This document shows, in pieces, positions 1 through 64,000 of a stretch of DNA of 64,000 nucleotides. Every line of letters starts with the position of its first letter. Position 1 is the first letter of the stretch. The DNA lies in NCBI RefSeq assembly GCF_001427905.1, contig NZ_LMEF01000023.1, positions 474,687 through 538,686 on the forward strand, given 5' to 3'. Both the position numbers and the translations under genes were made by a program. The stretch is from Flavobacterium sp. Root420 (GTDB lineage: Bacteria; Bacteroidota; Bacteroidia; Flavobacteriales; Flavobacteriaceae). The notes under the pieces are model-generated. The model searched no databases and was not told the DNA's origin. It saw nothing but the letters and a program-made list of their open reading frames with translations.

Positions 1-284
1 AATTCTTTGAGCATAACGAACTTTACTGCCTGACAGAATAGTTGTGCTCTATTTCTAAAACAAAGGTACAATGACCAAATCATGAAGTTTTTTCTAATTA
101 GCTCAAAGATTTTGACTAATTAGTCCTTTTATAGAATTGGAAATTATGCAATGTGGAAGTTTCTCAATTAAATAAGATTTGTTATAAAAACTTTTTTAGT
201 GAGAAATTGAGAATAAGATGGGACTTTAATTCAAATAATTGAATACTGAAATTTTATCGAAGTTGATTTATGCTTCAGCAATCA

Positions 285-1145
285 CTAACGAGAGATACTT
301 GGTGCCTGCCCGTGAAATTCTTTGTAAATTCTTGAAAAGTGAGAGACGTTTTCAAATCCTAGGGAATAACAGATGTCTGAAACCGACAAAGCAGTAGTTT
401 CCAGCATATTTTTTGCCTTTTCCAATCTCTTTTCTCTGATCCAGGTTGCTGGTGCAACATTGTATATATTTTGAAAATCTCTTTTAAAACTTGACAGACT
501 TCTTCCGGAAAGATAAGCCAGTTCAGCAACAGAGACTGGTGAAGCATAATGCTGTTCCACTACATTACGGATATCAGTTCTTACAGGCTCGTGCAACTGG
601 AGAATTTGTAAAAACATATTTCGGTTGCATTCTGCAACATCATAAAGTAATTCCATAATCTTCAGGCGAAGCTGTCCGGGATGAACTACAGAGTGATCAA
701 AAAAGTAAGGCTTTAGAGAATGGGCAAATGCAACCAAACATTCATTCATTGGGTAAACTCCTGTCTTAATTTCTCCTTCAGGTTTTGAGAACTTAATTTC
801 TGAAGTTGATAAAAAAGATTTTAGAACATCATCTTTGATACTGAACATGAAACTATCGTAAATATTATCATTTTCACTATTTCCGAATTTGTGATACTTT
901 ACAGCAGTTGCTTTTTTTAGCAAAATCATATCATTCTTTCCAAGCTTATATTCCTGCTTTCCATAAGTAAGATCAACGGACCCTTCCAGTACAATAAGGA
1001 GCAAATGCTGTTCTAGGTACATGATTCCTTTAACTTCTGTACTGTGTATACACTGCTCAATTACTGAACAACCATCTAACATCAAAAAGTTTTGCGGCGC
1101 ATCGCACCCAATTAAAGAAGTTGGAACTTTAATCATTTTTTTCAT
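285..1145 (-). CDS. AraC family transcriptional regulator
   Basis: A DNA-binding regulator of about 286 residues. The C-terminal ~100 residues are a two-helix-turn-helix AraC domain, with the typical ending VSDICYSLGFENVSHFSRIYKEF. The N-terminal part looks like a cupin-type sensing domain of the ExsA/YtfE-neighbour type. The frame is open back to a TTG at 1160, but ATG at 1145 (MKKMIKV) is the better start. A TATCTTTG -7-like box (minus strand, 1233-1240) lies upstream. It stands alone with no obvious partner gene. The ligand is unknown. Confidence 0.9.
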   Translation of the reverse strand: MKKMIKVPTSLIGCDAPQNFLMLDGCSVIEQCIHSTEVKGIMYLEQHLLLIVLEGSVDLTYGKQEYKLGKNDMILLKKATAVKYHKFGNSENDNIYDSFMFSIKDDVLKSFLSTSEIKFSKPEGEIKTGVYPMNECLVAFAHSLKPYFFDHSVVHPGQLRLKIMELLYDVAECNRNMFLQILQLHEPVRTDIRNVVEQHYASPVSVAELAYLSGRSLSSFKRDFQNIYNVAPATWIREKRLEKAKNMLETTALSVSDICYSLGFENVSHFSRIYKEFHGQAPSISR

Positions 1146-1232
1146 ACCACAACTGTTCAAGCTCTAAAGCGGTTATAATTTTGTTCTAGAAAATCTTTTG
1201 AAATTTATCCTAAAATAGCATAGACTCAACTG

Positions 1233-1240
1233 CAAAGATA
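1233..1240 (-). promoter_or_regulatory. -7 promoter box TATCTTTG of the AraC gene
   Basis: It matches the Bacteroidota -7 consensus TAnnTTTG and lies about 90 bases before the ATG at 1145. No convincing -33 TTG is seen at the usual spacing, so this is tentative. Confidence 0.4.
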
Positions 1241-1364
1241 CAAGCATTGTAAAAAATATATTTTTCTATTTAGTCCAAATATTCTGCCCTTTTAGTCCCA
1301 AAGACAATTGATGTTTAAAATATTAGGCAAAAATAAAATAAGTTAACCCTCAGAAAAAAGATAC

Positions 1365-1487
1365 CAATCCCCAACAGTACATCCAAACCAAAATACTGAA
1401 GACATATAAAGACAGTCTCTACTTCCAGTAAGCCAACCTCTTTAAATCCTCCATAAAATTTATAGAAATTTGTCCTGTCGAGGTCAC
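1365..1487 (+). repeat. Dispersed ~125-bp repeat, full copy B
   Basis: It starts with CAATCCCCAACAGTACATCC and ends with CCTGTCGAGGTCACC, and is followed within a few bases by a perfect hairpin-terminator. It aligns nearly end to end with the copy at 23893-24017. Shorter pieces occur at 3793-3840, 6381-6389, 21586-21636 and 28265-28306. Neither strand keeps a consistent reading frame across copies, so it is probably not coding. It fills most of the gap between the AraC gene and the 620-residue gene. Confidence 0.7.
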
Positions 1488-1494
1488 CACAGCC

Positions 1495-1528
1495 AAAAGG
1501 CGCCAATTGTCTTCAATTGGCGCCTTTT
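1495..1528 (+). terminator. Intrinsic terminator after repeat copy B
   Basis: A perfect 15-bp stem (AAAAGGCGCCAATTG with its complement), a TCTT loop and a run of seven T. It is positioned to end a transcript of the repeat on the + strand. Confidence 0.85.
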
Positions 1529-1589
1529 TTTATTTAAAAAATCATTAATCAATATATTAGGGATCAGGTGCAAAAGTTGGGGATTAGGC

Positions 1590-1633
1590 AAAAAAAGTCC
1601 CAATCTCGAAATTTCCGGATTGGGACTTTTTTT
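1590..1633 (-). terminator. Terminator downstream of the 620-residue gene
   Basis: The stem AAAAAAAGTCCCAATC pairs with GATTGGGACTTTTTTT, with a 12-base loop. It lies 28 bases past the stop codon of the minus-strand gene ending at 1662. The stem is symmetrical, so it could work both ways. Confidence 0.85.
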
Positions 1634-1661
1634 GGTAATAATTCCGTTAAGGCATCTTTAA

Positions 1662-3524
1662 CTAATCAACTTTACAGAACGAAACTAAATCTTCATAAGT
1701 TCCTACGCCGCCTTCACCATTTGTAAGATTTGCTGTTGCTGTTGCTTTGATTGTATAAGCACAAGGCAATAAATCATTGACAGTCTGTGTTGGAGGCGTA
1801 AACACCAATTCTGTTGTCCCAAAAGTTTCCGGAGCTGCCATAAGAGCAATAGGATTAAAATCAAAACTTTGACCTGGTTTGTGAGGACCTATAATAGAAA
1901 GGCCAACGCTACCCAGATTTTCATTTCGAGCGCCATATTTTATATGCAACGCCGTTGTTATTTTACTGCATCCGCTCATGCCTGATATTATTTCCTGTAT
2001 ATCCAGAGATAATGCTATACGCTGGCCATTGACAGTTGCTGGAGCCCAACTTCCGTGTTTGTTTACATTGTTATAAATAACATTGTATATACTAATGGCT
2101 TTAGAAGTACCGGCTACAAGTTCTGTCGCACTGTTATTGCCTTCTCTTTGTCTCATGCGAATCGCAAAATAACGATTCAGAGTATGAGGACGTGCAGCAG
2201 AAACTGTTGAATTCCCAATACCTGACGTTGGCATTGCCATATCAATATTTGTTACACCGGTAAGTGTTTCGGTGTCCAAATATAATATTTGGGCATCTGT
2301 ATGCGGTGCAAAATTGGATTCCTGAGGTACTTCAATCCAATTACCGTTAAAAGTAACTGTTTTTTCTGTTCCTGTACCATTAATATAGTATGGCTCCTGA
2401 TCAAACGGATTTGCCGGATCTCCTGAAGGAGTCCACAAGTATCCAATATTTGTTTTAGCAATCATATTAGGTACAACCGGATGCCAACCTGCCGGATTAA
2501 GCGCTGTTGCAGGAGTTGCTACCTCCTGATATTCAAATAGATATTGCATCGGGTTTCCATTAATTTTTTTGCTGATAGAACCCACCATATTAACGGATGA
2601 AAAGAATGCAAATCCACTGGCTTTACCATCTGTGATTCCTGCCTGGATAGGAATATGCTGTATCAGTCCAAAATGGGTAAAGGAAGGCGGGATCGGAGGA
2701 TCAACAGGTATAAGTTTATCAGAACATAATTTCACGCATAAGCAATATCCCACATTGTTTCTTCGATTAGCCGCAGTTTCCAAGGCAAATCTCTGCCCGT
2801 TATATTCGAGTTGAAAATACACATCCGGACCGCTGGCAAAAGGAAATGTAATATCTGTCTCAATATTGAAAGCTGGTGAAAGAAACGTTTTTTTGAATTT
2901 GAGAGAATCGTAATAAATGATAAAATGCCCATTATTATCGGTTAATCCCCTACCAAGCTCATCATCCGTAACAAAATCGGCATCCATGGCAATCACGTTA
3001 ATTCCAATTAATGGCTTACCGGTTTTGCAGTCTACTAATTTTCCGCAGATAGTCCACACATCAAAATACCGTCCTTTAATTTCGCACCACCATCTGTTCG
3101 GAATCGTATAAGAATATTGTCCGATTCTGGTATCTGCTGTAGCCTGGCCTTCAGCATCCCATTTCGGATAAAATGTAGTAACGTGGAATTGTCTTATTGG
3201 AAATTTTTTCGGTGGCAGGGCCCCTTTAGGCACTGTACCACATTCAAAATCAAATTCTAAGGCTGAATCAGCATAATCTCTTTTTAATTCAATCAGGAAT
3301 TCACCCGAATCCTCAGTCATACCCTCACCTACTAATCTGCCTTCTTTCTCCTTAACTTCCTGTGGAGTTAATAATCTAAATGTTTCTTTTTCGGAAGCAG
3401 CTAGCGCACCTTCAACATTTGTTCTCTTTTCAGGCAGGTACAAACGTACTTTAACCTGACTGACATTTTCTTCACAGTCTTCGCATAAACGTCCTAAAAG
3501 TCTTCCTTTAATAAAATTTCTCAT
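1662..3524 (-). CDS. Large protein with carboxypeptidase-regulatory/transthyretin-like segments, function unknown
   Basis: A 620-residue protein that starts MRNFIKGRLLGRLCEDCEEN, with no signal peptide or lipobox. Two segments look like transthyretin or carboxypeptidase-regulatory beta-sandwiches: roughly residues 8-115 (GRLLGRLCEDCEENVSQVKV...DDSGEFLIEL-like) and 155-230 (ICGKLVDCKTGKPLIGINV...DNNGHFIIYYD). The C-terminal 330 residues are rich in Thr, Asn and Pro and look beta-structured. I do not recognise a named family. It is followed by its own terminator and faces a short Cys-containing peptide gene (3943-4131) on the other strand. Such sandwiches usually mediate adhesion or assembly, but a protein without an export signal is odd here. 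Confidence 0.75.
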   Translation of the reverse strand: MRNFIKGRLLGRLCEDCEENVSQVKVRLYLPEKRTNVEGALAASEKETFRLLTPQEVKEKEGRLVGEGMTEDSGEFLIELKRDYADSALEFDFECGTVPKGALPPKKFPIRQFHVTTFYPKWDAEGQATADTRIGQYSYTIPNRWWCEIKGRYFDVWTICGKLVDCKTGKPLIGINVIAMDADFVTDDELGRGLTDNNGHFIIYYDSLKFKKTFLSPAFNIETDITFPFASGPDVYFQLEYNGQRFALETAANRRNNVGYCLCVKLCSDKLIPVDPPIPPSFTHFGLIQHIPIQAGITDGKASGFAFFSSVNMVGSISKKINGNPMQYLFEYQEVATPATALNPAGWHPVVPNMIAKTNIGYLWTPSGDPANPFDQEPYYINGTGTEKTVTFNGNWIEVPQESNFAPHTDAQILYLDTETLTGVTNIDMAMPTSGIGNSTVSAARPHTLNRYFAIRMRQREGNNSATELVAGTSKAISIYNVIYNNVNKHGSWAPATVNGQRIALSLDIQEIISGMSGCSKITTALHIKYGARNENLGSVGLSIIGPHKPGQSFDFNPIALMAAPETFGTTELVFTPPTQTVNDLLPCAYTIKATATANLTNGEGGVGTYEDLVSFCKVD

Positions 3525-3534
3525 AATAATTAAC

Positions 3535-3765
3535 TTGTTGTTTACCTACTCTATTCCCTTTTCGGCATACGGTTTAATATTAAAATTACGAGACAAACTT
3601 ATCAACTATTCAACTGAAAAACAGCAGGATATACACCCAATTCCAAAGGGTAAATTTCCCCTTTTTAGACATCACAATCATAACAAGGAATTCTATGATT
3701 TACAAAATACATTATCTCCTAATTGGGAAAAATGGAAAGAAAAATTAGAACACGCTCTTTCATAA
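3535..3765 (+). other. Possible small ORF or gene remnant, weak
   Basis: An open frame of 76 codons overlapping the 5' region of the divergent gene. The second half (NTLSPNWEKWKEKLEHALS) has protein-like composition and no homologue I recognise. No good ribosome binding site is visible. It may be the tail of a lost gene. Listed only because the stretch is otherwise unexplained. Confidence 0.2.
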
Positions 3766-3792
3766 TTTTAGCTTAGGAATATGCAGTAAACG

Positions 3793-3840
3793 TTCCAAAT
3801 CTTCCATAAAAAAGTTTGACATTTGTTCCGTCGAGGTCAC
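3793..3840 (+). repeat. Dispersed repeat, 3' fragment C
   Basis: It matches the 3' half of the 125-bp repeat (CCAAATCTTCCATAAA... to GTCGAGGTCAC), but here no hairpin follows and the 5' half is missing. On the minus strand it reads VTSTEQMSNFFMEDLERLL, comparable with VTSTGQIS..FM.DL in the other copies. Confidence 0.55.
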
Positions 3841-3942
3841 TGCTATTTACAATATACTAATGGGAATTACATAACTACCAACCCTTTAAGTATAACAAAT
3901 AGACTTAAGTTGATACTATCTTTACGAAAAATAAAACCTGCC

Positions 3943-4131
3943 ATGGAAAACTTAAATATTCAAACTCAGAAAATTCAAAAATGTCCGTATCAGGTTATGG
4001 CTTACGGTGACAATAATTGTGATGTGGCCTACCGCACTCCATATAAAGGAGACTGGGGTCATTGGGATGAACCTACTGAAGATTTACTGCCTAATATAAA
4101 CACAGAGGATACTGAAATGGTTCTGAATTAA
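3943..4131 (+). CDS. Small 62-residue peptide with two Cys, possible peptide-product precursor
   Basis: The frame is open from 3823, but the natural start is ATG 3943 (MENLNIQTQKIQKCPYQV). The peptide has a polar N-terminal part, a Cys/Tyr/Trp-rich middle (AYGDNNCDVAYRTPYKGDWG) and an acidic tail. It has no signal peptide. A hairpin terminator follows at 4170-4210, which supports a real transcript. I see no modifying enzyme next door, so the idea of a RiPP precursor rests only on size and composition. Confidence 0.5.
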   Translation: MENLNIQTQKIQKCPYQVMAYGDNNCDVAYRTPYKGDWGHWDEPTEDLLPNINTEDTEMVLN

Positions 4132-4169
4132 ACTTCGTGAAATTCAGAACTTCCTGTTCACTTATAAAA

Positions 4170-4210
4170 AATAAAAAAGCCTATTTTATAATAAAATAAG
4201 CTTTTTTATT
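4170..4210 (+). terminator. Terminator after the 62-residue peptide gene
   Basis: AT-rich hairpin ATAAAAAAGC...GCTTTTTTAT about 40 bases after the stop codon. It also suits the end of the convergent gene at 4292. Confidence 0.7.
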
Positions 4211-4291
4211 GTCTTGTTTTTGATGACAGATTTCAAAGATTGCAATTCTGACAACTATACTTTATGCGTACTTCGTGCACTTGCTTTATAA

Positions 4292-4891
4292 TTAATAATA
4301 AACATAAAGCATAATTTTTGAATTAGAACTGTCGATAATTTTCTCCAGCCTTTTAAAAAACATTTCGTTTACCATTGGGCAGCCGTGACTATTGCTGATA
4401 TAATAATCCTGCTCCTCGTAGGGTACAGCCGAATACTGGTGCAGCACAACAGCTCTTTTTAAGGCATTGCTGTTGGAATCATCCAGTCCGTTAAGCCTGT
4501 AGGCTTTTCCGAAAATACCAGTATAGGATTTCTCGACCGAGTATCGGCCAAGGGAAGTGCAATTTGAATTGGGAGTATTGCTGAATTTCAATTCTCCTCT
4601 TATTCCGGTTTCCGATCCGCTTCCATGGGCTACAAGACCCTGATCAAGTATCTTGTTATTTTGAAGGTCGTAGACAAAAAAACGGTTCTTGCCCGATTTA
4701 ATTTTCATGTCAACCAAAAAGGCAATCTTAGTATTATAACGACCATTATTGCCTAGTACCGATTTGATCTCGCTAACGTGATCAGCAAGCCTTAAAAACT
4801 CGAGCTCCGATAATGCTTCTTTTTTATCAGTTGCATTGTAGGTGGTAAAGGAACTCAAAGAAACAAACAATACCATAAAAAATATTTTCAT
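4292..4891 (-). CDS. Murein L,D-transpeptidase catalytic-domain family protein (YkuD_2-like)
   Basis: About 199 residues with an N-terminal signal peptide (MKIFFMVLFVSLSSFTTYNA). The catalytic-type motif SHGCPMV is near residue 170, preceded by VVLHQYSAVPYEE. These features match the YkuD_2 family found in Bacteroidota, expected to act on peptidoglycan in the periplasm, with Cys as nucleophile and His in HGC. The track-style start is a GTG at 4897; ATG 4891 is preferred because it gives a clean signal peptide. A TAATTTTG box lies upstream at 4967-4974 (minus). Confidence 0.85.
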   Translation of the reverse strand: MKIFFMVLFVSLSSFTTYNATDKKEALSELEFLRLADHVSEIKSVLGNNGRYNTKIAFLVDMKIKSGKNRFFVYDLQNNKILDQGLVAHGSGSETGIRGELKFSNTPNSNCTSLGRYSVEKSYTGIFGKAYRLNGLDDSNSNALKRAVVLHQYSAVPYEEQDYYISNSHGCPMVNEMFFKRLEKIIDSSNSKIMLYVYY

Positions 4892-5227
4892 ACGCACTAT
4901 AAAATTGGGTTAAGTAAATTGAGATTTGGGAAACTGTAAAACTTAAACTTTCATTTTTTGATGTTGCAAAATTATGCATATATTTTATATAATTCCCATG
5001 TTGCCCTTGTTAAATATTTTATAAATAACTGATTTACTGATAAATATACTTTCTAATACAAAAGCTTTTTTTAAGCTTTTCTTCTCACAATCTATCCGTT
5101 TCCTGATTTTCTCATCCCCCCTTCTCTAATTAGTTCTACTGCATCGTGGGTTTGCTAAGTTATCTCCTGAAGTCTTATCAGGATGGGTTAAGATAATTAT
5201 TTGATCTAATCGACTATATCTATTAGT
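4892..5227. other. Intergenic stretch with a short duplicated segment
   Basis: Besides a candidate -7 box (4967-4974) it holds, around 5113-5145, a segment (CTAATTAGTTCTACTGCATCG) that is repeated almost exactly at about 6481-6501. On the minus strand both read DAVELIRE, like the stub of a coding sequence. No gene is seen. Confidence 0.5.
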
Positions 5228-5773
5228 TTATTCTTTCAGACTTTCAAACATCTTATTTATTCTCCTTTTTCTTATAGCCCAAACTCGGTGCAATACGTAA
5301 ATTTGAACAGGAATAACAAGAGAAATAAAACTTAAGGAAACCAATTTTTCATTGGTTAACGATATAGTTGAGATAAAATAGCCCAAAAGCATTACAATTG
5401 CAAATACTCGTGTAGCAATAGAAATAACAGCATAGTTTTTAATTTTGATTAAGTAATTTTTTAATGATTCCAGAATAGTTTCTCCATTTATGGGATTGCC
5501 TACGATTTGAAATCCCAATACATTATGTACCAGTATAAAAATAACTGAAACGACAAGCAGGAAGTTCCAAAGAGAGGATTTTAAGTGTCCGTCAAAAATA
5601 TTATAATATACCGCCAGGAAAATAGCCCAAAGAATCGTTTCTATTAGCAGTTGTATTTTTATGCCTTTTAATACCGGATTATTGTTTTCTAAAATTATTT
5701 TTTGAATGTCTGTTTTACTCAATGCTGCTTTTCCTGCATTTTGATACTCTGATTTTAAGTTTTCTAATTCCAT
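5228..5773 (-). CDS. Four-helix membrane protein paired with an ECF sigma factor
   Basis: A 181-residue protein with a soluble N-terminus (~45 residues) and four hydrophobic segments (about 45-62, 70-88, 112-135, 143-162), ending in a basic tail. It begins 2 bases after the sigma-factor stop codon, so the two are co-transcribed. That arrangement suggests an anti-sigma or accessory membrane partner, but it shows no classical zinc anti-sigma motif, so this role is inferred from position only. Confidence 0.8.
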   Translation of the reverse strand: MELENLKSEYQNAGKAALSKTDIQKIILENNNPVLKGIKIQLLIETILWAIFLAVYYNIFDGHLKSSLWNFLLVVSVIFILVHNVLGFQIVGNPINGETILESLKNYLIKIKNYAVISIATRVFAIVMLLGYFISTISLTNEKLVSLSFISLVIPVQIYVLHRVWAIRKRRINKMFESLKE

Positions 5774-5775
5774 AA

Positions 5776-6246
5776 TTATGTATTTAAAATTACCTTTAAT
5801 TTTTTCTTAATTCTGTTCAAGCGAACTCCTATGTTGTTTTCTGAAATCCCAATGATTTCTGCAATTTCTACATAACTGAAATCGTCCAGATAAAGTCCGA
5901 TAAGTGCCCGTTCATCATCACTCAGTTGGCGAATCGCCGAAAACAGGAGTTCCTCTCGCCAGTGTTCTGCGATTTCCGGGACGATATTTTTATCCGGAAC
6001 AGTATCAGAATACAATAATTTGACTTTGTTTTTTCTAAATGATGCCATGGCAGTGTTTAATCCTATACGATACATCCATGTTGATATTTTAGACTTTCCC
6101 TGAAATTTGGGATAGGATTTCCAAAGTTGATAGATTATCTCCTGAAAAAGATCTTCCTGATCTTCGGGCGTGTCCCTATACATTCGGCAAATCTTATGAA
6201 TCAATGCCTGATGCGGAAATATTACATCTGTAAATTGATCTTTCAT
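5776..6246 (-). CDS. ECF-type RNA polymerase sigma-70 factor
   Basis: A 156-residue protein. Region 2 is at about residues 10-75, with the DLFQEIIYQLWKSYPKFQGKS block followed by STWMYRIGLNTAM. Region 4 is at about 100-155, with the helix-turn-helix FSYVEIAEIIGISENNIGVRLNRIK. It directs RNA polymerase to a small regulon and is probably controlled by the membrane protein encoded just downstream. The start ATG at 6246 is unambiguous. Confidence 0.93.
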   Translation of the reverse strand: MKDQFTDVIFPHQALIHKICRMYRDTPEDQEDLFQEIIYQLWKSYPKFQGKSKISTWMYRIGLNTAMASFRKNKVKLLYSDTVPDKNIVPEIAEHWREELLFSAIRQLSDDERALIGLYLDDFSYVEIAEIIGISENNIGVRLNRIKKKLKVILNT

Positions 6247-6380
6247 AATTGATTGTTTACTTTCTTCATAATTTCTATTTTATGCATTGGTTGATAAAAA
6301 CTTGAAAAACTTACAGTTGCGGTATTTTTTTTCTAAATTACTATTTTAAAACAAACAATAATACATCCTTTATTCAGGTT

Positions 6381-6420
6381 AGAGGTCACAAAATTAAATG
6401 CCCTTTCATAACGAAGGGAT
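6381..6420 (+). repeat. Dispersed repeat, 3' stub with hairpin (copy F)
   Basis: AGAGGTCACAAAATTAAAT followed by the hairpin CCCTTTCATAACGAAGGG. It matches the end of copy A at 24010-24050 (AGAGGTCACAAAACTAAAAT then CCCATTCCTAACGAAATGGG), including the loop TAACGA. The 5' part of the element is gone. Confidence 0.55.
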
Positions 6421-6511
6421 ATTTTATTCCGTTACAGAATCAATCTGAGGCGTTTTTTTATCTTCTCAACGCCCCTCTCTCTGATCAGTTCTACTGCATC
6501 GAACATTTTGA

Positions 6512-6922
6512 TTAAATGAATATAGGTTAGATTATGGAACAGAAAACGTAAAACGTTTCAGAGAAATGCTTAACATAAAACAGGAAGCATTAGCTTTTGA
6601 TCTGGGAGAAGACTGGAACCAAAAGAAAATTTCTATGCTGGAGCAGAAAGATGTAATTGAAGACAGCCTGCTGAAACAAATTTCAGCAGTATTAAAAATT
6701 CCTGTTGAAGCTTTTCAGAATTTTGATGAGGAACAAGCGGTGAATATTATTTCGAATACATTTGACAATTGTCAGCAACCTGCATCTGTATTTTACAATT
6801 CTACCATTAATCAAATTGATCAATTGATTAAACTACATGAAGAGAAAATTGCTTTATATGAGCGTATGTTGAAGGAGAAAGATGAAATGATGGCGAGGCT
6901 TGGGAAATTAATCAATAAATAA
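6512..6922 (+). pseudogene. XRE-family helix-turn-helix regulator with a damaged start
   Basis: The first in-frame ATG is 6566, giving 118 residues (MLNIKQEALAFDLGEDW...). The same frame is open upstream from 6512 and encodes YGTENVKRFREM, which is the usual first helix of this XRE family. That upstream stretch has no in-frame start, only an out-of-frame ATG at 6517, as if one base were lost or gained. Starting at 6566 would remove helix 1 of the DNA-binding domain. The C-terminal part (about residues 60-118) is a helical tail ending KDEMMARLGKLINK. It may be a frameshifted regulator or one that uses an unusual start. Confidence 0.65.
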
Positions 6923-6948
6923 TTATTTATAAAGATATATTATTCTAT

Positions 6949-6975
6949 AAAGAGACTTTCGAGTCTCTTTTTTGT
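6949..6975 (+). terminator. UUCG-loop terminator after the XRE gene
   Basis: Perfect 9-bp stem AAAGAGACT/AGTCTCTTT with a TTCG loop and a T run, 27 bases past the stop codon. Confidence 0.9.
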
Positions 6976-7019
6976 TTTAGACCATTATTTACGGGTGCGA
7001 AGTCAGGAGACATTCACAC

Positions 7020-7050
7020 AGATTTTCATAAGAACTCTTCGGAGAGCGGA
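7020..7050 (+). repeat. Partial copy of the GAGAACACTTCGGAGAGC repeat
   Basis: GATTTTCATAAGAACTCTTCGGAGAGCGG resembles the 3' half of the repeat at 14052-14104. It lies just past the end of the large defence-type gene, a spot where these elements recur. Confidence 0.4.
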
Positions 7051-7179
7051 TTTAGTTTTTTAGATTATAATAATTAGTTTTTACAATTGTTTGCGAAAAC
7101 ACAAAAAAAAAATCAATCCTTATTAGTGACCTGAAAAATAAGGCCATCTTTAATTAACTGGAGTTTTAAATTATATTTT

Positions 7180-10100
7180 TTAACCTTGTTTTGTATTTAA
7201 AGCTCCAATTATCAAATTATCCTTTATGTAATAGGCACCGCTGAACTCCAACATGCCTAGATATTTTTTTCTAAAAGTACTACCTCCAATAACTTCTTTT
7301 TCACCTAGAATTGTCCAGGCAATTTTTAAGTTATTTTCCTCAAGATACTTTAAAAACGGCTCTTTTCTAATTAAAAAGTTAGCTGTAGAGTTGTTGTTAG
7401 CACTTGTATCAAAACAAATTAGATCATCATTCGAATTTAGAAATTCACCTTCTTTATTTGAGTACTGGAGTTTCATACCTGTAAAAATCCCTAAACCTGG
7501 CTTCATAAAAGTGATTGTTTCTTCTTTAGATTTATCAAATTCTTCTTCCCACATGTATGTTTCTACAGGTATAAATACTGAAGAAACTAATTTACCCGTT
7601 TTTCTGTCATGTACATCCCACTTATCATTAACATAATTTTCATAACAAATGTCTTTATAAGCTTGCGACCAATAATATTCTCTATTAAAAACTTCATACT
7701 TTTCTCTGTTCTCGGGCATCCATCTTCCCATAAATTCTTGATTCGCTGACCAACTTGTAAAAGTATCAAAATCCTTTTCTTCTAAAATATAAGCTCTGAT
7801 TTGACACCACATCCTTTTGTGCTGTTTATCCCATTTTTCTTCGCCGATTTTTTTTTCTTCTGCCCATTCGGGATGTCCTTCTAAAACAAGCCACTCATTA
7901 CCATCAGTATCATTTAAACTGATTAAATTTTCAATAACTGGCAGATTGTCGGTTTTCTTTACCCAATCTTCAAAAGAACAATCCCAATTAAATGTATCTT
8001 TATAGGTCCACCAATATTCTTTTTTTTCATCTTCTTGATAAGTTGTCGTTGCTTTTATTAAAATTGTAGGATCTATATCTCTTACGTAAGGATTCCAAGG
8101 TCCTTGGTATAGCTCTTCTTTTTCGTCATTAGCCCACCTTTCAAATTTCCTAAAATTATCAGATACTCTCGCTGCTAGTTCGTATAATGCAAGCCATTGA
8201 TATTTTTTACCTATTCTTTCAATAGTGGCCGCTTTTCTTCCAATGTATTCTAGATTGTTATCATATTCACCATGTTTTTCAACATCGTAACCGTACTTAT
8301 TAAAAATCCATTCAACCGCAATATTACTTAGGTCATTTGGGTTTACATCCCACGTTCTTAATGCGCTCTGAAAAGTATAACGTCCAAAATCACCATATCC
8401 ACCAGTACCTCTTCCATATTCAGTTGTCATCGAACTTAAAATCGCATCCTGTGACCAATATATTTTTTTGAAATTGGGATCATCATAATCAATTTTATAT
8501 AATTTGTCTAGTTCTTCATTTGACAAGACCGTTTCTGGAAAATTACTTCTATAAGGAGGTCTTACATCCACAATATCGAAAGATAAATTCATCTTTAAAT
8601 AATAACTATATTCAATAACTCCTCTCGCATAATCACGCAATAAAATATGTGGATAAACTTCCTCTTTTTCCTTGAATATTGTTTGATATATATATTCACT
8701 TAAGCTAGTAAGTTTTTCTATCTGCTTAGTTCTTAAACTGCATCCATAAGCCACAGCAAAAAGTCTTTCATAAACTGATGGATCGTTAACGTTCTCAAAA
8801 AAAATCAAAACCTCAATTAATACATCAATTCTATTTTGAAGCAAATTTACTAATGCCTTTGTAGAACTATCCCTTAATTCTCTGTTTGTAGATGTATGAA
8901 ACCAAGCTAACGTAATACTTGTTAATTTAATCGATTCATCGGAGATATGAAGTTTATCCTCTTGATTCCACGCCCAGTCAACAAGCCTTTTAAAAGAAGA
9001 ATCATCCTCAAATTTATCTTTTAATATCGTAGTCCATGATGCATCTCGATCTGCCATGCTGAGACCAGATAAATGATTATTTAGTGAATATGCGTTATAA
9101 AAATGTTCTGGAACCGAAGTTATGGAGATAATTGTTTCCCAAAATAAATGATCAGTCTCATCGTAAGAAAACACAACTTTATTGATATACTCCGTTGAAC
9201 TTTCATTTATAGTTTCATGTTTTCGCCAAAGAAGACTTTCAACAAATGAGTCCGCTATTGTGTATTCATCTTTTAAATGAGGAATTAATTCATAAAATTC
9301 TTTATTAATTTTTTCAGGTATCTGAATAGAAAAAGCATCAATTAAACCTTTATTAAAATATAAAGCATTTTCATCCTCAATATACTTATAAAAACTTCCT
9401 CCGTCTTTAAATTCAGTTTCCAAATCTAAATCTGTATTCAATAAATATTTACATGTAAGATGATCTTCAAACCTTTCATAAACCAAATAAATCCCTTCTT
9501 CATAACTATCTTTCTCAATCCAAAATAGATTCTTAGCAAAAACTCCTTCCGAAACAAGTTCATCCAAAAAAGTTCCTCTTTTACTAACAAATTTTGAAAC
9601 AATTTCTTCAACAATCTCTATTGCTTTTTCGTAATTTATATACTTTAGTTCATTATCTAACTTGTAACGTATAATAGCATCTACGCATCTATCAACTAAA
9701 TTAATACTGGATGAGTAATCAAACCTTTTAAAACTTGCCAATACAGCATTCACATTCTTGATGAAAAAATTAATGATTGAGCTGATTCCTTGAACACCAT
9801 CTGGTATTTTATTTTGGCCAGATTTAGATATGCCTTCACAAAAAAGTTTTAGGAATAATGGATTATGAAACTCCGGATGCAAAAGAGGTATATTCGGCAG
9901 TTGGATTTTATAATTGGAAAAAAATAATTTACAGGCATCGTATGCATTATTTCTAAATCCATAAAGCTTATTCTCGATGAGTTCTAATTCTTGAATGTCT
10001 TCTTTTGGAAATATTAAGTCCTTATAAGAAGATCGAACACTTAGAACCAAACCTAAATATTCATATTTTTTTACTTCCGAAATAAAACTTTTTATGTTCT

Positions 10101-11427
10101 CCGGCCAAATATACTTTCCTCTTCCTTCATTTAAAGCATCAACAAAAATTACAACTCTCTTTTTTGTCTTTTTTGCTCTCTCATTAATAATAGTTAAAAA
10201 TTCTTCTGAAGTTGTGTTTTTTATCTGTAGCCAGTTAAATATTTGAGTCCAAGTATTATCTTCTGTAGTAAATTGCTGCCCTAAAAGAAAAATGCTTTCG
10301 TACCCATTTTCAATTCGTTTCGTTACAATATCTCCCAGCATATGAGATTTCCCAATCCCTGCCTCACCTTCCAAAATTAAATAAGGATTATTAGCTGTTT
10401 CACATAAGCCATCTTCAATGAAATCTCTAAATTTATAAATATTACTTTCAAAATCTCTAAGATTTCTTAGTTCCGTTCCATATTTATGATAATACGAAAA
10501 TTCATTTTTTTCCTTTTGTAGTTTATATTCTTCCTGACTATAATACTGTTTTAATTTATTCGCAATTTCTTCAATTGAATCCAAAATGGTTATAAAATTG
10601 CTAAATCCTATTTCTTCATTATTTTCAAAATCTATTGCAGAGTAGAGCTGATAAATTTCATCAAACTTCTGCTCTAATAATTCAACATCTTCTTTTACTT
10701 CCTCTTTCTTTTTTAATACTTTTCTTCCTTTAATTAACAGTTCATCAACGTTAGCAGATATAGTTTTTTTAAAATCAGAAGTACGTCCAAGAGCATCAAA
10801 AATTTTTGACACTTCAAGAACGAAATTAAGTTCGGGAGTATATCGTTTTCCTAGAACAAGGATTGATTTTTCGCATTGATTCTTAAACCACACTTCATCA
10901 GGAACAAAATTCAATGAAGAATTTATAGCTGTAACCTTTTCGCGAATATCATCAACTTTAACTTCAATATCATTTAATTTTTCAACAATTTCAAATATTT
11001 TGGGTTTATAGTTTTCATCAAAAAACAAAGACTTCAGTTTTTTGTCTTCTTTTATTTTGGAAGTAAACCTCTCGTAGAAAAATTCCAATTCTTCACTACT
11101 AGGAACTATAATGTTAGGGTTTTCTTGAAATCTATGAAGCAAATCATCATAATTAATAGTCTGTTTTGCAAACAAAACATATTTATTCAATTCCTCAAAT
11201 ATTATCTGAGATTGAAAAAAATAAAACTTAGAGTGGTCTTCTCTTTCTAAATAATGCTGGCGAAATTCTGCTATCGTTTCAAGAATAATTTCTATTAATT
11301 GATTTTTATATTTCTTTTTCGGGAAAAATAAGTTTTTAATTCTACCGTAGCCTTCTTCTTTTGTGAATTGATCAAGAAATTTTAAACTGACGTAACCTGC
11401 AATCGTAATTAAAGTAATTGGTTCCAT
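7180..11427 (-). CDS. Avs-like STAND NTPase, probable antiphage protein
   Basis: A 1415-residue protein. A P-loop NTPase core lies at about residues 330-560: Walker A GEAGIGKSH near 354, and Walker B VVIFVDALNEG near 425, where DALNE is typical of STAND ATPases. Before it comes KRYTPELNF...IFDALGRT (about 194-216), which I associate with Avs (AVAST) family proteins. The C-terminal ~750 residues form a long sensor region with GRYTFQSAL, KYQWLALYEL and RDIDPT, also seen in Avs proteins. Known Avs proteins recognise phage terminase or portal and then activate an N-terminal effector. Here residues 1-170 show no nuclease motif that I can identify. It is a single gene, with repeat-rich DNA on its 5' side. 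Confidence 0.82.
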   Translation of the reverse strand: MEPITLITIAGYVSLKFLDQFTKEEGYGRIKNLFFPKKKYKNQLIEIILETIAEFRQHYLEREDHSKFYFFQSQIIFEELNKYVLFAKQTINYDDLLHRFQENPNIIVPSSEELEFFYERFTSKIKEDKKLKSLFFDENYKPKIFEIVEKLNDIEVKVDDIREKVTAINSSLNFVPDEVWFKNQCEKSILVLGKRYTPELNFVLEVSKIFDALGRTSDFKKTISANVDELLIKGRKVLKKKEEVKEDVELLEQKFDEIYQLYSAIDFENNEEIGFSNFITILDSIEEIANKLKQYYSQEEYKLQKEKNEFSYYHKYGTELRNLRDFESNIYKFRDFIEDGLCETANNPYLILEGEAGIGKSHMLGDIVTKRIENGYESIFLLGQQFTTEDNTWTQIFNWLQIKNTTSEEFLTIINERAKKTKKRVVIFVDALNEGRGKYIWPENIKSFISEVKKYEYLGLVLSVRSSYKDLIFPKEDIQELELIENKLYGFRNNAYDACKLFFSNYKIQLPNIPLLHPEFHNPLFLKLFCEGISKSGQNKIPDGVQGISSIINFFIKNVNAVLASFKRFDYSSSINLVDRCVDAIIRYKLDNELKYINYEKAIEIVEEIVSKFVSKRGTFLDELVSEGVFAKNLFWIEKDSYEEGIYLVYERFEDHLTCKYLLNTDLDLETEFKDGGSFYKYIEDENALYFNKGLIDAFSIQIPEKINKEFYELIPHLKDEYTIADSFVESLLWRKHETINESSTEYINKVVFSYDETDHLFWETIISITSVPEHFYNAYSLNNHLSGLSMADRDASWTTILKDKFEDDSSFKRLVDWAWNQEDKLHISDESIKLTSITLAWFHTSTNRELRDSSTKALVNLLQNRIDVLIEVLIFFENVNDPSVYERLFAVAYGCSLRTKQIEKLTSLSEYIYQTIFKEKEEVYPHILLRDYARGVIEYSYYLKMNLSFDIVDVRPPYRSNFPETVLSNEELDKLYKIDYDDPNFKKIYWSQDAILSSMTTEYGRGTGGYGDFGRYTFQSALRTWDVNPNDLSNIAVEWIFNKYGYDVEKHGEYDNNLEYIGRKAATIERIGKKYQWLALYELAARVSDNFRKFERWANDEKEELYQGPWNPYVRDIDPTILIKATTTYQEDEKKEYWWTYKDTFNWDCSFEDWVKKTDNLPVIENLISLNDTDGNEWLVLEGHPEWAEEKKIGEEKWDKQHKRMWCQIRAYILEEKDFDTFTSWSANQEFMGRWMPENREKYEVFNREYYWSQAYKDICYENYVNDKWDVHDRKTGKLVSSVFIPVETYMWEEEFDKSKEETITFMKPGLGIFTGMKLQYSNKEGEFLNSNDDLICFDTSANNNSTANFLIRKEPFLKYLEENNLKIAWTILGEKEVIGGSTFRKKYLGMLEFSGAYYIKDNLIIGALNTKQG

Positions 11428-11967
11428 GTATGTTAGCTTTTATCTTTATTTAAGTGTTATTATATTTCCTTTTATAAAATACTTTAACATTAAGGTTTAC
11501 TAAAAAAACACCTTTTTTGAAATTAATTTTGATAATAAGCTTCTATTATATTCTCTTATTTTCATTTCATTTTCTTAAATCACATGCTAAGTTAAAATTA
11601 TCTCTTAAAAACGTAAAAAAAATGATACATTTTTAAAATTAATTAAAAATTAAATAAAAAAATAGTTTAATCTACGTGAATTTTTGGAGCTTCTTTTAGT
11701 AGTACGGCATAAAAAACTCCGATCGCACGGATTTGTAATCCGTGCCCGCAAAGTATATCCTAACAGATTTAAAAAAAGAAAATCCGGTTTTTATTAATAT
11801 AGCAACGGGGACAGAAAGAATTTCCGCGCTATTGTTACGCATATCCGAGCGATCGGATAATCGAGATGTGATTGTATTTGAAACAAAAATTCATTTTTAT
11901 CAATAAAGATGCCTTCCTTTTCCAAATACTGGAAAATGTAATTGTAATTCTCGGTCATTGTTTAGGA
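11428..11967. other. Non-coding, AT-rich stretch with palindromes
   Basis: No open frame looks real. It holds the GCACGGATT-TGT-AATCCGTGC palindrome (11725-11745) and a second GC-rich patch, ATCCGAGCGATCGGAT, around 11846-11862. The latter resembles sequences near 13081 and 16072. Confidence 0.5.
11725..11745. repeat. Palindromic repeat GCACGGATT-TGT-AATCCGTGC
   Basis: Perfect 9-bp arms with a 3-base loop. A second copy with one arm mismatch is at 13086-13106. The two flank the thioredoxin-like gene. They look like REP-type elements, but no REP-associated transposase gene is visible here. Confidence 0.75.
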
Positions 11968-13020
11968 TTATTTTAAATTTTTTTTGAGGAATTTTTCTAA
12001 ATCTTCGGGGCTAATATTGCTTGCAACTATTTTACCTTCGGGGTTAATTAAAAAATTTGATGGGGTAAAAGAAATGTATTTTTTTACAGCTTCGCTATTG
12101 TCAATACCTCTTTTTTCAATCAAATTTTTCCATTTTAGATCATGCATATTCAAGAAATTTTGCCATTGTTGCAAATCTTTATCAACGGAAACTGCTAAAA
12201 TTTCAAAATTCCTGTCTTTATATAAATCATGAATCTTTTGTAATTTAGGAAATGCAGCGATACAGATACTACAATAAGTTGCCCAAAAATCTATAAGATA
12301 CCATTTCCCTTTTAAATATACAGTTTTAAATACAATATTGTTTTCATCCGGCAATTCAAAATCATAAACCATATCGTTTACATTTATGTCGTTTTTAGGA
12401 TATAGTTTTTTTTCTATAATATAAATAGTGCTTTCTCGTTGATTTTTTTTATCTAATTTACTATATATTTTTTTTAATTGATTTTTATCCAAGGTGCTAT
12501 CCCAACACATTTCCTCTATTAAAGTACCCACATAATAATTTTTTGGGTTTTTAACTGCCATTGTGTTTAGCTTTCTGTATAACTTTTGATGTCGATCTTT
12601 AGCATATAAATTACTAGCAGCAAATCTTTCATAATCGTCCTGTATTAGAGCTGTTTTTGTACCTACAATTGAAGTTGCATGAAAAAAAACTGTCGTATCT
12701 CTGTCTTGGATTTCATCATAAAAAGCTAAGTTGATTTTAATGTTTTTATTTTCGAGAAAAAATTCTTTTTTCATTACACAAGTTTTTCCTTTCAACCAGA
12801 AAAATACATTTGTCATGTTACCTGATATATGCCCTTTGAAAGAAAATTTATTATTTTCTAGTAAACAACTATCTTTTTTATCAGCATAAGAAACGTATAA
12901 ATACCCTTTGTAATTATTTTTTAAAACACCCTTTAATGTAAAATAATCTTGACTGTTCTTTTGTGCTTGAATTAGATTAATAAAAAAAAATATGATAATA
13001 ATATAGGTTTGCTTTTTCAT
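11968..13020 (-). CDS. Secreted thioredoxin-fold (TlpA-like) protein
   Basis: A 350-residue protein with a signal peptide (ending LIQAQ). The N-terminal ~200 residues resemble the DUF4369-type beta domain often placed before TlpA domains in Bacteroidota. The C-terminal thioredoxin fold (about 215-350) has the redox motif FWATYCSICIAAFPKL, in which C-S-I-C replaces the commoner C-G-P-C or C-P-P-C. The cis-Pro is in FTPSNFLINPEGKIV. It probably reduces or isomerises disulfides in the periplasm. It stands between two palindromic repeats with no operon partner. Confidence 0.88.
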   Translation of the reverse strand: MKKQTYIIIIFFFINLIQAQKNSQDYFTLKGVLKNNYKGYLYVSYADKKDSCLLENNKFSFKGHISGNMTNVFFWLKGKTCVMKKEFFLENKNIKINLAFYDEIQDRDTTVFFHATSIVGTKTALIQDDYERFAASNLYAKDRHQKLYRKLNTMAVKNPKNYYVGTLIEEMCWDSTLDKNQLKKIYSKLDKKNQRESTIYIIEKKLYPKNDINVNDMVYDFELPDENNIVFKTVYLKGKWYLIDFWATYCSICIAAFPKLQKIHDLYKDRNFEILAVSVDKDLQQWQNFLNMHDLKWKNLIEKRGIDNSEAVKKYISFTPSNFLINPEGKIVASNISPEDLEKFLKKNLK

Positions 13021-13085
13021 GGGTAATCTTCTTGTAATTAGAATAATTATTGAGATTTAAATAAAAACGTTTATAAAACCCGATC

Positions 13086-13106
13086 GCGCGGATTTGTAAT
13101 CCGTGC
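13086..13106. repeat. Palindromic repeat, second copy
   Basis: GCGCGGATT-TGT-AATCCGTGC; it matches 11725-11745 except for one base of the left arm. It is joined directly to the next repeat family at 13107. Confidence 0.7.
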
Positions 13107-13232
13107 TCTACGAAGTGTTCTTCTTTACGCGGTGCAATCCCAATTTCTAAGGAACAAAAAAATTGCGAAAAGTCAGTCCTGAAGGCTTTCGGGATTGCAC
13201 AGCTTTTCATGAGAACACTCGAAGAGCTGGGG
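13107..13232. repeat. Two inverted copies of the GAAGGCTTTCGGGATTGC repeat forming a long hairpin
   Basis: The left arm (CTACGAAGTGTTCTTCTTTACGCGGTGCAATCCC, 13107-13140) and the right arm (GAAGGCTTTCGGGATTGCACAGC...GAACACTCGAAGAGC, 13181-13227) are imperfect inverted copies. Further copies are at 13801-13854 (inverted) and 14052-14104. Together they bracket the small lipoprotein gene. Confidence 0.65.
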
Positions 13233-13340
13233 AATAAAGATGCGGGATTTTTCGGTTAAACACAAATTTTCCAAATACAAAACCATCTTTAAATTCATCC
13301 TAAAACCCCAATCTCGCCAAACGGCTGTTAACTGTAGTGC

Positions 13341-13787
13341 TTATTCTGGTTTAAAATTAATTCCATTTAAATTAATTCCATTTTTAGTAACAAACCCTTT
13401 GTAAGTTTTTTTGTCTAATGACTTTTTTGGCTTTCCTTTTTTATCTACTGAATAAAAAACACTACAACCTTTACAGTTATATGCATATGCAACAAACTCT
13501 AAATTGTTTTTTTCCTTTTTAACAAATCCTTTGTATTGATAGCTAGACTGCTTTTTTTTAAAATTCAAAGTGTCTTTGTCAACGATAGAAATTAAATTTT
13601 TTACCACTAATACGCTATCATCTTCGAAAGTTAATATTGTTTGAAAAGTATGCCCTGGAGAATCAAAATATACATCTTCCTCAAACCCAATAAATTTTTT
13701 CCCATCTAATACATTGCTGTTTTTATTTTGACAAGATGCAAATACTAAAATAGATAATGCTATTATTATTTGAATTGTTTTTCTCAT
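13341..13787 (-). CDS. Small lipoprotein, function unknown
   Basis: 148 residues with a lipoprotein signal (MRKTIQIIIALSILVFASC, Cys about residue 19). The mature part is Lys-rich and beta-like, with a CKGC pair (AYNCKGCSVFYS) in the middle. I recognise no family. It is a lone gene bracketed by inverted repeats at 13107-13232 and 13801-14104, which hints that it may have arrived with them. Confidence 0.75.
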   Translation of the reverse strand: MRKTIQIIIALSILVFASCQNKNSNVLDGKKFIGFEEDVYFDSPGHTFQTILTFEDDSVLVVKNLISIVDKDTLNFKKKQSSYQYKGFVKKEKNNLEFVAYAYNCKGCSVFYSVDKKGKPKKSLDKKTYKGFVTKNGINLNGINFKPE

Positions 13788-14151
13788 ATTGAATATTTTT
13801 CCCCCGCTCCCCGAAGTGTTCTTCTTTAAGCTGGCAATCCCGAAAGCCTTCCGGACCGACTTTGCACCATTTTAAACAAATATAAATGAAAAACAGAGAC
13901 CTCATAAGTCTCTGACTTTAAAATTAATAGAATATTCCTCCTGAATGTAAAAAATCCACGACAATAATAAGAAGTAACCTTAAAAAGTCAGGAGACTTTT
14001 ATCAAATTTAATTATAAATTCGTCTAAACTTTTGGGCGCTGACTAGTCCCCGAAGGCTTTCGGGATTGCGCAGCTTTTCATGAGAACACTTCGGAGAGCG
14101 GGGGAAATTAAACTAGAAAACAATTGCCAGATAAAAAACAAATATTTCAAA
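13788..14151. other. Repeat-containing gap
   Basis: It contains two copies, in opposite orientation (13801-13854 and 14052-14104), of the GAAGGCTTTCGGGATTGC...ACTTCGGAGAGCGGGGG repeat, with about 200 bases of AT-rich sequence between them. No gene is seen. Confidence 0.65.
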
Positions 14152-14394
14152 CTACTTTAAATTAAGTGCTTTATCAATTTTATCTTGTCCAATAGTTAGT
14201 ATATACTGTTGCTTTTCCTGTACCATTATATCTACTCTATGGGAAATATTGACATCTTGATGCTCCAAAGCATCCAGAATTGCCTCATCTTCAGTGTTTC
14301 TCCATTCCTTATTGAGATCTTTTTCCTTACAAACTGCTTTGAATTTACGCACTAATGTAAAGGAATCACTTTTTAAAATGTTATTTTTTGCCAT
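14152..14394 (-). CDS. Hypothetical 80-residue protein
   Basis: A short soluble protein (MAKNNILKSDSFTLVRKF...), mixed charge, mostly helical by appearance. It begins 8 bases after the stop codon of the preceding barrel-like protein, so the two form an operon. I do not recognise it. Confidence 0.6.
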   Translation of the reverse strand: MAKNNILKSDSFTLVRKFKAVCKEKDLNKEWRNTEDEAILDALEHQDVNISHRVDIMVQEKQQYILTIGQDKIDKALNLK

Positions 14395-14402
14395 GATGTT
14401 AA

Positions 14403-15827
14403 TTAGTTAGGGTTAAAATTTATTGGGAAAACCAAACGTATACCAATGTTGTTTCTTTCAATTAATGTATAATCTACGTCGTTAGAATTAAAAATATTAG
14501 TGAAATTATAATACAGTTCAGCATTGATATTTGATTTTTCTTTCTTTTTATCAATAAATGGAAATACCACACCAAATCCGGCGTTGTACACTGGTTTTAT
14601 GTTTTGGGTATATTTACTTTTTGGAAAAATATGAAATCCTATGGCACTTTTGCTAAATGGAAAATGATAAAAATCAACATCGACATTTAATTCAGTTACA
14701 CCGGTTTTATAGGTTCCTGAATAAGCAAAGAATTTATCAGAGGTTTCCCTTATTTGATTTGAACTTGTTCCAATAGTACTGGTTTGGGTTACTTCCACTT
14801 TCTTTAAATCATTAAAATTACTTTTATACTTCATTGTTAAAGAGGATGTAAAGTAGGTTGTTTTGTAATTTGTTGGATTTAAATTGACATAAGAATATTG
14901 TGTTTTAAACTCATGGCTTATATAATTGTCTTTGGTGATTTGATTCTCATAAACTTCCTTTGAATCTAATAATCTAAATTCATCATTTTTAAGTTTATAC
15001 GCCAAAGAAAACCAAGAGAATTGATAACCTGCTACTTTTAACTTTGAAATATCATTTTCATTTAGTTTGTCAGCTCTGATATTATTAATTTTGAGTAGTT
15101 CTTTTAATTTATTGTAATCATTATTCAGCAATTTATTCTCAGCAATTTTAGCTGTATTTTGATTCTTTTTGAAAGTTTTATTATCAACTTGGGCAGTAAG
15201 TAATTCTTTTTCATAGGCTGTGATTGGAGTATTCAACTTTTGATTGAGGGCTGTAATATCGGTATCAAGTGTTTTATTTTCCGTATTTAATTTATCGTTT
15301 TCAATTATACGTTCATTGTTATCGAAGGACTTTAAGATTTTAGCTTTGGCCGCAGCGTGGTCTTTTACGATTTTAGTGCTATCTTCCAGGTGTTTATCAT
15401 AGTCACTTTGATAATAATATATTGTTCTTGGAGTCTTTTTATATAAAAAATGATACTGAACTTCTAAACTTATATTGGTATTTAACTTTGAGTTGTTAAA
15501 AATGGCATAGGTTCCATCCGATATTCCTCCCATCATTTTGCCTGTAATGATATTACCATTTTCAAGAATAAATGTAGGACTGAAAGTCACTTCAGTTTTC
15601 TCAATATCCACACCTGCATAACTACCAACGTTATTAGCGGTTTGCCCGGTAATTAGTTTTGAAAAACTGGTTTGAATTATTGCATTAAAATCTTTATTGG
15701 ATAAAGTTGTGTTTGTCTTTTTTTGCAATACAATACTATCCTTATTCTTTAATGGCTTTTCTTTTACCGATTGTGAATAAATAGCAGTATTACTTAAAAT
15801 AAAAAAAAATAGTAGAAGTTTTTTCAT
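14403..15827 (-). CDS. Exported protein with coiled coil and barrel-like C-terminus, unknown function
   Basis: 474 residues from ATG 15827 (a TTG lies 9 bases further up). The signal peptide ends at TAIYSQ. After a beta-type N-terminal region there is a coiled coil rich in K, N and L at about residues 150-250. The remainder alternates aromatic and polar residues, and the end (NNIGIRLVFPINFNPN) is like an outer-membrane beta-barrel strand. It is probably an outer-membrane protein. The family is not recognised. Confidence 0.72.
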   Translation of the reverse strand: MKKLLLFFFILSNTAIYSQSVKEKPLKNKDSIVLQKKTNTTLSNKDFNAIIQTSFSKLITGQTANNVGSYAGVDIEKTEVTFSPTFILENGNIITGKMMGGISDGTYAIFNNSKLNTNISLEVQYHFLYKKTPRTIYYYQSDYDKHLEDSTKIVKDHAAAKAKILKSFDNNERIIENDKLNTENKTLDTDITALNQKLNTPITAYEKELLTAQVDNKTFKKNQNTAKIAENKLLNNDYNKLKELLKINNIRADKLNENDISKLKVAGYQFSWFSLAYKLKNDEFRLLDSKEVYENQITKDNYISHEFKTQYSYVNLNPTNYKTTYFTSSLTMKYKSNFNDLKKVEVTQTSTIGTSSNQIRETSDKFFAYSGTYKTGVTELNVDVDFYHFPFSKSAIGFHIFPKSKYTQNIKPVYNAGFGVVFPFIDKKKEKSNINAELYYNFTNIFNSNDVDYTLIERNNIGIRLVFPINFNPN

Positions 15828-16226
15828 AAGATTCAAATTTTAATATTAACTAAAAAAGGTATGTCAGGTTAAAAAAATAGATCTCATTTTAATCAGAATA
15901 TTTTCTTCTAAATTAAGAAAGTTTTTTCTCCTGAGATTAGGTATTTATACGTATTTTTTTACAAATGTTTTTATCTGGTCCTGTCGCATCTGTCAGTATA
16001 TTAAATACAAGTATTTAAGTAATTTTAAAAGTTAAGCTGTTAATTTACAGAATGATTTAAACATAGTTATCCGGGCGATCGGGTTAAAACTTAAGATGTA
16101 GAATATTTGAAATTCTTCTTTACTTTGCTTTTATTATTACGTGCAATTTCACATCATACAGCTATAATTTATTTATATTAGCTTATTACTACGAATAGTT
16201 TTAAGTATTATATTAAATTTTAAATA
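15828..16226. other. Gap with no gene seen
   Basis: AT-rich, divergent promoter region between 14403-15827 (-) and 16227-16706 (+). The only GC-rich patch is CCGGGCGATCGGG near 16072, related to patches near 11846 and 13081. Confidence 0.5.
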
Positions 16227-16706
16227 ATGGGTGTTTACACATATATAGAGGTTTATAAAAAAGATATGAGTTATATTAAAAGTGTAAACTCCATTTTAGG
16301 AATATTTCAAGTAGATTTTGAGGCCAAAGAAAAATTTAGAATAAGCGATAATTCAAAATCATTTTACGGAGGTATTAGGTCACTAGATAAACTCAAAAAT
16401 GTTGATCTGGGATATACCTACGAAATTTATGAGGACTATCTTAACCTATTTATGTTTTATGTACTTGCTAATGGAGATTATGGTGAAAGTGCAACAGAAG
16501 TGAATGGAAAAATCGAAAGTTTGTTGTTTGATCCTTCTCGAGTGATTAAAGGAATCGATACTTTATTGCAGATAATAAAATATTTCGAGCAAGAGGATTT
16601 AGATGAATTGCAAAAATATGGTGAAATAGAAAATTTAAATGAATTACGTGATATACTAAAGATGGCTGCCGAAGAAGATAGTTTGATTGGCTGTAAAACT
16701 GCGTAA
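16227..16706 (+). CDS. Hypothetical 159-residue acidic protein
   Basis: A cytoplasmic protein without signal peptide, acidic and helical at its C-terminus (LDELQKYGEIENLNELRDILKMAAEEDSLIGC). Its size, charge and location among orphan genes resemble immunity proteins of polymorphic toxin systems, but I see no toxin and no defining motif. Confidence 0.65.
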   Translation: MGVYTYIEVYKKDMSYIKSVNSILGIFQVDFEAKEKFRISDNSKSFYGGIRSLDKLKNVDLGYTYEIYEDYLNLFMFYVLANGDYGESATEVNGKIESLLFDPSRVIKGIDTLLQIIKYFEQEDLDELQKYGEIENLNELRDILKMAAEEDSLIGCKTA

Positions 16707-16731
16707 ATTATAATTTTTGATGACGTCTATC

Positions 16732-16896
16732 TTATTTCAACAACATTCTTTCCGTAATTGTTTTATTTGAGGAAGTTTCAATTCCGGTAACTTCGGCATA
16801 CTTTACATTTGGTAACCAAAAAGAACCTCCTTCAATGCGCACAAATATTTTTTCTACCTGTATTTTTTTCTGATTTACATTTACGAAAACATAATT
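16732..16896 (-). pseudogene. Duplicated 3' end of the DUF4833 gene
   Basis: About 165 bases are near-identical to 17535-17700, the last ~54 codons plus stop of the intact gene at 17535-18113. Only scattered substitutions are seen and no indels, so the frame is still open (FVRIEGGSFWLPNVKYAEVT...ERMLLK, stop), but there is no start. The copy and the intact gene lie in the same orientation and enclose one extra gene. Confidence 0.9.
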
Positions 16897-16950
16897 TTAA
16901 AGGATTTCATTTATATTAGCATTAAAATTATTAGCTGTCTGATATCCTTT

Positions 16951-17505
16951 ATGATGCACGAAATTTTAGAAATTAAAGAATTAAATACTGATGATATAAA
17001 ATTTCTTAAGAGAGAATTGAAAAAAACATATCTGTTTTTATTTTTTTTATCACTTTTTTCTATTGTACTGCCAATTTATATTATTTACCTAATTACTAAC
17101 AAGCCAGATAACAATGATAAAGGATTTGCATTCCTGATGGTGTTAGTAATTTTTGGCTTTTGGACTTATACTGCCATCAAAGCAATGATAAAAACCAGAG
17201 AAGAAAAACAGGGATTGTTATTGCAAAAAAAGATAGAAGGAAATGTGAAAGTCGTAGAAAAAGAGATTGTAACCAATGAAGGCTATGAATCGGACACGCT
17301 CTCTTATGAAATAGCAATTTATTCGCAGATTGAAGAGAAATATAGGAACATTTCAATTAAAAAAAAGGAATATGATAAAATTGAGATTGGAGATTTTATA
17401 AGCATCACGTACTTTACAGACAATACTTCTATAAAAACATTAATTTTTAAGGAACAACATTTAAAGTACAAGTCTTTTACCAGCACTAGAATCTCTGGCA
17501 GATAA
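16951..17505 (+). CDS. Hypothetical membrane protein in a cassette between direct repeats
   Basis: 184 residues starting MMHEIL. It has two transmembrane helices (about residues 24-48 and 60-80) and then a cytoplasmic or periplasmic C-terminal domain with alternating beta strands (SYEIAIYSQIEEKYRNISIKKKEYDKIEIGD), somewhat DUF3592-like in layout. It sits alone between the DUF4833 3' copy (16732-16896) and the intact DUF4833 gene, as if inserted by recombination. Confidence 0.65.
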   Translation: MMHEILEIKELNTDDIKFLKRELKKTYLFLFFLSLFSIVLPIYIIYLITNKPDNNDKGFAFLMVLVIFGFWTYTAIKAMIKTREEKQGLLLQKKIEGNVKVVEKEIVTNEGYESDTLSYEIAIYSQIEEKYRNISIKKKEYDKIEIGDFISITYFTDNTSIKTLIFKEQHLKYKSFTSTRISGR

Positions 17506-17534
17506 GAAAACATTATCCAAATATATAGGATACC

Positions 17535-18113
17535 CTATTTCAATAACATTCTTTCCGTAATTGTTTTATTGGAAGAAGCATCAATTCCGGTAACTTCGGC
17601 ATACTTTACATTGGGTAACCAAAAAGAACCTCCTTCAATACGTACAAATATTTTTTCTACCTGTATTTTTTTCTGATTTATATTTACGAAAACATGATAT
17701 TTTTGATCTGAATCTATCTTTTTCAAGGTTAAGGGTAACTTTTTATACGATACAAATTGAAGCTCAAACTCCTCATTATTTAAGGATTTACTTTCTATTC
17801 CGTAGGCAAATTTGCGTTGTATATAATTAAAATCTTCTTTTTCTCCTTTCTCAGCATACCGAATCCAATACGCTTTTATGGGATTACTTTTGTTTATTTT
17901 TCCATTTTCCTGATAGTTTATGGCATAAATAGCAGTGTTTGTATTGGGGTCCCGCTGAATGTAAAACAGCATATTATCTACGTTTTTAGGCGTTGGAAAA
18001 TGTAATGGCGATGGATTTTTGGATTGTGCCAATAGATCTTGAGAAACTATATTTAATAAGATCGTTATAACGATTAGTGCTTTTGTAAAATAGTTAAAGG
18101 GTAATTTATTCAT
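17535..18113 (-). CDS. DUF4833 family exported protein
   Basis: 192 residues, signal peptide (to LLAQ), then a compact beta-rich domain with FYIQRDPNTNTAIYAINY, AYWIRYAEKG and GGSFWLPNVKYAEVTG, which I recall as the DUF4833 family of Bacteroidota. The role is unknown. The last ~54 codons are duplicated at 16732-16896. A 21-bp inverted repeat lies upstream at 18144-18280. Confidence 0.8.
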   Translation of the reverse strand: MNKLPFNYFTKALIVITILLNIVSQDLLAQSKNPSPLHFPTPKNVDNMLFYIQRDPNTNTAIYAINYQENGKINKSNPIKAYWIRYAEKGEKEDFNYIQRKFAYGIESKSLNNEEFELQFVSYKKLPLTLKKIDSDQKYHVFVNINQKKIQVEKIFVRIEGGSFWLPNVKYAEVTGIDASSNKTITERMLLK

Positions 18114-18143
18114 AACGAAATTTTTATATAAACCGTTTATTTA

Positions 18144-18280
18144 AACACATAGAAACATAGATTTAGGACGATTAAAAAAGGCGTTTCACTTGTTTAAAAA
18201 AACATAGTTGGCTATGTGTTAGAAACTAAGTTTCTTTTTGTTTTCTTTTTTTACATAAAAAATCTATGTTTCTATGTGTT
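18144..18280. repeat. Inverted repeat, perfect 21-bp arms
   Basis: Arms AACACATAGAAACATAGATT(T) at 18144-18164 and its exact complement at 18260-18280, 95 bases apart. Inside are two small hairpins (AACATAG-TTGG-CTATGT near 18201 and AGAAACTAAGTTTCT near 18221). It could fold as a large stem with branches and may be a small non-autonomous mobile element or an RNA structure. Confidence 0.75.
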
Positions 18281-18307
18281 GAATTACTTTTTTTTAAACT
18301 ACACGAA

Positions 18308-18739
18308 TTAATTTGATTCCATTACCTTCTGTTTTTCGTTTGCCCTAAAAACCCAATATTTAATCAGTGGATAATTAAATCCATAAGAAACAAAACTATC
18401 CGTGATTAATCTTCCGATTCTGTAATCGATTTGAAATACTTTTTGCAAAATAAGCGTACCAAATGATTTTAAGGAAATGCTTCCCAAGACAACTAACGCA
18501 AATTTAAAAAGCTGACTATTGATGTGGCTGCTATAACCAGATTGATTTTTGAATACCCAAAATCTATTGATGCTGAAATTGATAACGGCACCAACGGTTC
18601 CGGAGATTAAAATAGAAAAGGTAAAATGCAGTTTAAATACTTCTGTTAATAAAATCATTAATCCATAATCGGTAATGCCGCCTAAAAATGCCGCAACTTG
18701 TGCTTGTAGAAAGATCAAAATGGATTTTTTCCTGAACAT
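18308..18739 (-). CDS. GtrA family membrane protein
   Basis: 143 residues, four transmembrane helices, with FSINRFWVFKNQ and SYGFNYPLIKYWVFR, the paired N-(x)-R/K-x-W-V-F motifs of GtrA proteins. GtrA proteins are thought to help move lipid-linked sugars or lipid intermediates across the membrane. It begins 1 base after the stop of the CDP-alcohol phosphatidyltransferase gene (18741), so the two are one operon. Confidence 0.9.
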   Translation of the reverse strand: MFRKKSILIFLQAQVAAFLGGITDYGLMILLTEVFKLHFTFSILISGTVGAVINFSINRFWVFKNQSGYSSHINSQLFKFALVVLGSISLKSFGTLILQKVFQIDYRIGRLITDSFVSYGFNYPLIKYWVFRANEKQKVMESN

Positions 18740-18740
18740 A

Positions 18741-19427
18741 TCAATCTGGGTTTTTATCTTTTAAATCGCCCAACTTTAAAAGCTTTAGGGTATCTATGAT
18801 GTTGATTACAAGTAATATCATAGTGATTAAGCCAGCCAAATAGGTAATTGATCCCTGAAATAAAATTTCTGCAATTAAAATGAAAGCAATAATAAATCGA
18901 AGTTCTGTTGGGCCAACAAAGCCGGAATCTATACTGTATTCATTTGTAATTTTGTAGCGTAACTGGCTGATGATGATAGACCAGCCATACAATGCAACAA
19001 AAGCAAAGGCTACTATTTGTGTGCCATTTTCAGCATAAATGTAGAAGCCAAAGCCTATAAGTACAATACCAATCCAATCGGCAATAATATCGAGTGCAAA
19101 ACCATACCAACGGCGTGGAATATTTCTATAATAAGCCAGTCTTCCGTCTAAAGAATCGCCTAACCAATTTATAGCCAAACCAATAATACCCAAAAGCAAA
19201 TACCAATTTGCTACATAAGTACCTAAAACAAAAGCTAAAAAAAGTAATCCCGAACCCAATGTCCCCATTAAAGTGAGTACGTTTGGCGAAATGAACTTAG
19301 GCACCTTTGGAAGCAAAAATACAATTGTTAACTGTTCTGCTTTTTTTAAAATATTAGTTCGCTTACGGTCTGAAAATGTTCTTTGCGCAATTGTATTAAA
19401 ACCTTCAATCTGTGTTTCTTTTCCCAT
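18741..19427 (-). CDS. CDP-alcohol phosphatidyltransferase family protein
   Basis: 228 residues, about six transmembrane helices. The active-site block is NWLGDSLDGRLAYYR..., followed by GFALDIIAD. It keeps D-x2-D-G-x2-A and the distal D-x3-D, but has A-Y-x-R where most members have A-R. The enzyme would transfer a phospho-alcohol head group onto CDP-diacylglycerol or CDP-alcohol. Its partner genes (PhyH and GtrA) point to a lipid or glycolipid pathway. Confidence 0.85.
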   Translation of the reverse strand: MGKETQIEGFNTIAQRTFSDRKRTNILKKAEQLTIVFLLPKVPKFISPNVLTLMGTLGSGLLFLAFVLGTYVANWYLLLGIIGLAINWLGDSLDGRLAYYRNIPRRWYGFALDIIADWIGIVLIGFGFYIYAENGTQIVAFAFVALYGWSIIISQLRYKITNEYSIDSGFVGPTELRFIIAFILIAEILFQGSITYLAGLITMILLVINIIDTLKLLKLGDLKDKNPD

Positions 19428-19580
19428 TAATAAAACAATATTACTAAGCCTGAGAGTAAGCCAATTCTAGTTTTATAATTTTTAACTTTATTTTTCTTTG
19501 CGTATTTTTAAAGAAATCGGTGGTTCTTTTTAGCTTACCTGATCTAACCAGATAACTAAATGCGAGGACAATCAGCATAA

Positions 19581-20387
19581 TTATTTAACAATACCTGCAA
19601 AACGTTGATAAAAAACCGTCGGGCTGTTCTCATCTTTAGGAGCATATTTTCCGGCTATAATGGGAACATAAATAACTCTTCTCCTACTGTCTTCGCCACG
19701 GATAGATGATTCTGCAACCCTGTGCCACAAACGGCCATCGTGAATGGTTAAATCTCCGGCTTCCGGATTGATAGCAACCTCCTGTGGATCTGGTTTATTA
19801 TCTAAAAAGTACTTTTTACGAAAAAGCATTTGATAAATACTTTGCTTGTGCGTACCCGGAATGATTTTAAGACCGCCGTTTTCGGGTTTTAAAGTACTTA
19901 AGTGGATACCCACATTTAGCATAGGGTTTAATTTTCCTCCATAAAAAATGTCTCTCAAACCATCTGTATGCCAGCCCATTTTAGTAAACTTACTTTCTGG
20001 GCCATTGATATAATGATTAAAAACCATTCCGTCTTTTTCTTCAGTACCTAATCTTGCACCCTCGCCTGCCAATGGTAATAAACTATTAAATCTCGGATCA
20101 AGCAAAAGGCCGCTTAAGGTTTGATGATGTTGATTGATAAAAGCAAAACGTTGTACAATAGGAGAACCATCTAAATCTTTTCCATATTTAATTGGAACAC
20201 CATTTACTTTTTGAAGGTCATTGTCAATCCATTTTTGCTCCACTTGTTTTGACGCATCAATGATGGATGAAACCGTTTCCGGATTTATAAATTTTTTGAA
20301 ATGGATAAAGCCATGTTCGTTAAAAAAGTCAATTTGCTCAGCAGTTAATTGCTCAGTAAGCATAAAGGTTTTATAAGAAGATACCAT
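19581..20387 (-). CDS. Phytanoyl-CoA dioxygenase (PhyH) family protein
   Basis: 268 residues. An Fe(II)/2-oxoglutarate oxygenase core: HxD motif GWHTDGLRD near residue 140, distal histidine and arginine in DGRLWHRVAES...RRRVIYVP near 225-245. The start could be ATG 20387 or the internal ATG at 20363 (MLTEQLTAEQ). It is first in the operon with the CDP-alcohol transferase and GtrA genes, and lies 41 bases after the Cys-run leader ORF. The substrate is unknown; a lipid or sulfur-containing compound would fit the context. Confidence 0.85.
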   Translation of the reverse strand: MVSSYKTFMLTEQLTAEQIDFFNEHGFIHFKKFINPETVSSIIDASKQVEQKWIDNDLQKVNGVPIKYGKDLDGSPIVQRFAFINQHHQTLSGLLLDPRFNSLLPLAGEGARLGTEEKDGMVFNHYINGPESKFTKMGWHTDGLRDIFYGGKLNPMLNVGIHLSTLKPENGGLKIIPGTHKQSIYQMLFRKKYFLDNKPDPQEVAINPEAGDLTIHDGRLWHRVAESSIRGEDSRRRVIYVPIIAGKYAPKDENSPTVFYQRFAGIVK

Positions 20388-20428
20388 GATAAATATATTT
20401 AATAAATGAAAAAATAGTGTTTGTAATT

Positions 20429-20530
20429 TTATCTAAGTGATTTGCAACAGCAACAACAGCAACACATTCGCATATTGTTGGCGTGCATTCGATCTTTAGT
20501 AAAATTAAACATATTTCTTTTATTAGACAT
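20429..20530 (-). CDS. 33-residue leader ORF with seven consecutive Cys codons
   Basis: It reads MSNKRNMFNF...NNMRM followed by seven Cys codons (TGT/TGC mixed), then KSLR and a TAA stop. It sits between a clear promoter (20558-20586) and the PhyH gene, 41 bases before its start. That is the arrangement of a cysteine-sensing leader peptide, where ribosome stalling on Cys codons would alter expression downstream. No strong terminator hairpin follows, so the mechanism could be translational. It is below the size that gene finders usually report. Confidence 0.75.
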   Translation of the reverse strand: MSNKRNMFNFTKDRMHANNMRMCCCCCCCKSLR

Positions 20531-20557
20531 GCTCTATAGAATTAGTAGATATTTAAG

Positions 20558-20586
20558 CAAATGTAATATAATTTCTCTTTTGCAAA
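20558..20586 (-). promoter_or_regulatory. Promoter TTTG-N17-TACATTTG
   Basis: On the minus strand, TTTG (20583-20586), a 17-base spacer, then TACATTTG (20558-20565). It fits the Bacteroidota -33/-7 consensus and faces the leader ORF and the PhyH-CDP-alcohol transferase-GtrA operon. Confidence 0.75.
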
Positions 20587-20614
20587 GATTTTTTTTTATT
20601 TTTTTTTGAAAAAA

Positions 20615-21403
20615 TTAAATTTTATAGACCCCAGCTGCCGTTTTTTCGATAAATGCCTTTGGCAGTATACGGGTCGCATAAACCGAAATGATATTTGTAA
20701 AACCCGGAATAACTTCTGATTTTTTGCTGAACATGGCTTTTAATGCCATTTTTGCAACTTCATCAGGCTGCATATTAAACTTTTCAGCCATTTTGCTAAA
20801 AGGGTTTAAACCAGCTCTCGCAGCAAAACCAGTATCAACCGGGCCCGGACTAAAACAGGTTACTGAAATTGAAGTTTGGGCAAGTTCGAAACGCAAGGCA
20901 CGGGTAAACGATAAAACAAAAGCCTTTGTAGCGGAATAAACAGCCAGCGTAGGCACAGCCTGGTAGGCAGCTGTACTTGATATATTTAAAATGTACGCTT
21001 GTTTTTCTTGTGAAAGTATAGGTATTAATAAATGCGAAAGTTCTACCACTACATTCATGTTAAGCTGCATCATGCCAAGCTGATCGGTTAAAGAAGACTG
21101 ACTAAAATCGCCCCACACTCCATAACCGGCATTGTTGACTAAAATGCCAACGGGATAGTTATTCCTTTTTATCCAATCGGTTACTTTTAGCGATGCACCA
21201 TTTGAAGAAAGATCAATCGATAAAAAAGGAGCATCAATACCGAATTTAACCTGTAGATCATCAGATAATGCTTTTAATTCCGCTTCACTTCTTGCAACAA
21301 GCAATAGCGGATAACCCTGTTTAGCCAATTCATAAGCAATAGCTTTTCCAATGCCTTTGCTGGCGCCGGTTATTAAGGCATACGGTTTAGTTTTTTCGCT
21401 CAT
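20615..21403 (-). CDS. SDR family oxidoreductase (DltE/KDSR-like)
   Basis: 262 residues with all short-chain dehydrogenase motifs: TGASKGIG (Rossmann glycine loop, NADP type) near residue 12, NNAG near 90, catalytic Ser in ISSTAAY and YSATK near 155-160. The tail (TRILPKAFIEKTAAGVYKI) ends in hydrophobic residues. The substrate is unknown; 3-keto lipid reduction is a plausible guess. It is followed at its 3' end by the promoter of the PhyH operon, so it is a separate unit. Confidence 0.88.
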   Translation of the reverse strand: MSEKTKPYALITGASKGIGKAIAYELAKQGYPLLLVARSEAELKALSDDLQVKFGIDAPFLSIDLSSNGASLKVTDWIKRNNYPVGILVNNAGYGVWGDFSQSSLTDQLGMMQLNMNVVVELSHLLIPILSQEKQAYILNISSTAAYQAVPTLAVYSATKAFVLSFTRALRFELAQTSISVTCFSPGPVDTGFAARAGLNPFSKMAEKFNMQPDEVAKMALKAMFSKKSEVIPGFTNIISVYATRILPKAFIEKTAAGVYKI

Positions 21404-21803
21404 TTTATTAATTTAATCATCCAAATATAAAGATTAATTGTAAACCGTTGGGTGTGCAACCTGCATAATGGTTACCCTCTCCCTCCCTATCCTCTGGGAA
21501 TTATTGTACTCCGCATCCTTTAAGCAGGCAGGTTGTTCGCCTAAGGTGATTATCCAACTCTAATTATTTATTTTATATATCCTATCAATCCCCAGCAGGA
21601 CATCCAAACCAAATTCATAAAGCCAATGAAAGACAGAAAAAGTAAAAATGAGTTCGTTAAATGCAATCACTTATTATCCTTCGCAGTAATCTGAGAGAAA
21701 TAGAGCAAATAATAATCACGATTTATCCCCTTAAATAAATTTCTTAGCCTTTTGTTAAAACTTGCCAAAATAATACTTAAATTGCTTATATAGAAACAAA
21801 TAA
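21404..21803. other. Gap with a partial copy (D) of the 125-bp repeat
   Basis: It holds the 5' half of the dispersed repeat (21586-21636, CAATCCCCAGCAGGACATCC onward). Around 21515 there is a short GC-richer patch (AGCAGGCAGGTTGTTCGCCT) of unknown meaning. It is the divergent promoter region of the two SDR genes. Confidence 0.5.
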
Positions 21804-22715
21804 ATGAAAACTATTATTTTATTCATCCTGCTTTTCTTAACCGCTTTACCTGTCAGTGCACAGAAAGATGAGTTGCGCCTCCCACAGGCAAATATTGATT
21901 CTATGTCTTATGTGAAGCCGTCCAACGTAAGTATTGAACATTCAGATTATGCTCTGGTTGCCGGTGGTAGCAAGGGAATTGGTTATGGCATTGCCGAGGC
22001 TCTGGCAAAAAGGAAATTTAACTTAATCCTGATTGCTCGCCATCAGGATGCGCTAGATAAGGCAAAAGAAAGATTAGAAAAGGATTACCAAGTTCATGTT
22101 GAATTATTAAAACTAGATTTAGAGCATGAATCAACTGCCGATTCAATCGCCAGATGGTGTACAAGCAAAAATATCCGCTTAAAAATGCTTTGCAATGTGG
22201 CCGGGTTGGGAGGGCCGAAGGATTATTTATCCCTACCTCTTGATTCATTGCGGTATATGGTGCGTCTAAATGTGGAGTCGTGCATGGCCTTGACTCTTAC
22301 CTTGTTGCCACTTCTAGAGAAAAATAAACCGTCTTATATACTGAATGTTGCAAGTATGGCCGGACTTGCTCCTATTCCTACCAAAAACATGTATTCTGCA
22401 ACTAAATCAGCGGTCATCTTTTTCAGTTACGCTTTGCGTCAACAATTAAGAAAAAAAGATATTAGTGTGAGTTGTCTGAGTCCTGGTCCAGTGTTTACCA
22501 AACCAGAGATTGTTCAATATACAAAGGAACAACTTGGCTGGTTTGGTATGAAGATGGCCGTGCCGCCGGAAAGAGTTGGTGAAATTGCAGTTCGTGGTAC
22601 GCTGCGGGGAAAAATGATGATCATTCCCGGAACTCTTGCGAAGATCAGTTCATTTTTTATTCGAATACTTCCACGGAGGTGGGTTGTATCCTTATATGGA
22701 ACAGCTAACGATTAA
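21804..22715 (+). CDS. Exported SDR-like protein
   Basis: 303 residues. An N-terminal signal peptide (MKTIILFILLFLTALPVSAQ) is followed by an SDR fold: GGSKGIGYGIAEAL (glycine loop), NVAGLGG where NNAG is usual, VASMAG and YSATK. SDR enzymes normally use NAD(P)(H) in the cytoplasm, so a secretion signal is unusual. It is divergent to, and distantly related to, the SDR at 20615-21403, and shares its tail style (FFIRILPRRWVVSLYG). Either the signal is a membrane anchor or the fold does something other than soluble redox. Confidence 0.82.
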   Translation: MKTIILFILLFLTALPVSAQKDELRLPQANIDSMSYVKPSNVSIEHSDYALVAGGSKGIGYGIAEALAKRKFNLILIARHQDALDKAKERLEKDYQVHVELLKLDLEHESTADSIARWCTSKNIRLKMLCNVAGLGGPKDYLSLPLDSLRYMVRLNVESCMALTLTLLPLLEKNKPSYILNVASMAGLAPIPTKNMYSATKSAVIFFSYALRQQLRKKDISVSCLSPGPVFTKPEIVQYTKEQLGWFGMKMAVPPERVGEIAVRGTLRGKMMIIPGTLAKISSFFIRILPRRWVVSLYGTAND

Positions 22716-22988
22716 ATACCATCTCTGAGAAAATTTTCCTAATCGAGGATGATCTGCGCGAGGAATCGAAACTGACTACCGCATAGCGCGAACAGCGAAG
22801 CCCTTGTCCTTACTATATTCAGGTAAGGGACGCGCCGCATAATAGTTTAAGTGATTTCGTTCTTTATTATTTCAATACTACATCTACAGCTTAAACAAGC
22901 GTGGAATGACAACCCGACTTTGCTTTGCCCAAGCCTTTCCTTATCATAGCCAATTAAAAAGTTGGAAGTAATTACTCCAACAATTTCC

Positions 22989-23687
22989 TTAACAAATCAA
23001 CAACAACCGATATTCCCCTTCATTTTCTATTGGTGCTCTATGAATACAAGGCAGCACTTGTTGTTTTGGATGATCGACGGCCAGTCGCCAAAGATGCCCT
23101 ACTCCTAAATTTGTAGGCTGCACATCTGCATGTGCCTGATAATGCAAATCAAAATAATTCTCTTTCAAAAAATTTTCGAATTCTTCCTCTGGTCCATCAT
23201 ACAGCTCTTCCAGCTTTGTTCGGATTTCCGGAATCAGAATTTTTTGGGCTGCCTGTGAATTAGAAATAATATCACTTGCCGCGCCGTGATAGGTACATAA
23301 AAAAGTATCTATTGCAATGGGCGAACGATCAACATGAAACGAATACACATCAGTCGATATGAAATCAAATTCATCATCACGTTCATAACACTTCAGTAAA
23401 TTAAGAGAAGGCGAAGCTCCAAAATCAGCTAATAATTGTAAATCATTTAAGATTATTTCTCTTGCTATATTCCCCTTTTCTGATAGTTGGAGTGCGATTA
23501 GATCTTCAGGATAAACTTCCGTTATATTTTCTTTTAAGGATAACTGGGCTACAATATCGTTAAAATCGCCATCCAAATTTCTGTACCAGCATAGCGCATT
23601 CACTTCTCCCTTGAAATCGGTATGTATAAGTTCAGGGAAAGTAGCTACCATTCCAATTTGGCTGCTGTCAAAAAATGTATTGCTCAT
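22989..23687 (-). CDS. DUF1826-like protein
   Basis: 232 residues, soluble. The segments SFHVDRSPIAIDTFLCTYHGAAS and LWRLAVDHPKQQVLPCIHRAP fit what I recall of the DUF1826 family, whose role is not established. Several His and Cys residues could bind a metal. It is a lone gene with a TAATTTTG box upstream at 23724-23731 (minus). Confidence 0.65.
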   Translation of the reverse strand: MSNTFFDSSQIGMVATFPELIHTDFKGEVNALCWYRNLDGDFNDIVAQLSLKENITEVYPEDLIALQLSEKGNIAREIILNDLQLLADFGASPSLNLLKCYERDDEFDFISTDVYSFHVDRSPIAIDTFLCTYHGAASDIISNSQAAQKILIPEIRTKLEELYDGPEEEFENFLKENYFDLHYQAHADVQPTNLGVGHLWRLAVDHPKQQVLPCIHRAPIENEGEYRLLLIC

Positions 23688-23892
23688 AGTATAAGAGTAA
23701 GAAGCTAGTTACTTCATACATTACAAAATTATGTAATAGTAGTCAGTTGCGGCATTTTTATTGCTATAAACTTTTGGACTTATACCTTTTTTCACCCCAA
23801 AAAGTTAAGGCTGTTTATTTTACTTTAAGTAAAAATTATCTAATCATATTTTATTTGCAAAATCATTTTAAAACTAAATATTTTTTTCACAT

Positions 23893-24017
23893 CAATCCCC
23901 AACAGGACATCCAAACCAAATTGTTGAAGCTATTCAAAGACAGGGGGGCTACATATAGTACACCAATATCTTCAAATCTTTCATAAATTTTTTAGAAATT
24001 TGTCCCGTAGAGGTCAC
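23893..24017 (+). repeat. Dispersed ~125-bp repeat, full copy A
   Basis: It begins CAATCCCCAACAGGACATCC, has AAAGACAG in the middle, and ends TTTGTCCCGTAGAGGTCAC. It aligns over its full length with copy B (1365-1487). The terminator-like hairpin follows 6 bases later. Confidence 0.75.
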
Positions 24018-24023
24018 AAAACT

Positions 24024-24057
24024 AAAATCCCATTCCTAACGAAATGGGATTTTTTTT
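24024..24057 (+). terminator. Hairpin terminator after repeat A
   Basis: AAAATCCCATT/AATGGGATTTT with an 8-base loop and a run of T. It also serves the convergent gene ending at 24088. Confidence 0.85.
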
Positions 24058-24087
24058 GTGTCTTTTTTTACTATTTTAAGACAATAT

Positions 24088-25110
24088 CTAACGCCAGCCC
24101 AATTCTGGGGCAATATATTTTAGTATAGCCGACAGTATATGTACATTGTAGTCAACGCCCAATGTGTTGGGTATAGTCAGCAGCAGTGTATCGGCTTCCT
24201 GAATAGCTTCATCCTGGGCCAACTCTGAGATGAGTTTATCTGGTTCAGCTGCATAACTCTTTCCGAAAATTGCCCGTTTATCACTTTCTATATTACCAAA
24301 ACTATCTGACCCTTTGCCCTGATTTCCAAAATAGTATCTGTCCTGATCATTAACCAGTGCAAAAATTGAACGGCTTACTGAAACCCGTGGTTCGCGCTGA
24401 TGACCTGCTTTTTTCCATGCTTCTTTATACAACCTGATCTGTTCCGCCTGTTGAATATGGAAAGGTTTGCCATTTTCGTCATACTTCAAAGTAGAACTTT
24501 GCAAGTACATCCCGTTTTCGGCCGCCCAAACAGCAGTAGCATTAGAGGCAGCTCCCCACCAGATCCTGTCTCTCAAACCTTCTGAATGTGGTTCCAGACG
24601 CAATAAGCCTGGTGGATTTGGGAACATGGGATATGGGTTTGGCTCCGCAAATCCCACACCGTTAAGCCTATCCAAAAATTCCAAAGCTTTTCTGCGTCCC
24701 ATATCGGCATCTGTTTCACCCTCCGTAGGTTCATAACCAAAAGAGCGCCAGCCGTCAATGACCTGTTCCGGTGATCCTCTGCTGATTCCTAATTGTAAAC
24801 GTCCCCCTGAAATTAAGTCCGCAGCACCGGCATCTTCTACCATATACAGTGGGTTCTCATACCGCATATCGATCACTCCTGTCCCAATCTCTATTCGGCT
24901 CGTTTTAGCACCGATAGCTGAAAGTAAAGGAAAAGGCGATGCCAACTGCGTTGCAAAATGATGGACTCGGAAATAAGCACCATCCAAACCTATTTCCTCT
25001 GCAGCAACGGCCAAATCAATGGACTGAAGCAGTGTATCGGATGCTGTGCGAGTTTGATAGGAAGGATGATTGGCCCAATGCCCAAACGATAAAAATCCTA
25101 TTTTCTTCAT
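24088..25110 (-). CDS. LLM-class flavin-dependent oxidoreductase (luciferase-like)
   Basis: About 340 residues starting MKKIGFLSFGHW (an earlier ATG is at 25119). It has the luciferase-like monooxygenase pattern: RVHHFATQLASPFPLLSAIGAKTSRIEIGTGVIDMRYENP, then SGGRLQLGISRGSPEQ for FMN binding. It would use reduced FMN and O2 on an unidentified substrate. It stands alone, with no flavin reductase next door. Confidence 0.9.
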   Translation of the reverse strand: MKKIGFLSFGHWANHPSYQTRTASDTLLQSIDLAVAAEEIGLDGAYFRVHHFATQLASPFPLLSAIGAKTSRIEIGTGVIDMRYENPLYMVEDAGAADLISGGRLQLGISRGSPEQVIDGWRSFGYEPTEGETDADMGRRKALEFLDRLNGVGFAEPNPYPMFPNPPGLLRLEPHSEGLRDRIWWGAASNATAVWAAENGMYLQSSTLKYDENGKPFHIQQAEQIRLYKEAWKKAGHQREPRVSVSRSIFALVNDQDRYYFGNQGKGSDSFGNIESDKRAIFGKSYAAEPDKLISELAQDEAIQEADTLLLTIPNTLGVDYNVHILSAILKYIAPELGWR

Positions 25111-25397
25111 AGATAGCATTATTATTATTTACAATTCCAAATATACGCATCATTATCGAGCGAGTCTATAACCTTTGTGTAGAAAGTATTTATCATTTGC
25201 CATGAAGGCTTCTTAGTTTTATGTCGATCACCGACGAAGCTTAATTTTCTTGACGAATGAAAGAGCCTCCAAATTAGTGTTGAGTTCTGAGGAATAAAAT
25301 CTAAAGCCTCATATTTATATTAGCCATTTTAAACTAGAGAGACAAAAAGAAAAATGCGGAATGACATAAAAAATTCTGTTATATAAAATATTCTTAT

Positions 25398-25417
25398 TTA
25401 GTTAGCTGACTAACTAA
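25398..25417 (+). promoter_or_regulatory. MarR-type operator, perfect inverted repeat
   Basis: TTAGTTAG-CTGA-CTAACTAA, 8-bp perfect arms, just before the TATCTTTG box (25425-25432) of the MarR gene. A related palindrome, TTAGTC-GACTAA, lies between the MarR and NmrA-like genes. Confidence 0.75.
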
Positions 25418-25424
25418 ATTTCAT

Positions 25425-25432
25425 TATCTTTG
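25425..25432 (+). promoter_or_regulatory. -7 box TATCTTTG, probably a leaderless start
   Basis: The box ends only 5 bases before the MarR ATG (25438), so transcription would begin at or very near the start codon. No clear -33 TTG is seen because the operator takes its place. Confidence 0.5.
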
Positions 25433-25437
25433 TTGGT

Positions 25438-25866
25438 ATGAAATCAAAAAAAGGACAAAATTCAATCAGTAATTTACTTGTACAAATCTGTAAACTGCGA
25501 AGAAACAAAAGCAATATTTTATTGTCAGATGCAGGTATTCATGGCGGACAGGATATTCTTCTTTATTATTTAAGTATTGAAGATGGTCAGACTGTTTCGG
25601 CACTTGTAGAAAAAATGTGCATTCAACATGCCACAATTTCAACTATGATAGATCGTATGCAGGCAAGTGGTATGATAAAAAAAGTAAAAGATAATATTGA
25701 TAAGCGAACTTCAAGAGTATTTATTACAGAACAAGGTCAGCAAGCATACAAGCAAATTGCCGAAATATGGAAGATAATGGAAACCACAGTAATTAAAGGA
25801 TTAGACACAAATCAACAAAAGACTTTAAATGGGCTTTTGCAAATTGTTCTTAAGAATTTGAGTTAA
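25438..25866 (+). CDS. MarR family transcriptional regulator
   Basis: 142 residues with the winged helix: TVSALVEKMCIQHATISTMIDRMQASGMIKKVKDNIDKRTSRVFITEQG (about 52-105). It probably represses itself and the NmrA-like gene 60 bases downstream through the palindromes at 25398-25417 and 25886-25897. An inducer is not evident from the sequence. Confidence 0.92.
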   Translation: MKSKKGQNSISNLLVQICKLRRNKSNILLSDAGIHGGQDILLYYLSIEDGQTVSALVEKMCIQHATISTMIDRMQASGMIKKVKDNIDKRTSRVFITEQGQQAYKQIAEIWKIMETTVIKGLDTNQQKTLNGLLQIVLKNLS

Positions 25867-25885
25867 CTTTTTTTTGACTAAATAG

Positions 25886-25897
25886 TTAGTCGACTAA
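25886..25897 (+). promoter_or_regulatory. Second MarR-type palindrome before the NmrA-like gene
   Basis: TTAGTCGACTAA, perfectly self-complementary, preceded by TAG. It lies 29 bases ahead of the ATG at 25926 and shares the TTAGT/ACTAA core with the operator at 25398-25417. Confidence 0.65.
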
Positions 25898-25925
25898 ACA
25901 ATATAAACTATTAAATAAAAATAAA

Positions 25926-26795
25926 ATGGAAACTAAAAATAAAATTACCGTATTTGGTGCAACGGGCAAAATTGGTAAAGAATTATTGGCTTTTCTTTCA
26001 AAAGCAAATATTCCAACCATTGCTGTAACAAGAGACAAAAGCAAGATTAAAGTTCTTCCAAATATAGAATGGATGGAAGCAGATATGAATAATCCAGAAA
26101 CACTCACCCAGACAATGATTGATAGCAAAGCTGTATTTCTGGCAACAAATGTTAATCAAAAATTTGTGCAAGAACAAAATAATGCAATTGAAGTTGCAAA
26201 GAAGTGTAATGTAAAACATATTGTAAAAGTGTCATCACCCGGAGCTGACAAAGATTCTCAAAACTTTATCGCAAAGCCTAATGGCGAAGTAGAAGACCTT
26301 CTGAAATTGTCTGGTATTGGTTTTACAATCATTCAACCGAACTCTTTTATGCAAAATTGGTTTGGTCATTTTTCAGAAACTATTCAAAAAGAAAGGAAAA
26401 TATTTGAAGCAACAGGTGATGGGAAAAAGCCATTTATTGACACTAGAGATATTGCCGAAGTTGCTTATACACTTTTAACAAATCCAATTGAACATCTAAA
26501 CAAAACCTATTTACTAACCGGTGGTGTTGCAATAAGCTATGGTAAGGTTGCAGAAGCCATCAGTAAAGTAATCGGAGAAAAAGTTGACTATATACAAATG
26601 ACAAGCGAGGAAGCCAGACAACGAATGACAGAAAAAGGAATGCCGACAATGATGATTCAAACTTTTCTTGCCATTGCGGAAGGACAACGCAATGGAAAAG
26701 CAGATTTTGTAAATACTGTTGTGGAAGAAATACTGAATAAAAAACCTATAACAGTCGAACAATTTGCGCTGGACTATAAACAAATGTTTAAGTAA
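25926..26795 (+). CDS. NmrA-like NAD(P)-binding protein
   Basis: 289 residues. The N-terminus has the atypical-SDR glycine motif VFGATGKIGKELLAFL, then HIVKVSSPGADKDS and TGVAISYGK-type segments typical of NmrA/quinone reductase 2-like proteins. They sense or use NAD(P)H and often detoxify electrophiles. It is placed under the MarR regulator encoded just upstream. Confidence 0.9.
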   Translation: METKNKITVFGATGKIGKELLAFLSKANIPTIAVTRDKSKIKVLPNIEWMEADMNNPETLTQTMIDSKAVFLATNVNQKFVQEQNNAIEVAKKCNVKHIVKVSSPGADKDSQNFIAKPNGEVEDLLKLSGIGFTIIQPNSFMQNWFGHFSETIQKERKIFEATGDGKKPFIDTRDIAEVAYTLLTNPIEHLNKTYLLTGGVAISYGKVAEAISKVIGEKVDYIQMTSEEARQRMTEKGMPTMMIQTFLAIAEGQRNGKADFVNTVVEEILNKKPITVEQFALDYKQMFK

Positions 26796-26898
26796 AATAC
26801 GAACCACAAATACAAATTCCTCCTAGCAATGTTTTTATGGGTTTACTGGAAGTTATTCCAGCTTTAATACCAACGTGTTAAGATTTTTATTTAATTAA

Positions 26899-26930
26899 AA
26901 AGCTTTTTCCAAAGTATTGGAAAAAGCTTT
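26899..26930. terminator. Bidirectional terminator between the NmrA-like and lipoprotein genes
   Basis: Perfect 14-bp stem AAAGCTTTTTCCAA/TTGGAAAAAGCTTT with loop AGTA. It separates convergent genes. Confidence 0.88.
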
Positions 26931-26953
26931 AAGAATAGTGGAAGGAATTAGTT

Positions 26954-27901
26954 TTATGGACAATGATTGGCATCAATAAATGTACCTATTCTGCCTCCGG
27001 CTGCAATGACCTGACTTTTAGTAATACCATTAGATGTAGCAGGGAGATTAAAATAAGTGTAAGGATGTTTTCCGGTGGTTGTGACAAGCGTTGTAAAGAT
27101 ATTTATACCTGTAAAATAGGCTTCTATAATTGCAGCATCTGCAGCAACTTCACTTTCAACACCACTTAAACGTACTGCTCCAAGTTGGAAGAAACCATTC
27201 ATCGTCTGATCTCCGCCAGGACCCCGATCAATAAACCATGCATTATTACCCTGTGCTTGTGTATAAGTTACTCCTCCAATAGTAAGACCGTTTACCCAAA
27301 ACTGGCTTGCCCCATTATTTACTGCTCCATTAGCAAAGAAAAATCCTTGTGAGAATGAACAGTATGCTTCATTAGGGCATCCAGGTCCTGAAATAGTTCC
27401 CTGATTACATGAAGTACCTGCCTTAATCCATGCGATGGTAGTTTCATCAATACTGTAACCCTTATCAAATTTCAAAACCAATACCCAGGAAGTTGCAGCC
27501 TGAAGATCATCAAACTTAACAAAATTAGTTGTAATAGATTGTGGGTCGCAAGTTGTACCTGATCCTTCTGTCGGTGTTAAATTGGCTGGGCTTCCATTTA
27601 CAGTTGCCCAAATAATATCTCCAAAAGTTGCACTTTGATCGCCACAGTTATTTAGGTCGATGATAAAATGGCTTAAATCCTTTGCATTTGCTTTAACGCG
27701 TGTTATTGTATACGTCCAAACTGTTCCATCTGGACTAACAGTAACAGAAATGTTATAATCGCCCCACTGGCTTGTAGAAGCAGGAGATTTGGCACTAGAT
27801 GCAGAAGACATCGAAGCATCCGGATTCACAGTTATAAGCTCATCGCTGCAACCAAATGTGGAAAAAACCACAATCGCTACTAGTAAAATTACTTTTTTCA
27901 T
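26954..27901 (-). CDS. Surface lipoprotein, function unknown
   Basis: 315 residues with lipobox STFGC (Cys about residue 18), a Ser/Ala-rich linker (SMSSASSAKSPASTS) and a beta-rich domain with several Cys residues, e.g. NLNNCGDQ, TTCDPQ and GPGCPNEAYCS. These may pair as disulfides. The PGGDQTMNGFFQLGAVRLSGVES segment is distinctive, but I know no family. Confidence 0.8.
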   Translation of the reverse strand: MKKVILLVAIVVFSTFGCSDELITVNPDASMSSASSAKSPASTSQWGDYNISVTVSPDGTVWTYTITRVKANAKDLSHFIIDLNNCGDQSATFGDIIWATVNGSPANLTPTEGSGTTCDPQSITTNFVKFDDLQAATSWVLVLKFDKGYSIDETTIAWIKAGTSCNQGTISGPGCPNEAYCSFSQGFFFANGAVNNGASQFWVNGLTIGGVTYTQAQGNNAWFIDRGPGGDQTMNGFFQLGAVRLSGVESEVAADAAIIEAYFTGINIFTTLVTTTGKHPYTYFNLPATSNGITKSQVIAAGGRIGTFIDANHCP

Positions 27902-28264
27902 TTTGATATATATTTAATTGAATTAATTAAAAAATACCATAAAAATTGTAGAAGAGTAAATAGCAAAAATGGGGTTTCAATCCAAAGCTATAGTGTAATT
28001 TCTACTAAAAAAAACAAACCCGTTTAAGTGACAATTAATTCGTTAAAATACTGTAATTATGATCATTAGCATTATTTTTTTATGAGACTTCTTTTAGGTG
28101 CTAATAAAATAAAGAGAATTAAATTTCCATTTTTAACTAAATCAAAATGCATAAGGTACAATTAAGATACAAATTGAAAAGTAAACAATTATAATAAGGA
28201 TGTTCTGCATTTTTAACGTCACCGGAAATACAAACCGCAACTTGAAAATAGGTCAATTTCTTTA

Positions 28265-28306
28265 GATTCTGCATAAAATGATTTGTAAATATCCCGTAAG
28301 GGTCAC
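28265..28306 (+). repeat. Dispersed repeat, 3' fragment E
   Basis: GATTCTGCATAAAATGATTTG...CCCGTAAGGGTCAC; it matches the last 42 bases of copies A and B with substitutions, and is again followed by a hairpin. Confidence 0.5.
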
Positions 28307-28310
28307 AAAT

Positions 28311-28343
28311 AAAAAGCTCCAAATCAATAATTTAGAGCTTTTT
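28311..28343. terminator. Terminator between convergent units
   Basis: AAAAAGCTC/GAGCTTTTT outer stem with an extended CAAAT/ATTT inner stem. It lies 59 bases past the end of the PRC-barrel gene, next to repeat E. Confidence 0.75.
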
Positions 28344-28401
28344 ATTTGGGTTTTTACTATTTAACCAGCTTTTATCTATAATAGTTGCTATCTGTAAATA
28401 C

Positions 28402-28911
28402 TTAGTGACCGTCAAATTCCCTGCGGTTGTAAAAAGCGTCATCATCACTATCAAAGCCAGAGCCAGGATCATTTTCAGGATAATAGGACTTCATTACTCT
28501 TCTTTCATAATCCCTGTCAAAATTATGCTGCCTGTTATATCGGCTTGTGTTTCTAAATGTATCATATCCAATACTGTTAGCCATAACAATTTTCGTATCC
28601 TTATTTATGTTTACAGATCCAATTGGTATGATAATATGGCTGTCTCCTTCTTTATAGACAAACTCCTTTCCATTGTCGTTTGCTATAACATCATGCACTT
28701 CATTGCGGTCATCTAGTAATCCTTTATCTAATTTCACATCCAGGTAGACCACACGCTTCATATCTTTATTAACCCAGAGATTATCAATTTTGCCAATTGT
28801 ATGGTTATCAGCGTCTACGATCTTCCATCCTCTTACATCAGAATAATTTGAAGCAATTTTATAATCAGATAATTCGTCCAGTCTGTATAAGTTTTTGTCT
28901 TTGTTTTCCAT
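28402..28911 (-). CDS. PRC-barrel domain protein
   Basis: 169 residues. The PRC-barrel strands are at about residues 12-120 (VRGWKIVDADNHTIGKIDNLWVNKDMKRVVYLDVKL), after which comes an Asp/Arg/Tyr-rich disordered tail (DNDPGSGFDSDDD-like). PRC-barrel proteins of this length in Bacteroidota are often stress related. The 5' end has a 19-base tandem duplication that repeats the ribosome-binding site and ATGGAAAAC out of frame. Confidence 0.85.
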   Translation of the reverse strand: MENKDKNLYRLDELSDYKIASNYSDVRGWKIVDADNHTIGKIDNLWVNKDMKRVVYLDVKLDKGLLDDRNEVHDVIANDNGKEFVYKEGDSHIIIPIGSVNINKDTKIVMANSIGYDTFRNTSRYNRQHNFDRDYERRVMKSYYPENDPGSGFDSDDDAFYNRREFDGH

Positions 28912-29040
28912 AATTTTTATAGTTTTCCATAATTTTTATAAATAATATTATATACTGTTTTTCTTTCGGGTACTTCAGGAAACTAAATTTTCCTTAATAC
29001 GTGAAAGAACAATATTGTCCCACTATTTTTCGGTTATTTT

Positions 29041-29196
29041 CTATTGTGCACTTGTAGTGTTTTCGATTTCTACGCTGTTTTCACTGTTAGCTTCATGATC
29101 TTTTACAAAGATGTAGTATACAAGTGCTCCGATTATTAGTACTGCTACAATCCATGGCCATATAGGTTTCTTTTTCTCAATTTTAATTTCTGCCAT
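29041..29196 (-). CDS. 51-residue single-pass membrane protein
   Basis: Starts MAEIKIEKKKPIWPWIVAVL, then IIGALVYYIFV and a polar acidic tail ending in SAQ. One transmembrane helix with a basic flank on the inner side. It lies upstream of the PRC-barrel gene in the same direction. A gap of about 130 bases makes co-transcription uncertain. It is too short for ordinary gene lists. Confidence 0.7.
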   Translation of the reverse strand: MAEIKIEKKKPIWPWIVAVLIIGALVYYIFVKDHEANSENSVEIENTTSAQ

Positions 29197-29316
29197 AATT
29201 ATTTTTTTTTTTGATTATAAAATAGTTTTAAAACACTATTAAAGATACAAATGAGAAGAGACTAAGAAGTATTTAATTTCGGCAGGATGTTACACAATTC
29301 CCAGTAGATAGGTATA

Positions 29317-29424
29317 GAAGATTGCGTGGAACCCTATGCAGATATCTTAACACCAATTATCTATGCTATGAAAGATTGGGGGTTAAATCACAAGAAGAAA
29401 ATTTTCCACAAAGTGACTAGCTAA
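29317..29424 (+). pseudogene. Remnant of an HxlR-type regulator C-terminus
   Basis: The frame reads PYADILTPIIYAMKDWGLNH, which resembles the end of HxlR regulators (YGKTLEPILDAMCDWG). There is no upstream frame, so it is only a fragment of a lost gene. The identification is tentative. Confidence 0.45.
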
Positions 29425-29558
29425 AATTGCCATAATTTTGAAAAAGCGAAAGCATCTACAATCAAGTTTTTTGAAGGCTATTTATTTGAAGTAGTACTTT
29501 TTAACATTTTAACCACCTAAGTATTTTTTATCAAAATAGTTTTATATCTCAAAACTAT

Positions 29559-29578
29559 ATCGTAATATTGCAATATAA
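29559..29578 (+). promoter_or_regulatory. Probable ArsR operator
   Basis: ATATCGTAATATTGCAATAT, a near-perfect inverted repeat (8 of 10 positions per arm) ending 10 bases before the ArsR ATG. The position and ATAT...ATAT form fit ArsR/SmtB operators. Confidence 0.6.
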
Positions 29579-29588
29579 AAATAAAACA

Positions 29589-29921
29589 ATGGGAGCTACA
29601 AAAACAGATCACTTTACAGGCAGTCAAAACGAGCTTGCGGTTTTAGCTAAGGCTTTAGGCCATCCGGCCCGAATCGCTATTATGGAACACCTGCTAAAAG
29701 TAGATACCTGTATCTGCGGAGATATAGTCAATGAATTACCGCTATCGCAGCCGACAGTATCACAGCATCTTAAGGAACTTAAAAATGCCGGTTTAATAAA
29801 AGGAAGTATTGATGGTAACTCTATTTGTTATTGTATTAATGAACCGGGATTAGAAAAAATAAAAGGCTTTTTCGAACATATCACTGCTCATTTACAAAAA
29901 AAGAGAAACGAATGCTGTTAA
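29589..29921 (+). CDS. ArsR/SmtB family repressor
   Basis: 110 residues from ATG 29589 (a TTG at 29568 in frame overlaps the operator and is unlikely). The metal-sensing sequence DTCICGDIV and the helix LSQPTVSQHLKELKNAGLIKG match arsenic-sensing ArsR proteins. It ends in a Cys pair (NECC). First gene of the arsenic operon. Confidence 0.92.
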   Translation: MGATKTDHFTGSQNELAVLAKALGHPARIAIMEHLLKVDTCICGDIVNELPLSQPTVSQHLKELKNAGLIKGSIDGNSICYCINEPGLEKIKGFFEHITAHLQKKRNECC

Positions 29922-30066
29922 ATTAATCAATATAGAAATCAGAAAACTATTAGATACAGATTGATCACTTATCAATTAAGTATTAATTAATTACAAAAGA
30001 TTATGGTAAAAATAACTCAATAAATATTTATTACTGTATTGTAAAAACTTTTAAAACACATACATT

Positions 30067-30540
30067 ATGAAACTTTCAGAAATTAAAGAAGTACTAAAAA
30101 CAGTAGAAGCTGTAAATTTTGAATTGCCAAACGGAAATTTTGTTCCAGAATATTTCCATGTAACAGAAGTTGGTTTAATCACAAAAAACTTTATTGACTG
30201 CGGAGGAACTGTAAGAAAAGAAACCGTTGTTAACTTTCAGCTTTGGGATGCTAATGATTATGAGCATAGACTTAAGCCACAAAAACTGATTCATATTATT
30301 GAACTTTCAGAAAAGGTTCTGGGTATTGAAGATTATGAAATTGAAGTTGAATATCAAGATACTACAATTGGTAAATATGACTTAGGGTTTAACGGTAAAA
30401 ACTTCATTCTGCTTAATAAACAGACTGCTTGTCTTGCTCAGAAACAATGCGGAATACCGTCAGATAAATCTAAGGTAAAATTATCACAGTTAAATGCTGA
30501 TAGCTCAAATTCATGCGCACCTGGCTCAGGCTGTTGCTAA
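30067..30540 (+). CDS. DUF6428 family protein
   Basis: 157 residues, recalled as DUF6428, often next to arsenic genes in Bacteroidota. The C-terminus is Cys-rich: QTACLAQKQCG and the tail CAPGSGCC. Such a Cys cluster could bind arsenite or another thiophilic metalloid. The biochemical role is not known. Confidence 0.75.
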   Translation: MKLSEIKEVLKTVEAVNFELPNGNFVPEYFHVTEVGLITKNFIDCGGTVRKETVVNFQLWDANDYEHRLKPQKLIHIIELSEKVLGIEDYEIEVEYQDTTIGKYDLGFNGKNFILLNKQTACLAQKQCGIPSDKSKVKLSQLNADSSNSCAPGSGCC

Positions 30541-30587
30541 TTTCTAAATGACCATTAAAAATCTATTATAAATACCAGACAAAAACT

Positions 30588-31202
30588 ATGTTATTTACTG
30601 ACATTAAAAACACCATTAATTCATTTGATTATAATCAGGTCTCGCAAGAACGCAAAACTATACTACAGCCATTGGTTGATTATATTCAAAACAAAGTTGA
30701 TAATAAACAGAGCATAAGACTAAATTTAATCTGCACACACAATTCCAGAAGAAGTCACTTGTCACAGGTTTGGGCACAGACTGCCGCTGCCAATTATAAC
30801 ATACAAAATGTTTCCTGCTATTCAGGAGGCACAGAGGCTACTGCCCTATTTCCGATGGTAGCCAAAACGCTGCAGCATTCCGGATTTAAAGTTAAAGCTA
30901 TTTCAGAAGGCCAAAACCCGGTTTATTCTATAAAATTTGCATCAAATGAACTCCCGGTTATCGGCTTTTCTAAAGCCTATGATGATGATTTTAATCCTGA
31001 GAGTGAATTTGCTGCTATAATGACCTGCTCACAGGCTGACGTTGGCTGTCCTTTTATTGCAGGTGCGGAAAAACGTATTCCAATAACCTTTGAAGATCCA
31101 AAAGTTTCAGATGGTACATCAGAGCAAAAAAACGTATATCTGGAGCGAAGTCTTCAAATTGGAACTGAAATGTTTTATGTATTCTCACAAATCAAACAAT
31201 AA
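30588..31202 (+). CDS. Arsenate reductase-like low-molecular-weight phosphatase protein
   Basis: 204 residues with [19 protein letters not shown]. Its phosphatase P-loop, C-T-H-N-S-R-R-S, deviates at one residue from C-x5-R-[ST] forms but keeps Cys, Arg and Ser. A second Cys-containing motif ([11 protein letters not shown]) follows near residue 145. It should reduce arsenate for export by the next gene, which begins 2 bases on. Confidence 0.88.
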
Positions 31203-31204
31203 AA

Positions 31205-32284
31205 ATGTCAGCAAATAACTGTGCGCCTGCCATAGGACGCAAGAAACTAGGATTCCCGGATCAATTTTTAACGCTTTGGATCTTCCTGGCTATGGCTCTT
31301 GGTGTAGCAATTGGTTATTTCATACCCTCCAGCGGTAATTTTATTAACTCCTTTTCAAGTGGAACAACCAATATCCCTTTGGCTATAGGACTGATACTTA
31401 TGATGTACCCACCTTTGGCAAAAGTGAAATACGAACAGATGGCGCAAGTTTTTAGAAACACTAAAATTCTAGGAGCTTCACTATTTCTAAATTGGATTGT
31501 CGGTCCTATATTAATGTTTTCTCTGGCTTTGCTTTTTTTAAATGGCTATCCTGAATATATGATCGGCGTGATCCTAATAGGTTTAGCGCGCTGTATCGCC
31601 ATGGTTGTAGTTTGGAATGATTTGGCAGATGGAAACAGGGAATATGCTGCTGGTCTTATTGCCCTTAATAGTATTTTTCAGGTATTACTTTACAGCGTAT
31701 ATGCTTATATTTTTATTACTATTCTTCCACCCTATTTTGGCTATAATGGTTTTGAAGTAAATATCAGTATTGGTCAGATTGCCGAGAGTGTCGGGATATA
31801 TTTAGGAATTCCTTTCGCACTTGGAATCATAAGCCGTTATGCTCTTATTGCATTGAAAGGCTCAGAATGGTTTGAAACTAAATATGTACCTTTTATTTCT
31901 CCTATTACACTAATATCATTGCTTTTTACCATCATTGTGATGTTTAGTCTTAAGGGAAAACTGATTGTTCAAATTCCTATGGATGTTGTACGCATAGCAA
32001 TACCACTTGTAATTTACTTTACTATAATGTTTATCATCAGCTTTTTTGTTGGAAAATACTTCGGAGCTGACTATTCAAAAACAACAGCAATAGCTTTTAC
32101 GGCTACAGGAAACAATTTCGAACTTGCAATTGCTGTAGCGATTAGTGTCTTTGGCATAAACAGTGGTCAGGCATTTGCAGGAGTTATAGGCCCTTTGGTA
32201 GAAGTGCCAGCGCTTATTGCATTAGTTAATGTTGCTTTTTGGTTTCGAAAAAAATATTACGGTTCTCAAACTGTGCAAGAATAA
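31205..32284 (+). CDS. ACR3 family arsenite efflux transporter
   Basis: 359 residues, about ten transmembrane helices, with the ACR3 sequence [18 protein letters not shown], which contains the conserved Cys, and [17 protein letters not shown]. It exports arsenite. Co-transcribed with the arsenate reductase gene (2-base gap), DUF6428 and ArsR. Confidence 0.95.
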
Positions 32285-32374
32285 AACTTTCGATATTTTA
32301 TAATGTGCATACTTAAAAAAATTTAACTTCAGCAATCAAATATTGAAATATAATCAATTTATCAAAATCCCTGT

Positions 32375-33883
32375 TTAGTGTGCTTTTCTAAGATATTCAT
32401 CAAATGCTTTATCAGGATCTGATGTTGCATATTCATTTTCTGGTTCCGGAATTACGTGAATTTTTGAATCCTGTAAAGATACAATGGCAGAACACACATA
32501 TACGCCAATTTTTCCGTCACTGTATTTGAAATCCAATAAGGTTAATTTTACCACTTCGTTTATAGAAAGCTCATAATAATTGCCATGACGAATTATTTTA
32601 AAATAGATCTCCTTAGTGTCTACAATTTCAAACTGATTGGCTTGAATATTTTCAAAAATGAAATTGTTCTTGACATCTTTTTCATTAAATCCCCAAGCCC
32701 GGAATTGAACATATCCATTCACAAAATCAATTGATATATAATAGGCCGTTCCTTCCTCATCACATTCAATTACAAATCCTGTTTTTCCCATTCCTTCAAC
32801 AGCCAGAGTTCCTTCCCAGACAAAATCATTAGAAGGTTTTTCAAAACAAAAAACTTCATAACCACTTCTGCATCCAAAGCGCCATTTACTTTCATGCTCT
32901 AAAACAAAATTTGCCGAAGGATTACATAAAATAGGTAACGGAATTGGTAAATTTTTCTGAAGAATAGTTCGCTGATAAATGCTTTCCCAACGATGATAGG
33001 TCTTTAATAAAAGCCTGCCACTAGTATCGACATCAAGCTGTTTTGGAGGCGGAATAACACGATGTGTATTCACATTTCCGCCCACAAAATAAAAATTGTA
33101 AATCAGGTAATAATCACCCTCTTTTACTATTCTGGCAGCATAATTTCCCTGAGGCATCAAAACATTATTATGAAAAGCGTGGTATTCGCCCTTAAAATCA
33201 GGAGAAAACCAATATCTCACTTTGATATCTTCCCTAATGGAACCCAGCAAATAATGCATTCCTTTTATTTCGACCACACACGGACATTCAACATCGTCAT
33301 ATACGTAAGGCACGTGCAAAGGTTTTTGAAGTACAAAACCATTTTCACCTCTTTTGGCAACTCCAATACAGCCTCTTCTATAAATGGGACCAACGGCGCT
33401 TCGGGCACAAATCAATAAATAATCTTCTCCTTCAAAATGGTATTTATACGGGTCCCTGAAACTAATCCATTCACGGGGGTTATTGGCAGAACTTTCATAA
33501 TAGGGCGCCTGACTTTTTAAAGGAAGGCCGTAATCATTTTCTTTTGTCCAATGAATCAGGTCTGGCGAAACCGCCCTTCCTACTTTTTGCATTATTCCTT
33601 TGTCCCTGCGTTTGAGGCCGGTATAATACATCTCGTACCCTTCTCCTTCAGAGTTTTTACTAACATGCATGGTCCATAACATATCATCATCCCATTGGCC
33701 GGGATCTCCTACAAACAAAGCATTTTTTACTCTTCTCCAGGAAAGACCGTCCCGTGAGACTGCGTGTGCAATATAATCGTGATTGGGAATAATTAAATGA
33801 AATAAATGATGTACTCCGTTTTCATCAATAAAAACATCAACATCGCCTATTTCCCAACTGCTAAAACCTGATCCTGAATACAT
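32375..33883 (-). CDS. GH32-like beta-propeller glycoside hydrolase
   Basis: 502 residues, no signal peptide. The N-terminal five-bladed propeller has WEIGDVDVFIDENG (nucleophile-type Asp region), SFRDPYKYHF (the R-D-P motif of GH32/GH68) and DDVECPCVVEIKG (acid/base-type Glu in E-C). The C-terminal ~150 residues are a beta-sandwich typical of GH32. It starts 1 base after the sucrose-phosphate synthase gene stop, so they are one operon. It may split or make sucrose derivatives in the cytoplasm. Confidence 0.78.
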   Translation of the reverse strand: MYSGSGFSSWEIGDVDVFIDENGVHHLFHLIIPNHDYIAHAVSRDGLSWRRVKNALFVGDPGQWDDDMLWTMHVSKNSEGEGYEMYYTGLKRRDKGIMQKVGRAVSPDLIHWTKENDYGLPLKSQAPYYESSANNPREWISFRDPYKYHFEGEDYLLICARSAVGPIYRRGCIGVAKRGENGFVLQKPLHVPYVYDDVECPCVVEIKGMHYLLGSIREDIKVRYWFSPDFKGEYHAFHNNVLMPQGNYAARIVKEGDYYLIYNFYFVGGNVNTHRVIPPPKQLDVDTSGRLLLKTYHRWESIYQRTILQKNLPIPLPILCNPSANFVLEHESKWRFGCRSGYEVFCFEKPSNDFVWEGTLAVEGMGKTGFVIECDEEGTAYYISIDFVNGYVQFRAWGFNEKDVKNNFIFENIQANQFEIVDTKEIYFKIIRHGNYYELSINEVVKLTLLDFKYSDGKIGVYVCSAIVSLQDSKIHVIPEPENEYATSDPDKAFDEYLRKAH

Positions 33884-33884
33884 A

Positions 33885-36062
33885 TTATTTAATTATTTTA
33901 TAATGTTTTAATCCTTCTAAAATACCCGAAGAAGCGGCGCTTTTTGCCACAAAAATACTTTTACCTGTTTGATAATGATTTAATTCTACGCTTCGGTTTC
34001 CTACGATAATGCCCTTAATAGCACCTCTGAACATATCAATATCATTGCCTGAATCGCCCGCTGCAATTACATTGGATAATGGAATCGACCATTTGCGGCA
34101 TAAAAATTTAATAGCATTTCCTTTTGAAGCCCTTTTGGGAATAAAATCCAGAAATTGTCCGTGACTTGGAATAATATTGATTTTATACCATCCTTTGCCT
34201 AAAACGGCAACCAACTCATCATAATTATATTTTTCCTGATCATAATAATACGAGATTTTAAAAGGATTTTGAGCTTCGTCTTCCTGTAATCTTATCCACG
34301 GAATCGCTTTTAAGCGGCTTTCTACATCCTCTCTTTTCCATCGTCCTGACAAAAATACAGACCATCCTTTGTCTAAAATATAATCTTTGCCGTTTGTGTA
34401 ATAAATTTCGGTTCCGACCGAGCAAATAATAAAATCAGGCACAGGAAACTGCTCTTCGTCAATAACCTTCTTTACCAGTCTCAGATTTCTTCCTGATGCC
34501 ATGGCAAAAGCCATTTTTTCGGTACGATTGATTAAATGTGTTTTTAACTCTTTTAATCCCGGATTGTTTAATTTAGGTTCTATCAAGGTTCCGTCAATAT
34601 CTGAAACCAGTAAATTTTCAACTTTTCTTTTTAATCGCGAAATATTAATGTTGGGATAATGCTGGTTTTTGATTCCTGCTCCGGAAGAAAGCGACAAATT
34701 CTCGTTAATCAGATCGACATACTGGTTGACATGACTTAACCAACTGTAATGTTTTTGAATATTGATAGCGCCATTATTCGAAAAATATTTCCACTGATTT
34801 TCATCAGTTAATATAGTTCGTAAAGCCTTTTTGATTTCATTGACATCCAGTGGATCAACTAAAATTCCGTTCTGGCAGGTTGGAATAATCTCTGATGGTC
34901 CCCCATTTTTGGTTACCACAACCGGTAAACCTGAACTGGCAGATTCTATAACGGTTAAACCGAAATTTTCATGCAGGGTTAAATTCACAAAAACACCTCT
35001 TTTCTCAGCTGCGTAACGATAAATAATCGAAACCTCATTTTCGACGTCGTGCTTTTTGGGAATTGCCATTTTTCCGTACAAATCATACTTATCCATAGAC
35101 AAAAGCAAATCTGTCAGTACCTCTTTTTCAGATTCCGGCATTCTTGTAATGTCTTTTCGGATGCCTGCAAAAATAACCAGATTAGCCATGCTTTGCAGCT
35201 CTTTGTCTTTCCCATAAACATCAATAAGCGTATGCAGATTTTTATGACGGTCAGGCCTCGAAAGCGCCAATATAAAAGGCTTATGCGGATTGGTTAAAAA
35301 TTTAGAAATAGTTTCGGCTACCCAATATTTCCTTTGTTCCTCTTCCATCTGTTTCACTGGGTCCTGTTCAAGATGATAGTAAGGAACAAATTTTCGGGTG
35401 TCAATACCAGGCGAAATGGCGTGGTATTTCCCTAAACCAAAATTTTTATACGGTTTATAAGTTTCAATTTCCTGCTCTGTCGAAGTAATAATAAACTCTG
35501 ATAATTCAAGTGTTTTTTCTTCAGCGGCAATTCTGGCTGTAAACTTAAATTTCTTCTCCAGCTCTTCTTCCGGAATACCGCTTTCCAGCAGTTTTTTCCT
35601 TTTATGAAACCCTAAGGAATGTCCGGTATGGGCAAACGGAATATTTAAAATGGTCGATAATTCACTGGCCACATATCCTGCATCACCGTAGTGAGAATGA
35701 ATCCAATTGGGAAATATATCATGAAACTTAATGTGCTGCACTACTCCTGTTACAAAAGTGTCCAGACCTTCCCATAATTGTTCTTTAGGTTTGTATTTTC
35801 TACCTAAAAAAGGGATTCTTCTTATATCTAATTTTTCATTGACAGCTTCAACCGGCACTGCATATTCTGGAGAAAGATTGGGATCATCAATTAGTCTTGT
35901 AAATAAATCAACGTGTTCTACCGCATCATGCTGAGATAAAAATTCAGCAAGTTCAAAAACATATTTAGTCTGTCCTCCATTATCCGCATCCCGACCAATC
36001 TCAAGTCCTGAACCTTTCAAAAGTCCATGAATGTTGATTAATGAAATTCGTAATTTTGTCAT
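33885..36062 (-). CDS. Sucrose-phosphate synthase fused to sucrose-phosphatase
   Basis: 725 residues. The GT-B glycosyltransferase of family GT4 spans about 1-470, with GRDADNGGQTKYVFELA, HGHYGDAG-type IHSHYGDAGYVA and the catalytic E-x7-E (LHENFGLTVIESAS). A HAD-type phosphatase follows at about 490-725 with DIDGTLIEP and AAGDSGNDIDMF. Together they make sucrose from UDP-glucose and fructose-6-phosphate. The same fused layout is common in cyanobacteria and less so in Bacteroidota. Confidence 0.9.
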   Translation of the reverse strand: MTKLRISLINIHGLLKGSGLEIGRDADNGGQTKYVFELAEFLSQHDAVEHVDLFTRLIDDPNLSPEYAVPVEAVNEKLDIRRIPFLGRKYKPKEQLWEGLDTFVTGVVQHIKFHDIFPNWIHSHYGDAGYVASELSTILNIPFAHTGHSLGFHKRKKLLESGIPEEELEKKFKFTARIAAEEKTLELSEFIITSTEQEIETYKPYKNFGLGKYHAISPGIDTRKFVPYYHLEQDPVKQMEEEQRKYWVAETISKFLTNPHKPFILALSRPDRHKNLHTLIDVYGKDKELQSMANLVIFAGIRKDITRMPESEKEVLTDLLLSMDKYDLYGKMAIPKKHDVENEVSIIYRYAAEKRGVFVNLTLHENFGLTVIESASSGLPVVVTKNGGPSEIIPTCQNGILVDPLDVNEIKKALRTILTDENQWKYFSNNGAINIQKHYSWLSHVNQYVDLINENLSLSSGAGIKNQHYPNINISRLKRKVENLLVSDIDGTLIEPKLNNPGLKELKTHLINRTEKMAFAMASGRNLRLVKKVIDEEQFPVPDFIICSVGTEIYYTNGKDYILDKGWSVFLSGRWKREDVESRLKAIPWIRLQEDEAQNPFKISYYYDQEKYNYDELVAVLGKGWYKINIIPSHGQFLDFIPKRASKGNAIKFLCRKWSIPLSNVIAAGDSGNDIDMFRGAIKGIIVGNRSVELNHYQTGKSIFVAKSAASSGILEGLKHYKIIK

Positions 36063-36501
36063 CTTTTTTCTTTATTCATTATAATTTTTAAGGTACAAAA
36101 AAATAAAGCAAATCAGCCTAAAAATAAAAAAAACGTATTTACAAGCTGCCCAAAAATGAAAAAATGCGAAAAAGTTACTACTTTAAGTTTTGTAACAAAA
36201 TCATGATGCAAGAGCTCTTTAAAAATTTTTAACTCAGTATTTGTAAGGGTTACAGGGTTTAGGTTCGAATATATAAAGTGATACTTTTAACAGGACTTTA
36301 CGGAAAGAGGAGCTTACTGGATTTTTAAGAAAACTATAAACAAAGATCTATTTTTACATTTAAAGAAAGTTAAATCAGTATTTTGAATATAAAGAGGCAT
36401 ATGAAAAATTTATAAAGGAAGGTGCAATTGGTAAGGTTGTTTTTAATTTATAGCTATTGTAGTAGATTCAACAAACATTTAGTGAAAACTACCATTTTTA
36501 A
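36063..36501. other. Gap with a dehydrogenase remnant
   Basis: Apart from the fragment at 36379-36453 there is nothing recognisable; AT-rich. Confidence 0.4.
36379..36453 (+). pseudogene. Remnant of a zinc-type alcohol/quinone dehydrogenase
   Basis: The frame reads YFEYKEAYEKFIKEGAIGKV and ends VFNL-stop. This matches the usual C-terminus of quinone oxidoreductase-like dehydrogenases (..AYEKM..GHIGKIVL). No upstream gene remains. Confidence 0.45.
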
Positions 36502-37398
36502 CTATGCATTGACGCGATATTGCAACGGAGTAAGTCCTGTCTTTTGTTTAAATAATCTTGTAAAATGCTGCTGATATTTAAAACCTAATTCATAAGCAAT
36601 ATCGCTCACAGATTTTTCGTGATCAAATAATATTGCTTTTGCTTCTTCAATTAATTTTGACTGAATGTAATCTAAAGCTGTACTTCCGGTTTCTTTTTTT
36701 ATAAGGTCTCCGAAATAATTAGCGGAGAGAAACAATTGCTCAGCACAATAGGTTACTGAAGGAAGCCCTAAAGTCTTAGACTTACCCGAAGTAAAATAAT
36801 CCTTCAGCAGATTTTCAAAACGAATCAGTATATCTTTATTTACATGATTTCTGGTTATAAACTGCCTGTCATAATAGCGCATACAATAATTTAATAAAAG
36901 CTCTATATTAGAAACAATAAGTGTTTTACTATGCTTGTCAATATTTTGGTCAATTTCAGTCAGGATTTTTTCAAAACAATCATTGATAGCTTTTCTTTCT
37001 TTTTTAGATAAATGCAATGCTTCATTTACTTCATAAGAGAAAAAAGAATAGTCCTTGATTTGTTTCGCAAGACTTGTTCCGGCAAGCAAATCAGGGTGAA
37101 AAACAAGCGCTTTGCCCCACGGCTTAATAATTTCATTCCTGCCATCAATTCCATAAATCTGACCCGGTGAAATAAAAACCAGCGTACCATCCTCATAATC
37201 ATAAGACTGGCATCCATAACGCATATCGCCACATTTTATATATTTCAAAAAAACACAATAAACGCCCATATATCTTTTAAAATACTGGTACGTCGGTATT
37301 TCATCAAAATTGACAACACTAACAAGAGGATGCAAAGTCTCTGCTCCTACTGAATCATTGTATTGCTTAATGGTTTCAATTCTATCAATTCGTTCCAT
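36502..37398 (-). CDS. AraC family transcriptional regulator
   Basis: About 298 residues from ATG 37398 (MERIDRIETIKQYNDS); an in-frame TTG at 37446 is less likely. N-terminal cupin-type domain, then AraC helix-turn-helix pair with AYELGFKYQQHFTRLFKQKTGLTP. It is divergent from the exported carboxymuconolactone gene at 37605 and probably regulates it. Confidence 0.92.
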   Translation of the reverse strand: MERIDRIETIKQYNDSVGAETLHPLVSVVNFDEIPTYQYFKRYMGVYCVFLKYIKCGDMRYGCQSYDYEDGTLVFISPGQIYGIDGRNEIIKPWGKALVFHPDLLAGTSLAKQIKDYSFFSYEVNEALHLSKKERKAINDCFEKILTEIDQNIDKHSKTLIVSNIELLLNYCMRYYDRQFITRNHVNKDILIRFENLLKDYFTSGKSKTLGLPSVTYCAEQLFLSANYFGDLIKKETGSTALDYIQSKLIEEAKAILFDHEKSVSDIAYELGFKYQQHFTRLFKQKTGLTPLQYRVNA

Positions 37399-37604
37399 AA
37401 CCAAATGTTTATACAAATTTAGTAAACAGACTAGTGCAATTAACAATCCGTATTCAAAATCAGTAAAAATGGTAAATACATCTGTATTTTGTATAAAATC
37501 AGGTCCTTTACAATCCCGAAATTTGTAATAGTTAAAAATAGAGGATTGATAATGGTTCTTTAAGTAAAGTTCTCAAACTGTTTAATTTTTAAATCAACAT
37601 TGCT

Positions 37605-38669
37605 ATGATAAAAAAGAAATTTCGACTCTCTCTACATATATTCACTTTCTGCTTAATTTTCAATACAATGACTGCACAAAACAACGATAAAAAAGATCAA
37701 ACCTTAAATACACATCAGCAAAGTATGTCTGCCATTGCCGCACTTACGGCTACGGGCAATTTAGAACAATTGAAACCATCCATAAATACTGGTCTTGACG
37801 CTGGACTTACCATAAATGAAATAAAAGAAGCTCTGATACAGCTTTATGCCTATTGCGGATTTCCACGGAGCTTGAATGCTATCAACACACTAATGGCGGT
37901 TCTGGAAGAAAGAAAATCTCAGGGTATAAAAGATACTGTAGGCAAAGATGCTTCTGAAACACCAGTGACTGACAAATACAAATCAGGAAAAGAGAATCTT
38001 CAAAAATTAACAACTAAAGAAGAAACTGGTCCAAAAACAGGTGCCGCCGCTTTTGCTCCTGTAATAGATACTTTTTTAAAAGAACATTTGTTTGCAGATA
38101 TTTTTAATCGTGATGTGCTGAATTTCCGTAAAAGAGAGTTTGTTACCATCTCAGCACTAGCTGCAATGCCAGGAGTCGAGCCCCAGCTGCAAGCACATCT
38201 GTTTATGGGTAAAAATACCGGAATAACAGATGCCCAACTTTTGGAACTTACTGCTATTATCGAAAAGACAGCAGGAAAAACACAAGCCAATGTTTTAAGA
38301 AATGCCATTGGTCAGCCTGTTACACCAATTATTGAACCTGATATGCTCGTGAGAATTTCTGAAATCGAAATTATTCCGGAATATTTAGAAGAATACAAAA
38401 CGATACTTCAAAAAGAATCTTCAGAATCAGTAAAACTTGAAGCAGGAGTCATTGCGATTTATCCTATGTCACAAAAAGAAAACCCTGCGCAGATTAGGAT
38501 AATAGAGATATACACTAATCAAAAAGCCTATAAATCTCATTTGCAAACACCCCATTTTCAGCATTATAAAACCACAACTTTAAAAATGGTAAAATCATTA
38601 AAACTAGTAGATATGACTGCCTTAGATCCTGAAATGATGCAACTTATTTTTGAAAAAACAGGAAAGTAA
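37605..38669 (+). CDS. Exported carboxymuconolactone decarboxylase-like protein with ABM tail
   Basis: 354 residues with signal peptide (ending MTAQ). Two carboxymuconolactone decarboxylase (AhpD-type) repeats: about 30-105 and 150-235. They carry KEALIQLYAYCGFPRSLNAI and FVTISALAAMPGVEPQLQAHL. A C-terminal antibiotic-biosynthesis-monooxygenase-like domain (about 255-345) follows, with ISEIEIIPEYLEEYKTILQKE. The first repeat has a single Cys and the second none, so a redox CxxC role is unlikely. Confidence 0.82.
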   Translation: MIKKKFRLSLHIFTFCLIFNTMTAQNNDKKDQTLNTHQQSMSAIAALTATGNLEQLKPSINTGLDAGLTINEIKEALIQLYAYCGFPRSLNAINTLMAVLEERKSQGIKDTVGKDASETPVTDKYKSGKENLQKLTTKEETGPKTGAAAFAPVIDTFLKEHLFADIFNRDVLNFRKREFVTISALAAMPGVEPQLQAHLFMGKNTGITDAQLLELTAIIEKTAGKTQANVLRNAIGQPVTPIIEPDMLVRISEIEIIPEYLEEYKTILQKESSESVKLEAGVIAIYPMSQKENPAQIRIIEIYTNQKAYKSHLQTPHFQHYKTTTLKMVKSLKLVDMTALDPEMMQLIFEKTGK

Positions 38670-38689
38670 TTCTAATAAGAAGCAAGCCA

Positions 38690-39529
38690 ATGGATTCAAA
38701 TGATTTTAAAGCATTTAAGATTGAAAATCTGGATACTTACACTCCCTCTTTTGGCAGAAAAGATCTTTATCGGATATGTTTAGTCGATGGGAAAAGTACG
38801 GTACATTTTAGAGATAAAAGTATTACCATTAACGGGATGTATCTGTTTTTTGGTAATATAAACACTCCATATTCATGGGAGGCAGAATCAGAACAAAATG
38901 GCTACAGCTGTCTTTTTACTGAAAATTTCCTGAAGGTCGCCGGATATTTTGATAACACAGAACTGCTTTCTGTTTTTAACATAGAAAAAGTTCCTGTATA
39001 TGAAGTCATTGAAGATAAGGAAAAAGCTAATATTCAGTTTATTTTCGAAAGAATCCTGGAAGAAAGCAACGGGCAGTATATAAAAAGAAAAGATATGGTT
39101 CGCAATTTTATAAGCATATTAATTCATGAAGCACTAAAGCTAAATATTGACGAAAACAACCCTGGAAATTTCAACAGCAAAAAAGCCTCAGAAAGAATCT
39201 CTTCCAAATTCTTAAATCTGCTGAATGAACAATTTCCCATAGAGGATAAAAATCGCATTCTGTCCTACAAAACAGCTACCGATTTTGCGCGCCAATTGAG
39301 TATTCATCCCAATTACCTAAACCGTTTGGTAAAGAAAGAAACCGGAAAAACAATTTTAAAAATTATAAATGAAAGAATTGTAACAGAGGCTAAAATTTTA
39401 TTGCTTCATACGGATTGGAGCATTACAGAAATAGCCTGCACTTTGGGTTTTGAATATACCTCTTATTTTGATAATGTTTTTAAAAGAACAACTGGTTTGA
39501 GTCCAAAATCATTTCGCAAAACAAACTAA
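38690..39529 (+). CDS. AraC family transcriptional regulator
   Basis: 279 residues. C-terminal AraC domain with SIHPNYLNRLVKKETGKTIL and ACTLGFEYTSYFDNVFKRTTGLSP. It lies 20 bases after the carboxymuconolactone gene and is related to the divergent AraC gene at 36502. Two AraC genes around one target suggest layered control of the string. Confidence 0.92.
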   Translation: MDSNDFKAFKIENLDTYTPSFGRKDLYRICLVDGKSTVHFRDKSITINGMYLFFGNINTPYSWEAESEQNGYSCLFTENFLKVAGYFDNTELLSVFNIEKVPVYEVIEDKEKANIQFIFERILEESNGQYIKRKDMVRNFISILIHEALKLNIDENNPGNFNSKKASERISSKFLNLLNEQFPIEDKNRILSYKTATDFARQLSIHPNYLNRLVKKETGKTILKIINERIVTEAKILLLHTDWSITEIACTLGFEYTSYFDNVFKRTTGLSPKSFRKTN

Positions 39530-39568
39530 TATTTAATACTGAATTAAAAACAATTTATACCTAAACAA

Positions 39569-40594
39569 ATGTCTCACTCAACTTTTAAAATTATAACTAC
39601 AGAAGAGCATTTTGCTCTTAAGGAAATTTCACAACAAGTAATGAAGTTTAATACCTCAAAAAGTACTTTTAACGCATCATCTAGCCAGGTACAAAAAGAA
39701 CTAATGTCAATTGCCCTGCCTACTACCGATATAATAGAAGATGTAGCAGCACTCCGAATTAAATTTATGGATGACAGCGGTATAGACATGCAGATACTTT
39801 CATATGGGCCAGGGAGTCCGCAGAATATTACAGATAAAATTTTAGCTTTAGATTTGTGTAAGCAGGCCAACAATGAATTAGCACGATTGATCAAAATATA
39901 CCCAACCAGATTTTCCGGATTAGCAGTCTTACCCATGGCAGATCCTATAGCAGCAAGCGAAGAACTGGAAAGGTCAGTAAACTTATTAGGTCTAAAAGGT
40001 GCTATGCTCTCCGGAACGTATAATGGACGTTTTTTTGATCATCCTGAATTTCTACCTGTTTTTTATAAAGCACAAGAGCTTAATATACCTCTTTACATGC
40101 ATCCTGCCCCCATATCAGAAAATATTGCAAGTTCCTATTATCAAAGTGATCAGTGGCCGGCTATTGCTGGGGCAATGTTTGCCGGTGCAGGTTATGGATG
40201 GCATTTAGATTCCGGTATTGGAATTATAAGACTAATTATTTCAGGCATCTTCGACAAGCTCCCTGCGCTTAAGCTTATATCTGGCCATTGGGGTGAGATG
40301 GTTCCGTTTTACTTAAATCGCTTAGATGATCAGCTTGGTAAAACTTTAAAATTAGATCGAAAAATTTCTGAATATTATAAAAACAGTATTTACATCACCC
40401 CAAGCGGGCTTTTTTCTGAAGCACAGTTACAATTTGCCATTTCAGAACTCGGATCCGACCGGATTCTTTATTCTGGCGATTATCCATTTTTGATAGATAA
40501 AAATACAAGAAGCTTTCTTGAAAATGCCTCTATATCAAATGAAGATAAAGAAAAAATTGGCTACAAAAACGCAGAAAGCCTTTTTCATCTCTAA
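39569..40594 (+). CDS. Amidohydrolase family protein (ACMSD-like)
   Basis: 341 residues. The TIM-barrel metal motifs resemble those of ACMSD/2-hydroxyisophthalate-type decarboxylases: TEEHF near the start where many members have H-x-H, YMHPAP (~180), SGHWGE (~240) and YSGDYPF (~300). It probably decarboxylates or hydrolyses an aromatic or dicarboxylate. It is in the gene string downstream of the second AraC gene. Confidence 0.85.
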   Translation: MSHSTFKIITTEEHFALKEISQQVMKFNTSKSTFNASSSQVQKELMSIALPTTDIIEDVAALRIKFMDDSGIDMQILSYGPGSPQNITDKILALDLCKQANNELARLIKIYPTRFSGLAVLPMADPIAASEELERSVNLLGLKGAMLSGTYNGRFFDHPEFLPVFYKAQELNIPLYMHPAPISENIASSYYQSDQWPAIAGAMFAGAGYGWHLDSGIGIIRLIISGIFDKLPALKLISGHWGEMVPFYLNRLDDQLGKTLKLDRKISEYYKNSIYITPSGLFSEAQLQFAISELGSDRILYSGDYPFLIDKNTRSFLENASISNEDKEKIGYKNAESLFHL

Positions 40595-40737
40595 TACTAC
40601 ATTAACTATTCTAGTTTGAAATACTTCTATTTTGAGAACAAAAATGGTTTGAAATTCATAAATATCGGTATAAATATTCTTAACAAATTACCTGTAGTAC
40701 ATTATAATTTTGCTATATAACTAAATAATAAAAGAAA

Positions 40738-40995
40738 ATGAATAGAATATTAGTAAACACTGTTTTAGGCAAAGTCGAAAACATTGAAGAGATTTTACCT
40801 CAAGAATTTGCTGTTGTTGCAACTTGGAAAGAAGAAGGAGTTTTAGCACACATTTTTATAAAAGAAGCTATGGGAGGTGCTGTTCTCGTTTTTAATGAAA
40901 CTAATCAGGACAAAGTACAAAAACTGCTGACCCAATTACCGCTTTACAAACATTTTAAAAAAATAGAATACACACTGTTAAACCAACAATTTTAA
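40738..40995 (+). CDS. Small YCII/muconolactone-isomerase-like protein
   Basis: 85 residues, MNRILVNTVLGKVENIEEILPQ, with alternating strands and helices of the ferredoxin-like fold (FAVVATWKEEGVLAHIFIKE). It ends 2 bases before the DJ-1/PfpI gene. The assignment rests on fold impression only. Confidence 0.55.
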   Translation: MNRILVNTVLGKVENIEEILPQEFAVVATWKEEGVLAHIFIKEAMGGAVLVFNETNQDKVQKLLTQLPLYKHFKKIEYTLLNQQF

Positions 40996-40997
40996 TC

Positions 40998-41675
40998 ATG
41001 AAAAAAGTATTATTTGTAGTTACAAGTTGTGACGAGAAAGGTGAAACAAAGCTTCCAACCGGATTTAATTTAGCCGAAGTTACACATCCGTTAGAGGTTT
41101 TGGAAAATGACGGTATTCATGTAGATATTGCCTCCATAAAAGGAGGAGCAGCACCGCTTGACGGATTAGAAGACTTCAATGATCCGGTTATTGCAAAATA
41201 TTGGGCCGATACTAATTTTAGAAACAAAATTGAAAACACCCTGAAATTAGAAGGCGTAAATGTAAAACAATACGATGCGATATTTTTTGCGGGCGGGCAC
41301 GGAACAATGTGGGATTTTCCAGATACACCAGCTGTTATAAACGCGATTCGCGAAATATATGAAGATGGCAAGATTGTATCAGCAGTATGTCACGGTCCGG
41401 CAGCACTTGTAAATGCTACATTAAGCGATGGTTCGTATTTAATTGGCGGAAAAAAAGTGGCTGCATTTACAAACGACGAAGAGGAAGAAGTACAATCTAC
41501 GCATGTAGTTCCTTTTTTATTAGCCGATGCCTTAAAAATCAATGGAGCGTTTCATCAGCCGGCACCAAACTGGAGCGATAATACTATTGTAGACGGACGT
41601 TTAATTACAGGTCAAAACCCGCAGTCTGCTGCGAGTGTTGGTAAAGCATTGTCTAAATTATTATTGAACAAATAA
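40998..41675 (+). CDS. DJ-1/PfpI family (Hsp31-like) protein
   Basis: 225 residues. The nucleophile elbow is [13 protein letters not shown], with Glu and His partners in [14 protein letters not shown]. It resembles glyoxalase III or Hsp31-type deglycase-like proteins. Part of a detoxification-like string with an SDR 10 bases downstream. Confidence 0.9.
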
Positions 41676-41685
41676 ACCGTTTAAA

Positions 41686-42423
41686 ATGAATAATATCGAA
41701 GGTAAAGTAATCGTAATTACAGGCGCAAGCAGCGGATTAGGTGAAGCTTCTGCAAAAGCACTATCTGCAAAAGGAGCAATTCTTGTATTAGCGGCAAGAC
41801 GTTTAGAGCGCATTGATGCACTTGTAGAAGAGTTTTCTAAAAACGGAAAAAAAGCACTTGCGGTACAAACCGATGTGACCGATTTTACGCAGTTGAAAAC
41901 GTTGATGGAAGAAGCCGTAAATAAATTTGGGAAAATAGATGTGCTTCTTAATAATGCCGGAATTATGCCTTCTACTCCAATGATGGATTGTGATGTCCCA
42001 GCATGGAATCAGGTTATTAATGTGAACATTAATGGCGTTTTGAATGGTATTGCCGCGGTACTACCCTATTTTAAGGAACAAAAATCAGGACATATTATTA
42101 ATGTGTCTTCGGTTGCCGCGCACAAAATTGGCAAAGGATCAGGAATTTATTCTGCTGCTAAAACCGCTGTAAGAGCAATTTCAGAAGGTTTGAGAATGGA
42201 AGCCAAAGATTACAATATCAGAACTACTATTATTTCCCCGGGAGTTATAGACACTGAATTGCCAAACGCAAGTGGTGTTCCGGATGAATTAACCAAACAA
42301 TTTTATCAAGCAGTGGCTATTCCGGCAGATTCTTTCGCGCGCGTAGTGGAATTTGCTATCAGTCAACCTGAGGAAGTTGATATTAATGAAATTCTATTTA
42401 GACCTACCCGTCAGGAATATTAA
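41686..42423 (+). CDS. SDR family NADP-dependent oxidoreductase
   Basis: 245 residues with [30 protein letters not shown] and [10 protein letters not shown]. Classical SDR; the substrate is unknown. Last gene of the 39.6-42.4 kb string. Confidence 0.92.
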
Positions 42424-42572
42424 ATAACCGAAAAGGAAAAAAACAACCCTTATTTATTTTTCAGGTCCAGGCAACACAAGAAAATTTGCAGAATTGGTTG
42501 GCAAATATTCTTTCATAATCTTATCGTTAAATGGATCAATTTCCAACTATAAAAGTTTGCTGCTTTTAAAAT

Positions 42573-42612
42573 ATAACAAAAGCTCATTTCTAGCGGAATG
42601 AGCTTTTGTTAT
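42573..42612. terminator. Bidirectional terminator between the SDR and HEFTH-protein genes
   Basis: A 40-base near-perfect palindrome (18-bp arms, TAGC loop) beginning ATAACAAAAGCTCATTTC. It separates the enzyme string from the RiPP-type cluster. Confidence 0.88.
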
Positions 42613-42647
42613 ATCAGTGCTTAACCCCATAATTCTTCTTGTAAATA

Positions 42648-43784
42648 TTAGAATAGTGTCTGATAAAAATTTTCATAATAAATTTCAATCAATAAGTCGG
42701 CTCCATTAGATGATGACAAATCGATTAATCCTATTTCACAAAGTGCATCGATTCTACACGTTTGATCCTTAATTGATTTTAGTTTACCCAGATTTTTATC
42801 AAAAATGGCAATGTTTTCTATAGCATTTTTTACAATTATAATTAATTGTCTAAAATCAGCTTCAGACAACTTGCTTTCTTTTGCATAGTTTTCTAACCTC
42901 GCGCCTTCTCTATAATGAGGATAATTTTCTAATCCCATAAAGGTCAGCATCCAGGCTTTATTATAGCTCCAGATTGTTTTAGTAATTCCTATATAATCGG
43001 CTATTAAATCATCATGCAGATTATTAGCAGCGTGTCCGTATTTTTTGAGCGTATATAAATGGGTAAACTCATGTTCTTTCCGAATCGAAACGGAATAATA
43101 AGTCCAGACATCTTCTGTCAGTCCCAATTGACTTGCTGTAACGTTACTGTACGGTTTTGTGCTTAAAATGATGAATTTGTCTTTGTATAAAGATCTATTA
43201 GACATAATATTATCTGAAAACTTAGTATTCCAATCGCCCAAAGGATTATTTTGCAACCAGTTTTTTTTGATATTATTTAATCTTTTCCGGTTATTAAGGT
43301 CTGTTAACAACACCGCCCCTATTGAAGGCGGAATGGATACCGGATTATTTTTATGTAGTAAAGACTGTAGAATTTTTAAAAAATCTTCTTTATTGGGAAC
43401 GATTAATACCGGAATTCTACCTGCAACACTTTGGTGAAGTTCTAAACTAATGTTTTTTGCATCTTCTAATTTTAGATAAGCTGTTAATTTGATAGTATCG
43501 GTTTTTCCTTTTAAAACAACATTTTTGTACAATTCAATTTTATCTATTTCTTTTTCGATTAGAAAATTCAATTGTGGATAGCATTCTTTTAACAGCGTAA
43601 AAATGTCTTTTTTTTCAGAAGCATTCAGTAAATCTTCCCAGAATTGAATGCCAGTATCATCAGTAGTCGAAACTGCATAAACATCATCTAAAATAAACTT
43701 ATTAAAAAGATAGGCCTTAAGTTCAGGGGATAAACCAATCGACACCTCGTGATCGACTAGTTCTAAAGTAATTAAATTGTTCAT
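42648..43784 (-). CDS. Unknown protein with HEFTH zinc-peptidase-type motif, in the RiPP-type cluster
   Basis: 378 residues, soluble, no signal peptide. A zincin-like motif, RKEHEFTHLYTLKKYG, is at about residues 236-250 (H-E-x-x-H). It is followed by DDLIADYIGI (~258), which could supply the third metal ligand. The rest is not recognised. It lies 5 bases after the stop of a decayed ABC-exporter tail and 151 bases after the NHLP precursor gene, in the same direction. A leader-cleaving protease is a fair guess, not shown. Confidence 0.65.
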   Translation of the reverse strand: MNNLITLELVDHEVSIGLSPELKAYLFNKFILDDVYAVSTTDDTGIQFWEDLLNASEKKDIFTLLKECYPQLNFLIEKEIDKIELYKNVVLKGKTDTIKLTAYLKLEDAKNISLELHQSVAGRIPVLIVPNKEDFLKILQSLLHKNNPVSIPPSIGAVLLTDLNNRKRLNNIKKNWLQNNPLGDWNTKFSDNIMSNRSLYKDKFIILSTKPYSNVTASQLGLTEDVWTYYSVSIRKEHEFTHLYTLKKYGHAANNLHDDLIADYIGITKTIWSYNKAWMLTFMGLENYPHYREGARLENYAKESKLSEADFRQLIIIVKNAIENIAIFDKNLGKLKSIKDQTCRIDALCEIGLIDLSSSNGADLLIEIYYENFYQTLF

Positions 43785-43788
43785 GATT

Positions 43789-43915
43789 TTACGAAATTTG
43801 GCGTTTAGCCAGTTGTGTAAATAAGCCCTCCTGCTGCATTAATTCTTAATAAGTACCTAATTCAACAATTTCTTTTTTGTCCACCCGAAAATGTTTCAGC
43901 ACGATAAACTTCTTG
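43789..43915 (-). pseudogene. Remnant of an ABC exporter ATP-binding domain
   Basis: The minus strand keeps two pieces: QEVYRAETFSGGQKR (the ABC signature region) and, in another frame, KEIVELGTY, then a stop and ELMQQEGLFTQLAKRQIS, which is the usual C-terminus of peptide-exporting ABC transporters. The Walker B and switch regions between them are missing. So an exporter gene existed between the precursor and the HEFTH gene and was lost. Confidence 0.75.
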
Positions 43916-43935
43916 TTTTCAATATTTTAAAAATA

Positions 43936-44274
43936 TTACCTATAAATACCCCGCAACGAATCATACAAACTTTCAAAGTCTGTAACCGCAGATCCTGTTG
44001 AGGTGCCACAGCTAAAATTGTCTATTTTTTTTTCCTCCGGCTCCTGATCTTCTGGCTCCATTTTTATAGGAATATTGATATACAGAAACTCCGGATCAGA
44101 CTGGTCTGTAACCTTTATCTTTTTCCTTGTTGGCAGGCTTCTTCCAAAAAAAATCTCTAATGTTTTTTCGGGATTTTTTATCAATGATTTTTTAAAATCA
44201 TCATTTTCCCAAGCCTCTGCAATTATGCTAAAAAACACATTTTGCCCTTTTTTTTGTTCTTCTGTTAAAATCAT
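43936..44274 (-). CDS. NHLP leader peptide family RiPP precursor
   Basis: 112 residues. The leader (about 1-75) looks like nitrile-hydratase-type NHLP leaders: IIAEAWENDDFKKSLIKNPE, then IKVTDQSDPEFLYINIPIKM. After a polar linker (EPEDQEPEEKK) comes a short core, DNFSCGTSTGSAVTDFESLY..., ending DSLRGIYR. Core modification is likely on Cys, Thr and Ser. A TACTACACTA motif (inverted, 44366-44375) lies about 90 bases upstream. Confidence 0.82.
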   Translation of the reverse strand: MILTEEQKKGQNVFFSIIAEAWENDDFKKSLIKNPEKTLEIFFGRSLPTRKKIKVTDQSDPEFLYINIPIKMEPEDQEPEEKKIDNFSCGTSTGSAVTDFESLYDSLRGIYR

Positions 44275-44365
44275 CTTTTTTACGATTTAAATTTTTATTT
44301 TGATCTGTGCTAAAATCATGCTGTCTATATCGCTATCTGATTAAAATATCAGGAGAAGACCAATC

Positions 44366-44375
44366 TAGTGTAGTA
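44366..44375 (-). promoter_or_regulatory. Shared TACTACACTA motif upstream of the precursor gene
   Basis: TAGTGTAGTA on the + strand is the complement of TACTACACTA, which occurs twice in front of the acyltransferase gene (45198-45207 and 45236-45245). It is a candidate binding site of the LuxR-type regulator encoded at 45470. Confidence 0.5.
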
Positions 44376-44476
44376 CTTCTTATCATCTCATTTATCATTT
44401 GTAGTGGAATTAATGGTTAAATTTAGTACTCCACACAACCTTGTTTTAGAAATTACCTGTTATACTAAAGCCGGTA

Positions 44477-45142
44477 TTAACATACATGATATTCATACTG
44501 TTTGTTTTGAAATGTTTGATTGGACATTTTATTGATAGACTGAGATGTCACCAGTGACTTATTGTTATAATAAAACTCCTCTAAGCCAGCGTAATTCATG
44601 GCTATCGGTATGGTCTCAGAACCCAGGTAATTTATAGAAGCTCCTATGACTTCTGCTTTTATACCAAGGAGGTTCATTATTCTTAAAAGCTTGCTGTCGC
44701 ATTCTGCAAATACGACACCATCTTTTTGTTCGCATATGGGAGCAATTGCGCACACCATTAATTTTCTAAAAAGTGTTTTATCTTTTACATCTTTTTTGGT
44801 AGCAAATCGGCCAATATGCCATACAGGCGAAGCCTTTTGTGAATAATTATAACTTAATGGATCGATATTAAAAATTTTCTGAAGTGGTAATTTTGTTTTA
44901 TAATCCCATTTAATCACCCTGATTGATCCCTGAATGTTTCCTGAAAAATCTTTGGCTACAAAAATTTCAGAATCTTTGAAATAATTTAATTCTTCATCAT
45001 ACACTTCCTGAGTGTCTGAAATGATTTCTTTTGCACTTACATTTTCACAATGATGATTGAAGTTTTCCTCTACTACAAATTTGGCTAATTCTGTAAGTTG
45101 GTTTAATTCTAATCTTTCTAAGTAATTTTGAGTAATTGTCAT
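44477..45142 (-). CDS. GNAT-fold acyltransferase-like protein (autoinducer-synthase/FeeM-like)
   Basis: 221 residues. The pattern DSEIFVAKDFSGNIQGSIRVIK with later PVWHIGRFATKK and LFRKLMVCAIAPICEQKDG fits GNAT/autoinducer synthase or N-acyl amino acid synthase folds. It may acylate the precursor or another small molecule. It is located next to the precursor, and two TACTACACTA motifs lie upstream. Confidence 0.65.
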   Translation of the reverse strand: MTITQNYLERLELNQLTELAKFVVEENFNHHCENVSAKEIISDTQEVYDEELNYFKDSEIFVAKDFSGNIQGSIRVIKWDYKTKLPLQKIFNIDPLSYNYSQKASPVWHIGRFATKKDVKDKTLFRKLMVCAIAPICEQKDGVVFAECDSKLLRIMNLLGIKAEVIGASINYLGSETIPIAMNYAGLEEFYYNNKSLVTSQSINKMSNQTFQNKQYEYHVC

Positions 45143-45197
45143 TGGGGTTTATTTCATTTTGGTTCGTAACAAATCTAATTTTCATATTACTTTATTT

Positions 45198-45247
45198 TAC
45201 TACACTAAATAGTAGTATTTACCTAAAATTCAATAAACTACACTAAA
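45198..45247 (-). promoter_or_regulatory. LuxR-box-like sites before the acyltransferase gene
   Basis: TACTACACTAAATAGTAGTA (45198-45217) has 6-bp arms TACTAC/GTAGTA; ACTACACTAAA recurs at 45237-45247. The same motif appears before the precursor gene. The region is the shared promoter area of the divergent acyltransferase and LuxR genes. Confidence 0.55.
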
Positions 45248-45446
45248 AAAACAGGAACTGCTTTTTGACAATAAAAAAATAGATTAAGAGAAATAAATCC
45301 GATGAAAAAAAACCTGAATTTAATAGCCCGAGAAAATCTTACATTGTTTTTAAATTAAAAACCATTTATAAGGATTTGATAATCAATAAGTATTACTGTT
45401 ATTATACAAGATTGATGTACTTTTTTCATACATAAAAAAAAATGGG

Positions 45447-45454
45447 TAAATTTG
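45447..45454 (+). promoter_or_regulatory. -7 box TAAATTTG of the LuxR-type regulator gene
   Basis: It matches TAnnTTTG 16 bases before the ATG at 45470. No clear -33 is seen. Confidence 0.4.
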
Positions 45455-45469
45455 ATAAAAATTAAGCAG

Positions 45470-46234
45470 ATGAAAGACCAGGATTTGAATTCATTTTTTG
45501 ATTCAAGGAATACGATTTTTAGCTTGACAGATGAAGAAAGAATATATAAATTCGATTATATAGAGCCAATTAAGGCATTTGCAAGAGCAACTTATACCAG
45601 CTTATATGTTATAAATTATTTGGAACAGGGATTTGAATATGTTTCAGATAACCCTTTATTTCTGTGTGGTAATACGCCTCAGCAAGTTTTAGAAATGGGT
45701 TATGCTTTTTATTTTAAGCATGTTCCTCAATCTGATATAGAATTATTGCTTAAAATTAATTCAGTGGGGTTTGATTTTTACGATAAAACACCAATAGAGG
45801 ATCGAATTCTGTACACCATCTCGTATGATTTTCATTTAAAAAACCAGGAAGGAAAATTGATTTTAATCAATCAAAAACTTACTCCTGTTTTTTTAACCAG
45901 TACCGGAAAAATATGGAAAGCAATATGTATTATTTCATTATCGTCTGAACGCAAAGCCGGTAATATTAAAATACATAAAAACGGAGAAAATATGGTTCAT
46001 AATTATAATCTCAAGCTTGACCGATGGGAAGACTCCAAGAAAATAGCTTTGTCTAAAAGAGAAAAAGAAATTTTACAGCTTTCAACACGCGGTTTTACTA
46101 TAAATGAAATTGCCGAAGAAATATTTATTTCGCCAGATACTGTAAAATTTCACAGGCGAAAACTTTTTGAGAAATTAGACGTAACCAATATTTCAGAAGC
46201 CATTGCTTTTGCTACTAGTAATAAACTGATTTAA
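45470..46234 (+). CDS. LuxR-type regulator with PAS-like sensor domain
   Basis: 254 residues from ATG 45470 (a TTG at 45452 lies inside the -7 box). N-terminal PAS-like domain (about 20-160), C-terminal LuxR helix-turn-helix: LSKREKEILQLSTRGFTINEIAEEIFISPDTVKFHRRKLFEKLDV (about 190-240). It is divergent from the acyltransferase gene and likely the local regulator of the RiPP-type cluster. Confidence 0.88.
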   Translation: MKDQDLNSFFDSRNTIFSLTDEERIYKFDYIEPIKAFARATYTSLYVINYLEQGFEYVSDNPLFLCGNTPQQVLEMGYAFYFKHVPQSDIELLLKINSVGFDFYDKTPIEDRILYTISYDFHLKNQEGKLILINQKLTPVFLTSTGKIWKAICIISLSSERKAGNIKIHKNGENMVHNYNLKLDRWEDSKKIALSKREKEILQLSTRGFTINEIAEEIFISPDTVKFHRRKLFEKLDVTNISEAIAFATSNKLI

Positions 46235-46323
46235 TGCTGTCTGGCATTTTTTTGTAAAAAATTTTAAGGCAATTGTATCTTTTGTAAAGGTGTATATTCC
46301 TTCATTTTTTCTGCTATAACAAA

Positions 46324-46360
46324 AAAGCTGCATTCAAAATCAAATTTTGAATGCAGCTTT
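46324..46360. terminator. Bidirectional terminator between LuxR and ThiF genes
   Basis: AAAGCTGCATTCAAAAT pairs with ATTTTGAATGCAGCTTT with a 3-base loop; it ends both convergent genes. Confidence 0.9.
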
Positions 46361-46417
46361 TAAAGAAATTATTTTATAAAGAATCACAAATCTAAATAGG
46401 CAGATCTCTCAAATGGT

Positions 46418-47164
46418 CTATTTGATACTAGTCAAATAAAATTCCGGAAATACTTTTATACGGTTATTAACCGCGATATCAAATGCAATATTGGTACACA
46501 AACCAGCAACTAGCCAAGATGCAATAGAAAGCTGCGGAGGAGAAAGATTTTTGTCTTCTTTTATATATTCGTCCAAGACTTTTTCCAGCCATTCCTGAGG
46601 ATTTTCCCAATATTGCATATATTCTAAAACATAATTGACAACATTGATTTCGGTAAATTTTTCACCTGATTTCTTTAGGGCATCTAATCCTTCTTCTTCT
46701 GAAATTACCAGTACCAATGCGCCCCATCCTAAATTATACGGATGTAGTACCGGAATCTTTCTACTTTGACATATAGAATCGAACAAAAGCGGCACATCTG
46801 AAGTAAAGTCCAAAGCGTTGATCGCAATTTTATGATCTTTTATGTATTCTTCAACATTTTCCGGAGTTAAAAAACAATTATAAGTCGTGATTTTTGCCTC
46901 ATTATTAATAGAAAGCAATCTTTCCTTAAGTGCTTCTACTTTAGGTTTAGAGATATCTTTTTCAGTATAGTTTTGTCTGTTTAAATTGGATAATTCGACA
47001 ACATCGCCATCAATTATGGTAAGGGTTTCAAAACCCAATCTCAGTAAACATTCTGCAATTACACTCCCGATACCTGCTCCGCCTAATAGTATGGGTGTGT
47101 TTTTGATTATTTCTTGTTGTTGAGGGGTAATATAAATTCTATTTCTAATATTCCTTTGATCCAT
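46418..47164 (-). CDS. ThiF/E1-like adenylyltransferase
   Basis: 248 residues. ATP-binding GGAGIGSVIAECLLRLG (about 29-45), IDGDVVELSNLNRQ (D...N-x-N-R-Q), ALDFTSDVP with the catalytic-type Asp. It lacks the paired CxxC zinc ligands and an obvious catalytic Cys. Such enzymes activate a carboxyl as acyl-adenylate and are known in peptide-modifying systems. It is in the same cluster as the precursor, with no ubiquitin-like partner visible. Confidence 0.88.
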   Translation of the reverse strand: MDQRNIRNRIYITPQQQEIIKNTPILLGGAGIGSVIAECLLRLGFETLTIIDGDVVELSNLNRQNYTEKDISKPKVEALKERLLSINNEAKITTYNCFLTPENVEEYIKDHKIAINALDFTSDVPLLFDSICQSRKIPVLHPYNLGWGALVLVISEEEGLDALKKSGEKFTEINVVNYVLEYMQYWENPQEWLEKVLDEYIKEDKNLSPPQLSIASWLVAGLCTNIAFDIAVNNRIKVFPEFYLTSIK

Positions 47165-47300
47165 ATTTCTATTTTTATACTAATTCTATTTTAATAACTG
47201 TTGAAATCAAAACTTTCTTACGATCTGCTCTTGTTCACGTAGCCTGCATACGTACATTTAGACACGTACAAAAATAGCAAAAACCTCATCAAATATGAGA

Positions 47301-47329
47301 AACCTCCAAAATCAATGACTTTGGAGGTT
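47301..47329 (-). terminator. Terminator of the RND efflux operon
   Basis: AACCTCCAAA/TTTGGAGGTT with a 9-base loop, 60 bases after the RND gene stop. Confidence 0.85.
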
Positions 47330-47388
47330 TGCATTTCTAATAACAATATGAACTTAATTTGTTTTTATATAAGATAATGATTAGTTAT

Positions 47389-50300
47389 TTAATTTGCATT
47401 CTCATTTTCGATGCTTGGAGGCATTAATTTATACATTACTGGTGTTACAATTCTGGAAAGAATGGTAGAACTTATAAGGCCTCCAATTAATACAATTGCC
47501 AATGGTGCAATTAGTGGATTAGAGTTCAGCGCAAGAGGAATAAGTCCGCAGATTGCTGTTATAGAAGTTAGTACTACGGGCAGAAAACGAGTTTCTCCTG
47601 CAATAGCAATTGCTTCATCAATTGAATGTCCTTCTTGACGCAATTGATTGGTAAAATCTACCAAAAGCAGTGAATTTTTTACCTGAATTCCCGAGAGACC
47701 AATAAAACCAATTATCGCTACAAGTGACATAGGACTTCCGTTAATAAGCAATAATACTACACCTCCTAAAATCCCTAACGGAATAATGGAAAGTACAATT
47801 ATAATTCCTTTGAAAGTTTTGAACTGTAGTAGCAATACACCAATGAAAAGGAATGTACTCAAAATAATAACTGCCAGAAAATTGCCTCCAAGAGCATCTC
47901 CTTCAGATTCTTTTTCTCCTGAAAGCTTGTAATAATATCCTTTTGGCATTTTTAATTGATCCAGTTTAGGGATAATTTCAACCAAAAGGTCATTAGCATA
48001 ATATCCTTTTGCTGACAACGCCGTTACTTTTGAAAAACGTGATTTATTAAAATGATTAATCGCTGTGGGCGAAGTTTCAAAAGAAATTGTTGCAATCTGA
48101 TTAAGTGATACGGGGGTGCCCTGAATATTATTTACATATAAATTTTTCAGTGCATCAAGATTTGAGAATTTATTTCTTGGCAATGTGAGTGTTACATTTC
48201 TTGCATCGCCACGATCGTCTATATAATCACCAACAGTTAATCCGGCAACAGCAAGGCGAATTACTTTGTCAGCTTCGCTTGTCAACACACCGAGTGTTCT
48301 TGCTTTTTCTTTATTAATTTTTACTTTGACATCAGTTTTATAGGTATTTAGTTCATTATTGATATAGACAGTTCCTTCCTGGTTTCGCAAAATATTTTCT
48401 ACCTCAGACGAAAGCTGACGCAAAACTTTTTGGTCTTCGCCAAATAAACGCACTACAATATTTGCTTCCAAAGGCGTTCCTTGTTCAAAGTCTTTTACCT
48501 CTACTTTGGCGTAAGGCATTGTTTTAAATTTATCTCTCAATTTTTCAATCAAAGCTGTTTTATCCGAAGGTTTCGCTTCATCCTCCAATTGAACAAATAT
48601 CTGGGCAAAATCAGATTTTCTATCCTGAGGATGCACATTGTAATAAATCTGCGGATTTCCTTTACCAACATTGGCGGTATAAAACACAATTTCTTTATGA
48701 TTTTTCAACTCTGCTTCGATAATTTTTGTAACCCTGTCACTCTCTGATATATTAGCCTGAAGAGGCAGTTTTATATTAATTAAAAACATTGGTTTTTCTG
48801 AAGTTGGGAATAACTTAAAACCAGTGGCTTTAAACAATCCAAAAGCAGTAATACTTAATACTATAGAGATGGCAATAGTTGTTCTTGGATATTTTAATGC
48901 TTTTGGCATTATATCTCTATACGATCTGGTTAGAAATTTTTGCAGATATTGAAGAAAAATGTTACCACCAGCATGCTCATGTGTTTTTAAAAATCGGCTT
49001 CCTAAAAATGGTACTAATGTCAAGGCTACAATCATAGAAGCCAATACACTTGTAATAACTGCCATTGGCAGACTTCTGATAAATTCACCCGAAACATCAG
49101 GAAGAAAAACCAGTGGTAAAAAAGCAATCACAAGTGTCGCAGTACATCCTACAACAGCAAGTCCTATTTGTTTTGTTCCTTTTAAAACGGCATCCATTTT
49201 AGAATGTCCTTCCCTAAGCCATCGCTCGATGTTTTCTACCACCACAATACTATCATCGACCAGAAGCCCCAAAGCAACTACTAGACCTACAATACTTAAC
49301 TGATTTAAAGAAAAGCCAAATGCATTCATGGCAATAAGACCCAGTGCCAGAGACAATGGTATCGATATCATCACGATTCCGGAGGCTCTAAATCCTAATG
49401 GCAATAAAGTAATGATTACCAAAACGATGGCAAGTGCAAAATCAAAACCTAAATGCCCTAAACGTTGTGATACCATATTTGCCTGGTCGAAATTTTTAAC
49501 CAGCTTGATATTTTGAGGCAGGTCTTTTGAGAATTCTTCTACTATTGGTAAAAACTCTTTCTGAACATCAGTAATGTTTACATTATCTTTCATTCCGGCA
49601 GTCACCAGTACACATCGATGTCCGTTTACACGGGTAATATGATCTACAACCTGAGATTTATAGCCAACGTCGGCAACATCTTTCATGTAGACAATTTTTC
49701 CGTTTGCATTATAAATAACCGTATTGGCAACATCTTCGGCGTTTTTAAATTTACCGCTTGTTTTTACATTAAAGACTTTGCTGTCCAGGTCAATACTTCC
49801 CCCGGGAATGTCAGCAGCCTCACTTTGCAAACTCCCCATTACAACATTTAAAGGAATTTTTAATTGTGCCAATTTATCCAATTGCAGATCAATACGAATT
49901 TCCTGCTCTGGGATCCCCGAATATTTTACATCTTTAAGATTGGTAATTTTTTCTAATTTTGTCTTAAGTTTATCTGCTTCATCACGCAGTTTTTTGTCAG
50001 AAGCATTTTCTGACACTAAGGCAACCTGAAGAATTTTCACATCCGAAGAGGCTATTTTCTCTGTTTTAATCTGATAAATGTCTTTTGGGAGTTCACTGCT
50101 TTTAAGCGCATTCATTTCAGTAGAAATCTCCTGATATTTATTATCAACATCTACTCCATATTTAAATTTAACCTGAAAAGCGGCTACTCCATCCTCTACA
50201 GTAGTTAATATTTTATCTATGTTTTCAAGTCCGTAAATTTTATTCTCGATTGGTTTTACGACTTGTTCCTCCATATCTTTTGGACTCGTTCCGGGATAAA

Positions 50301-50448
50301 TAACCGTAATTAAATATTGCGGCGGATGAGTCGAAGGATCTTCTGCGCGGGGCATCGAAAATAGGGTAAGATATCCTACTACTGACACTAGCAGAAATAT
50401 GATCAGTGTAAACTGATAATTTTTAACGGCAAAGTTTGTAATCTTCAT
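47389..50448 (-). CDS. RND family efflux transporter permease
   Basis: 1019 residues, with the inner-membrane RND layout: one N-terminal helix (FTLIIFLLVSVVGYLTLFSM), a large periplasmic loop, six helices including GLVVALGLLVDDSIVVVENIERWL, then a repeat of this arrangement in the second half ending with FIGLSGIQVKNSLLLVDFTNQL. The D-D pair in helix 4 is typical of proton coupling. It forms a tripartite pump with the next two upstream genes. Confidence 0.95.
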   Translation of the reverse strand: MKITNFAVKNYQFTLIIFLLVSVVGYLTLFSMPRAEDPSTHPPQYLITVIYPGTSPKDMEEQVVKPIENKIYGLENIDKILTTVEDGVAAFQVKFKYGVDVDNKYQEISTEMNALKSSELPKDIYQIKTEKIASSDVKILQVALVSENASDKKLRDEADKLKTKLEKITNLKDVKYSGIPEQEIRIDLQLDKLAQLKIPLNVVMGSLQSEAADIPGGSIDLDSKVFNVKTSGKFKNAEDVANTVIYNANGKIVYMKDVADVGYKSQVVDHITRVNGHRCVLVTAGMKDNVNITDVQKEFLPIVEEFSKDLPQNIKLVKNFDQANMVSQRLGHLGFDFALAIVLVIITLLPLGFRASGIVMISIPLSLALGLIAMNAFGFSLNQLSIVGLVVALGLLVDDSIVVVENIERWLREGHSKMDAVLKGTKQIGLAVVGCTATLVIAFLPLVFLPDVSGEFIRSLPMAVITSVLASMIVALTLVPFLGSRFLKTHEHAGGNIFLQYLQKFLTRSYRDIMPKALKYPRTTIAISIVLSITAFGLFKATGFKLFPTSEKPMFLINIKLPLQANISESDRVTKIIEAELKNHKEIVFYTANVGKGNPQIYYNVHPQDRKSDFAQIFVQLEDEAKPSDKTALIEKLRDKFKTMPYAKVEVKDFEQGTPLEANIVVRLFGEDQKVLRQLSSEVENILRNQEGTVYINNELNTYKTDVKVKINKEKARTLGVLTSEADKVIRLAVAGLTVGDYIDDRGDARNVTLTLPRNKFSNLDALKNLYVNNIQGTPVSLNQIATISFETSPTAINHFNKSRFSKVTALSAKGYYANDLLVEIIPKLDQLKMPKGYYYKLSGEKESEGDALGGNFLAVIILSTFLFIGVLLLQFKTFKGIIIVLSIIPLGILGGVVLLLINGSPMSLVAIIGFIGLSGIQVKNSLLLVDFTNQLRQEGHSIDEAIAIAGETRFLPVVLTSITAICGLIPLALNSNPLIAPLAIVLIGGLISSTILSRIVTPVMYKLMPPSIENENAN

Positions 50449-50458
50449 GATGTTTCGA

Positions 50459-51550
50459 TTATTTAATGATCTTGATCGTTGATTGTTCGTTTAGATAAGC
50501 GCTGTTAGATACCACAATCTGATCCGTTTTCTGAAGACCATCTTTTATAAATACTTTGTTATTTTCAAATTTACTGATCGTAACAGGCTGACGTTTTACT
50601 TTATTATTTTCTACTAAAAACACAAAGGCTTTATCTCCATCGGCTTCAATAAGCGAGTTATATGGAATGATAATAAAATCTTCGGCCGTTTCGGCTTTAA
50701 TTTCTGCTTTGCCAAACATACCTACTGCTGGTTTACTTTTTTTCATATTCAGTTTCAATTCTACCTGAAAAGAGCCTAATGCAGCATCTGACGCCTGAGA
50801 CTTTCTAAAAATAGAAGCATCAAAACGTTCGTCTGGATAACCATCGAGGGTAACAACTGCTTTCTGACCTATTTTAGTTGATGCCCATTCTTTGTCTGTT
50901 AAACCAATTTTTAATAAATAATTATTGTTTTGGATGGTTTCATTGATAGCTAAAATTGGAGATCCTGCTCCCACTACTTCGCCTTCGTTCGCTATTTTAG
51001 TAGTTACAAAACCATCGGCAACCGCATAAATCTTAGCATAACGAGCATTAAAGGCAACGGCATCTTTCTGCTTTTTAGCAATATCAAGCCCTGTTTTCGT
51101 ATTTTGAAGTTGTTCCAAAGTGTATACGCTGTCTTTATACAGATTATTGGCGCGGTTGTAATCGCGTTCGTACTTTTTTACGTTCAAATCTGTTTGGTTT
51201 AAACCCGCATTAATTTCGGTTTCATCTAAAGACGCCAATAGCTGACCTTTCTTGAAAAACTGCCCTTCTTCTACATAAATACGCTTTACAACACCGCCTA
51301 TTTTAAAACCATAATTGGCCTGATTTTCTGTAGTTATTAAACCAGATGCACTTATATTATTTGTGAGTGCCAAAGATTGGACTGTTGCTGTTTTAACCGG
51401 AATAATATCAGCAGTTTCGAATGGTGTATGCTCTTTTTTTTCTTCTTTACACGCGTAAAAAAGAGGAAGTACAAAAAAACTTATTAGTATTGTTTTTTTA
51501 CTCACAAGTGTAAAATTATTTTTTAGGTATTCGTTAATCTTTAATTTCAT
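50459..51550 (-). CDS. RND efflux periplasmic adaptor subunit
   Basis: 363 residues. Lipoprotein-like start (SFFVLPLFYACKEE), barrel-sandwich segment KIGGVVKRIYVEEGQFFKKGQLLASLDETE and its return strand (VADGFVTTKIANEGEVV). It joins the TolC-like channel and the RND permease. The stop is 10 bases before the permease start. Confidence 0.95.
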   Translation of the reverse strand: MKLKINEYLKNNFTLVSKKTILISFFVLPLFYACKEEKKEHTPFETADIIPVKTATVQSLALTNNISASGLITTENQANYGFKIGGVVKRIYVEEGQFFKKGQLLASLDETEINAGLNQTDLNVKKYERDYNRANNLYKDSVYTLEQLQNTKTGLDIAKKQKDAVAFNARYAKIYAVADGFVTTKIANEGEVVGAGSPILAINETIQNNNYLLKIGLTDKEWASTKIGQKAVVTLDGYPDERFDASIFRKSQASDAALGSFQVELKLNMKKSKPAVGMFGKAEIKAETAEDFIIIPYNSLIEADGDKAFVFLVENNKVKRQPVTISKFENNKVFIKDGLQKTDQIVVSNSAYLNEQSTIKIIK

Positions 51551-51562
51551 GATTTTTTCTAT

Positions 51563-52906
51563 TTAGTTAAAAGTAAAAGTTGCATTGGCCCTTTCTAATT
51601 CTGCAAAGGCAATCCAGGAATTATACAAGGCTATATTGGTATTTAACTGAGCATTTACCCACTGGTTTTGCGCATCCAGAAGTTCTATGTATATGGCCTG
51701 ACCTTCTTTGTATAATTTTGTTATATCGTCGTTGTATTTTTTGGCTGACTCTTTTTGGTTTCTATCTGCATAGAATTGTTCCAATGTTGATTTTAAATTA
51801 TTTTGGGAAACCTGAAACTGAAGAAGTAACTGCTGTTTTACATTATCGATCTGCGAACTGATTTTTTTATTGTCTTCTTCTACTTGTTTGAGTTTGAATT
51901 TATTCTTGTTTCCTGAAAAAATATTCCATTCTAAACCCACTCCGGCAAAATAATAACGGGACTGTTTGTTTACTTCAAAATCAAAATCCTGAATTCCAAA
52001 ATCTGCAAAACCGTTCACTTTAGGAAACCAATACGACTGCGTAAGTTTGCTCACATTATCGTTTATTTCTTTTACCTGAGTAAGTTTTTGGAGTTCTTCT
52101 CTGTTTTGGGTGTTTTCTGAAAGAGCTTCAATTGGCAAGGCTTCACTTTGATCTGTTTCTATTGCTGTATCCAATTTTTCATTCAATAAAAAATTAAAAT
52201 AAGATTTGGCATTATTGCTGGTTTGTTTTGCCGTTTCTAAGTTTGCCTGTATTCGTATTACCTCATTATCACTTCTTAAAACAGCGGTACGGTTTATTTT
52301 ATCATTTTTAAATAACGCTTGATTAACCCTTTGGTTTTCCTTGACCAATGCCAAAGCATCCTGATAAATTTTAATACCTTCAACCGACTGGAGGTATTTG
52401 TAGTAGGCTATTTTTATTTCCTTGACTAACTCCCTCTGATAAATTTCCAGTTCTATTTTTTGTAATGAAGTCTGCTGATTTTTAATTCTTTTGTTGTAGA
52501 TAATTTCATAATTCAGCAGTGGCATTGTGGTATGAATTTTAGCATCATAAAAGTTATCCGGATTAATTAAAACAGACTGATTCTCTAAAGCTGGAAATGC
52601 ATTAGAATTTGTGATTTGATTCAGGGTATTGTACACCGGATTCAGCATATCACCTATCGGAATATCAATCGTCCTTCCGCCTTCTGCCTTAGTATAACTT
52701 CCGTTTAAGGAAACCGTTGGATAAAACAAGGATCTCGCTTCTTTTAAGGCATACATACTTTTATTAATATCAAAGTTATGTTGCTTAATTACTTCGTTAT
52801 TTTTTAGTCCAGTTTGTATGTAACTGTCCAGCCTGCTTTGTGAATATCCCAGATATCCAAAACAGATTATTGCAAAATTTACTATTATTTTCATTTTATT
52901 ATACAT
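51563..52906 (-). CDS. TolC family outer membrane protein
   Basis: 447 residues (an alternative start at 52894 gives MKIIVNFAIICFGYLGYSQS, a clean signal peptide). Long helical repeats with LYKEGQAIYIELLDAQNQWVNAQLN near the end, the outer-membrane efflux pattern. First gene of the three-gene efflux operon controlled by the upstream TetR. Confidence 0.93.
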   Translation of the reverse strand: MYNKMKIIVNFAIICFGYLGYSQSRLDSYIQTGLKNNEVIKQHNFDINKSMYALKEARSLFYPTVSLNGSYTKAEGGRTIDIPIGDMLNPVYNTLNQITNSNAFPALENQSVLINPDNFYDAKIHTTMPLLNYEIIYNKRIKNQQTSLQKIELEIYQRELVKEIKIAYYKYLQSVEGIKIYQDALALVKENQRVNQALFKNDKINRTAVLRSDNEVIRIQANLETAKQTSNNAKSYFNFLLNEKLDTAIETDQSEALPIEALSENTQNREELQKLTQVKEINDNVSKLTQSYWFPKVNGFADFGIQDFDFEVNKQSRYYFAGVGLEWNIFSGNKNKFKLKQVEEDNKKISSQIDNVKQQLLLQFQVSQNNLKSTLEQFYADRNQKESAKKYNDDITKLYKEGQAIYIELLDAQNQWVNAQLNTNIALYNSWIAFAELERANATFTFN

Positions 52907-52917
52907 TGTTTTTAAAT

Positions 52918-52930
52918 TGAACGTTGTTCA
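52918..52930. promoter_or_regulatory. TetR operator before the efflux operon
   Basis: TGAAC-GTT-GTTCA, perfect inverted repeat, 12 bases from the TolC gene start. The same TGAAC/GTTCA arms occur at 53603-53615. Confidence 0.75.
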
Positions 52931-52948
52931 TTTTTTTAGCCAAAAAAA

Positions 52949-53566
52949 TTAAAGTTTTTCTATTATTTTTAAATATTCATTATATCCGTCAAACAAAATA
53001 GTATCAGGATTAGTAAATTTCACTCCCTTGGTTCTCTGACGAATTTCCAGACAGCACATACCGTGTACTAAACTCCAAATCATAAACGAAAGTGGTTCAA
53101 CATTATGCCCTTTAAAATGCCCTTTATTGATACATTCTTCAATTGTTTTTTTAAGGTAATTAAAAGTATTGGCACCTTCATCCCAATTTTCATTTTCAGA
53201 TTTTTCCAAAAATTCCATTGGTGCTTTTACATTAAACATCAAATCGTACATCTCCGGATTTTCCAAAGCAAATTTTATGTACATAAATCCCATTTTTCGG
53301 ATTCTTTCCATTGGATCTTCTAAGGTGAACAAGTCTTTAAAATACCCTCCTAATTCATCAAAACCAATAGAATGCAGATCATGCAAAATGGCGTTTTTAT
53401 CTTTAAAATAAACATATACAGTACCTACACTATAATCAATTTCATCAGCTATGTTTCGAATAGTAGTTTGTTCTATACCTTTTTCAAGAAATAGCTTTTT
53501 GGCTCCTTTTAAAATCAGCGCTTTCAAAGCTTCTTTTTCACGTGCCTTTCTTTCTCCTGTACTCAT
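52949..53566 (-). CDS. TetR/AcrR family regulator
   Basis: 205 residues. N-terminal TetR helix-turn-helix: TTIRNIADEIDYSVGTVYVYFKDKNAIL (about 35-62), followed by a helical ligand-binding domain. It is just upstream of the efflux operon and is expected to repress it, and itself, through the two TGAAC-N3-GTTCA palindromes. Confidence 0.93.
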   Translation of the reverse strand: MSTGERKAREKEALKALILKGAKKLFLEKGIEQTTIRNIADEIDYSVGTVYVYFKDKNAILHDLHSIGFDELGGYFKDLFTLEDPMERIRKMGFMYIKFALENPEMYDLMFNVKAPMEFLEKSENENWDEGANTFNYLKKTIEECINKGHFKGHNVEPLSFMIWSLVHGMCCLEIRQRTKGVKFTNPDTILFDGYNEYLKIIEKL

Positions 53567-53583
53567 ATCTTAAATTTATTTTG

Positions 53584-53615
53584 CAAACATACAACATTTT
53601 ATTGAACAACGTTCA
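53584..53615 (-). promoter_or_regulatory. TetR gene promoter with operator TGAAC-AAC-GTTCA
   Basis: The -7 box TATGTTTG (minus, 53584-53591) lies 18 bases before the ATG, and the operator (53603-53615) covers the -33 region. This geometry is expected for autorepression. Confidence 0.7.
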
Positions 53616-53845
53616 TTTTTTATACAATAATATAAATTTAGACAAAATAAGCCTTCAGTACTCACTTCAGAACCTGCATTAAATAGAACTTTTACAGCTG
53701 CATCACTAATTTTTCCTTATGAAGATCAGCCGGAAAAATCTATTTTCCGGAATCAACTCTTCAAGCAATTGCCGGACCAATAGATCCGGCATCAACAATA
53801 ACTACAATAACTATAATAACTTATTTGTTGCTCCTGATTTTATTT

Positions 53846-54838
<993 letters not shown>

Positions 54839-54854
54839 TTATTTAAATTTCTAT

Positions 54855-54950
54855 CTTCCATCTGTTGGGTATTTTGCGGATCATTTACATCTTTCTCCAA
54901 ATTATTTTGGTGATTTAATTAAAAAAGAAACTGGCAAAACAGCACAGTAA
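54855..54950 (+). pseudogene. Remnant of an AraC regulator
   Basis: The frame reads [20 protein letters not shown] followed by KKETGKTAQ and a stop. It is almost identical in style to the helix-turn-helix of the AraC protein at 36502-37398 ([18 protein letters not shown]). Both ends are cut, so it is a leftover of a lost gene. Confidence 0.7.
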
Positions 54951-54967
54951 CACATTCAATTGAAATT

Positions 54968-57166
54968 TTAAACAACTATAGATTCTTTATCGCTTAATAG
55001 CAGATGATCTAAACCGTCTTCAGATACAAAAGTATCATACTTTTCAAGTCCTTTAAAATCAATCTCGGTGGCTTCACTTATACTTTTAACACTACATTGG
55101 TAATTTTTAAATTCTACTACCTTGTCTATGTCGAGTGCTTCTATATCCAATAGTAAACTTTCATCAAAATCGATATCTCCAAGCAGTAGTTTTTGTGATA
55201 ATTTAAAGGCTGTTGCTTTTAAATTATCATCATCATCCAACCATACAATTATTTTAAAAAATTCCATAGGCGTTCTTACTCCTCTAAATATTCTGTCGGT
55301 TTTTTTATTAAAAATTGGTCCGTTAAAAACACTCATTTTAATTTCGTCACTATCCGTTTGTTTTTTAACTCCTTTTTCCAACACGGCTTTTTCGAGTTTT
55401 CCCCAAATTCCGGGTGCACGATTTAGTCCTGGCACCTGTGGACAGGCATTGGAATAAAAACAGGTATAGATACCGTTGCGTAACTCATTATCTTTTGAGG
55501 CAGGGATATTCCACTTGGCATCCTGATAGCGACTCATATGTCCTCTGTCAAAATTAGAATGAACATAAAATTTATCATCCAGCTGACACATTTTATCAAT
55601 TCTCGCATCACGCAACCAGTCATCGCTGCGGTCGCTATCATCTATACGCAGCGCCGGATCCCCCGAAACATTCACTGCGCTGATCAAAGGCATTCTTCTC
55701 ACAGCATTAAAAATAAGACTGTAATTAAAATACTTTAGTACCATTGATTTATCTTTAAGCAAGGCTATTTCTTTCTCAATATCACTTCCAGATTGTGGCA
55801 TTGGCAAGGGAACATCTTTGTCTTTTCCCAGAAAATCAGAAACATAACCACGGCAGGAACTAAAATCAATAGCATCTTCTTTACTTATTTTAGCTGCTTC
55901 CAAAAGTAATTCATTACTGGAACTATTTCCTTTTTGTGGTTCTATAGCTACAGTAGTAGCTATTTTTTTAGTTGACAGACTGATATCTATACTATTTTCG
56001 CTGTTTAGAGCATCAACAGGGACGCTTATTATTATATTCTTGCTCGTATTGGTTTCCATGATGTTTTGTTTTTCCAGATTTTTTAATGGTGTGTCATTTA
56101 ACAATTTACCATTTGTTGAGAATGTTAGAGTTTCCTTTTGGGGTAATTGTTCAATCGCTGTAATTATAGGGTCATTTGGATTTTCTTCTTTCACATGCTT
56201 TAAAATCGTACTTATTCTTATCCCTTCATTTTTAAGCCAAACCACTTTAGTAATGTCAATTTTGCCATCATATTCGGGGATTATATTACCGTCCCTATCC
56301 AGATAATACTTACCATCTTCAGTCATTTTGGCTATACTTTTATGGTGCAGCCCTACTACTTGCCATTGGTCATTAAATACGGGACTTCCACTACTCCCTT
56401 GCGCTGTATCTGTTTCATAGTAAATTTTGATATCATCAATACCTACAAACAAATTTTCTCTGATAGACAACTGCTTGTAATCTCCCAAAGGATGGTGGAT
56501 AATATTAAGTTTCTCAACACCCACTTCTCCAATTTTACCTATAAGCCTGTCCAGATATAAATAACCAATATCTTCTAAGGAATATTCATTGTTTGCATCC
56601 TTAGGAGCTAATCCTACAAAACAATAATCGAGTTCTTTGTTATTATAAAATTTAGAATCATCCATTTTAAATATAACCGGATCAATAGGATGTCCTAAAT
56701 TATCATATTCATAAAAAAAATGTGCCTCGCTGCTTGTTGCCATATCCTTCTTTTGAAAAACATGCCAATTGGTAAGCATAAGTTCTTTAGACACCATAAA
56801 ACCAGTAGCAAAACCTACTTTTTTATCGTTTTCCTTAATCACTATCCGGGCTACCTTTCTTTTAGTAAGTGCAATTAGTTCAATAAAATTACTATACAAA
56901 GAATCATTATTTCCTATGGCTCTTTCATAAGCAAAATCTACAGGTTCAGCTGCTTTAGAAGCAATCATATCCTTCCTGTTTTCTTTTCTTTTTTGATTTT
57001 CCTCAGGAGTAACTGAAGGTATTGAGTTGCTTATACCAGAGTTTTCACTACTACCGGTTGCTGTAGCAATTTCTAAACTTTCATCAGGTGCTGTAGACAA
57101 GCCCAACGTGTCCGTAACATCCTGATTGGTTTCTTTTTGTAATTGATTTTTAGATACTTTTAGCAT
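54968..57166 (-). CDS. Trypsin-like protease fused to a NUC-type DNA/RNA endonuclease
   Basis: 732 residues from ATG 57166 (GTG 57196 is unlikely). Residues ~1-80 are disordered, Ser/Glu-rich. A V8/trypsin-type serine protease follows at about 95-330: LTNWHVFQ (His), ELDYCFVGL (Asp), AQGSSGSPVFN (Ser). The C-terminal endonuclease at about 500-690 has the NUC motif FDRGHMSRYQDA and the metal-binding Asn region. No signal peptide. It may be a defence- or stress-type effector in which proteolysis and DNA cleavage are linked; that role is inferred. Confidence 0.85.
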   Translation of the reverse strand: MLKVSKNQLQKETNQDVTDTLGLSTAPDESLEIATATGSSENSGISNSIPSVTPEENQKRKENRKDMIASKAAEPVDFAYERAIGNNDSLYSNFIELIALTKRKVARIVIKENDKKVGFATGFMVSKELMLTNWHVFQKKDMATSSEAHFFYEYDNLGHPIDPVIFKMDDSKFYNNKELDYCFVGLAPKDANNEYSLEDIGYLYLDRLIGKIGEVGVEKLNIIHHPLGDYKQLSIRENLFVGIDDIKIYYETDTAQGSSGSPVFNDQWQVVGLHHKSIAKMTEDGKYYLDRDGNIIPEYDGKIDITKVVWLKNEGIRISTILKHVKEENPNDPIITAIEQLPQKETLTFSTNGKLLNDTPLKNLEKQNIMETNTSKNIIISVPVDALNSENSIDISLSTKKIATTVAIEPQKGNSSSNELLLEAAKISKEDAIDFSSCRGYVSDFLGKDKDVPLPMPQSGSDIEKEIALLKDKSMVLKYFNYSLIFNAVRRMPLISAVNVSGDPALRIDDSDRSDDWLRDARIDKMCQLDDKFYVHSNFDRGHMSRYQDAKWNIPASKDNELRNGIYTCFYSNACPQVPGLNRAPGIWGKLEKAVLEKGVKKQTDSDEIKMSVFNGPIFNKKTDRIFRGVRTPMEFFKIIVWLDDDDNLKATAFKLSQKLLLGDIDFDESLLLDIEALDIDKVVEFKNYQCSVKSISEATEIDFKGLEKYDTFVSEDGLDHLLLSDKESIVV

Positions 57167-57440
57167 AACAGAGATTGTTTTTAGGTAAGTATGCACGCTT
57201 AAATTTTATACTGTCATTGAGTCTTTCTTAAGCTCATAAGTAATAAAGAATTCTCAGTCTTTACTTATAATATTAAAGCTTAAAAACTCTACGTAATGAT
57301 GTCTTCATCTATTTTAATTTTATTATCCCACCAAATATAATTAGTTTAATTAAATAATAATCAAGTAGTTATACCTAATTTATTTAATTAAACTTAAAAA
57401 CTTATGAGCCTGGAAATGGTGAAGAAAAGCTTATTAAAGG

Positions 57441-58400
57441 CTATATGTAGGATTTGAAAAACTCGTACGCCCTTTTCTCTACATAGGAATACATTGAATT
57501 ACGCAAAGGAAAAGCACAATGTCCCCCGTATTTAGGAGTTTCAAGGTAAACGTATGCACTGTCGTGAGCTATAGCTCTGGGGTAACATCTTTCACCTAAA
57601 AAAGGATCATCCAGAGAATTAATGATTAAAACCGGAGTGGTAATATTTTTAAGGGAAAATTCCGGAGAAACACGCTGATAATAATCATCCCGGCTGGCAA
57701 AACCATGCAATGGCGCTGTAAAATAATGATCAACTTCATCAAAAGAAGAAATTTTGTCAATTTGATCACGGTTTATAAAATCAGGAAATTGCGCCGCTTT
57801 GTATTTCAGCTTTTTTTTAATATCAATTGTAAAATTCTTTAAATAGACTCTGTTAAAGCCTTGTTTAAGTATGGCAGCACTTGTTGCAATATGAGTTGGA
57901 ACCGAAATGGAAACTCCTGCTTTTATGCGCTCATCTATTTTTGTCCAGCCAAAATAATTCAGGAGCTGCACACCGCCCATTGAATATCCGATTAAATAGA
58001 CATCTTCGAATCCTTTTTTCAAAACAAACTGAACCACTTCATCCAGATCATCAACTGCACCATGATGATAAAGTCTTGGAAGACGGTTCATTTCTCCTCC
58101 GCAGGTACGATTGTTCCATGCGAAAACCGAAAAACCTTTCTGCTGAAAATAAGCCGCACAGCTATTATTGTAAGTTCTGCGGGAATCTCCTTCTAAACCA
58201 TGACATAAAATCACTGCTTTTTTAGGATCATCTATAATAAAATCAATATTGATGAAATCTCCGTCACTCAACTCATGCTTTTCTCTTGTATATCCCGGAA
58301 CGTCAAACTTTTTAAACAAAGCAGCATAAATAGTAGAAATATGCCTGTTGCGATGCATAATCGAAGGAAAATTATATTCTGATTGTTCAATTACTGGCAT
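57441..58400 (-). CDS. YheT family alpha/beta hydrolase
   Basis: 319 residues. GYSMGGVQLLNYFG carries the nucleophile Ser; the hydrolase ending has DPFLGERC...GGHCAFPLR for Asp and His. It matches the COG0429 (YheT-like) group. The substrate is unknown. Confidence 0.92.
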   Translation of the reverse strand: MPVIEQSEYNFPSIMHRNRHISTIYAALFKKFDVPGYTREKHELSDGDFINIDFIIDDPKKAVILCHGLEGDSRRTYNNSCAAYFQQKGFSVFAWNNRTCGGEMNRLPRLYHHGAVDDLDEVVQFVLKKGFEDVYLIGYSMGGVQLLNYFGWTKIDERIKAGVSISVPTHIATSAAILKQGFNRVYLKNFTIDIKKKLKYKAAQFPDFINRDQIDKISSFDEVDHYFTAPLHGFASRDDYYQRVSPEFSLKNITTPVLIINSLDDPFLGERCYPRAIAHDSAYVYLETPKYGGHCAFPLRNSMYSYVEKRAYEFFKSYI

Positions 58401-58509
58401 GATCCGAAAAGTTTTTGGTGGCGTTATACAAAGCTAAGAAATCAATCAATATGTAATTTAAAACTGTCTTTTTTTATTTCAACTCCAAAACCATTTTTTT
58501 CCTAAACTA

Positions 58510-58543
58510 AAAATCCTCCATCAAATTATTGATTGAGGATTTT
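58510..58543 (-). terminator. Terminator after msrA
   Basis: AAAATCCTC...GAGGATTTT stem with ATCAA/TTGAT extension; 42 bases past the MsrA stop codon. Confidence 0.85.
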
Positions 58544-58585
58544 AATTGTGGGTGCTTTGGCAAAACATTCATTCAATATGAAAAT

Positions 58586-59077
58586 TTATAAGAAAGTGCC
58601 AAACCTTTCAAAATGGCAGGTGTATCCATTTGGATGTTTAATAAGATAGTCCTGATGATATTCTTCTGCTGTCCAAAATTTAGTAAAAGGCTCCAGAGTA
58701 GTAACAATTTTACCCGGCCATTTGCCTGACTGGTCGACGATGTTAATCACTTCATCAGCAATTTGTTTTTCCTCTTCATTTTGAATAAATATAGCTGATC
58801 TGTAACTTGATCCTCTATCATTTCCCTGCTTGTCTACAGTTGTCGGGTCATGCATTCTGAAAAAATAATCCAATAATTCTTTATAAGAAGTTTCATTACT
58901 GTCATATGTAATTTCGATGCCTTCAGCATGTCCCGGATGATTCTCGTAAGTTGGATTATCATTTTGACCTCCAATGTAGCCAACTTCTGTGTCCCTTACT
59001 CCCAGGCGTACACGAAAAAGATCTTCCATACCCCAAAAACATCCTCCGGCGATATAAGCTTTCTTCAAATTTTCCAT
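58586..59077 (-). CDS. msrA: Peptide-methionine (S)-S-oxide reductase
   Basis: 163 residues. The catalytic [11 protein letters not shown] motif is near residue 12, with [10 protein letters not shown] and the C-terminal substrate pocket [12 protein letters not shown]. It reduces the S-isomer of methionine sulfoxide in proteins. The usual resolving Cys at the C-terminus is absent in this short form apart from the Cys at 154 or so (YTCHFERF). Confidence 0.94.
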
Positions 59078-59134
59078 AATTTATTATTTAAAAAATACGG
59101 ACTTGCCTGTCCTTGTGCGCAATTGTAATTTATT

Positions 59135-59164
59135 ACTAGTTTACTATCAAAGATACTAGTTTAT
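59135..59164 (-). promoter_or_regulatory. Direct repeats flanking the msrA -7 box
   Basis: TACTAGTTTA occurs at 59135-59144 and 59155-59164, exactly 20 bases apart, around TATCTTTG (minus, 59149-59156). Two helical turns apart suggests an operator, but no regulator is known. Confidence 0.5.
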
Positions 59165-59249
59165 TATTTGTTTTTTTTAATGGGAGCAGCAGTTAATTAA
59201 CACTTATAACAGAATATAAAAACCAAATAACAAAAAGAAGCATCGAAAA

Positions 59250-59597
59250 CTATTCTTTGCTTCTTTTTTCTTTTTTTAAAGCCTTAGCTCCTAATTTAGT
59301 GGTATCTTTTTTAGTTTGTGATGAAATATCATAAGCTGAACCGTCTTTTGCACTTGGTCCGGGACCTGTTCCTGTGCCCGTGGTGCTAGTACCCGAAGCG
59401 TTAGGTTTTCCCGGGGCTGATGTACCCGTTGTATTTGGACCATTATTTATATTTGTGGTATCTGCTGAAACTGTGTCGACAGGAGTTTTACTGGTATCAA
59501 TTTCATCACTATACCCATCTTTATTATTCTTACATGAAAATAAAAATCCTGCTATTATAATAATCAGGACAATTTTTAATTTAAATAACGCTTTCAT
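59250..59597 (-). CDS. Small repetitive lipoprotein
   Basis: 115 residues: lipobox GFLFSC (Cys about 22), then a Gly/Thr/Pro-rich linker (GTSTTGTGTGPGP) and a Lys-rich tail. It is probably surface anchored and disordered. No family recognised. Confidence 0.75.
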   Translation of the reverse strand: MKALFKLKIVLIIIIAGFLFSCKNNKDGYSDEIDTSKTPVDTVSADTTNINNGPNTTGTSAPGKPNASGTSTTGTGTGPGPSAKDGSAYDISSQTKKDTTKLGAKALKKEKRSKE

Positions 59598-59777
59598 AAT
59601 AATATTTTTTAGTTCCTAATGCTTCAAATTTAAAATTATGATGGTGTAAAATTTTATACAATTCTCATTATGTTTTATAAATCTCCGGATTTGGATCCTG
59701 CAAAATCTCAATGTTATTATATAACAAAGCATGTTCATAAAACAACTAAATTTGATCTGTTTACAAAAAATATCATT

Positions 59778-60260
59778 ATGAAAAATTCTTTAATGCTTTT
59801 GCTATCAATCTTCTTTTTTTCATGTCAACAAAAAGAAAATCACACAACTCCTGTTCAATCTCCAGATCCAATTCTTACAAAGGAAAATAAAGTAGAGATA
59901 AAACAGAAGGAAGAGAACAAACAAATTGGCGACACTATCCTTATGAATTTCAAGAATGAAAAAGGTTTATTTATAGCTGAAGGTTCTTTAGATTCTATTC
60001 ATTCGAAAGTGTATCTCAAATTCAAAAATGAAAATTTAGGCGAGTTAAAAGGAAAGATTGTTCCGACCACTGGCAAAGGAAACATCCGTTTTAACCAAAT
60101 TATTTTTCCCGATAAATCCTCAGATGGTCCATTTGGAACGGACTTAAATATCGACCTCAAACAAAAAGGAAATCATATTATAGTAATTGGACATTCGCTA
60201 ATGGCCGACGAGCCTTATTTTGGTAAATTTACCGTAGAACTTGAGAATAAAACAGAATAA
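59778..60260 (+). CDS. Lipoprotein of unknown function
   Basis: 160 residues from ATG 59778 (MKNSLMLLLSIFFFSC); the frame opens upstream at 59670, but the lipoprotein signal fixes the start. The mature part is a short beta-rich domain. It converges on the TonB-like barrel gene 10 bases away, so no terminator space is left. Confidence 0.75.
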   Translation: MKNSLMLLLSIFFFSCQQKENHTTPVQSPDPILTKENKVEIKQKEENKQIGDTILMNFKNEKGLFIAEGSLDSIHSKVYLKFKNENLGELKGKIVPTTGKGNIRFNQIIFPDKSSDGPFGTDLNIDLKQKGNHIIVIGHSLMADEPYFGKFTVELENKTE

Positions 60261-60270
60261 TTCCCAGATA

Positions 60271-62643
60271 TTACTTACGATTAGCACTATTGGCTTGTCT
60301 GATTCCTTTCGGATCCGTGAGGTTAAAACGATAAACGAAACTTAATCTGTAGCGGGCAGCGTTGGGAATACTGTTTTCAGCAAAATAATAATCTGTACCG
60401 GTTGTAGTACTTTTATTTTGGCGTAAGTTGAAAGCATTAGTAACATCAAATACAATTGTAGCCTTTTCTTTTAATAAGATCTTACTCAGGCCAAAATCCA
60501 ATGATTGCAAGGCATTGTTTCTCGTTTGTGCATTTTGCTGTGAGCCACGAAAGTTATAACGCCCCTGAAAACTAAATTTTGCCGGCAGTTTAATTTGTGT
60601 GCTTAAACGTCCTGTAAAAGTTTTCCCTTCGTAATCAAGGTTTTCGTCCTGATAATTTCCTTTTTGCGAAAAATGATAAAAATTCATTTCCATATTTACC
60701 TGTAGCCATTTTAGCGAATTGTATAGAGTCGAAAGTTCAACACCACTTCGTATTTCATGCTGAATATTAATTGGTGTTGTATAAAATATATCATTTCCAC
60801 GGTAAGTAAAATCCTGAATGTAACCACTTTCCCATTGATAATAAACAGAAGGATTTAAGGTAAGTTTTTTCCATGTTTTAAGAAAACCCAGTTCAAAAAC
60901 ATCTGTATAGGAAGGATTAAGATCTGGATTGCCAATGTATTGCGAATTCAAATCTGTCAATTCATTAAAAGGATATAAAGCATATAACGAAGGACGATTA
61001 ATACGTTTACTATAATTTAACTGTAAAGTCGAAGCTTCAAACTTATAACTCAGATTAACGGTCGGAAATAGTTTGTCATATTTTTTCTCGTCGTTGTACG
61101 TGTTTTGAATGTCTTCAATAGAAATTCGGGTAAACTCTGTACGAAGTCCCATCATATAATTAAATTTTCCCGCTTTGTTGCTGTATTGTACGTAGGCGCT
61201 CGCAATGGTTTCTTTATAATTTAAGTCGTTGTCGATATTTTGGTAAATAGTCCAGATATTATCTTGTTCCTGTTCTGCCAAAAATGCACTGGAGACTTTA
61301 CGAATTTCCGTTTTAACTCCGAATTCAAATACCGAAACAGTATCAATGGGCTGAATAAAATCAGTTTGTAAAAGCAAATCCCTGCTATTGCCAATTGAGC
61401 TTGTTCTAATACCGGGATAAACCGACTGATCCGGATATAAACGCTGTGTTGAAAGATTCCAGTTTTTATCGCTGTTCCACCAATCATACTGAACATCAAT
61501 GGTCCATTTTTTTGTTGGGTTTTTAAAGGTTTGTGTATAATTAAATTCAAATTGATTGTAATCTCGTTTTTCTAATGATTTTCCTTTTCTTGTTAGAGTG
61601 CTGTCTTTTGAATTGTTGGAACTATAATCGTACAACAAACGGGTTTTGTCATCATCACGTGTTGCATTCTTTAAAAAAGCGGTAGTAACCGTGCGATGTT
61701 CATCAATAAAATAATCAGCGCCAAGGTAAATCAATTTACCATCGTCGTGGCGGTCTTCGTTCTGAACATGATTCAGAAAAGTTGGTGTACCATTATTAAC
61801 TGTTGACTGATTCGTGGTGTATAAGCCAACATAATCAGAAGAACGGATACTAAAATTTGAAAAGATGTTAATTTTATCTGATTTAAAATTGATGCTTGGA
61901 TTAAGGCGGCTATCATTTGGTGAACCCGCTACCAATCGTACCTGACCGCTAAAACCACTTTTTTTGTTTTTCTTTAAGATGATATTGATGATTCCCGCCG
62001 AACCCGAAGCGTCATATCGCGATGAAGGATTTGTAATTACTTCGATACGTTCAATTTGGTCGGCGGCAATTTGATCTAGCGCATTGCTTTGGGTTAAACC
62101 CGATTGACGTCCGTTGATAAGAACCAAAACACTGCTATTGCCACGAAGACTTATTGCTCCAGTTGGGCTTACCGCTACAGAAGGAACGCCATTTAGAACA
62201 TCATGAGCAGAACCATTCTGCGAAAGTACATCTTTACCAACCTCAAAAACCTTTTTGTCGAGTTTTAAGCTAATGCTTGGTTTTTGACCCGTAATCTCCA
62301 CGGCGTTTAATTGTACGGCATCTGTAGATAAATTAATAATGCCCAATTCTATTTTTGGTTTACCGGAAATAATTTCTAATGGCTGACTATAATTTTGATA
62401 TCCAATAAAACTAAAAGAAATCGTCATTTTACCAGAAGGTAGTGCTTCTAAATTAAAAACCCCAAGATCATCAGTAACGCCAACCAATATTGTTTTTAAG
62501 GCATTGTCCTTTACCGTTACGGTTACATAAGGCAATTTTTCTTTGCTAGTTTTATCCTGCACTTTACCGGAAACAGTAGTTTGCTGTGCGTTAGCAAAAA
62601 GAGAAATAAATAAAATTAAAATACTGGTTGTTAAGGCTTTCAT
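60271..62643 (-). CDS. Outer-membrane beta-barrel protein of the TonB-receptor type
   Basis: 790 residues. Signal peptide (ending FANAQQ), carboxypeptidase-regulatory-like domain (about 20-110), plug domain with QNGSAHDVLNGVPSV...SVLVLINGRQ and IERIEVITNPSSRYDASGSAGIINII, then a C-terminal barrel ending LSFVYRFNLTD. It matches the Omp_b-brl_3 outer-membrane family. The substrate is unknown. Confidence 0.92.
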   Translation of the reverse strand: MKALTTSILILFISLFANAQQTTVSGKVQDKTSKEKLPYVTVTVKDNALKTILVGVTDDLGVFNLEALPSGKMTISFSFIGYQNYSQPLEIISGKPKIELGIINLSTDAVQLNAVEITGQKPSISLKLDKKVFEVGKDVLSQNGSAHDVLNGVPSVAVSPTGAISLRGNSSVLVLINGRQSGLTQSNALDQIAADQIERIEVITNPSSRYDASGSAGIINIILKKNKKSGFSGQVRLVAGSPNDSRLNPSINFKSDKINIFSNFSIRSSDYVGLYTTNQSTVNNGTPTFLNHVQNEDRHDDGKLIYLGADYFIDEHRTVTTAFLKNATRDDDKTRLLYDYSSNNSKDSTLTRKGKSLEKRDYNQFEFNYTQTFKNPTKKWTIDVQYDWWNSDKNWNLSTQRLYPDQSVYPGIRTSSIGNSRDLLLQTDFIQPIDTVSVFEFGVKTEIRKVSSAFLAEQEQDNIWTIYQNIDNDLNYKETIASAYVQYSNKAGKFNYMMGLRTEFTRISIEDIQNTYNDEKKYDKLFPTVNLSYKFEASTLQLNYSKRINRPSLYALYPFNELTDLNSQYIGNPDLNPSYTDVFELGFLKTWKKLTLNPSVYYQWESGYIQDFTYRGNDIFYTTPINIQHEIRSGVELSTLYNSLKWLQVNMEMNFYHFSQKGNYQDENLDYEGKTFTGRLSTQIKLPAKFSFQGRYNFRGSQQNAQTRNNALQSLDFGLSKILLKEKATIVFDVTNAFNLRQNKSTTTGTDYYFAENSIPNAARYRLSFVYRFNLTDPKGIRQANSANRK

Positions 62644-62767
62644 ATTATATGGTTTTATAGTACAAGATTACCTCATAAAACAAAATCACGCTCTTTAAAA
62701 CATTCCAATGGCTCTAAGACCTTTTGAAATGCATTTCTTTATTTGATATTTATTATACCTTTATCTT

Positions 62768-64000
62768 ATGTATCGCCTAACCTTTTTTATCGTTTTTTTG
62801 CTGCTTTTATTTACATCTTGTAAACAGGATGTTGATTACGTGGAATCAGATCCAATTTATTGGATAGGTAATGGACCGCCACAAAATTTTCGGGGAGAAT
62901 CCGGAGATTCAATTTTTAAAGTTCAAATAAAAGTAGCATTGCTGAAACGCGAAAACAAGTCTGAGCCACTAGGTTTACAAGTTAATGCTTTTGGCGCTTT
63001 CGATGTTTATTGGGATGGCATTTTACTGGGTAGTAATGGAGTAATGGCGAAATCAGGTCGTGCTGAAGTACTGGGAACAGAAACAACCTACTATCAAATA
63101 CCCGAAAAATGGTCCAATACAGGCAAGCATATTGTCACCATAAAAGGAACACAATCTCATCTTGGGGATGAACAGCGCGGTATTGATGTGAAATTAGAAA
63201 GCTATCTGCAGCTTCTTCGTGCACCTCTTATCATTATGTCTTTTATGAATCTTATGGCGGGAGCTTTTCTCACTGCAGCTATTTATTATTTTTTTCTGTA
63301 CATCAATAACAGCCATAAACAAATAACGGTTTTACTTTTTGGCATAATCTGCCTGTTTTTCTTCAGCCTTCTGATTATAGAATATGTGAAGTTTTATATC
63401 CCTATTCCATATACCAGTTTTTATCTCCGGCTCGAGATTATTGGCTGGCTTACCTTTGCAATTGCGCTATTGGTTCCATGGTATTTTATGCTGCAATTTG
63501 GTTTTGAAAAAAAACGGCTGTTTTTAGTGCTTTTACTTCTAACTCTCATCGCGATCTATATTTTAAATTACCGACATTATGATATTACCGCTATGCGTGT
63601 TAGTTATATCATGTGGCTTGCCTCTATGCTGATAGCAATCAACGCAGTATTTCGAAAAGTTAAAGGAGGACTTATTGTAATGGTAGGTTTACTTATCAGT
63701 GCAATAGTTAATTATTTTCTGGTGTATGATTTTGGATTATTTATCACCTTTACTATTATTGTCCTTTCCATGCTTTATTTACATGCCATTCGAACCAAAT
63801 CTATAGAAGAGGCTCATAACGCATCTTTGCTGTTATCATCAAGATTACAACTGGAGCTGATAAAGAAAAACATACAACCCCATTTTCTTCGCAATACACT
63901 TACTTCATTGATAGATTGGGTCGAAGAATCACCACAACAAGGAGTTGTGTTTATTCGTGCATTGGCAGACGAGTTTGATATCATGAATTCTATTGCCGAA
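62768..64000 (+). CDS. LytS/YehU-type sensor histidine kinase, cut by the window end
   Basis: Open from ATG 62768 to the window edge (411 codons). It starts with a lipoprotein-like signal (LLLFTSC). An extracellular beta domain of about 135 residues follows, then about seven transmembrane helices (about 155-340). A cytoplasmic linker leads to KKNIQPHFLRNTLTSLIDW, equivalent to the Q-I-N-P-H-F-L-F-N-x-L H-box of the LytS family. Here QPHFLRN differs at the usual N and F positions. It should be paired with a LytTR response regulator beyond the window. Confidence 0.8.
   Translation, partial: MYRLTFFIVFLLLLFTSCKQDVDYVESDPIYWIGNGPPQNFRGESGDSIFKVQIKVALLKRENKSEPLGLQVNAFGAFDVYWDGILLGSNGVMAKSGRAEVLGTETTYYQIPEKWSNTGKHIVTIKGTQSHLGDEQRGIDVKLESYLQLLRAPLIIMSFMNLMAGAFLTAAIYYFFLYINNSHKQITVLLFGIICLFFFSLLIIEYVKFYIPIPYTSFYLRLEIIGWLTFAIALLVPWYFMLQFGFEKKRLFLVLLLLTLIAIYILNYRHYDITAMRVSYIMWLASMLIAINAVFRKVKGGLIVMVGLLISAIVNYFLVYDFGLFITFTIIVLSMLYLHAIRTKSIEEAHNASLLLSSRLQLELIKKNIQPHFLRNTLTSLIDWVEESPQQGVVFIRALADEFDIMNSIAE

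Follow-up and report, generated by a model that had tools for sequence, protein, structure and literature searches.

Gene content of the locus

The window analysed here, a stretch of 64,000 nt from Flavobacterium sp. Root420, carries five contiguous open reading frames, as an earlier sequence-only reading had claimed, and all five are present at the coordinates given below. In descending order these are a gene for a ThiF-like (E1-type) adenylyltransferase (46418..47164, strand −; PF00899, E = 2.2e-34), a LuxR-type regulator gene (45470..46234, strand +; GerE, E = 3.8e-18), a divergent gene for a FeeM/autoinducer-synthase-like GNAT acyltransferase (44477..45142, strand −), the gene of an NHLP protein (43936..44274, strand −; TIGR03793) and that of a DUF7005 protein (42648..43784, strand −; PF22541, E = 2.8e-112). 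The ThiF-like E1, the LuxR-type regulator and the 378-residue protein with a HEFTH motif, which is the DUF7005 protein, had all been named in that reading and are upheld by these profile matches. Since the LuxR gene lies on the + strand and the other four on the − strand, the five genes are not one operon. Pairwise dN/dS between remnant genomes (see below) lies at 0.03 to 0.25 for ThiF, LuxR, GNAT, the leader part of NHLP and DUF7005, indicating that the locus is more than a chance assembly. The earlier expectation that the genes belong together in a RiPP-related setting was right. A search of titles and abstract beginnings in the open-access literature found no description of the five-gene set.

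Intact islands, remnants and the lost core

Related Flavobacterium genomes carry an intact, larger island with an array of Gly-Gly NHLP precursors, a LanM dehydratase half and an NHLM exporter, resembling in this the NHLP/class II lanthipeptide clusters of PMC2887384 (in the portion of that source used here), whereas the window has no LanM, exporter or Gly-Gly. The row GNAT-AraC-NHLP-CRP-TolC-HlyD-ABC1-ABC2-DUF7005 is co-directional behind a box in the intact islands, and a five-gene remnant common to seven genomes has the gene order and strands of the intact island of G748 minus several blocks. Two of the missing genes have left scars in the window: 19 codons from the start of the gene for the AraC-type regulator (44342..44398, strand −; tblastn E = 1.9e-7, 95% identity), and the final 33 codons of ABC2, the NHLM exporter gene, interrupted by a stop (43792..43890, strand −; tblastn E = 3.6e-9, 73% identity). 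Deletions would have left GNAT, NHLP and DUF7005 behind the GNAT box promoter.

Matches to ABC2 over the cut-off were found in none of the seven remnant genomes, the window's own included, versus all five intact genomes tested, and NHLP genes number one per remnant genome versus six to nine in the five intact genomes (12 genomes covered in each case). DUF4135, the LanM dehydratase, is likewise found in 0/7 remnant versus 16/20 non-remnant genomes among the 27 searched, with no match at E ≤ 0.001 in the genome of the window, so that the earlier remark that LanM is absent holds for this genome and fails for most of its relatives. The LanM-like proteins tested (n = 3) match only about the first 519 of the 932 model positions. 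In a tree of 17 islands (G915, which is without ThiF and GNAT, was omitted), grouping all remnants in one clade is rejected (AU, p = 4.7e-6), and two changes are needed. The topology for gyrB disagrees with that for the islands, and two losses could be imitated by island exchange; one loss plus one regain is likewise two changes. Seven islands lack the ThiF/LuxR/GNAT genes and have a gene of 626 to 695 residues and one of 220 residues before AraC (kinase-like and response-regulator-like in L077), with a 44-residue LuxR fragment left in one of the seven. From these sequence comparisons, we read the NHLP and DUF7005 genes of the window as relics of a larger lanthipeptide-type island.

The scars, the mutated Gly-Gly site, a degenerate distal box and the lost exporter would also suit the view that all five genes are decaying leftovers in the course of being lost. 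We hold this to be very improbable, given the low dN/dS of all five genes between remnant genomes (for NHLP, of the leader part) and the retention of the same five genes in two island clades.

The NHLP leader of the window matches TIGR03793 with E = 1.4e-11, in line with the NHLP-type precursor proposed earlier, though with 44.1 bits against a cut-off of 50.9. At the position where intact sister islands have Gly-Gly, the window has FSCG and G1034 has CSGS, and there is no Gly-Gly-type stretch in frame in the other five remnant genomes; the "CGTSTG core" of the sequence-only reading falls at this mutated site and is no normal core. In 5/7 remnant genomes the old core has gone out of frame, and in G1034 it is clipped; a C-terminal adenylation or acylation of it finds no support here. 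Slippage in a poly-A run as a means of restoring the tail was rejected, G818, one of the out-of-frame genomes, having an internal stop as well. Furthermore, the C-terminal ends of NHLP vary by lineage (IYR, GL, KKKAN), a poor fit to an enzyme that reads the C-terminus, and the proposal that ThiF does so was discarded because that terminus is not conserved.

That the locus encodes a working RiPP pathway, in which the NHLP tail is the substrate of DUF7005, GNAT and ThiF, was the earlier view; such a pathway would be selidamide- or microcin C-like, and the contiguity and constraint of the genes speak for it. The tail of the window is in frame and ends in TDFESLYDSLRGIYR as in intact precursors, with a dN/dS of 0.09 against G748 at near-saturated sites. 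A further parallel is the pfl cluster, which, in the part of PMC12636437 drawn on here, combines an NHLP-type precursor that has no typical Gly-Gly site with a GNAT and a HEXXH enzyme. Against such a pathway stand the displaced or clipped core, the failure to find a dedicated exporter over the cut-off in remnant genomes and a dN/dS that, over the in-frame part following the leader, comes to 0.48 to 0.85 for four of five remnant pairs (sites are few, and the value of the fifth pair is undefined). With the additional observation that GNAT genes elsewhere mostly have no NHLP in view (below), we judge it decidedly unlikely.

Across the 22 sequences aligned from 33 DUF7005 loci, the invariant columns are HExxH (H238, E239, H242), D258, A262 and D263. 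DUF7005 is a probable metalloenzyme; an HExxH metallopeptidase and an alpha-ketoglutarate HEXXH enzyme are the candidate types, either of which would call for a further acidic ligand within the appropriate fold. Searching its profile against solved structures gave no credible relative, only hits with E ≥ 1.5, and an AlphaFold model built with nine close sequences was unusable (mean pLDDT 33). DUF7005 tracks the NHLM exporter: a C39/NHLM exporter adjoins it in 23/33 loci, the others being the seven remnants and three loci where no exporter is seen (L057 to L059, two of them on contigs shorter than 10 kb). The precursor has lost its cleavage site, and its leader is probably kept as a protein that partners DUF7005 inside the cell, not as the precursor of an exported peptide; this role of the leader is the weakest step of our account. 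The remnant islands amount to a natural deletion experiment on which genes survive once the peptide product is lost, and they raise the question of what role an NHLP leader has without its core.

A portable ThiF/LuxR/GNAT cassette and its box

A GNAT profile finds matches in 25 of 395 genomes of the order, 10 of which have DUF7005. In the 15 where DUF7005 is not detected, GNAT and LuxR always diverge, a ThiF-LuxR pair adjoins GNAT in 13/15 and NHLP is not seen nearby in 14/15 (10.8 to 19 kb around GNAT); a neighbouring ThiF is missing in two of the 15 loci, indicating that ThiF may be dispensable. The divergent GNAT-LuxR arrangement recurs in 17/18 mapped islands, and ThiF and full-length GNAT are co-present or co-absent in 26/26 DUF7005 genomes, which are related and do not represent independent events. 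ThiF, LuxR and GNAT are a portable cassette, and tblastn with GNAT gave no plasmid match. Its neighbouring cargo varies: outer-membrane beta-barrel or TonB-like proteins are frequent neighbours (5/5 large ones tested), and cassettes adjoin lanthipeptide-type, radical-SAM and other peptide clusters. The idea that ThiF and the HEFTH protein might occur mostly away from NHLP precursors is thus borne out in part: ThiF usually has no NHLP in view and keeps company with LuxR, whereas DUF7005 goes with the NHLM exporter.

For the three families, 17 GNATs, 16 LuxRs and 15 ThiFs were aligned. The sequence-only reading had called the GNAT autoinducer-synthase-like, which relatives support better than the window's own protein: 13/17 members of the family match FeeM at E ≤ 1 (2.6e-10 at best), whereas the window GNAT matches it weakly (E = 0.0027, below the cut-off). 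TIGR03694 also matches the latter under its cut-off (E = 2.1e-5), and Pfam Autoind_synth is marginal (1/17 members, E = 0.01). A search of the GNAT profile against solved structures gave nothing at E ≤ 1 and another profile search a single match with E = 0.15; the AlphaFold model (six close sequences, mean pLDDT 48) was unusable. The LuxR is 49 to 83% identical to 15 LuxRs from other cassettes and has an alternative open start at an upstream TTG (45452), from which the domain scan was run; no autoinducer-binding Pfam model matched it. ThiF has solved homologues (9EGB, 9EGC and 9EGD, E about 1e-106), codes under which no paper was found in the open-access literature.

An 18-bp palindrome, ACTACACnnnnGTGTAGT, lies upstream of GNAT in 33/34 cassettes (mean of 0.34 in shuffled sequence), G306 being the one cassette that has no site at ≤3 mismatches; the 34 do not count L223, which is broken, or L225, which has no LuxR. 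The copy in the window, found by pattern search, is lux-box-like and reads ACTACTATTTAGTGTAGT on the − strand (45199..45216). It is the sole match in its genome at ≤3 mismatches, and a relaxed palindrome pattern is not above chance frequency within the window. At ≤2 mismatches, 11 cassette genomes have 20 sites, 19 of them at cassette genes, and same-genus genomes without a GNAT match (n = 11) have one. The proximal box is centred 53 to 58 bp upstream of GNAT in most loci compared, and distances of the box to the GNAT and ThiF starts are near-constant. A complete second box is present in many relatives; in the window, only one of the two is intact, the distal one, 38 bp further upstream, being degenerate with an AGTGTAGT half remaining (45237..45254, as placed by this spacing). 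Upstream of ThiF, a site of at least 13 bits occurs in 13/32 cassette ThiF genes (upstream sequence is short in G261) and in no Flavobacterium island, that of the window included.

A putative acyl-signal circuit

We arrive at a main reading to which we give a probability of roughly 0.58, jointly with the signalling mechanism set out here, in which the locus is two joined systems, the portable cassette and the lanthipeptide-type relics NHLP and DUF7005. LuxI/LuxR systems carry out acyl-homoserine-lactone quorum sensing, and by analogy the best reading of the cassette would be a LuxI/LuxR-like acyl-signal circuit with a putative signal and an added E1-like enzyme. As in LuxI/LuxR, an acyltransferase of the autoinducer-synthase/GNAT superfamily (assigned via FeeM) is divergent from a LuxR-type gene and a palindromic box precedes the synthase gene. 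Unlike LuxI/LuxR, the GNAT is fitted better by FeeM than by Autoind_synth, there is an extra ThiF enzyme, the window LuxR is without an autoinducer-binding Pfam match and the hosts found are Flavobacteriales. The FeeM N-acyl amino acid synthases are the closest Pfam family, although the window GNAT falls below its cut-off, and we know of no FeeM paired with LuxR and ThiF. ThiF-like adenylyltransferases serve RiPPs of the microcin C, pantocin A, GRC and enterofaecin types, some ThiF RiPP clusters are linked to quorum-sensing genes and a thiolactone made by ThiF has been described (all in the part of PMC12250964 used here); the terms "LuxR" and "Bacteroid" are absent from the main text of this review. 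The cassette ThiF shares the fold of these enzymes, yet unlike them it usually has no NHLP precursor in view (14/15 loci without detected DUF7005).

The FeeM/LuxI-like GNAT would make an N-acyl amino acid, and ThiF would activate its carboxylate, for example closing a lactone or thiolactone, if the enzymes act in this order. LuxR would bind the product and turn on promoters with the palindrome, chiefly that of GNAT, giving positive feedback in the manner of quorum sensing, and the signal would presumably leave the cell. We propose only tentatively, at somewhat less than even odds, that Flavobacteriales possess a new quorum-sensing class in which a FeeM-like enzyme makes an N-acyl amino acid, ThiF converts it into an activated signal and LuxR responds at often-tandem boxes, with cassettes placed by peptide clusters and, via promoter copying, before an NRPS. 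To our knowledge, the phylum has no established LuxI-type signal; if the proposal is true, this phylum owns an acyl-signal circuit built on ubiquitin-activating-type chemistry, and the box would offer an easy way of locating and activating silent antibiotic-like clusters.

The alternatives are not mutually exclusive, some bearing on the NHLP half and some on the cassette. The gene arrangement and boxes fit equally well with a switch within one cell, with the GNAT/ThiF product acting as an internal LuxR ligand that does not pass between cells. We regard this as fairly unlikely, by analogy with acyl amino acids and acyl lactones, which tend to cross membranes, and with antibiotic-like clusters, which commonly respond to density. 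Alternatively, the ThiF/GNAT product may be a non-signal metabolite whose synthesis LuxR merely regulates; cofactor synthesis uses ThiF-type enzymes, and the beta-barrel and TonB-like neighbours would suit an imported metabolite. This too seems unlikely, since the same boxes precede differing cargo and, in G212, the box pair and the GNAT start are duplicated in front of an NRPS gene, as expected for the output of a regulator.

Reduction of the window island

All five open reading frames claimed by the sequence-only reading (42648-47164) are present as described when the window is checked for ORFs, in the order ThiF, LuxR (reverse), GNAT, NHLP and DUF7005, with LuxR on the plus strand and the other four genes on the minus strand. 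Pfam/NCBIfam searches match the HEFTH protein to DUF7005 (E = 2.8e-112), the E1-like protein to ThiF, the regulator to LuxR-type GerE and, weakly in both cases, the GNAT to FeeM and exosortase acyltransferases, while the NHLP leader matches TIGR03793 at E = 1.4e-11, under the cut-off. The solved structures 9EGB, 9EGC and 9EGD are homologous to the window ThiF. Elsewhere in the window, an arsenic-resistance-like set with phosphatase-like and ACR3-like proteins (30067-32284) was seen by eye in the ORF list.

The gene order is repeated in six other genomes (G1034, G961, G929, G944, G818 and G755), and the window locus is a remnant of a parent island. The NHLM exporter gene ABC2 was found above the cut-off in 0 of the 7 remnant genomes versus 5 of the 5 intact genomes tested, a search for DUF4135 found none in the 7 remnant genomes, and one NHLP was found in each of these versus 6 to 9 in five intact genomes. 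Two scars are left in the window, namely 33 codons from the end of ABC2, interrupted by an internal stop, between NHLP and DUF7005 (E = 3.6e-9), and the first 19 codons of AraC, between GNAT and NHLP (E = 1.9e-7).

In a tree of 17 islands based on four concatenated proteins, the window and G1034 join the intact island of G748 (100/100), separate from the five other remnants (100/100), and a tree constrained to unite the seven remnants is worse by 60.4 log units (AU P = 4.7e-6). The deletion joints also look unlike between the two groups. These observations point to two separate reductions, with one loss and one regain as a possible alternative. Since the gyrB tree disagrees with the island tree, placing the window and G1034 with G929, G944 and G961, and G818 and G755 apart, islands were exchanged or recombined between species.

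With respect to the parent island, exporter genes are visible in 23 of the 33 DUF7005 loci mapped, mostly as a row of TolC, HlyD, ABC1 and ABC2 immediately before DUF7005; the exceptions are L061, with exporter genes on the other strand, and L062, where the sequence covered includes only an ABC part. In locus L055 the row consists of a TolC-type protein, TIGR03794, TIGR03796 (which carries a C39 peptidase domain) and TIGR03797, and ahead of it come a cNMP-binding protein and an NHLP precursor. In the 19 regions covered further upstream, most islands carry an NHLP array and a roughly 650-residue protein, which proved to be a TPR/nucleotide-cyclase wherever tested; many also carry a LanM-like protein, a divergent LuxR/GNAT pair and ThiF. 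The intact G748 island reads ThiF, NHLP, cyclase, four NHLPs, LanM half, LuxR (reverse), GNAT, AraC, NHLP, CRP, TolC, HlyD, ABC1, ABC2 and DUF7005. DUF4135 occurs in 16 of 20 non-remnant genomes, being absent from G231, G226, G959 and G072. The three LanM-like proteins tested match TIGR03897 only over about positions 1-519 of 932. At loci L088, L076 and L074 the LanM-like proteins match the LanM model in its dehydratase half only, and their islands have NHLP arrays and, where tested, the TPR/nucleotide-cyclase and cNMP-binding proteins.

The ThiF/LuxR/GNAT cassette and its box

ThiF and full-length GNAT are co-present or co-absent in all 26 DUF7005 genomes (17 with both, 9 with neither), which are related and thus not 26 independent cases; in G072 both genes lie away from the island, and in G915 fragments of both remain. 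GNAT profile matches were found in 25 of 395 order genomes, 15 of them without DUF7005 in the order-wide search. At these 15 loci LuxR is always divergent from GNAT, ThiF lies beyond LuxR in 13 (absent in L254 and L261), and NHLP is present at one, L255 (G212), with 84 residues and no core. This core-less NHLP lies behind GNAT (L255:9963-10217), and the L255 cassette is perhaps a third reduced island.

Extra cassettes lie off the island at L222 (G306) and L224 (G072), and L225 has GNAT-ThiF with no LuxR match. Besides two cassettes, G306 has a broken one (L223:8349-9876), in which ThiF is split in two and the GNAT match contains a stop. Large neighbours of 739-803 residues were OMP_b-brl_3 outer-membrane proteins in 5 of 5 tested (L222, L251, L255, L256 and L261); the neighbours at L222 also include a radical SAM protein plus a short ORF, and L253 and L259 each have one neighbour that, by eye only, starts like a C39 exporter.

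The regulatory part of the islands looks exchangeable, since 7 islands that lack the cassette (G226, G845, G1027, G1112, G959, G1058 and G825) have two other genes before AraC, one of 626-695 residues and one of 220 residues, and since the G845 island, where this pair is of 684 and 220 residues, retains a LuxR fragment (L081:6310-6441; 44 residues, 84% identity). The G226 pair is histidine-kinase- and response-regulator-like.

An 18-bp palindrome is common to the gaps between LuxR and GNAT in 34 cassettes (from 17 islands, 15 loci outside, L222 and L224). At the best site at most 3 of 14 positions are mismatched in 33 of the 34 cassettes (4 in G306), compared to a mean of 0.34 and a maximum of 2 cassettes in 50 mononucleotide shuffles. 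Where positions were mapped, the proximal box is mostly centred 53-58 bp before GNAT, with a distal box usually 38 bp beyond it (28 bp in L256-L258). With about 4.6 sites of at least 13 bits per Mb expected in shuffled sequence, such sites precede 13 of 32 cassette ThiF genes at 42-65 bp, the gene after GNAT within 300 bp in 10 of 17 loci outside islands (at 56-63 bp in six: L222, L251, L252, L256, L257 and L258) and a gene on the LuxR side in L261.

Genome-wide, 20 sites with at most 2 mismatches occur in 11 cassette genomes, and cassette genes account for 19 of these; in G1034 and G748 there are weaker sites only. The twentieth, in G212, precedes a duplicated GNAT start and belongs to an apparent promoter capture (L295:7752-8060), in which the box pair and first GNAT codons were copied to a place upstream of an NRPS gene (AMP-binding, condensation and luciferase-like domains), about 29 kb from the cassette. 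Across eleven genomes of the same genus in which GNAT was not matched, there is one such site in total (G128). The sequence of the box is not a common one, since the window's genome has a single match at up to 3 mismatches (45199-45216) versus 17 for the reversed control pattern. A relaxed 16-bp pattern is no commoner within the window than chance (8 versus 9.0); the weight of the evidence lies in conservation between cassettes.

Precursor, DUF7005 and a putative joint product

The sequence-only reading had placed C-terminal adenylation/acylation on a CGTSTG core. The relevant stretch reads DTVSGGSSNGTG in G362 and DNCGGGTSANTV in G748, both intact, DNFSCGTSTGSA in the window and DNCSGSTSNGSA in G1034. 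In the five other remnants the NHLP frame stops after a poly-A run (KKKAN), about ten A long at L020, L022, L024, L025 and L026, and the former core tail follows in another frame, with an internal stop as well in G818. The leader part is under constraint, with dN/dS of 0.07-0.12 for three pairs among the five remnants and 0.25, from 14 changes, for window-G1034, and so are ThiF, LuxR, GNAT and DUF7005 between remnant genomes (0.03-0.21). The in-frame stretch behind the leader is under weak or no constraint between remnants, with values, from few sites, of 0.48, 0.53, 0.81 and 0.85 and a fifth pair, also with few sites, without synonymous change, although contrary tail values were obtained at near-saturated sites for window-G748 (0.09) and G1034-G748 (0.15).

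FeeM-type enzymes couple fatty acyl groups to amino acids; those of the ThiF type adenylate carboxylates. The simplest joint product of GNAT and ThiF would be an N-acyl amino acid, activated or cyclised. The window LuxR has 49-83% identity to 15 LuxRs of other cassettes, and because they are so well conserved the cassette LuxRs look as if they bind a common ligand. From gene anatomy we infer both this ligand and the joint product, and the rival explanations of the locus overlap.

In the alignment, DUF7005 has an invariant HExxH with Asp residues downstream, which makes it a candidate peptidase or iron-dependent hydroxylase; PMC12636437 describes both activities for PflC, a HEXXH enzyme of a RiPP cluster. 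Searches for DUF7005 were positive in 12 of 395 order, 12 of 395 phylum and 16 of 398 genus genomes, in draws that overlap. Of the 8 loci with named relatives at 73-83% identity, seven are recorded as Flavobacterium and one as Flavobacteriaceae. A distant family within the phylum carries DUF7005 as well (loci L057-L062; 32-36% identity to the window protein), and exporter-like genes are visible in three of these six loci (L060, L061 and L062).
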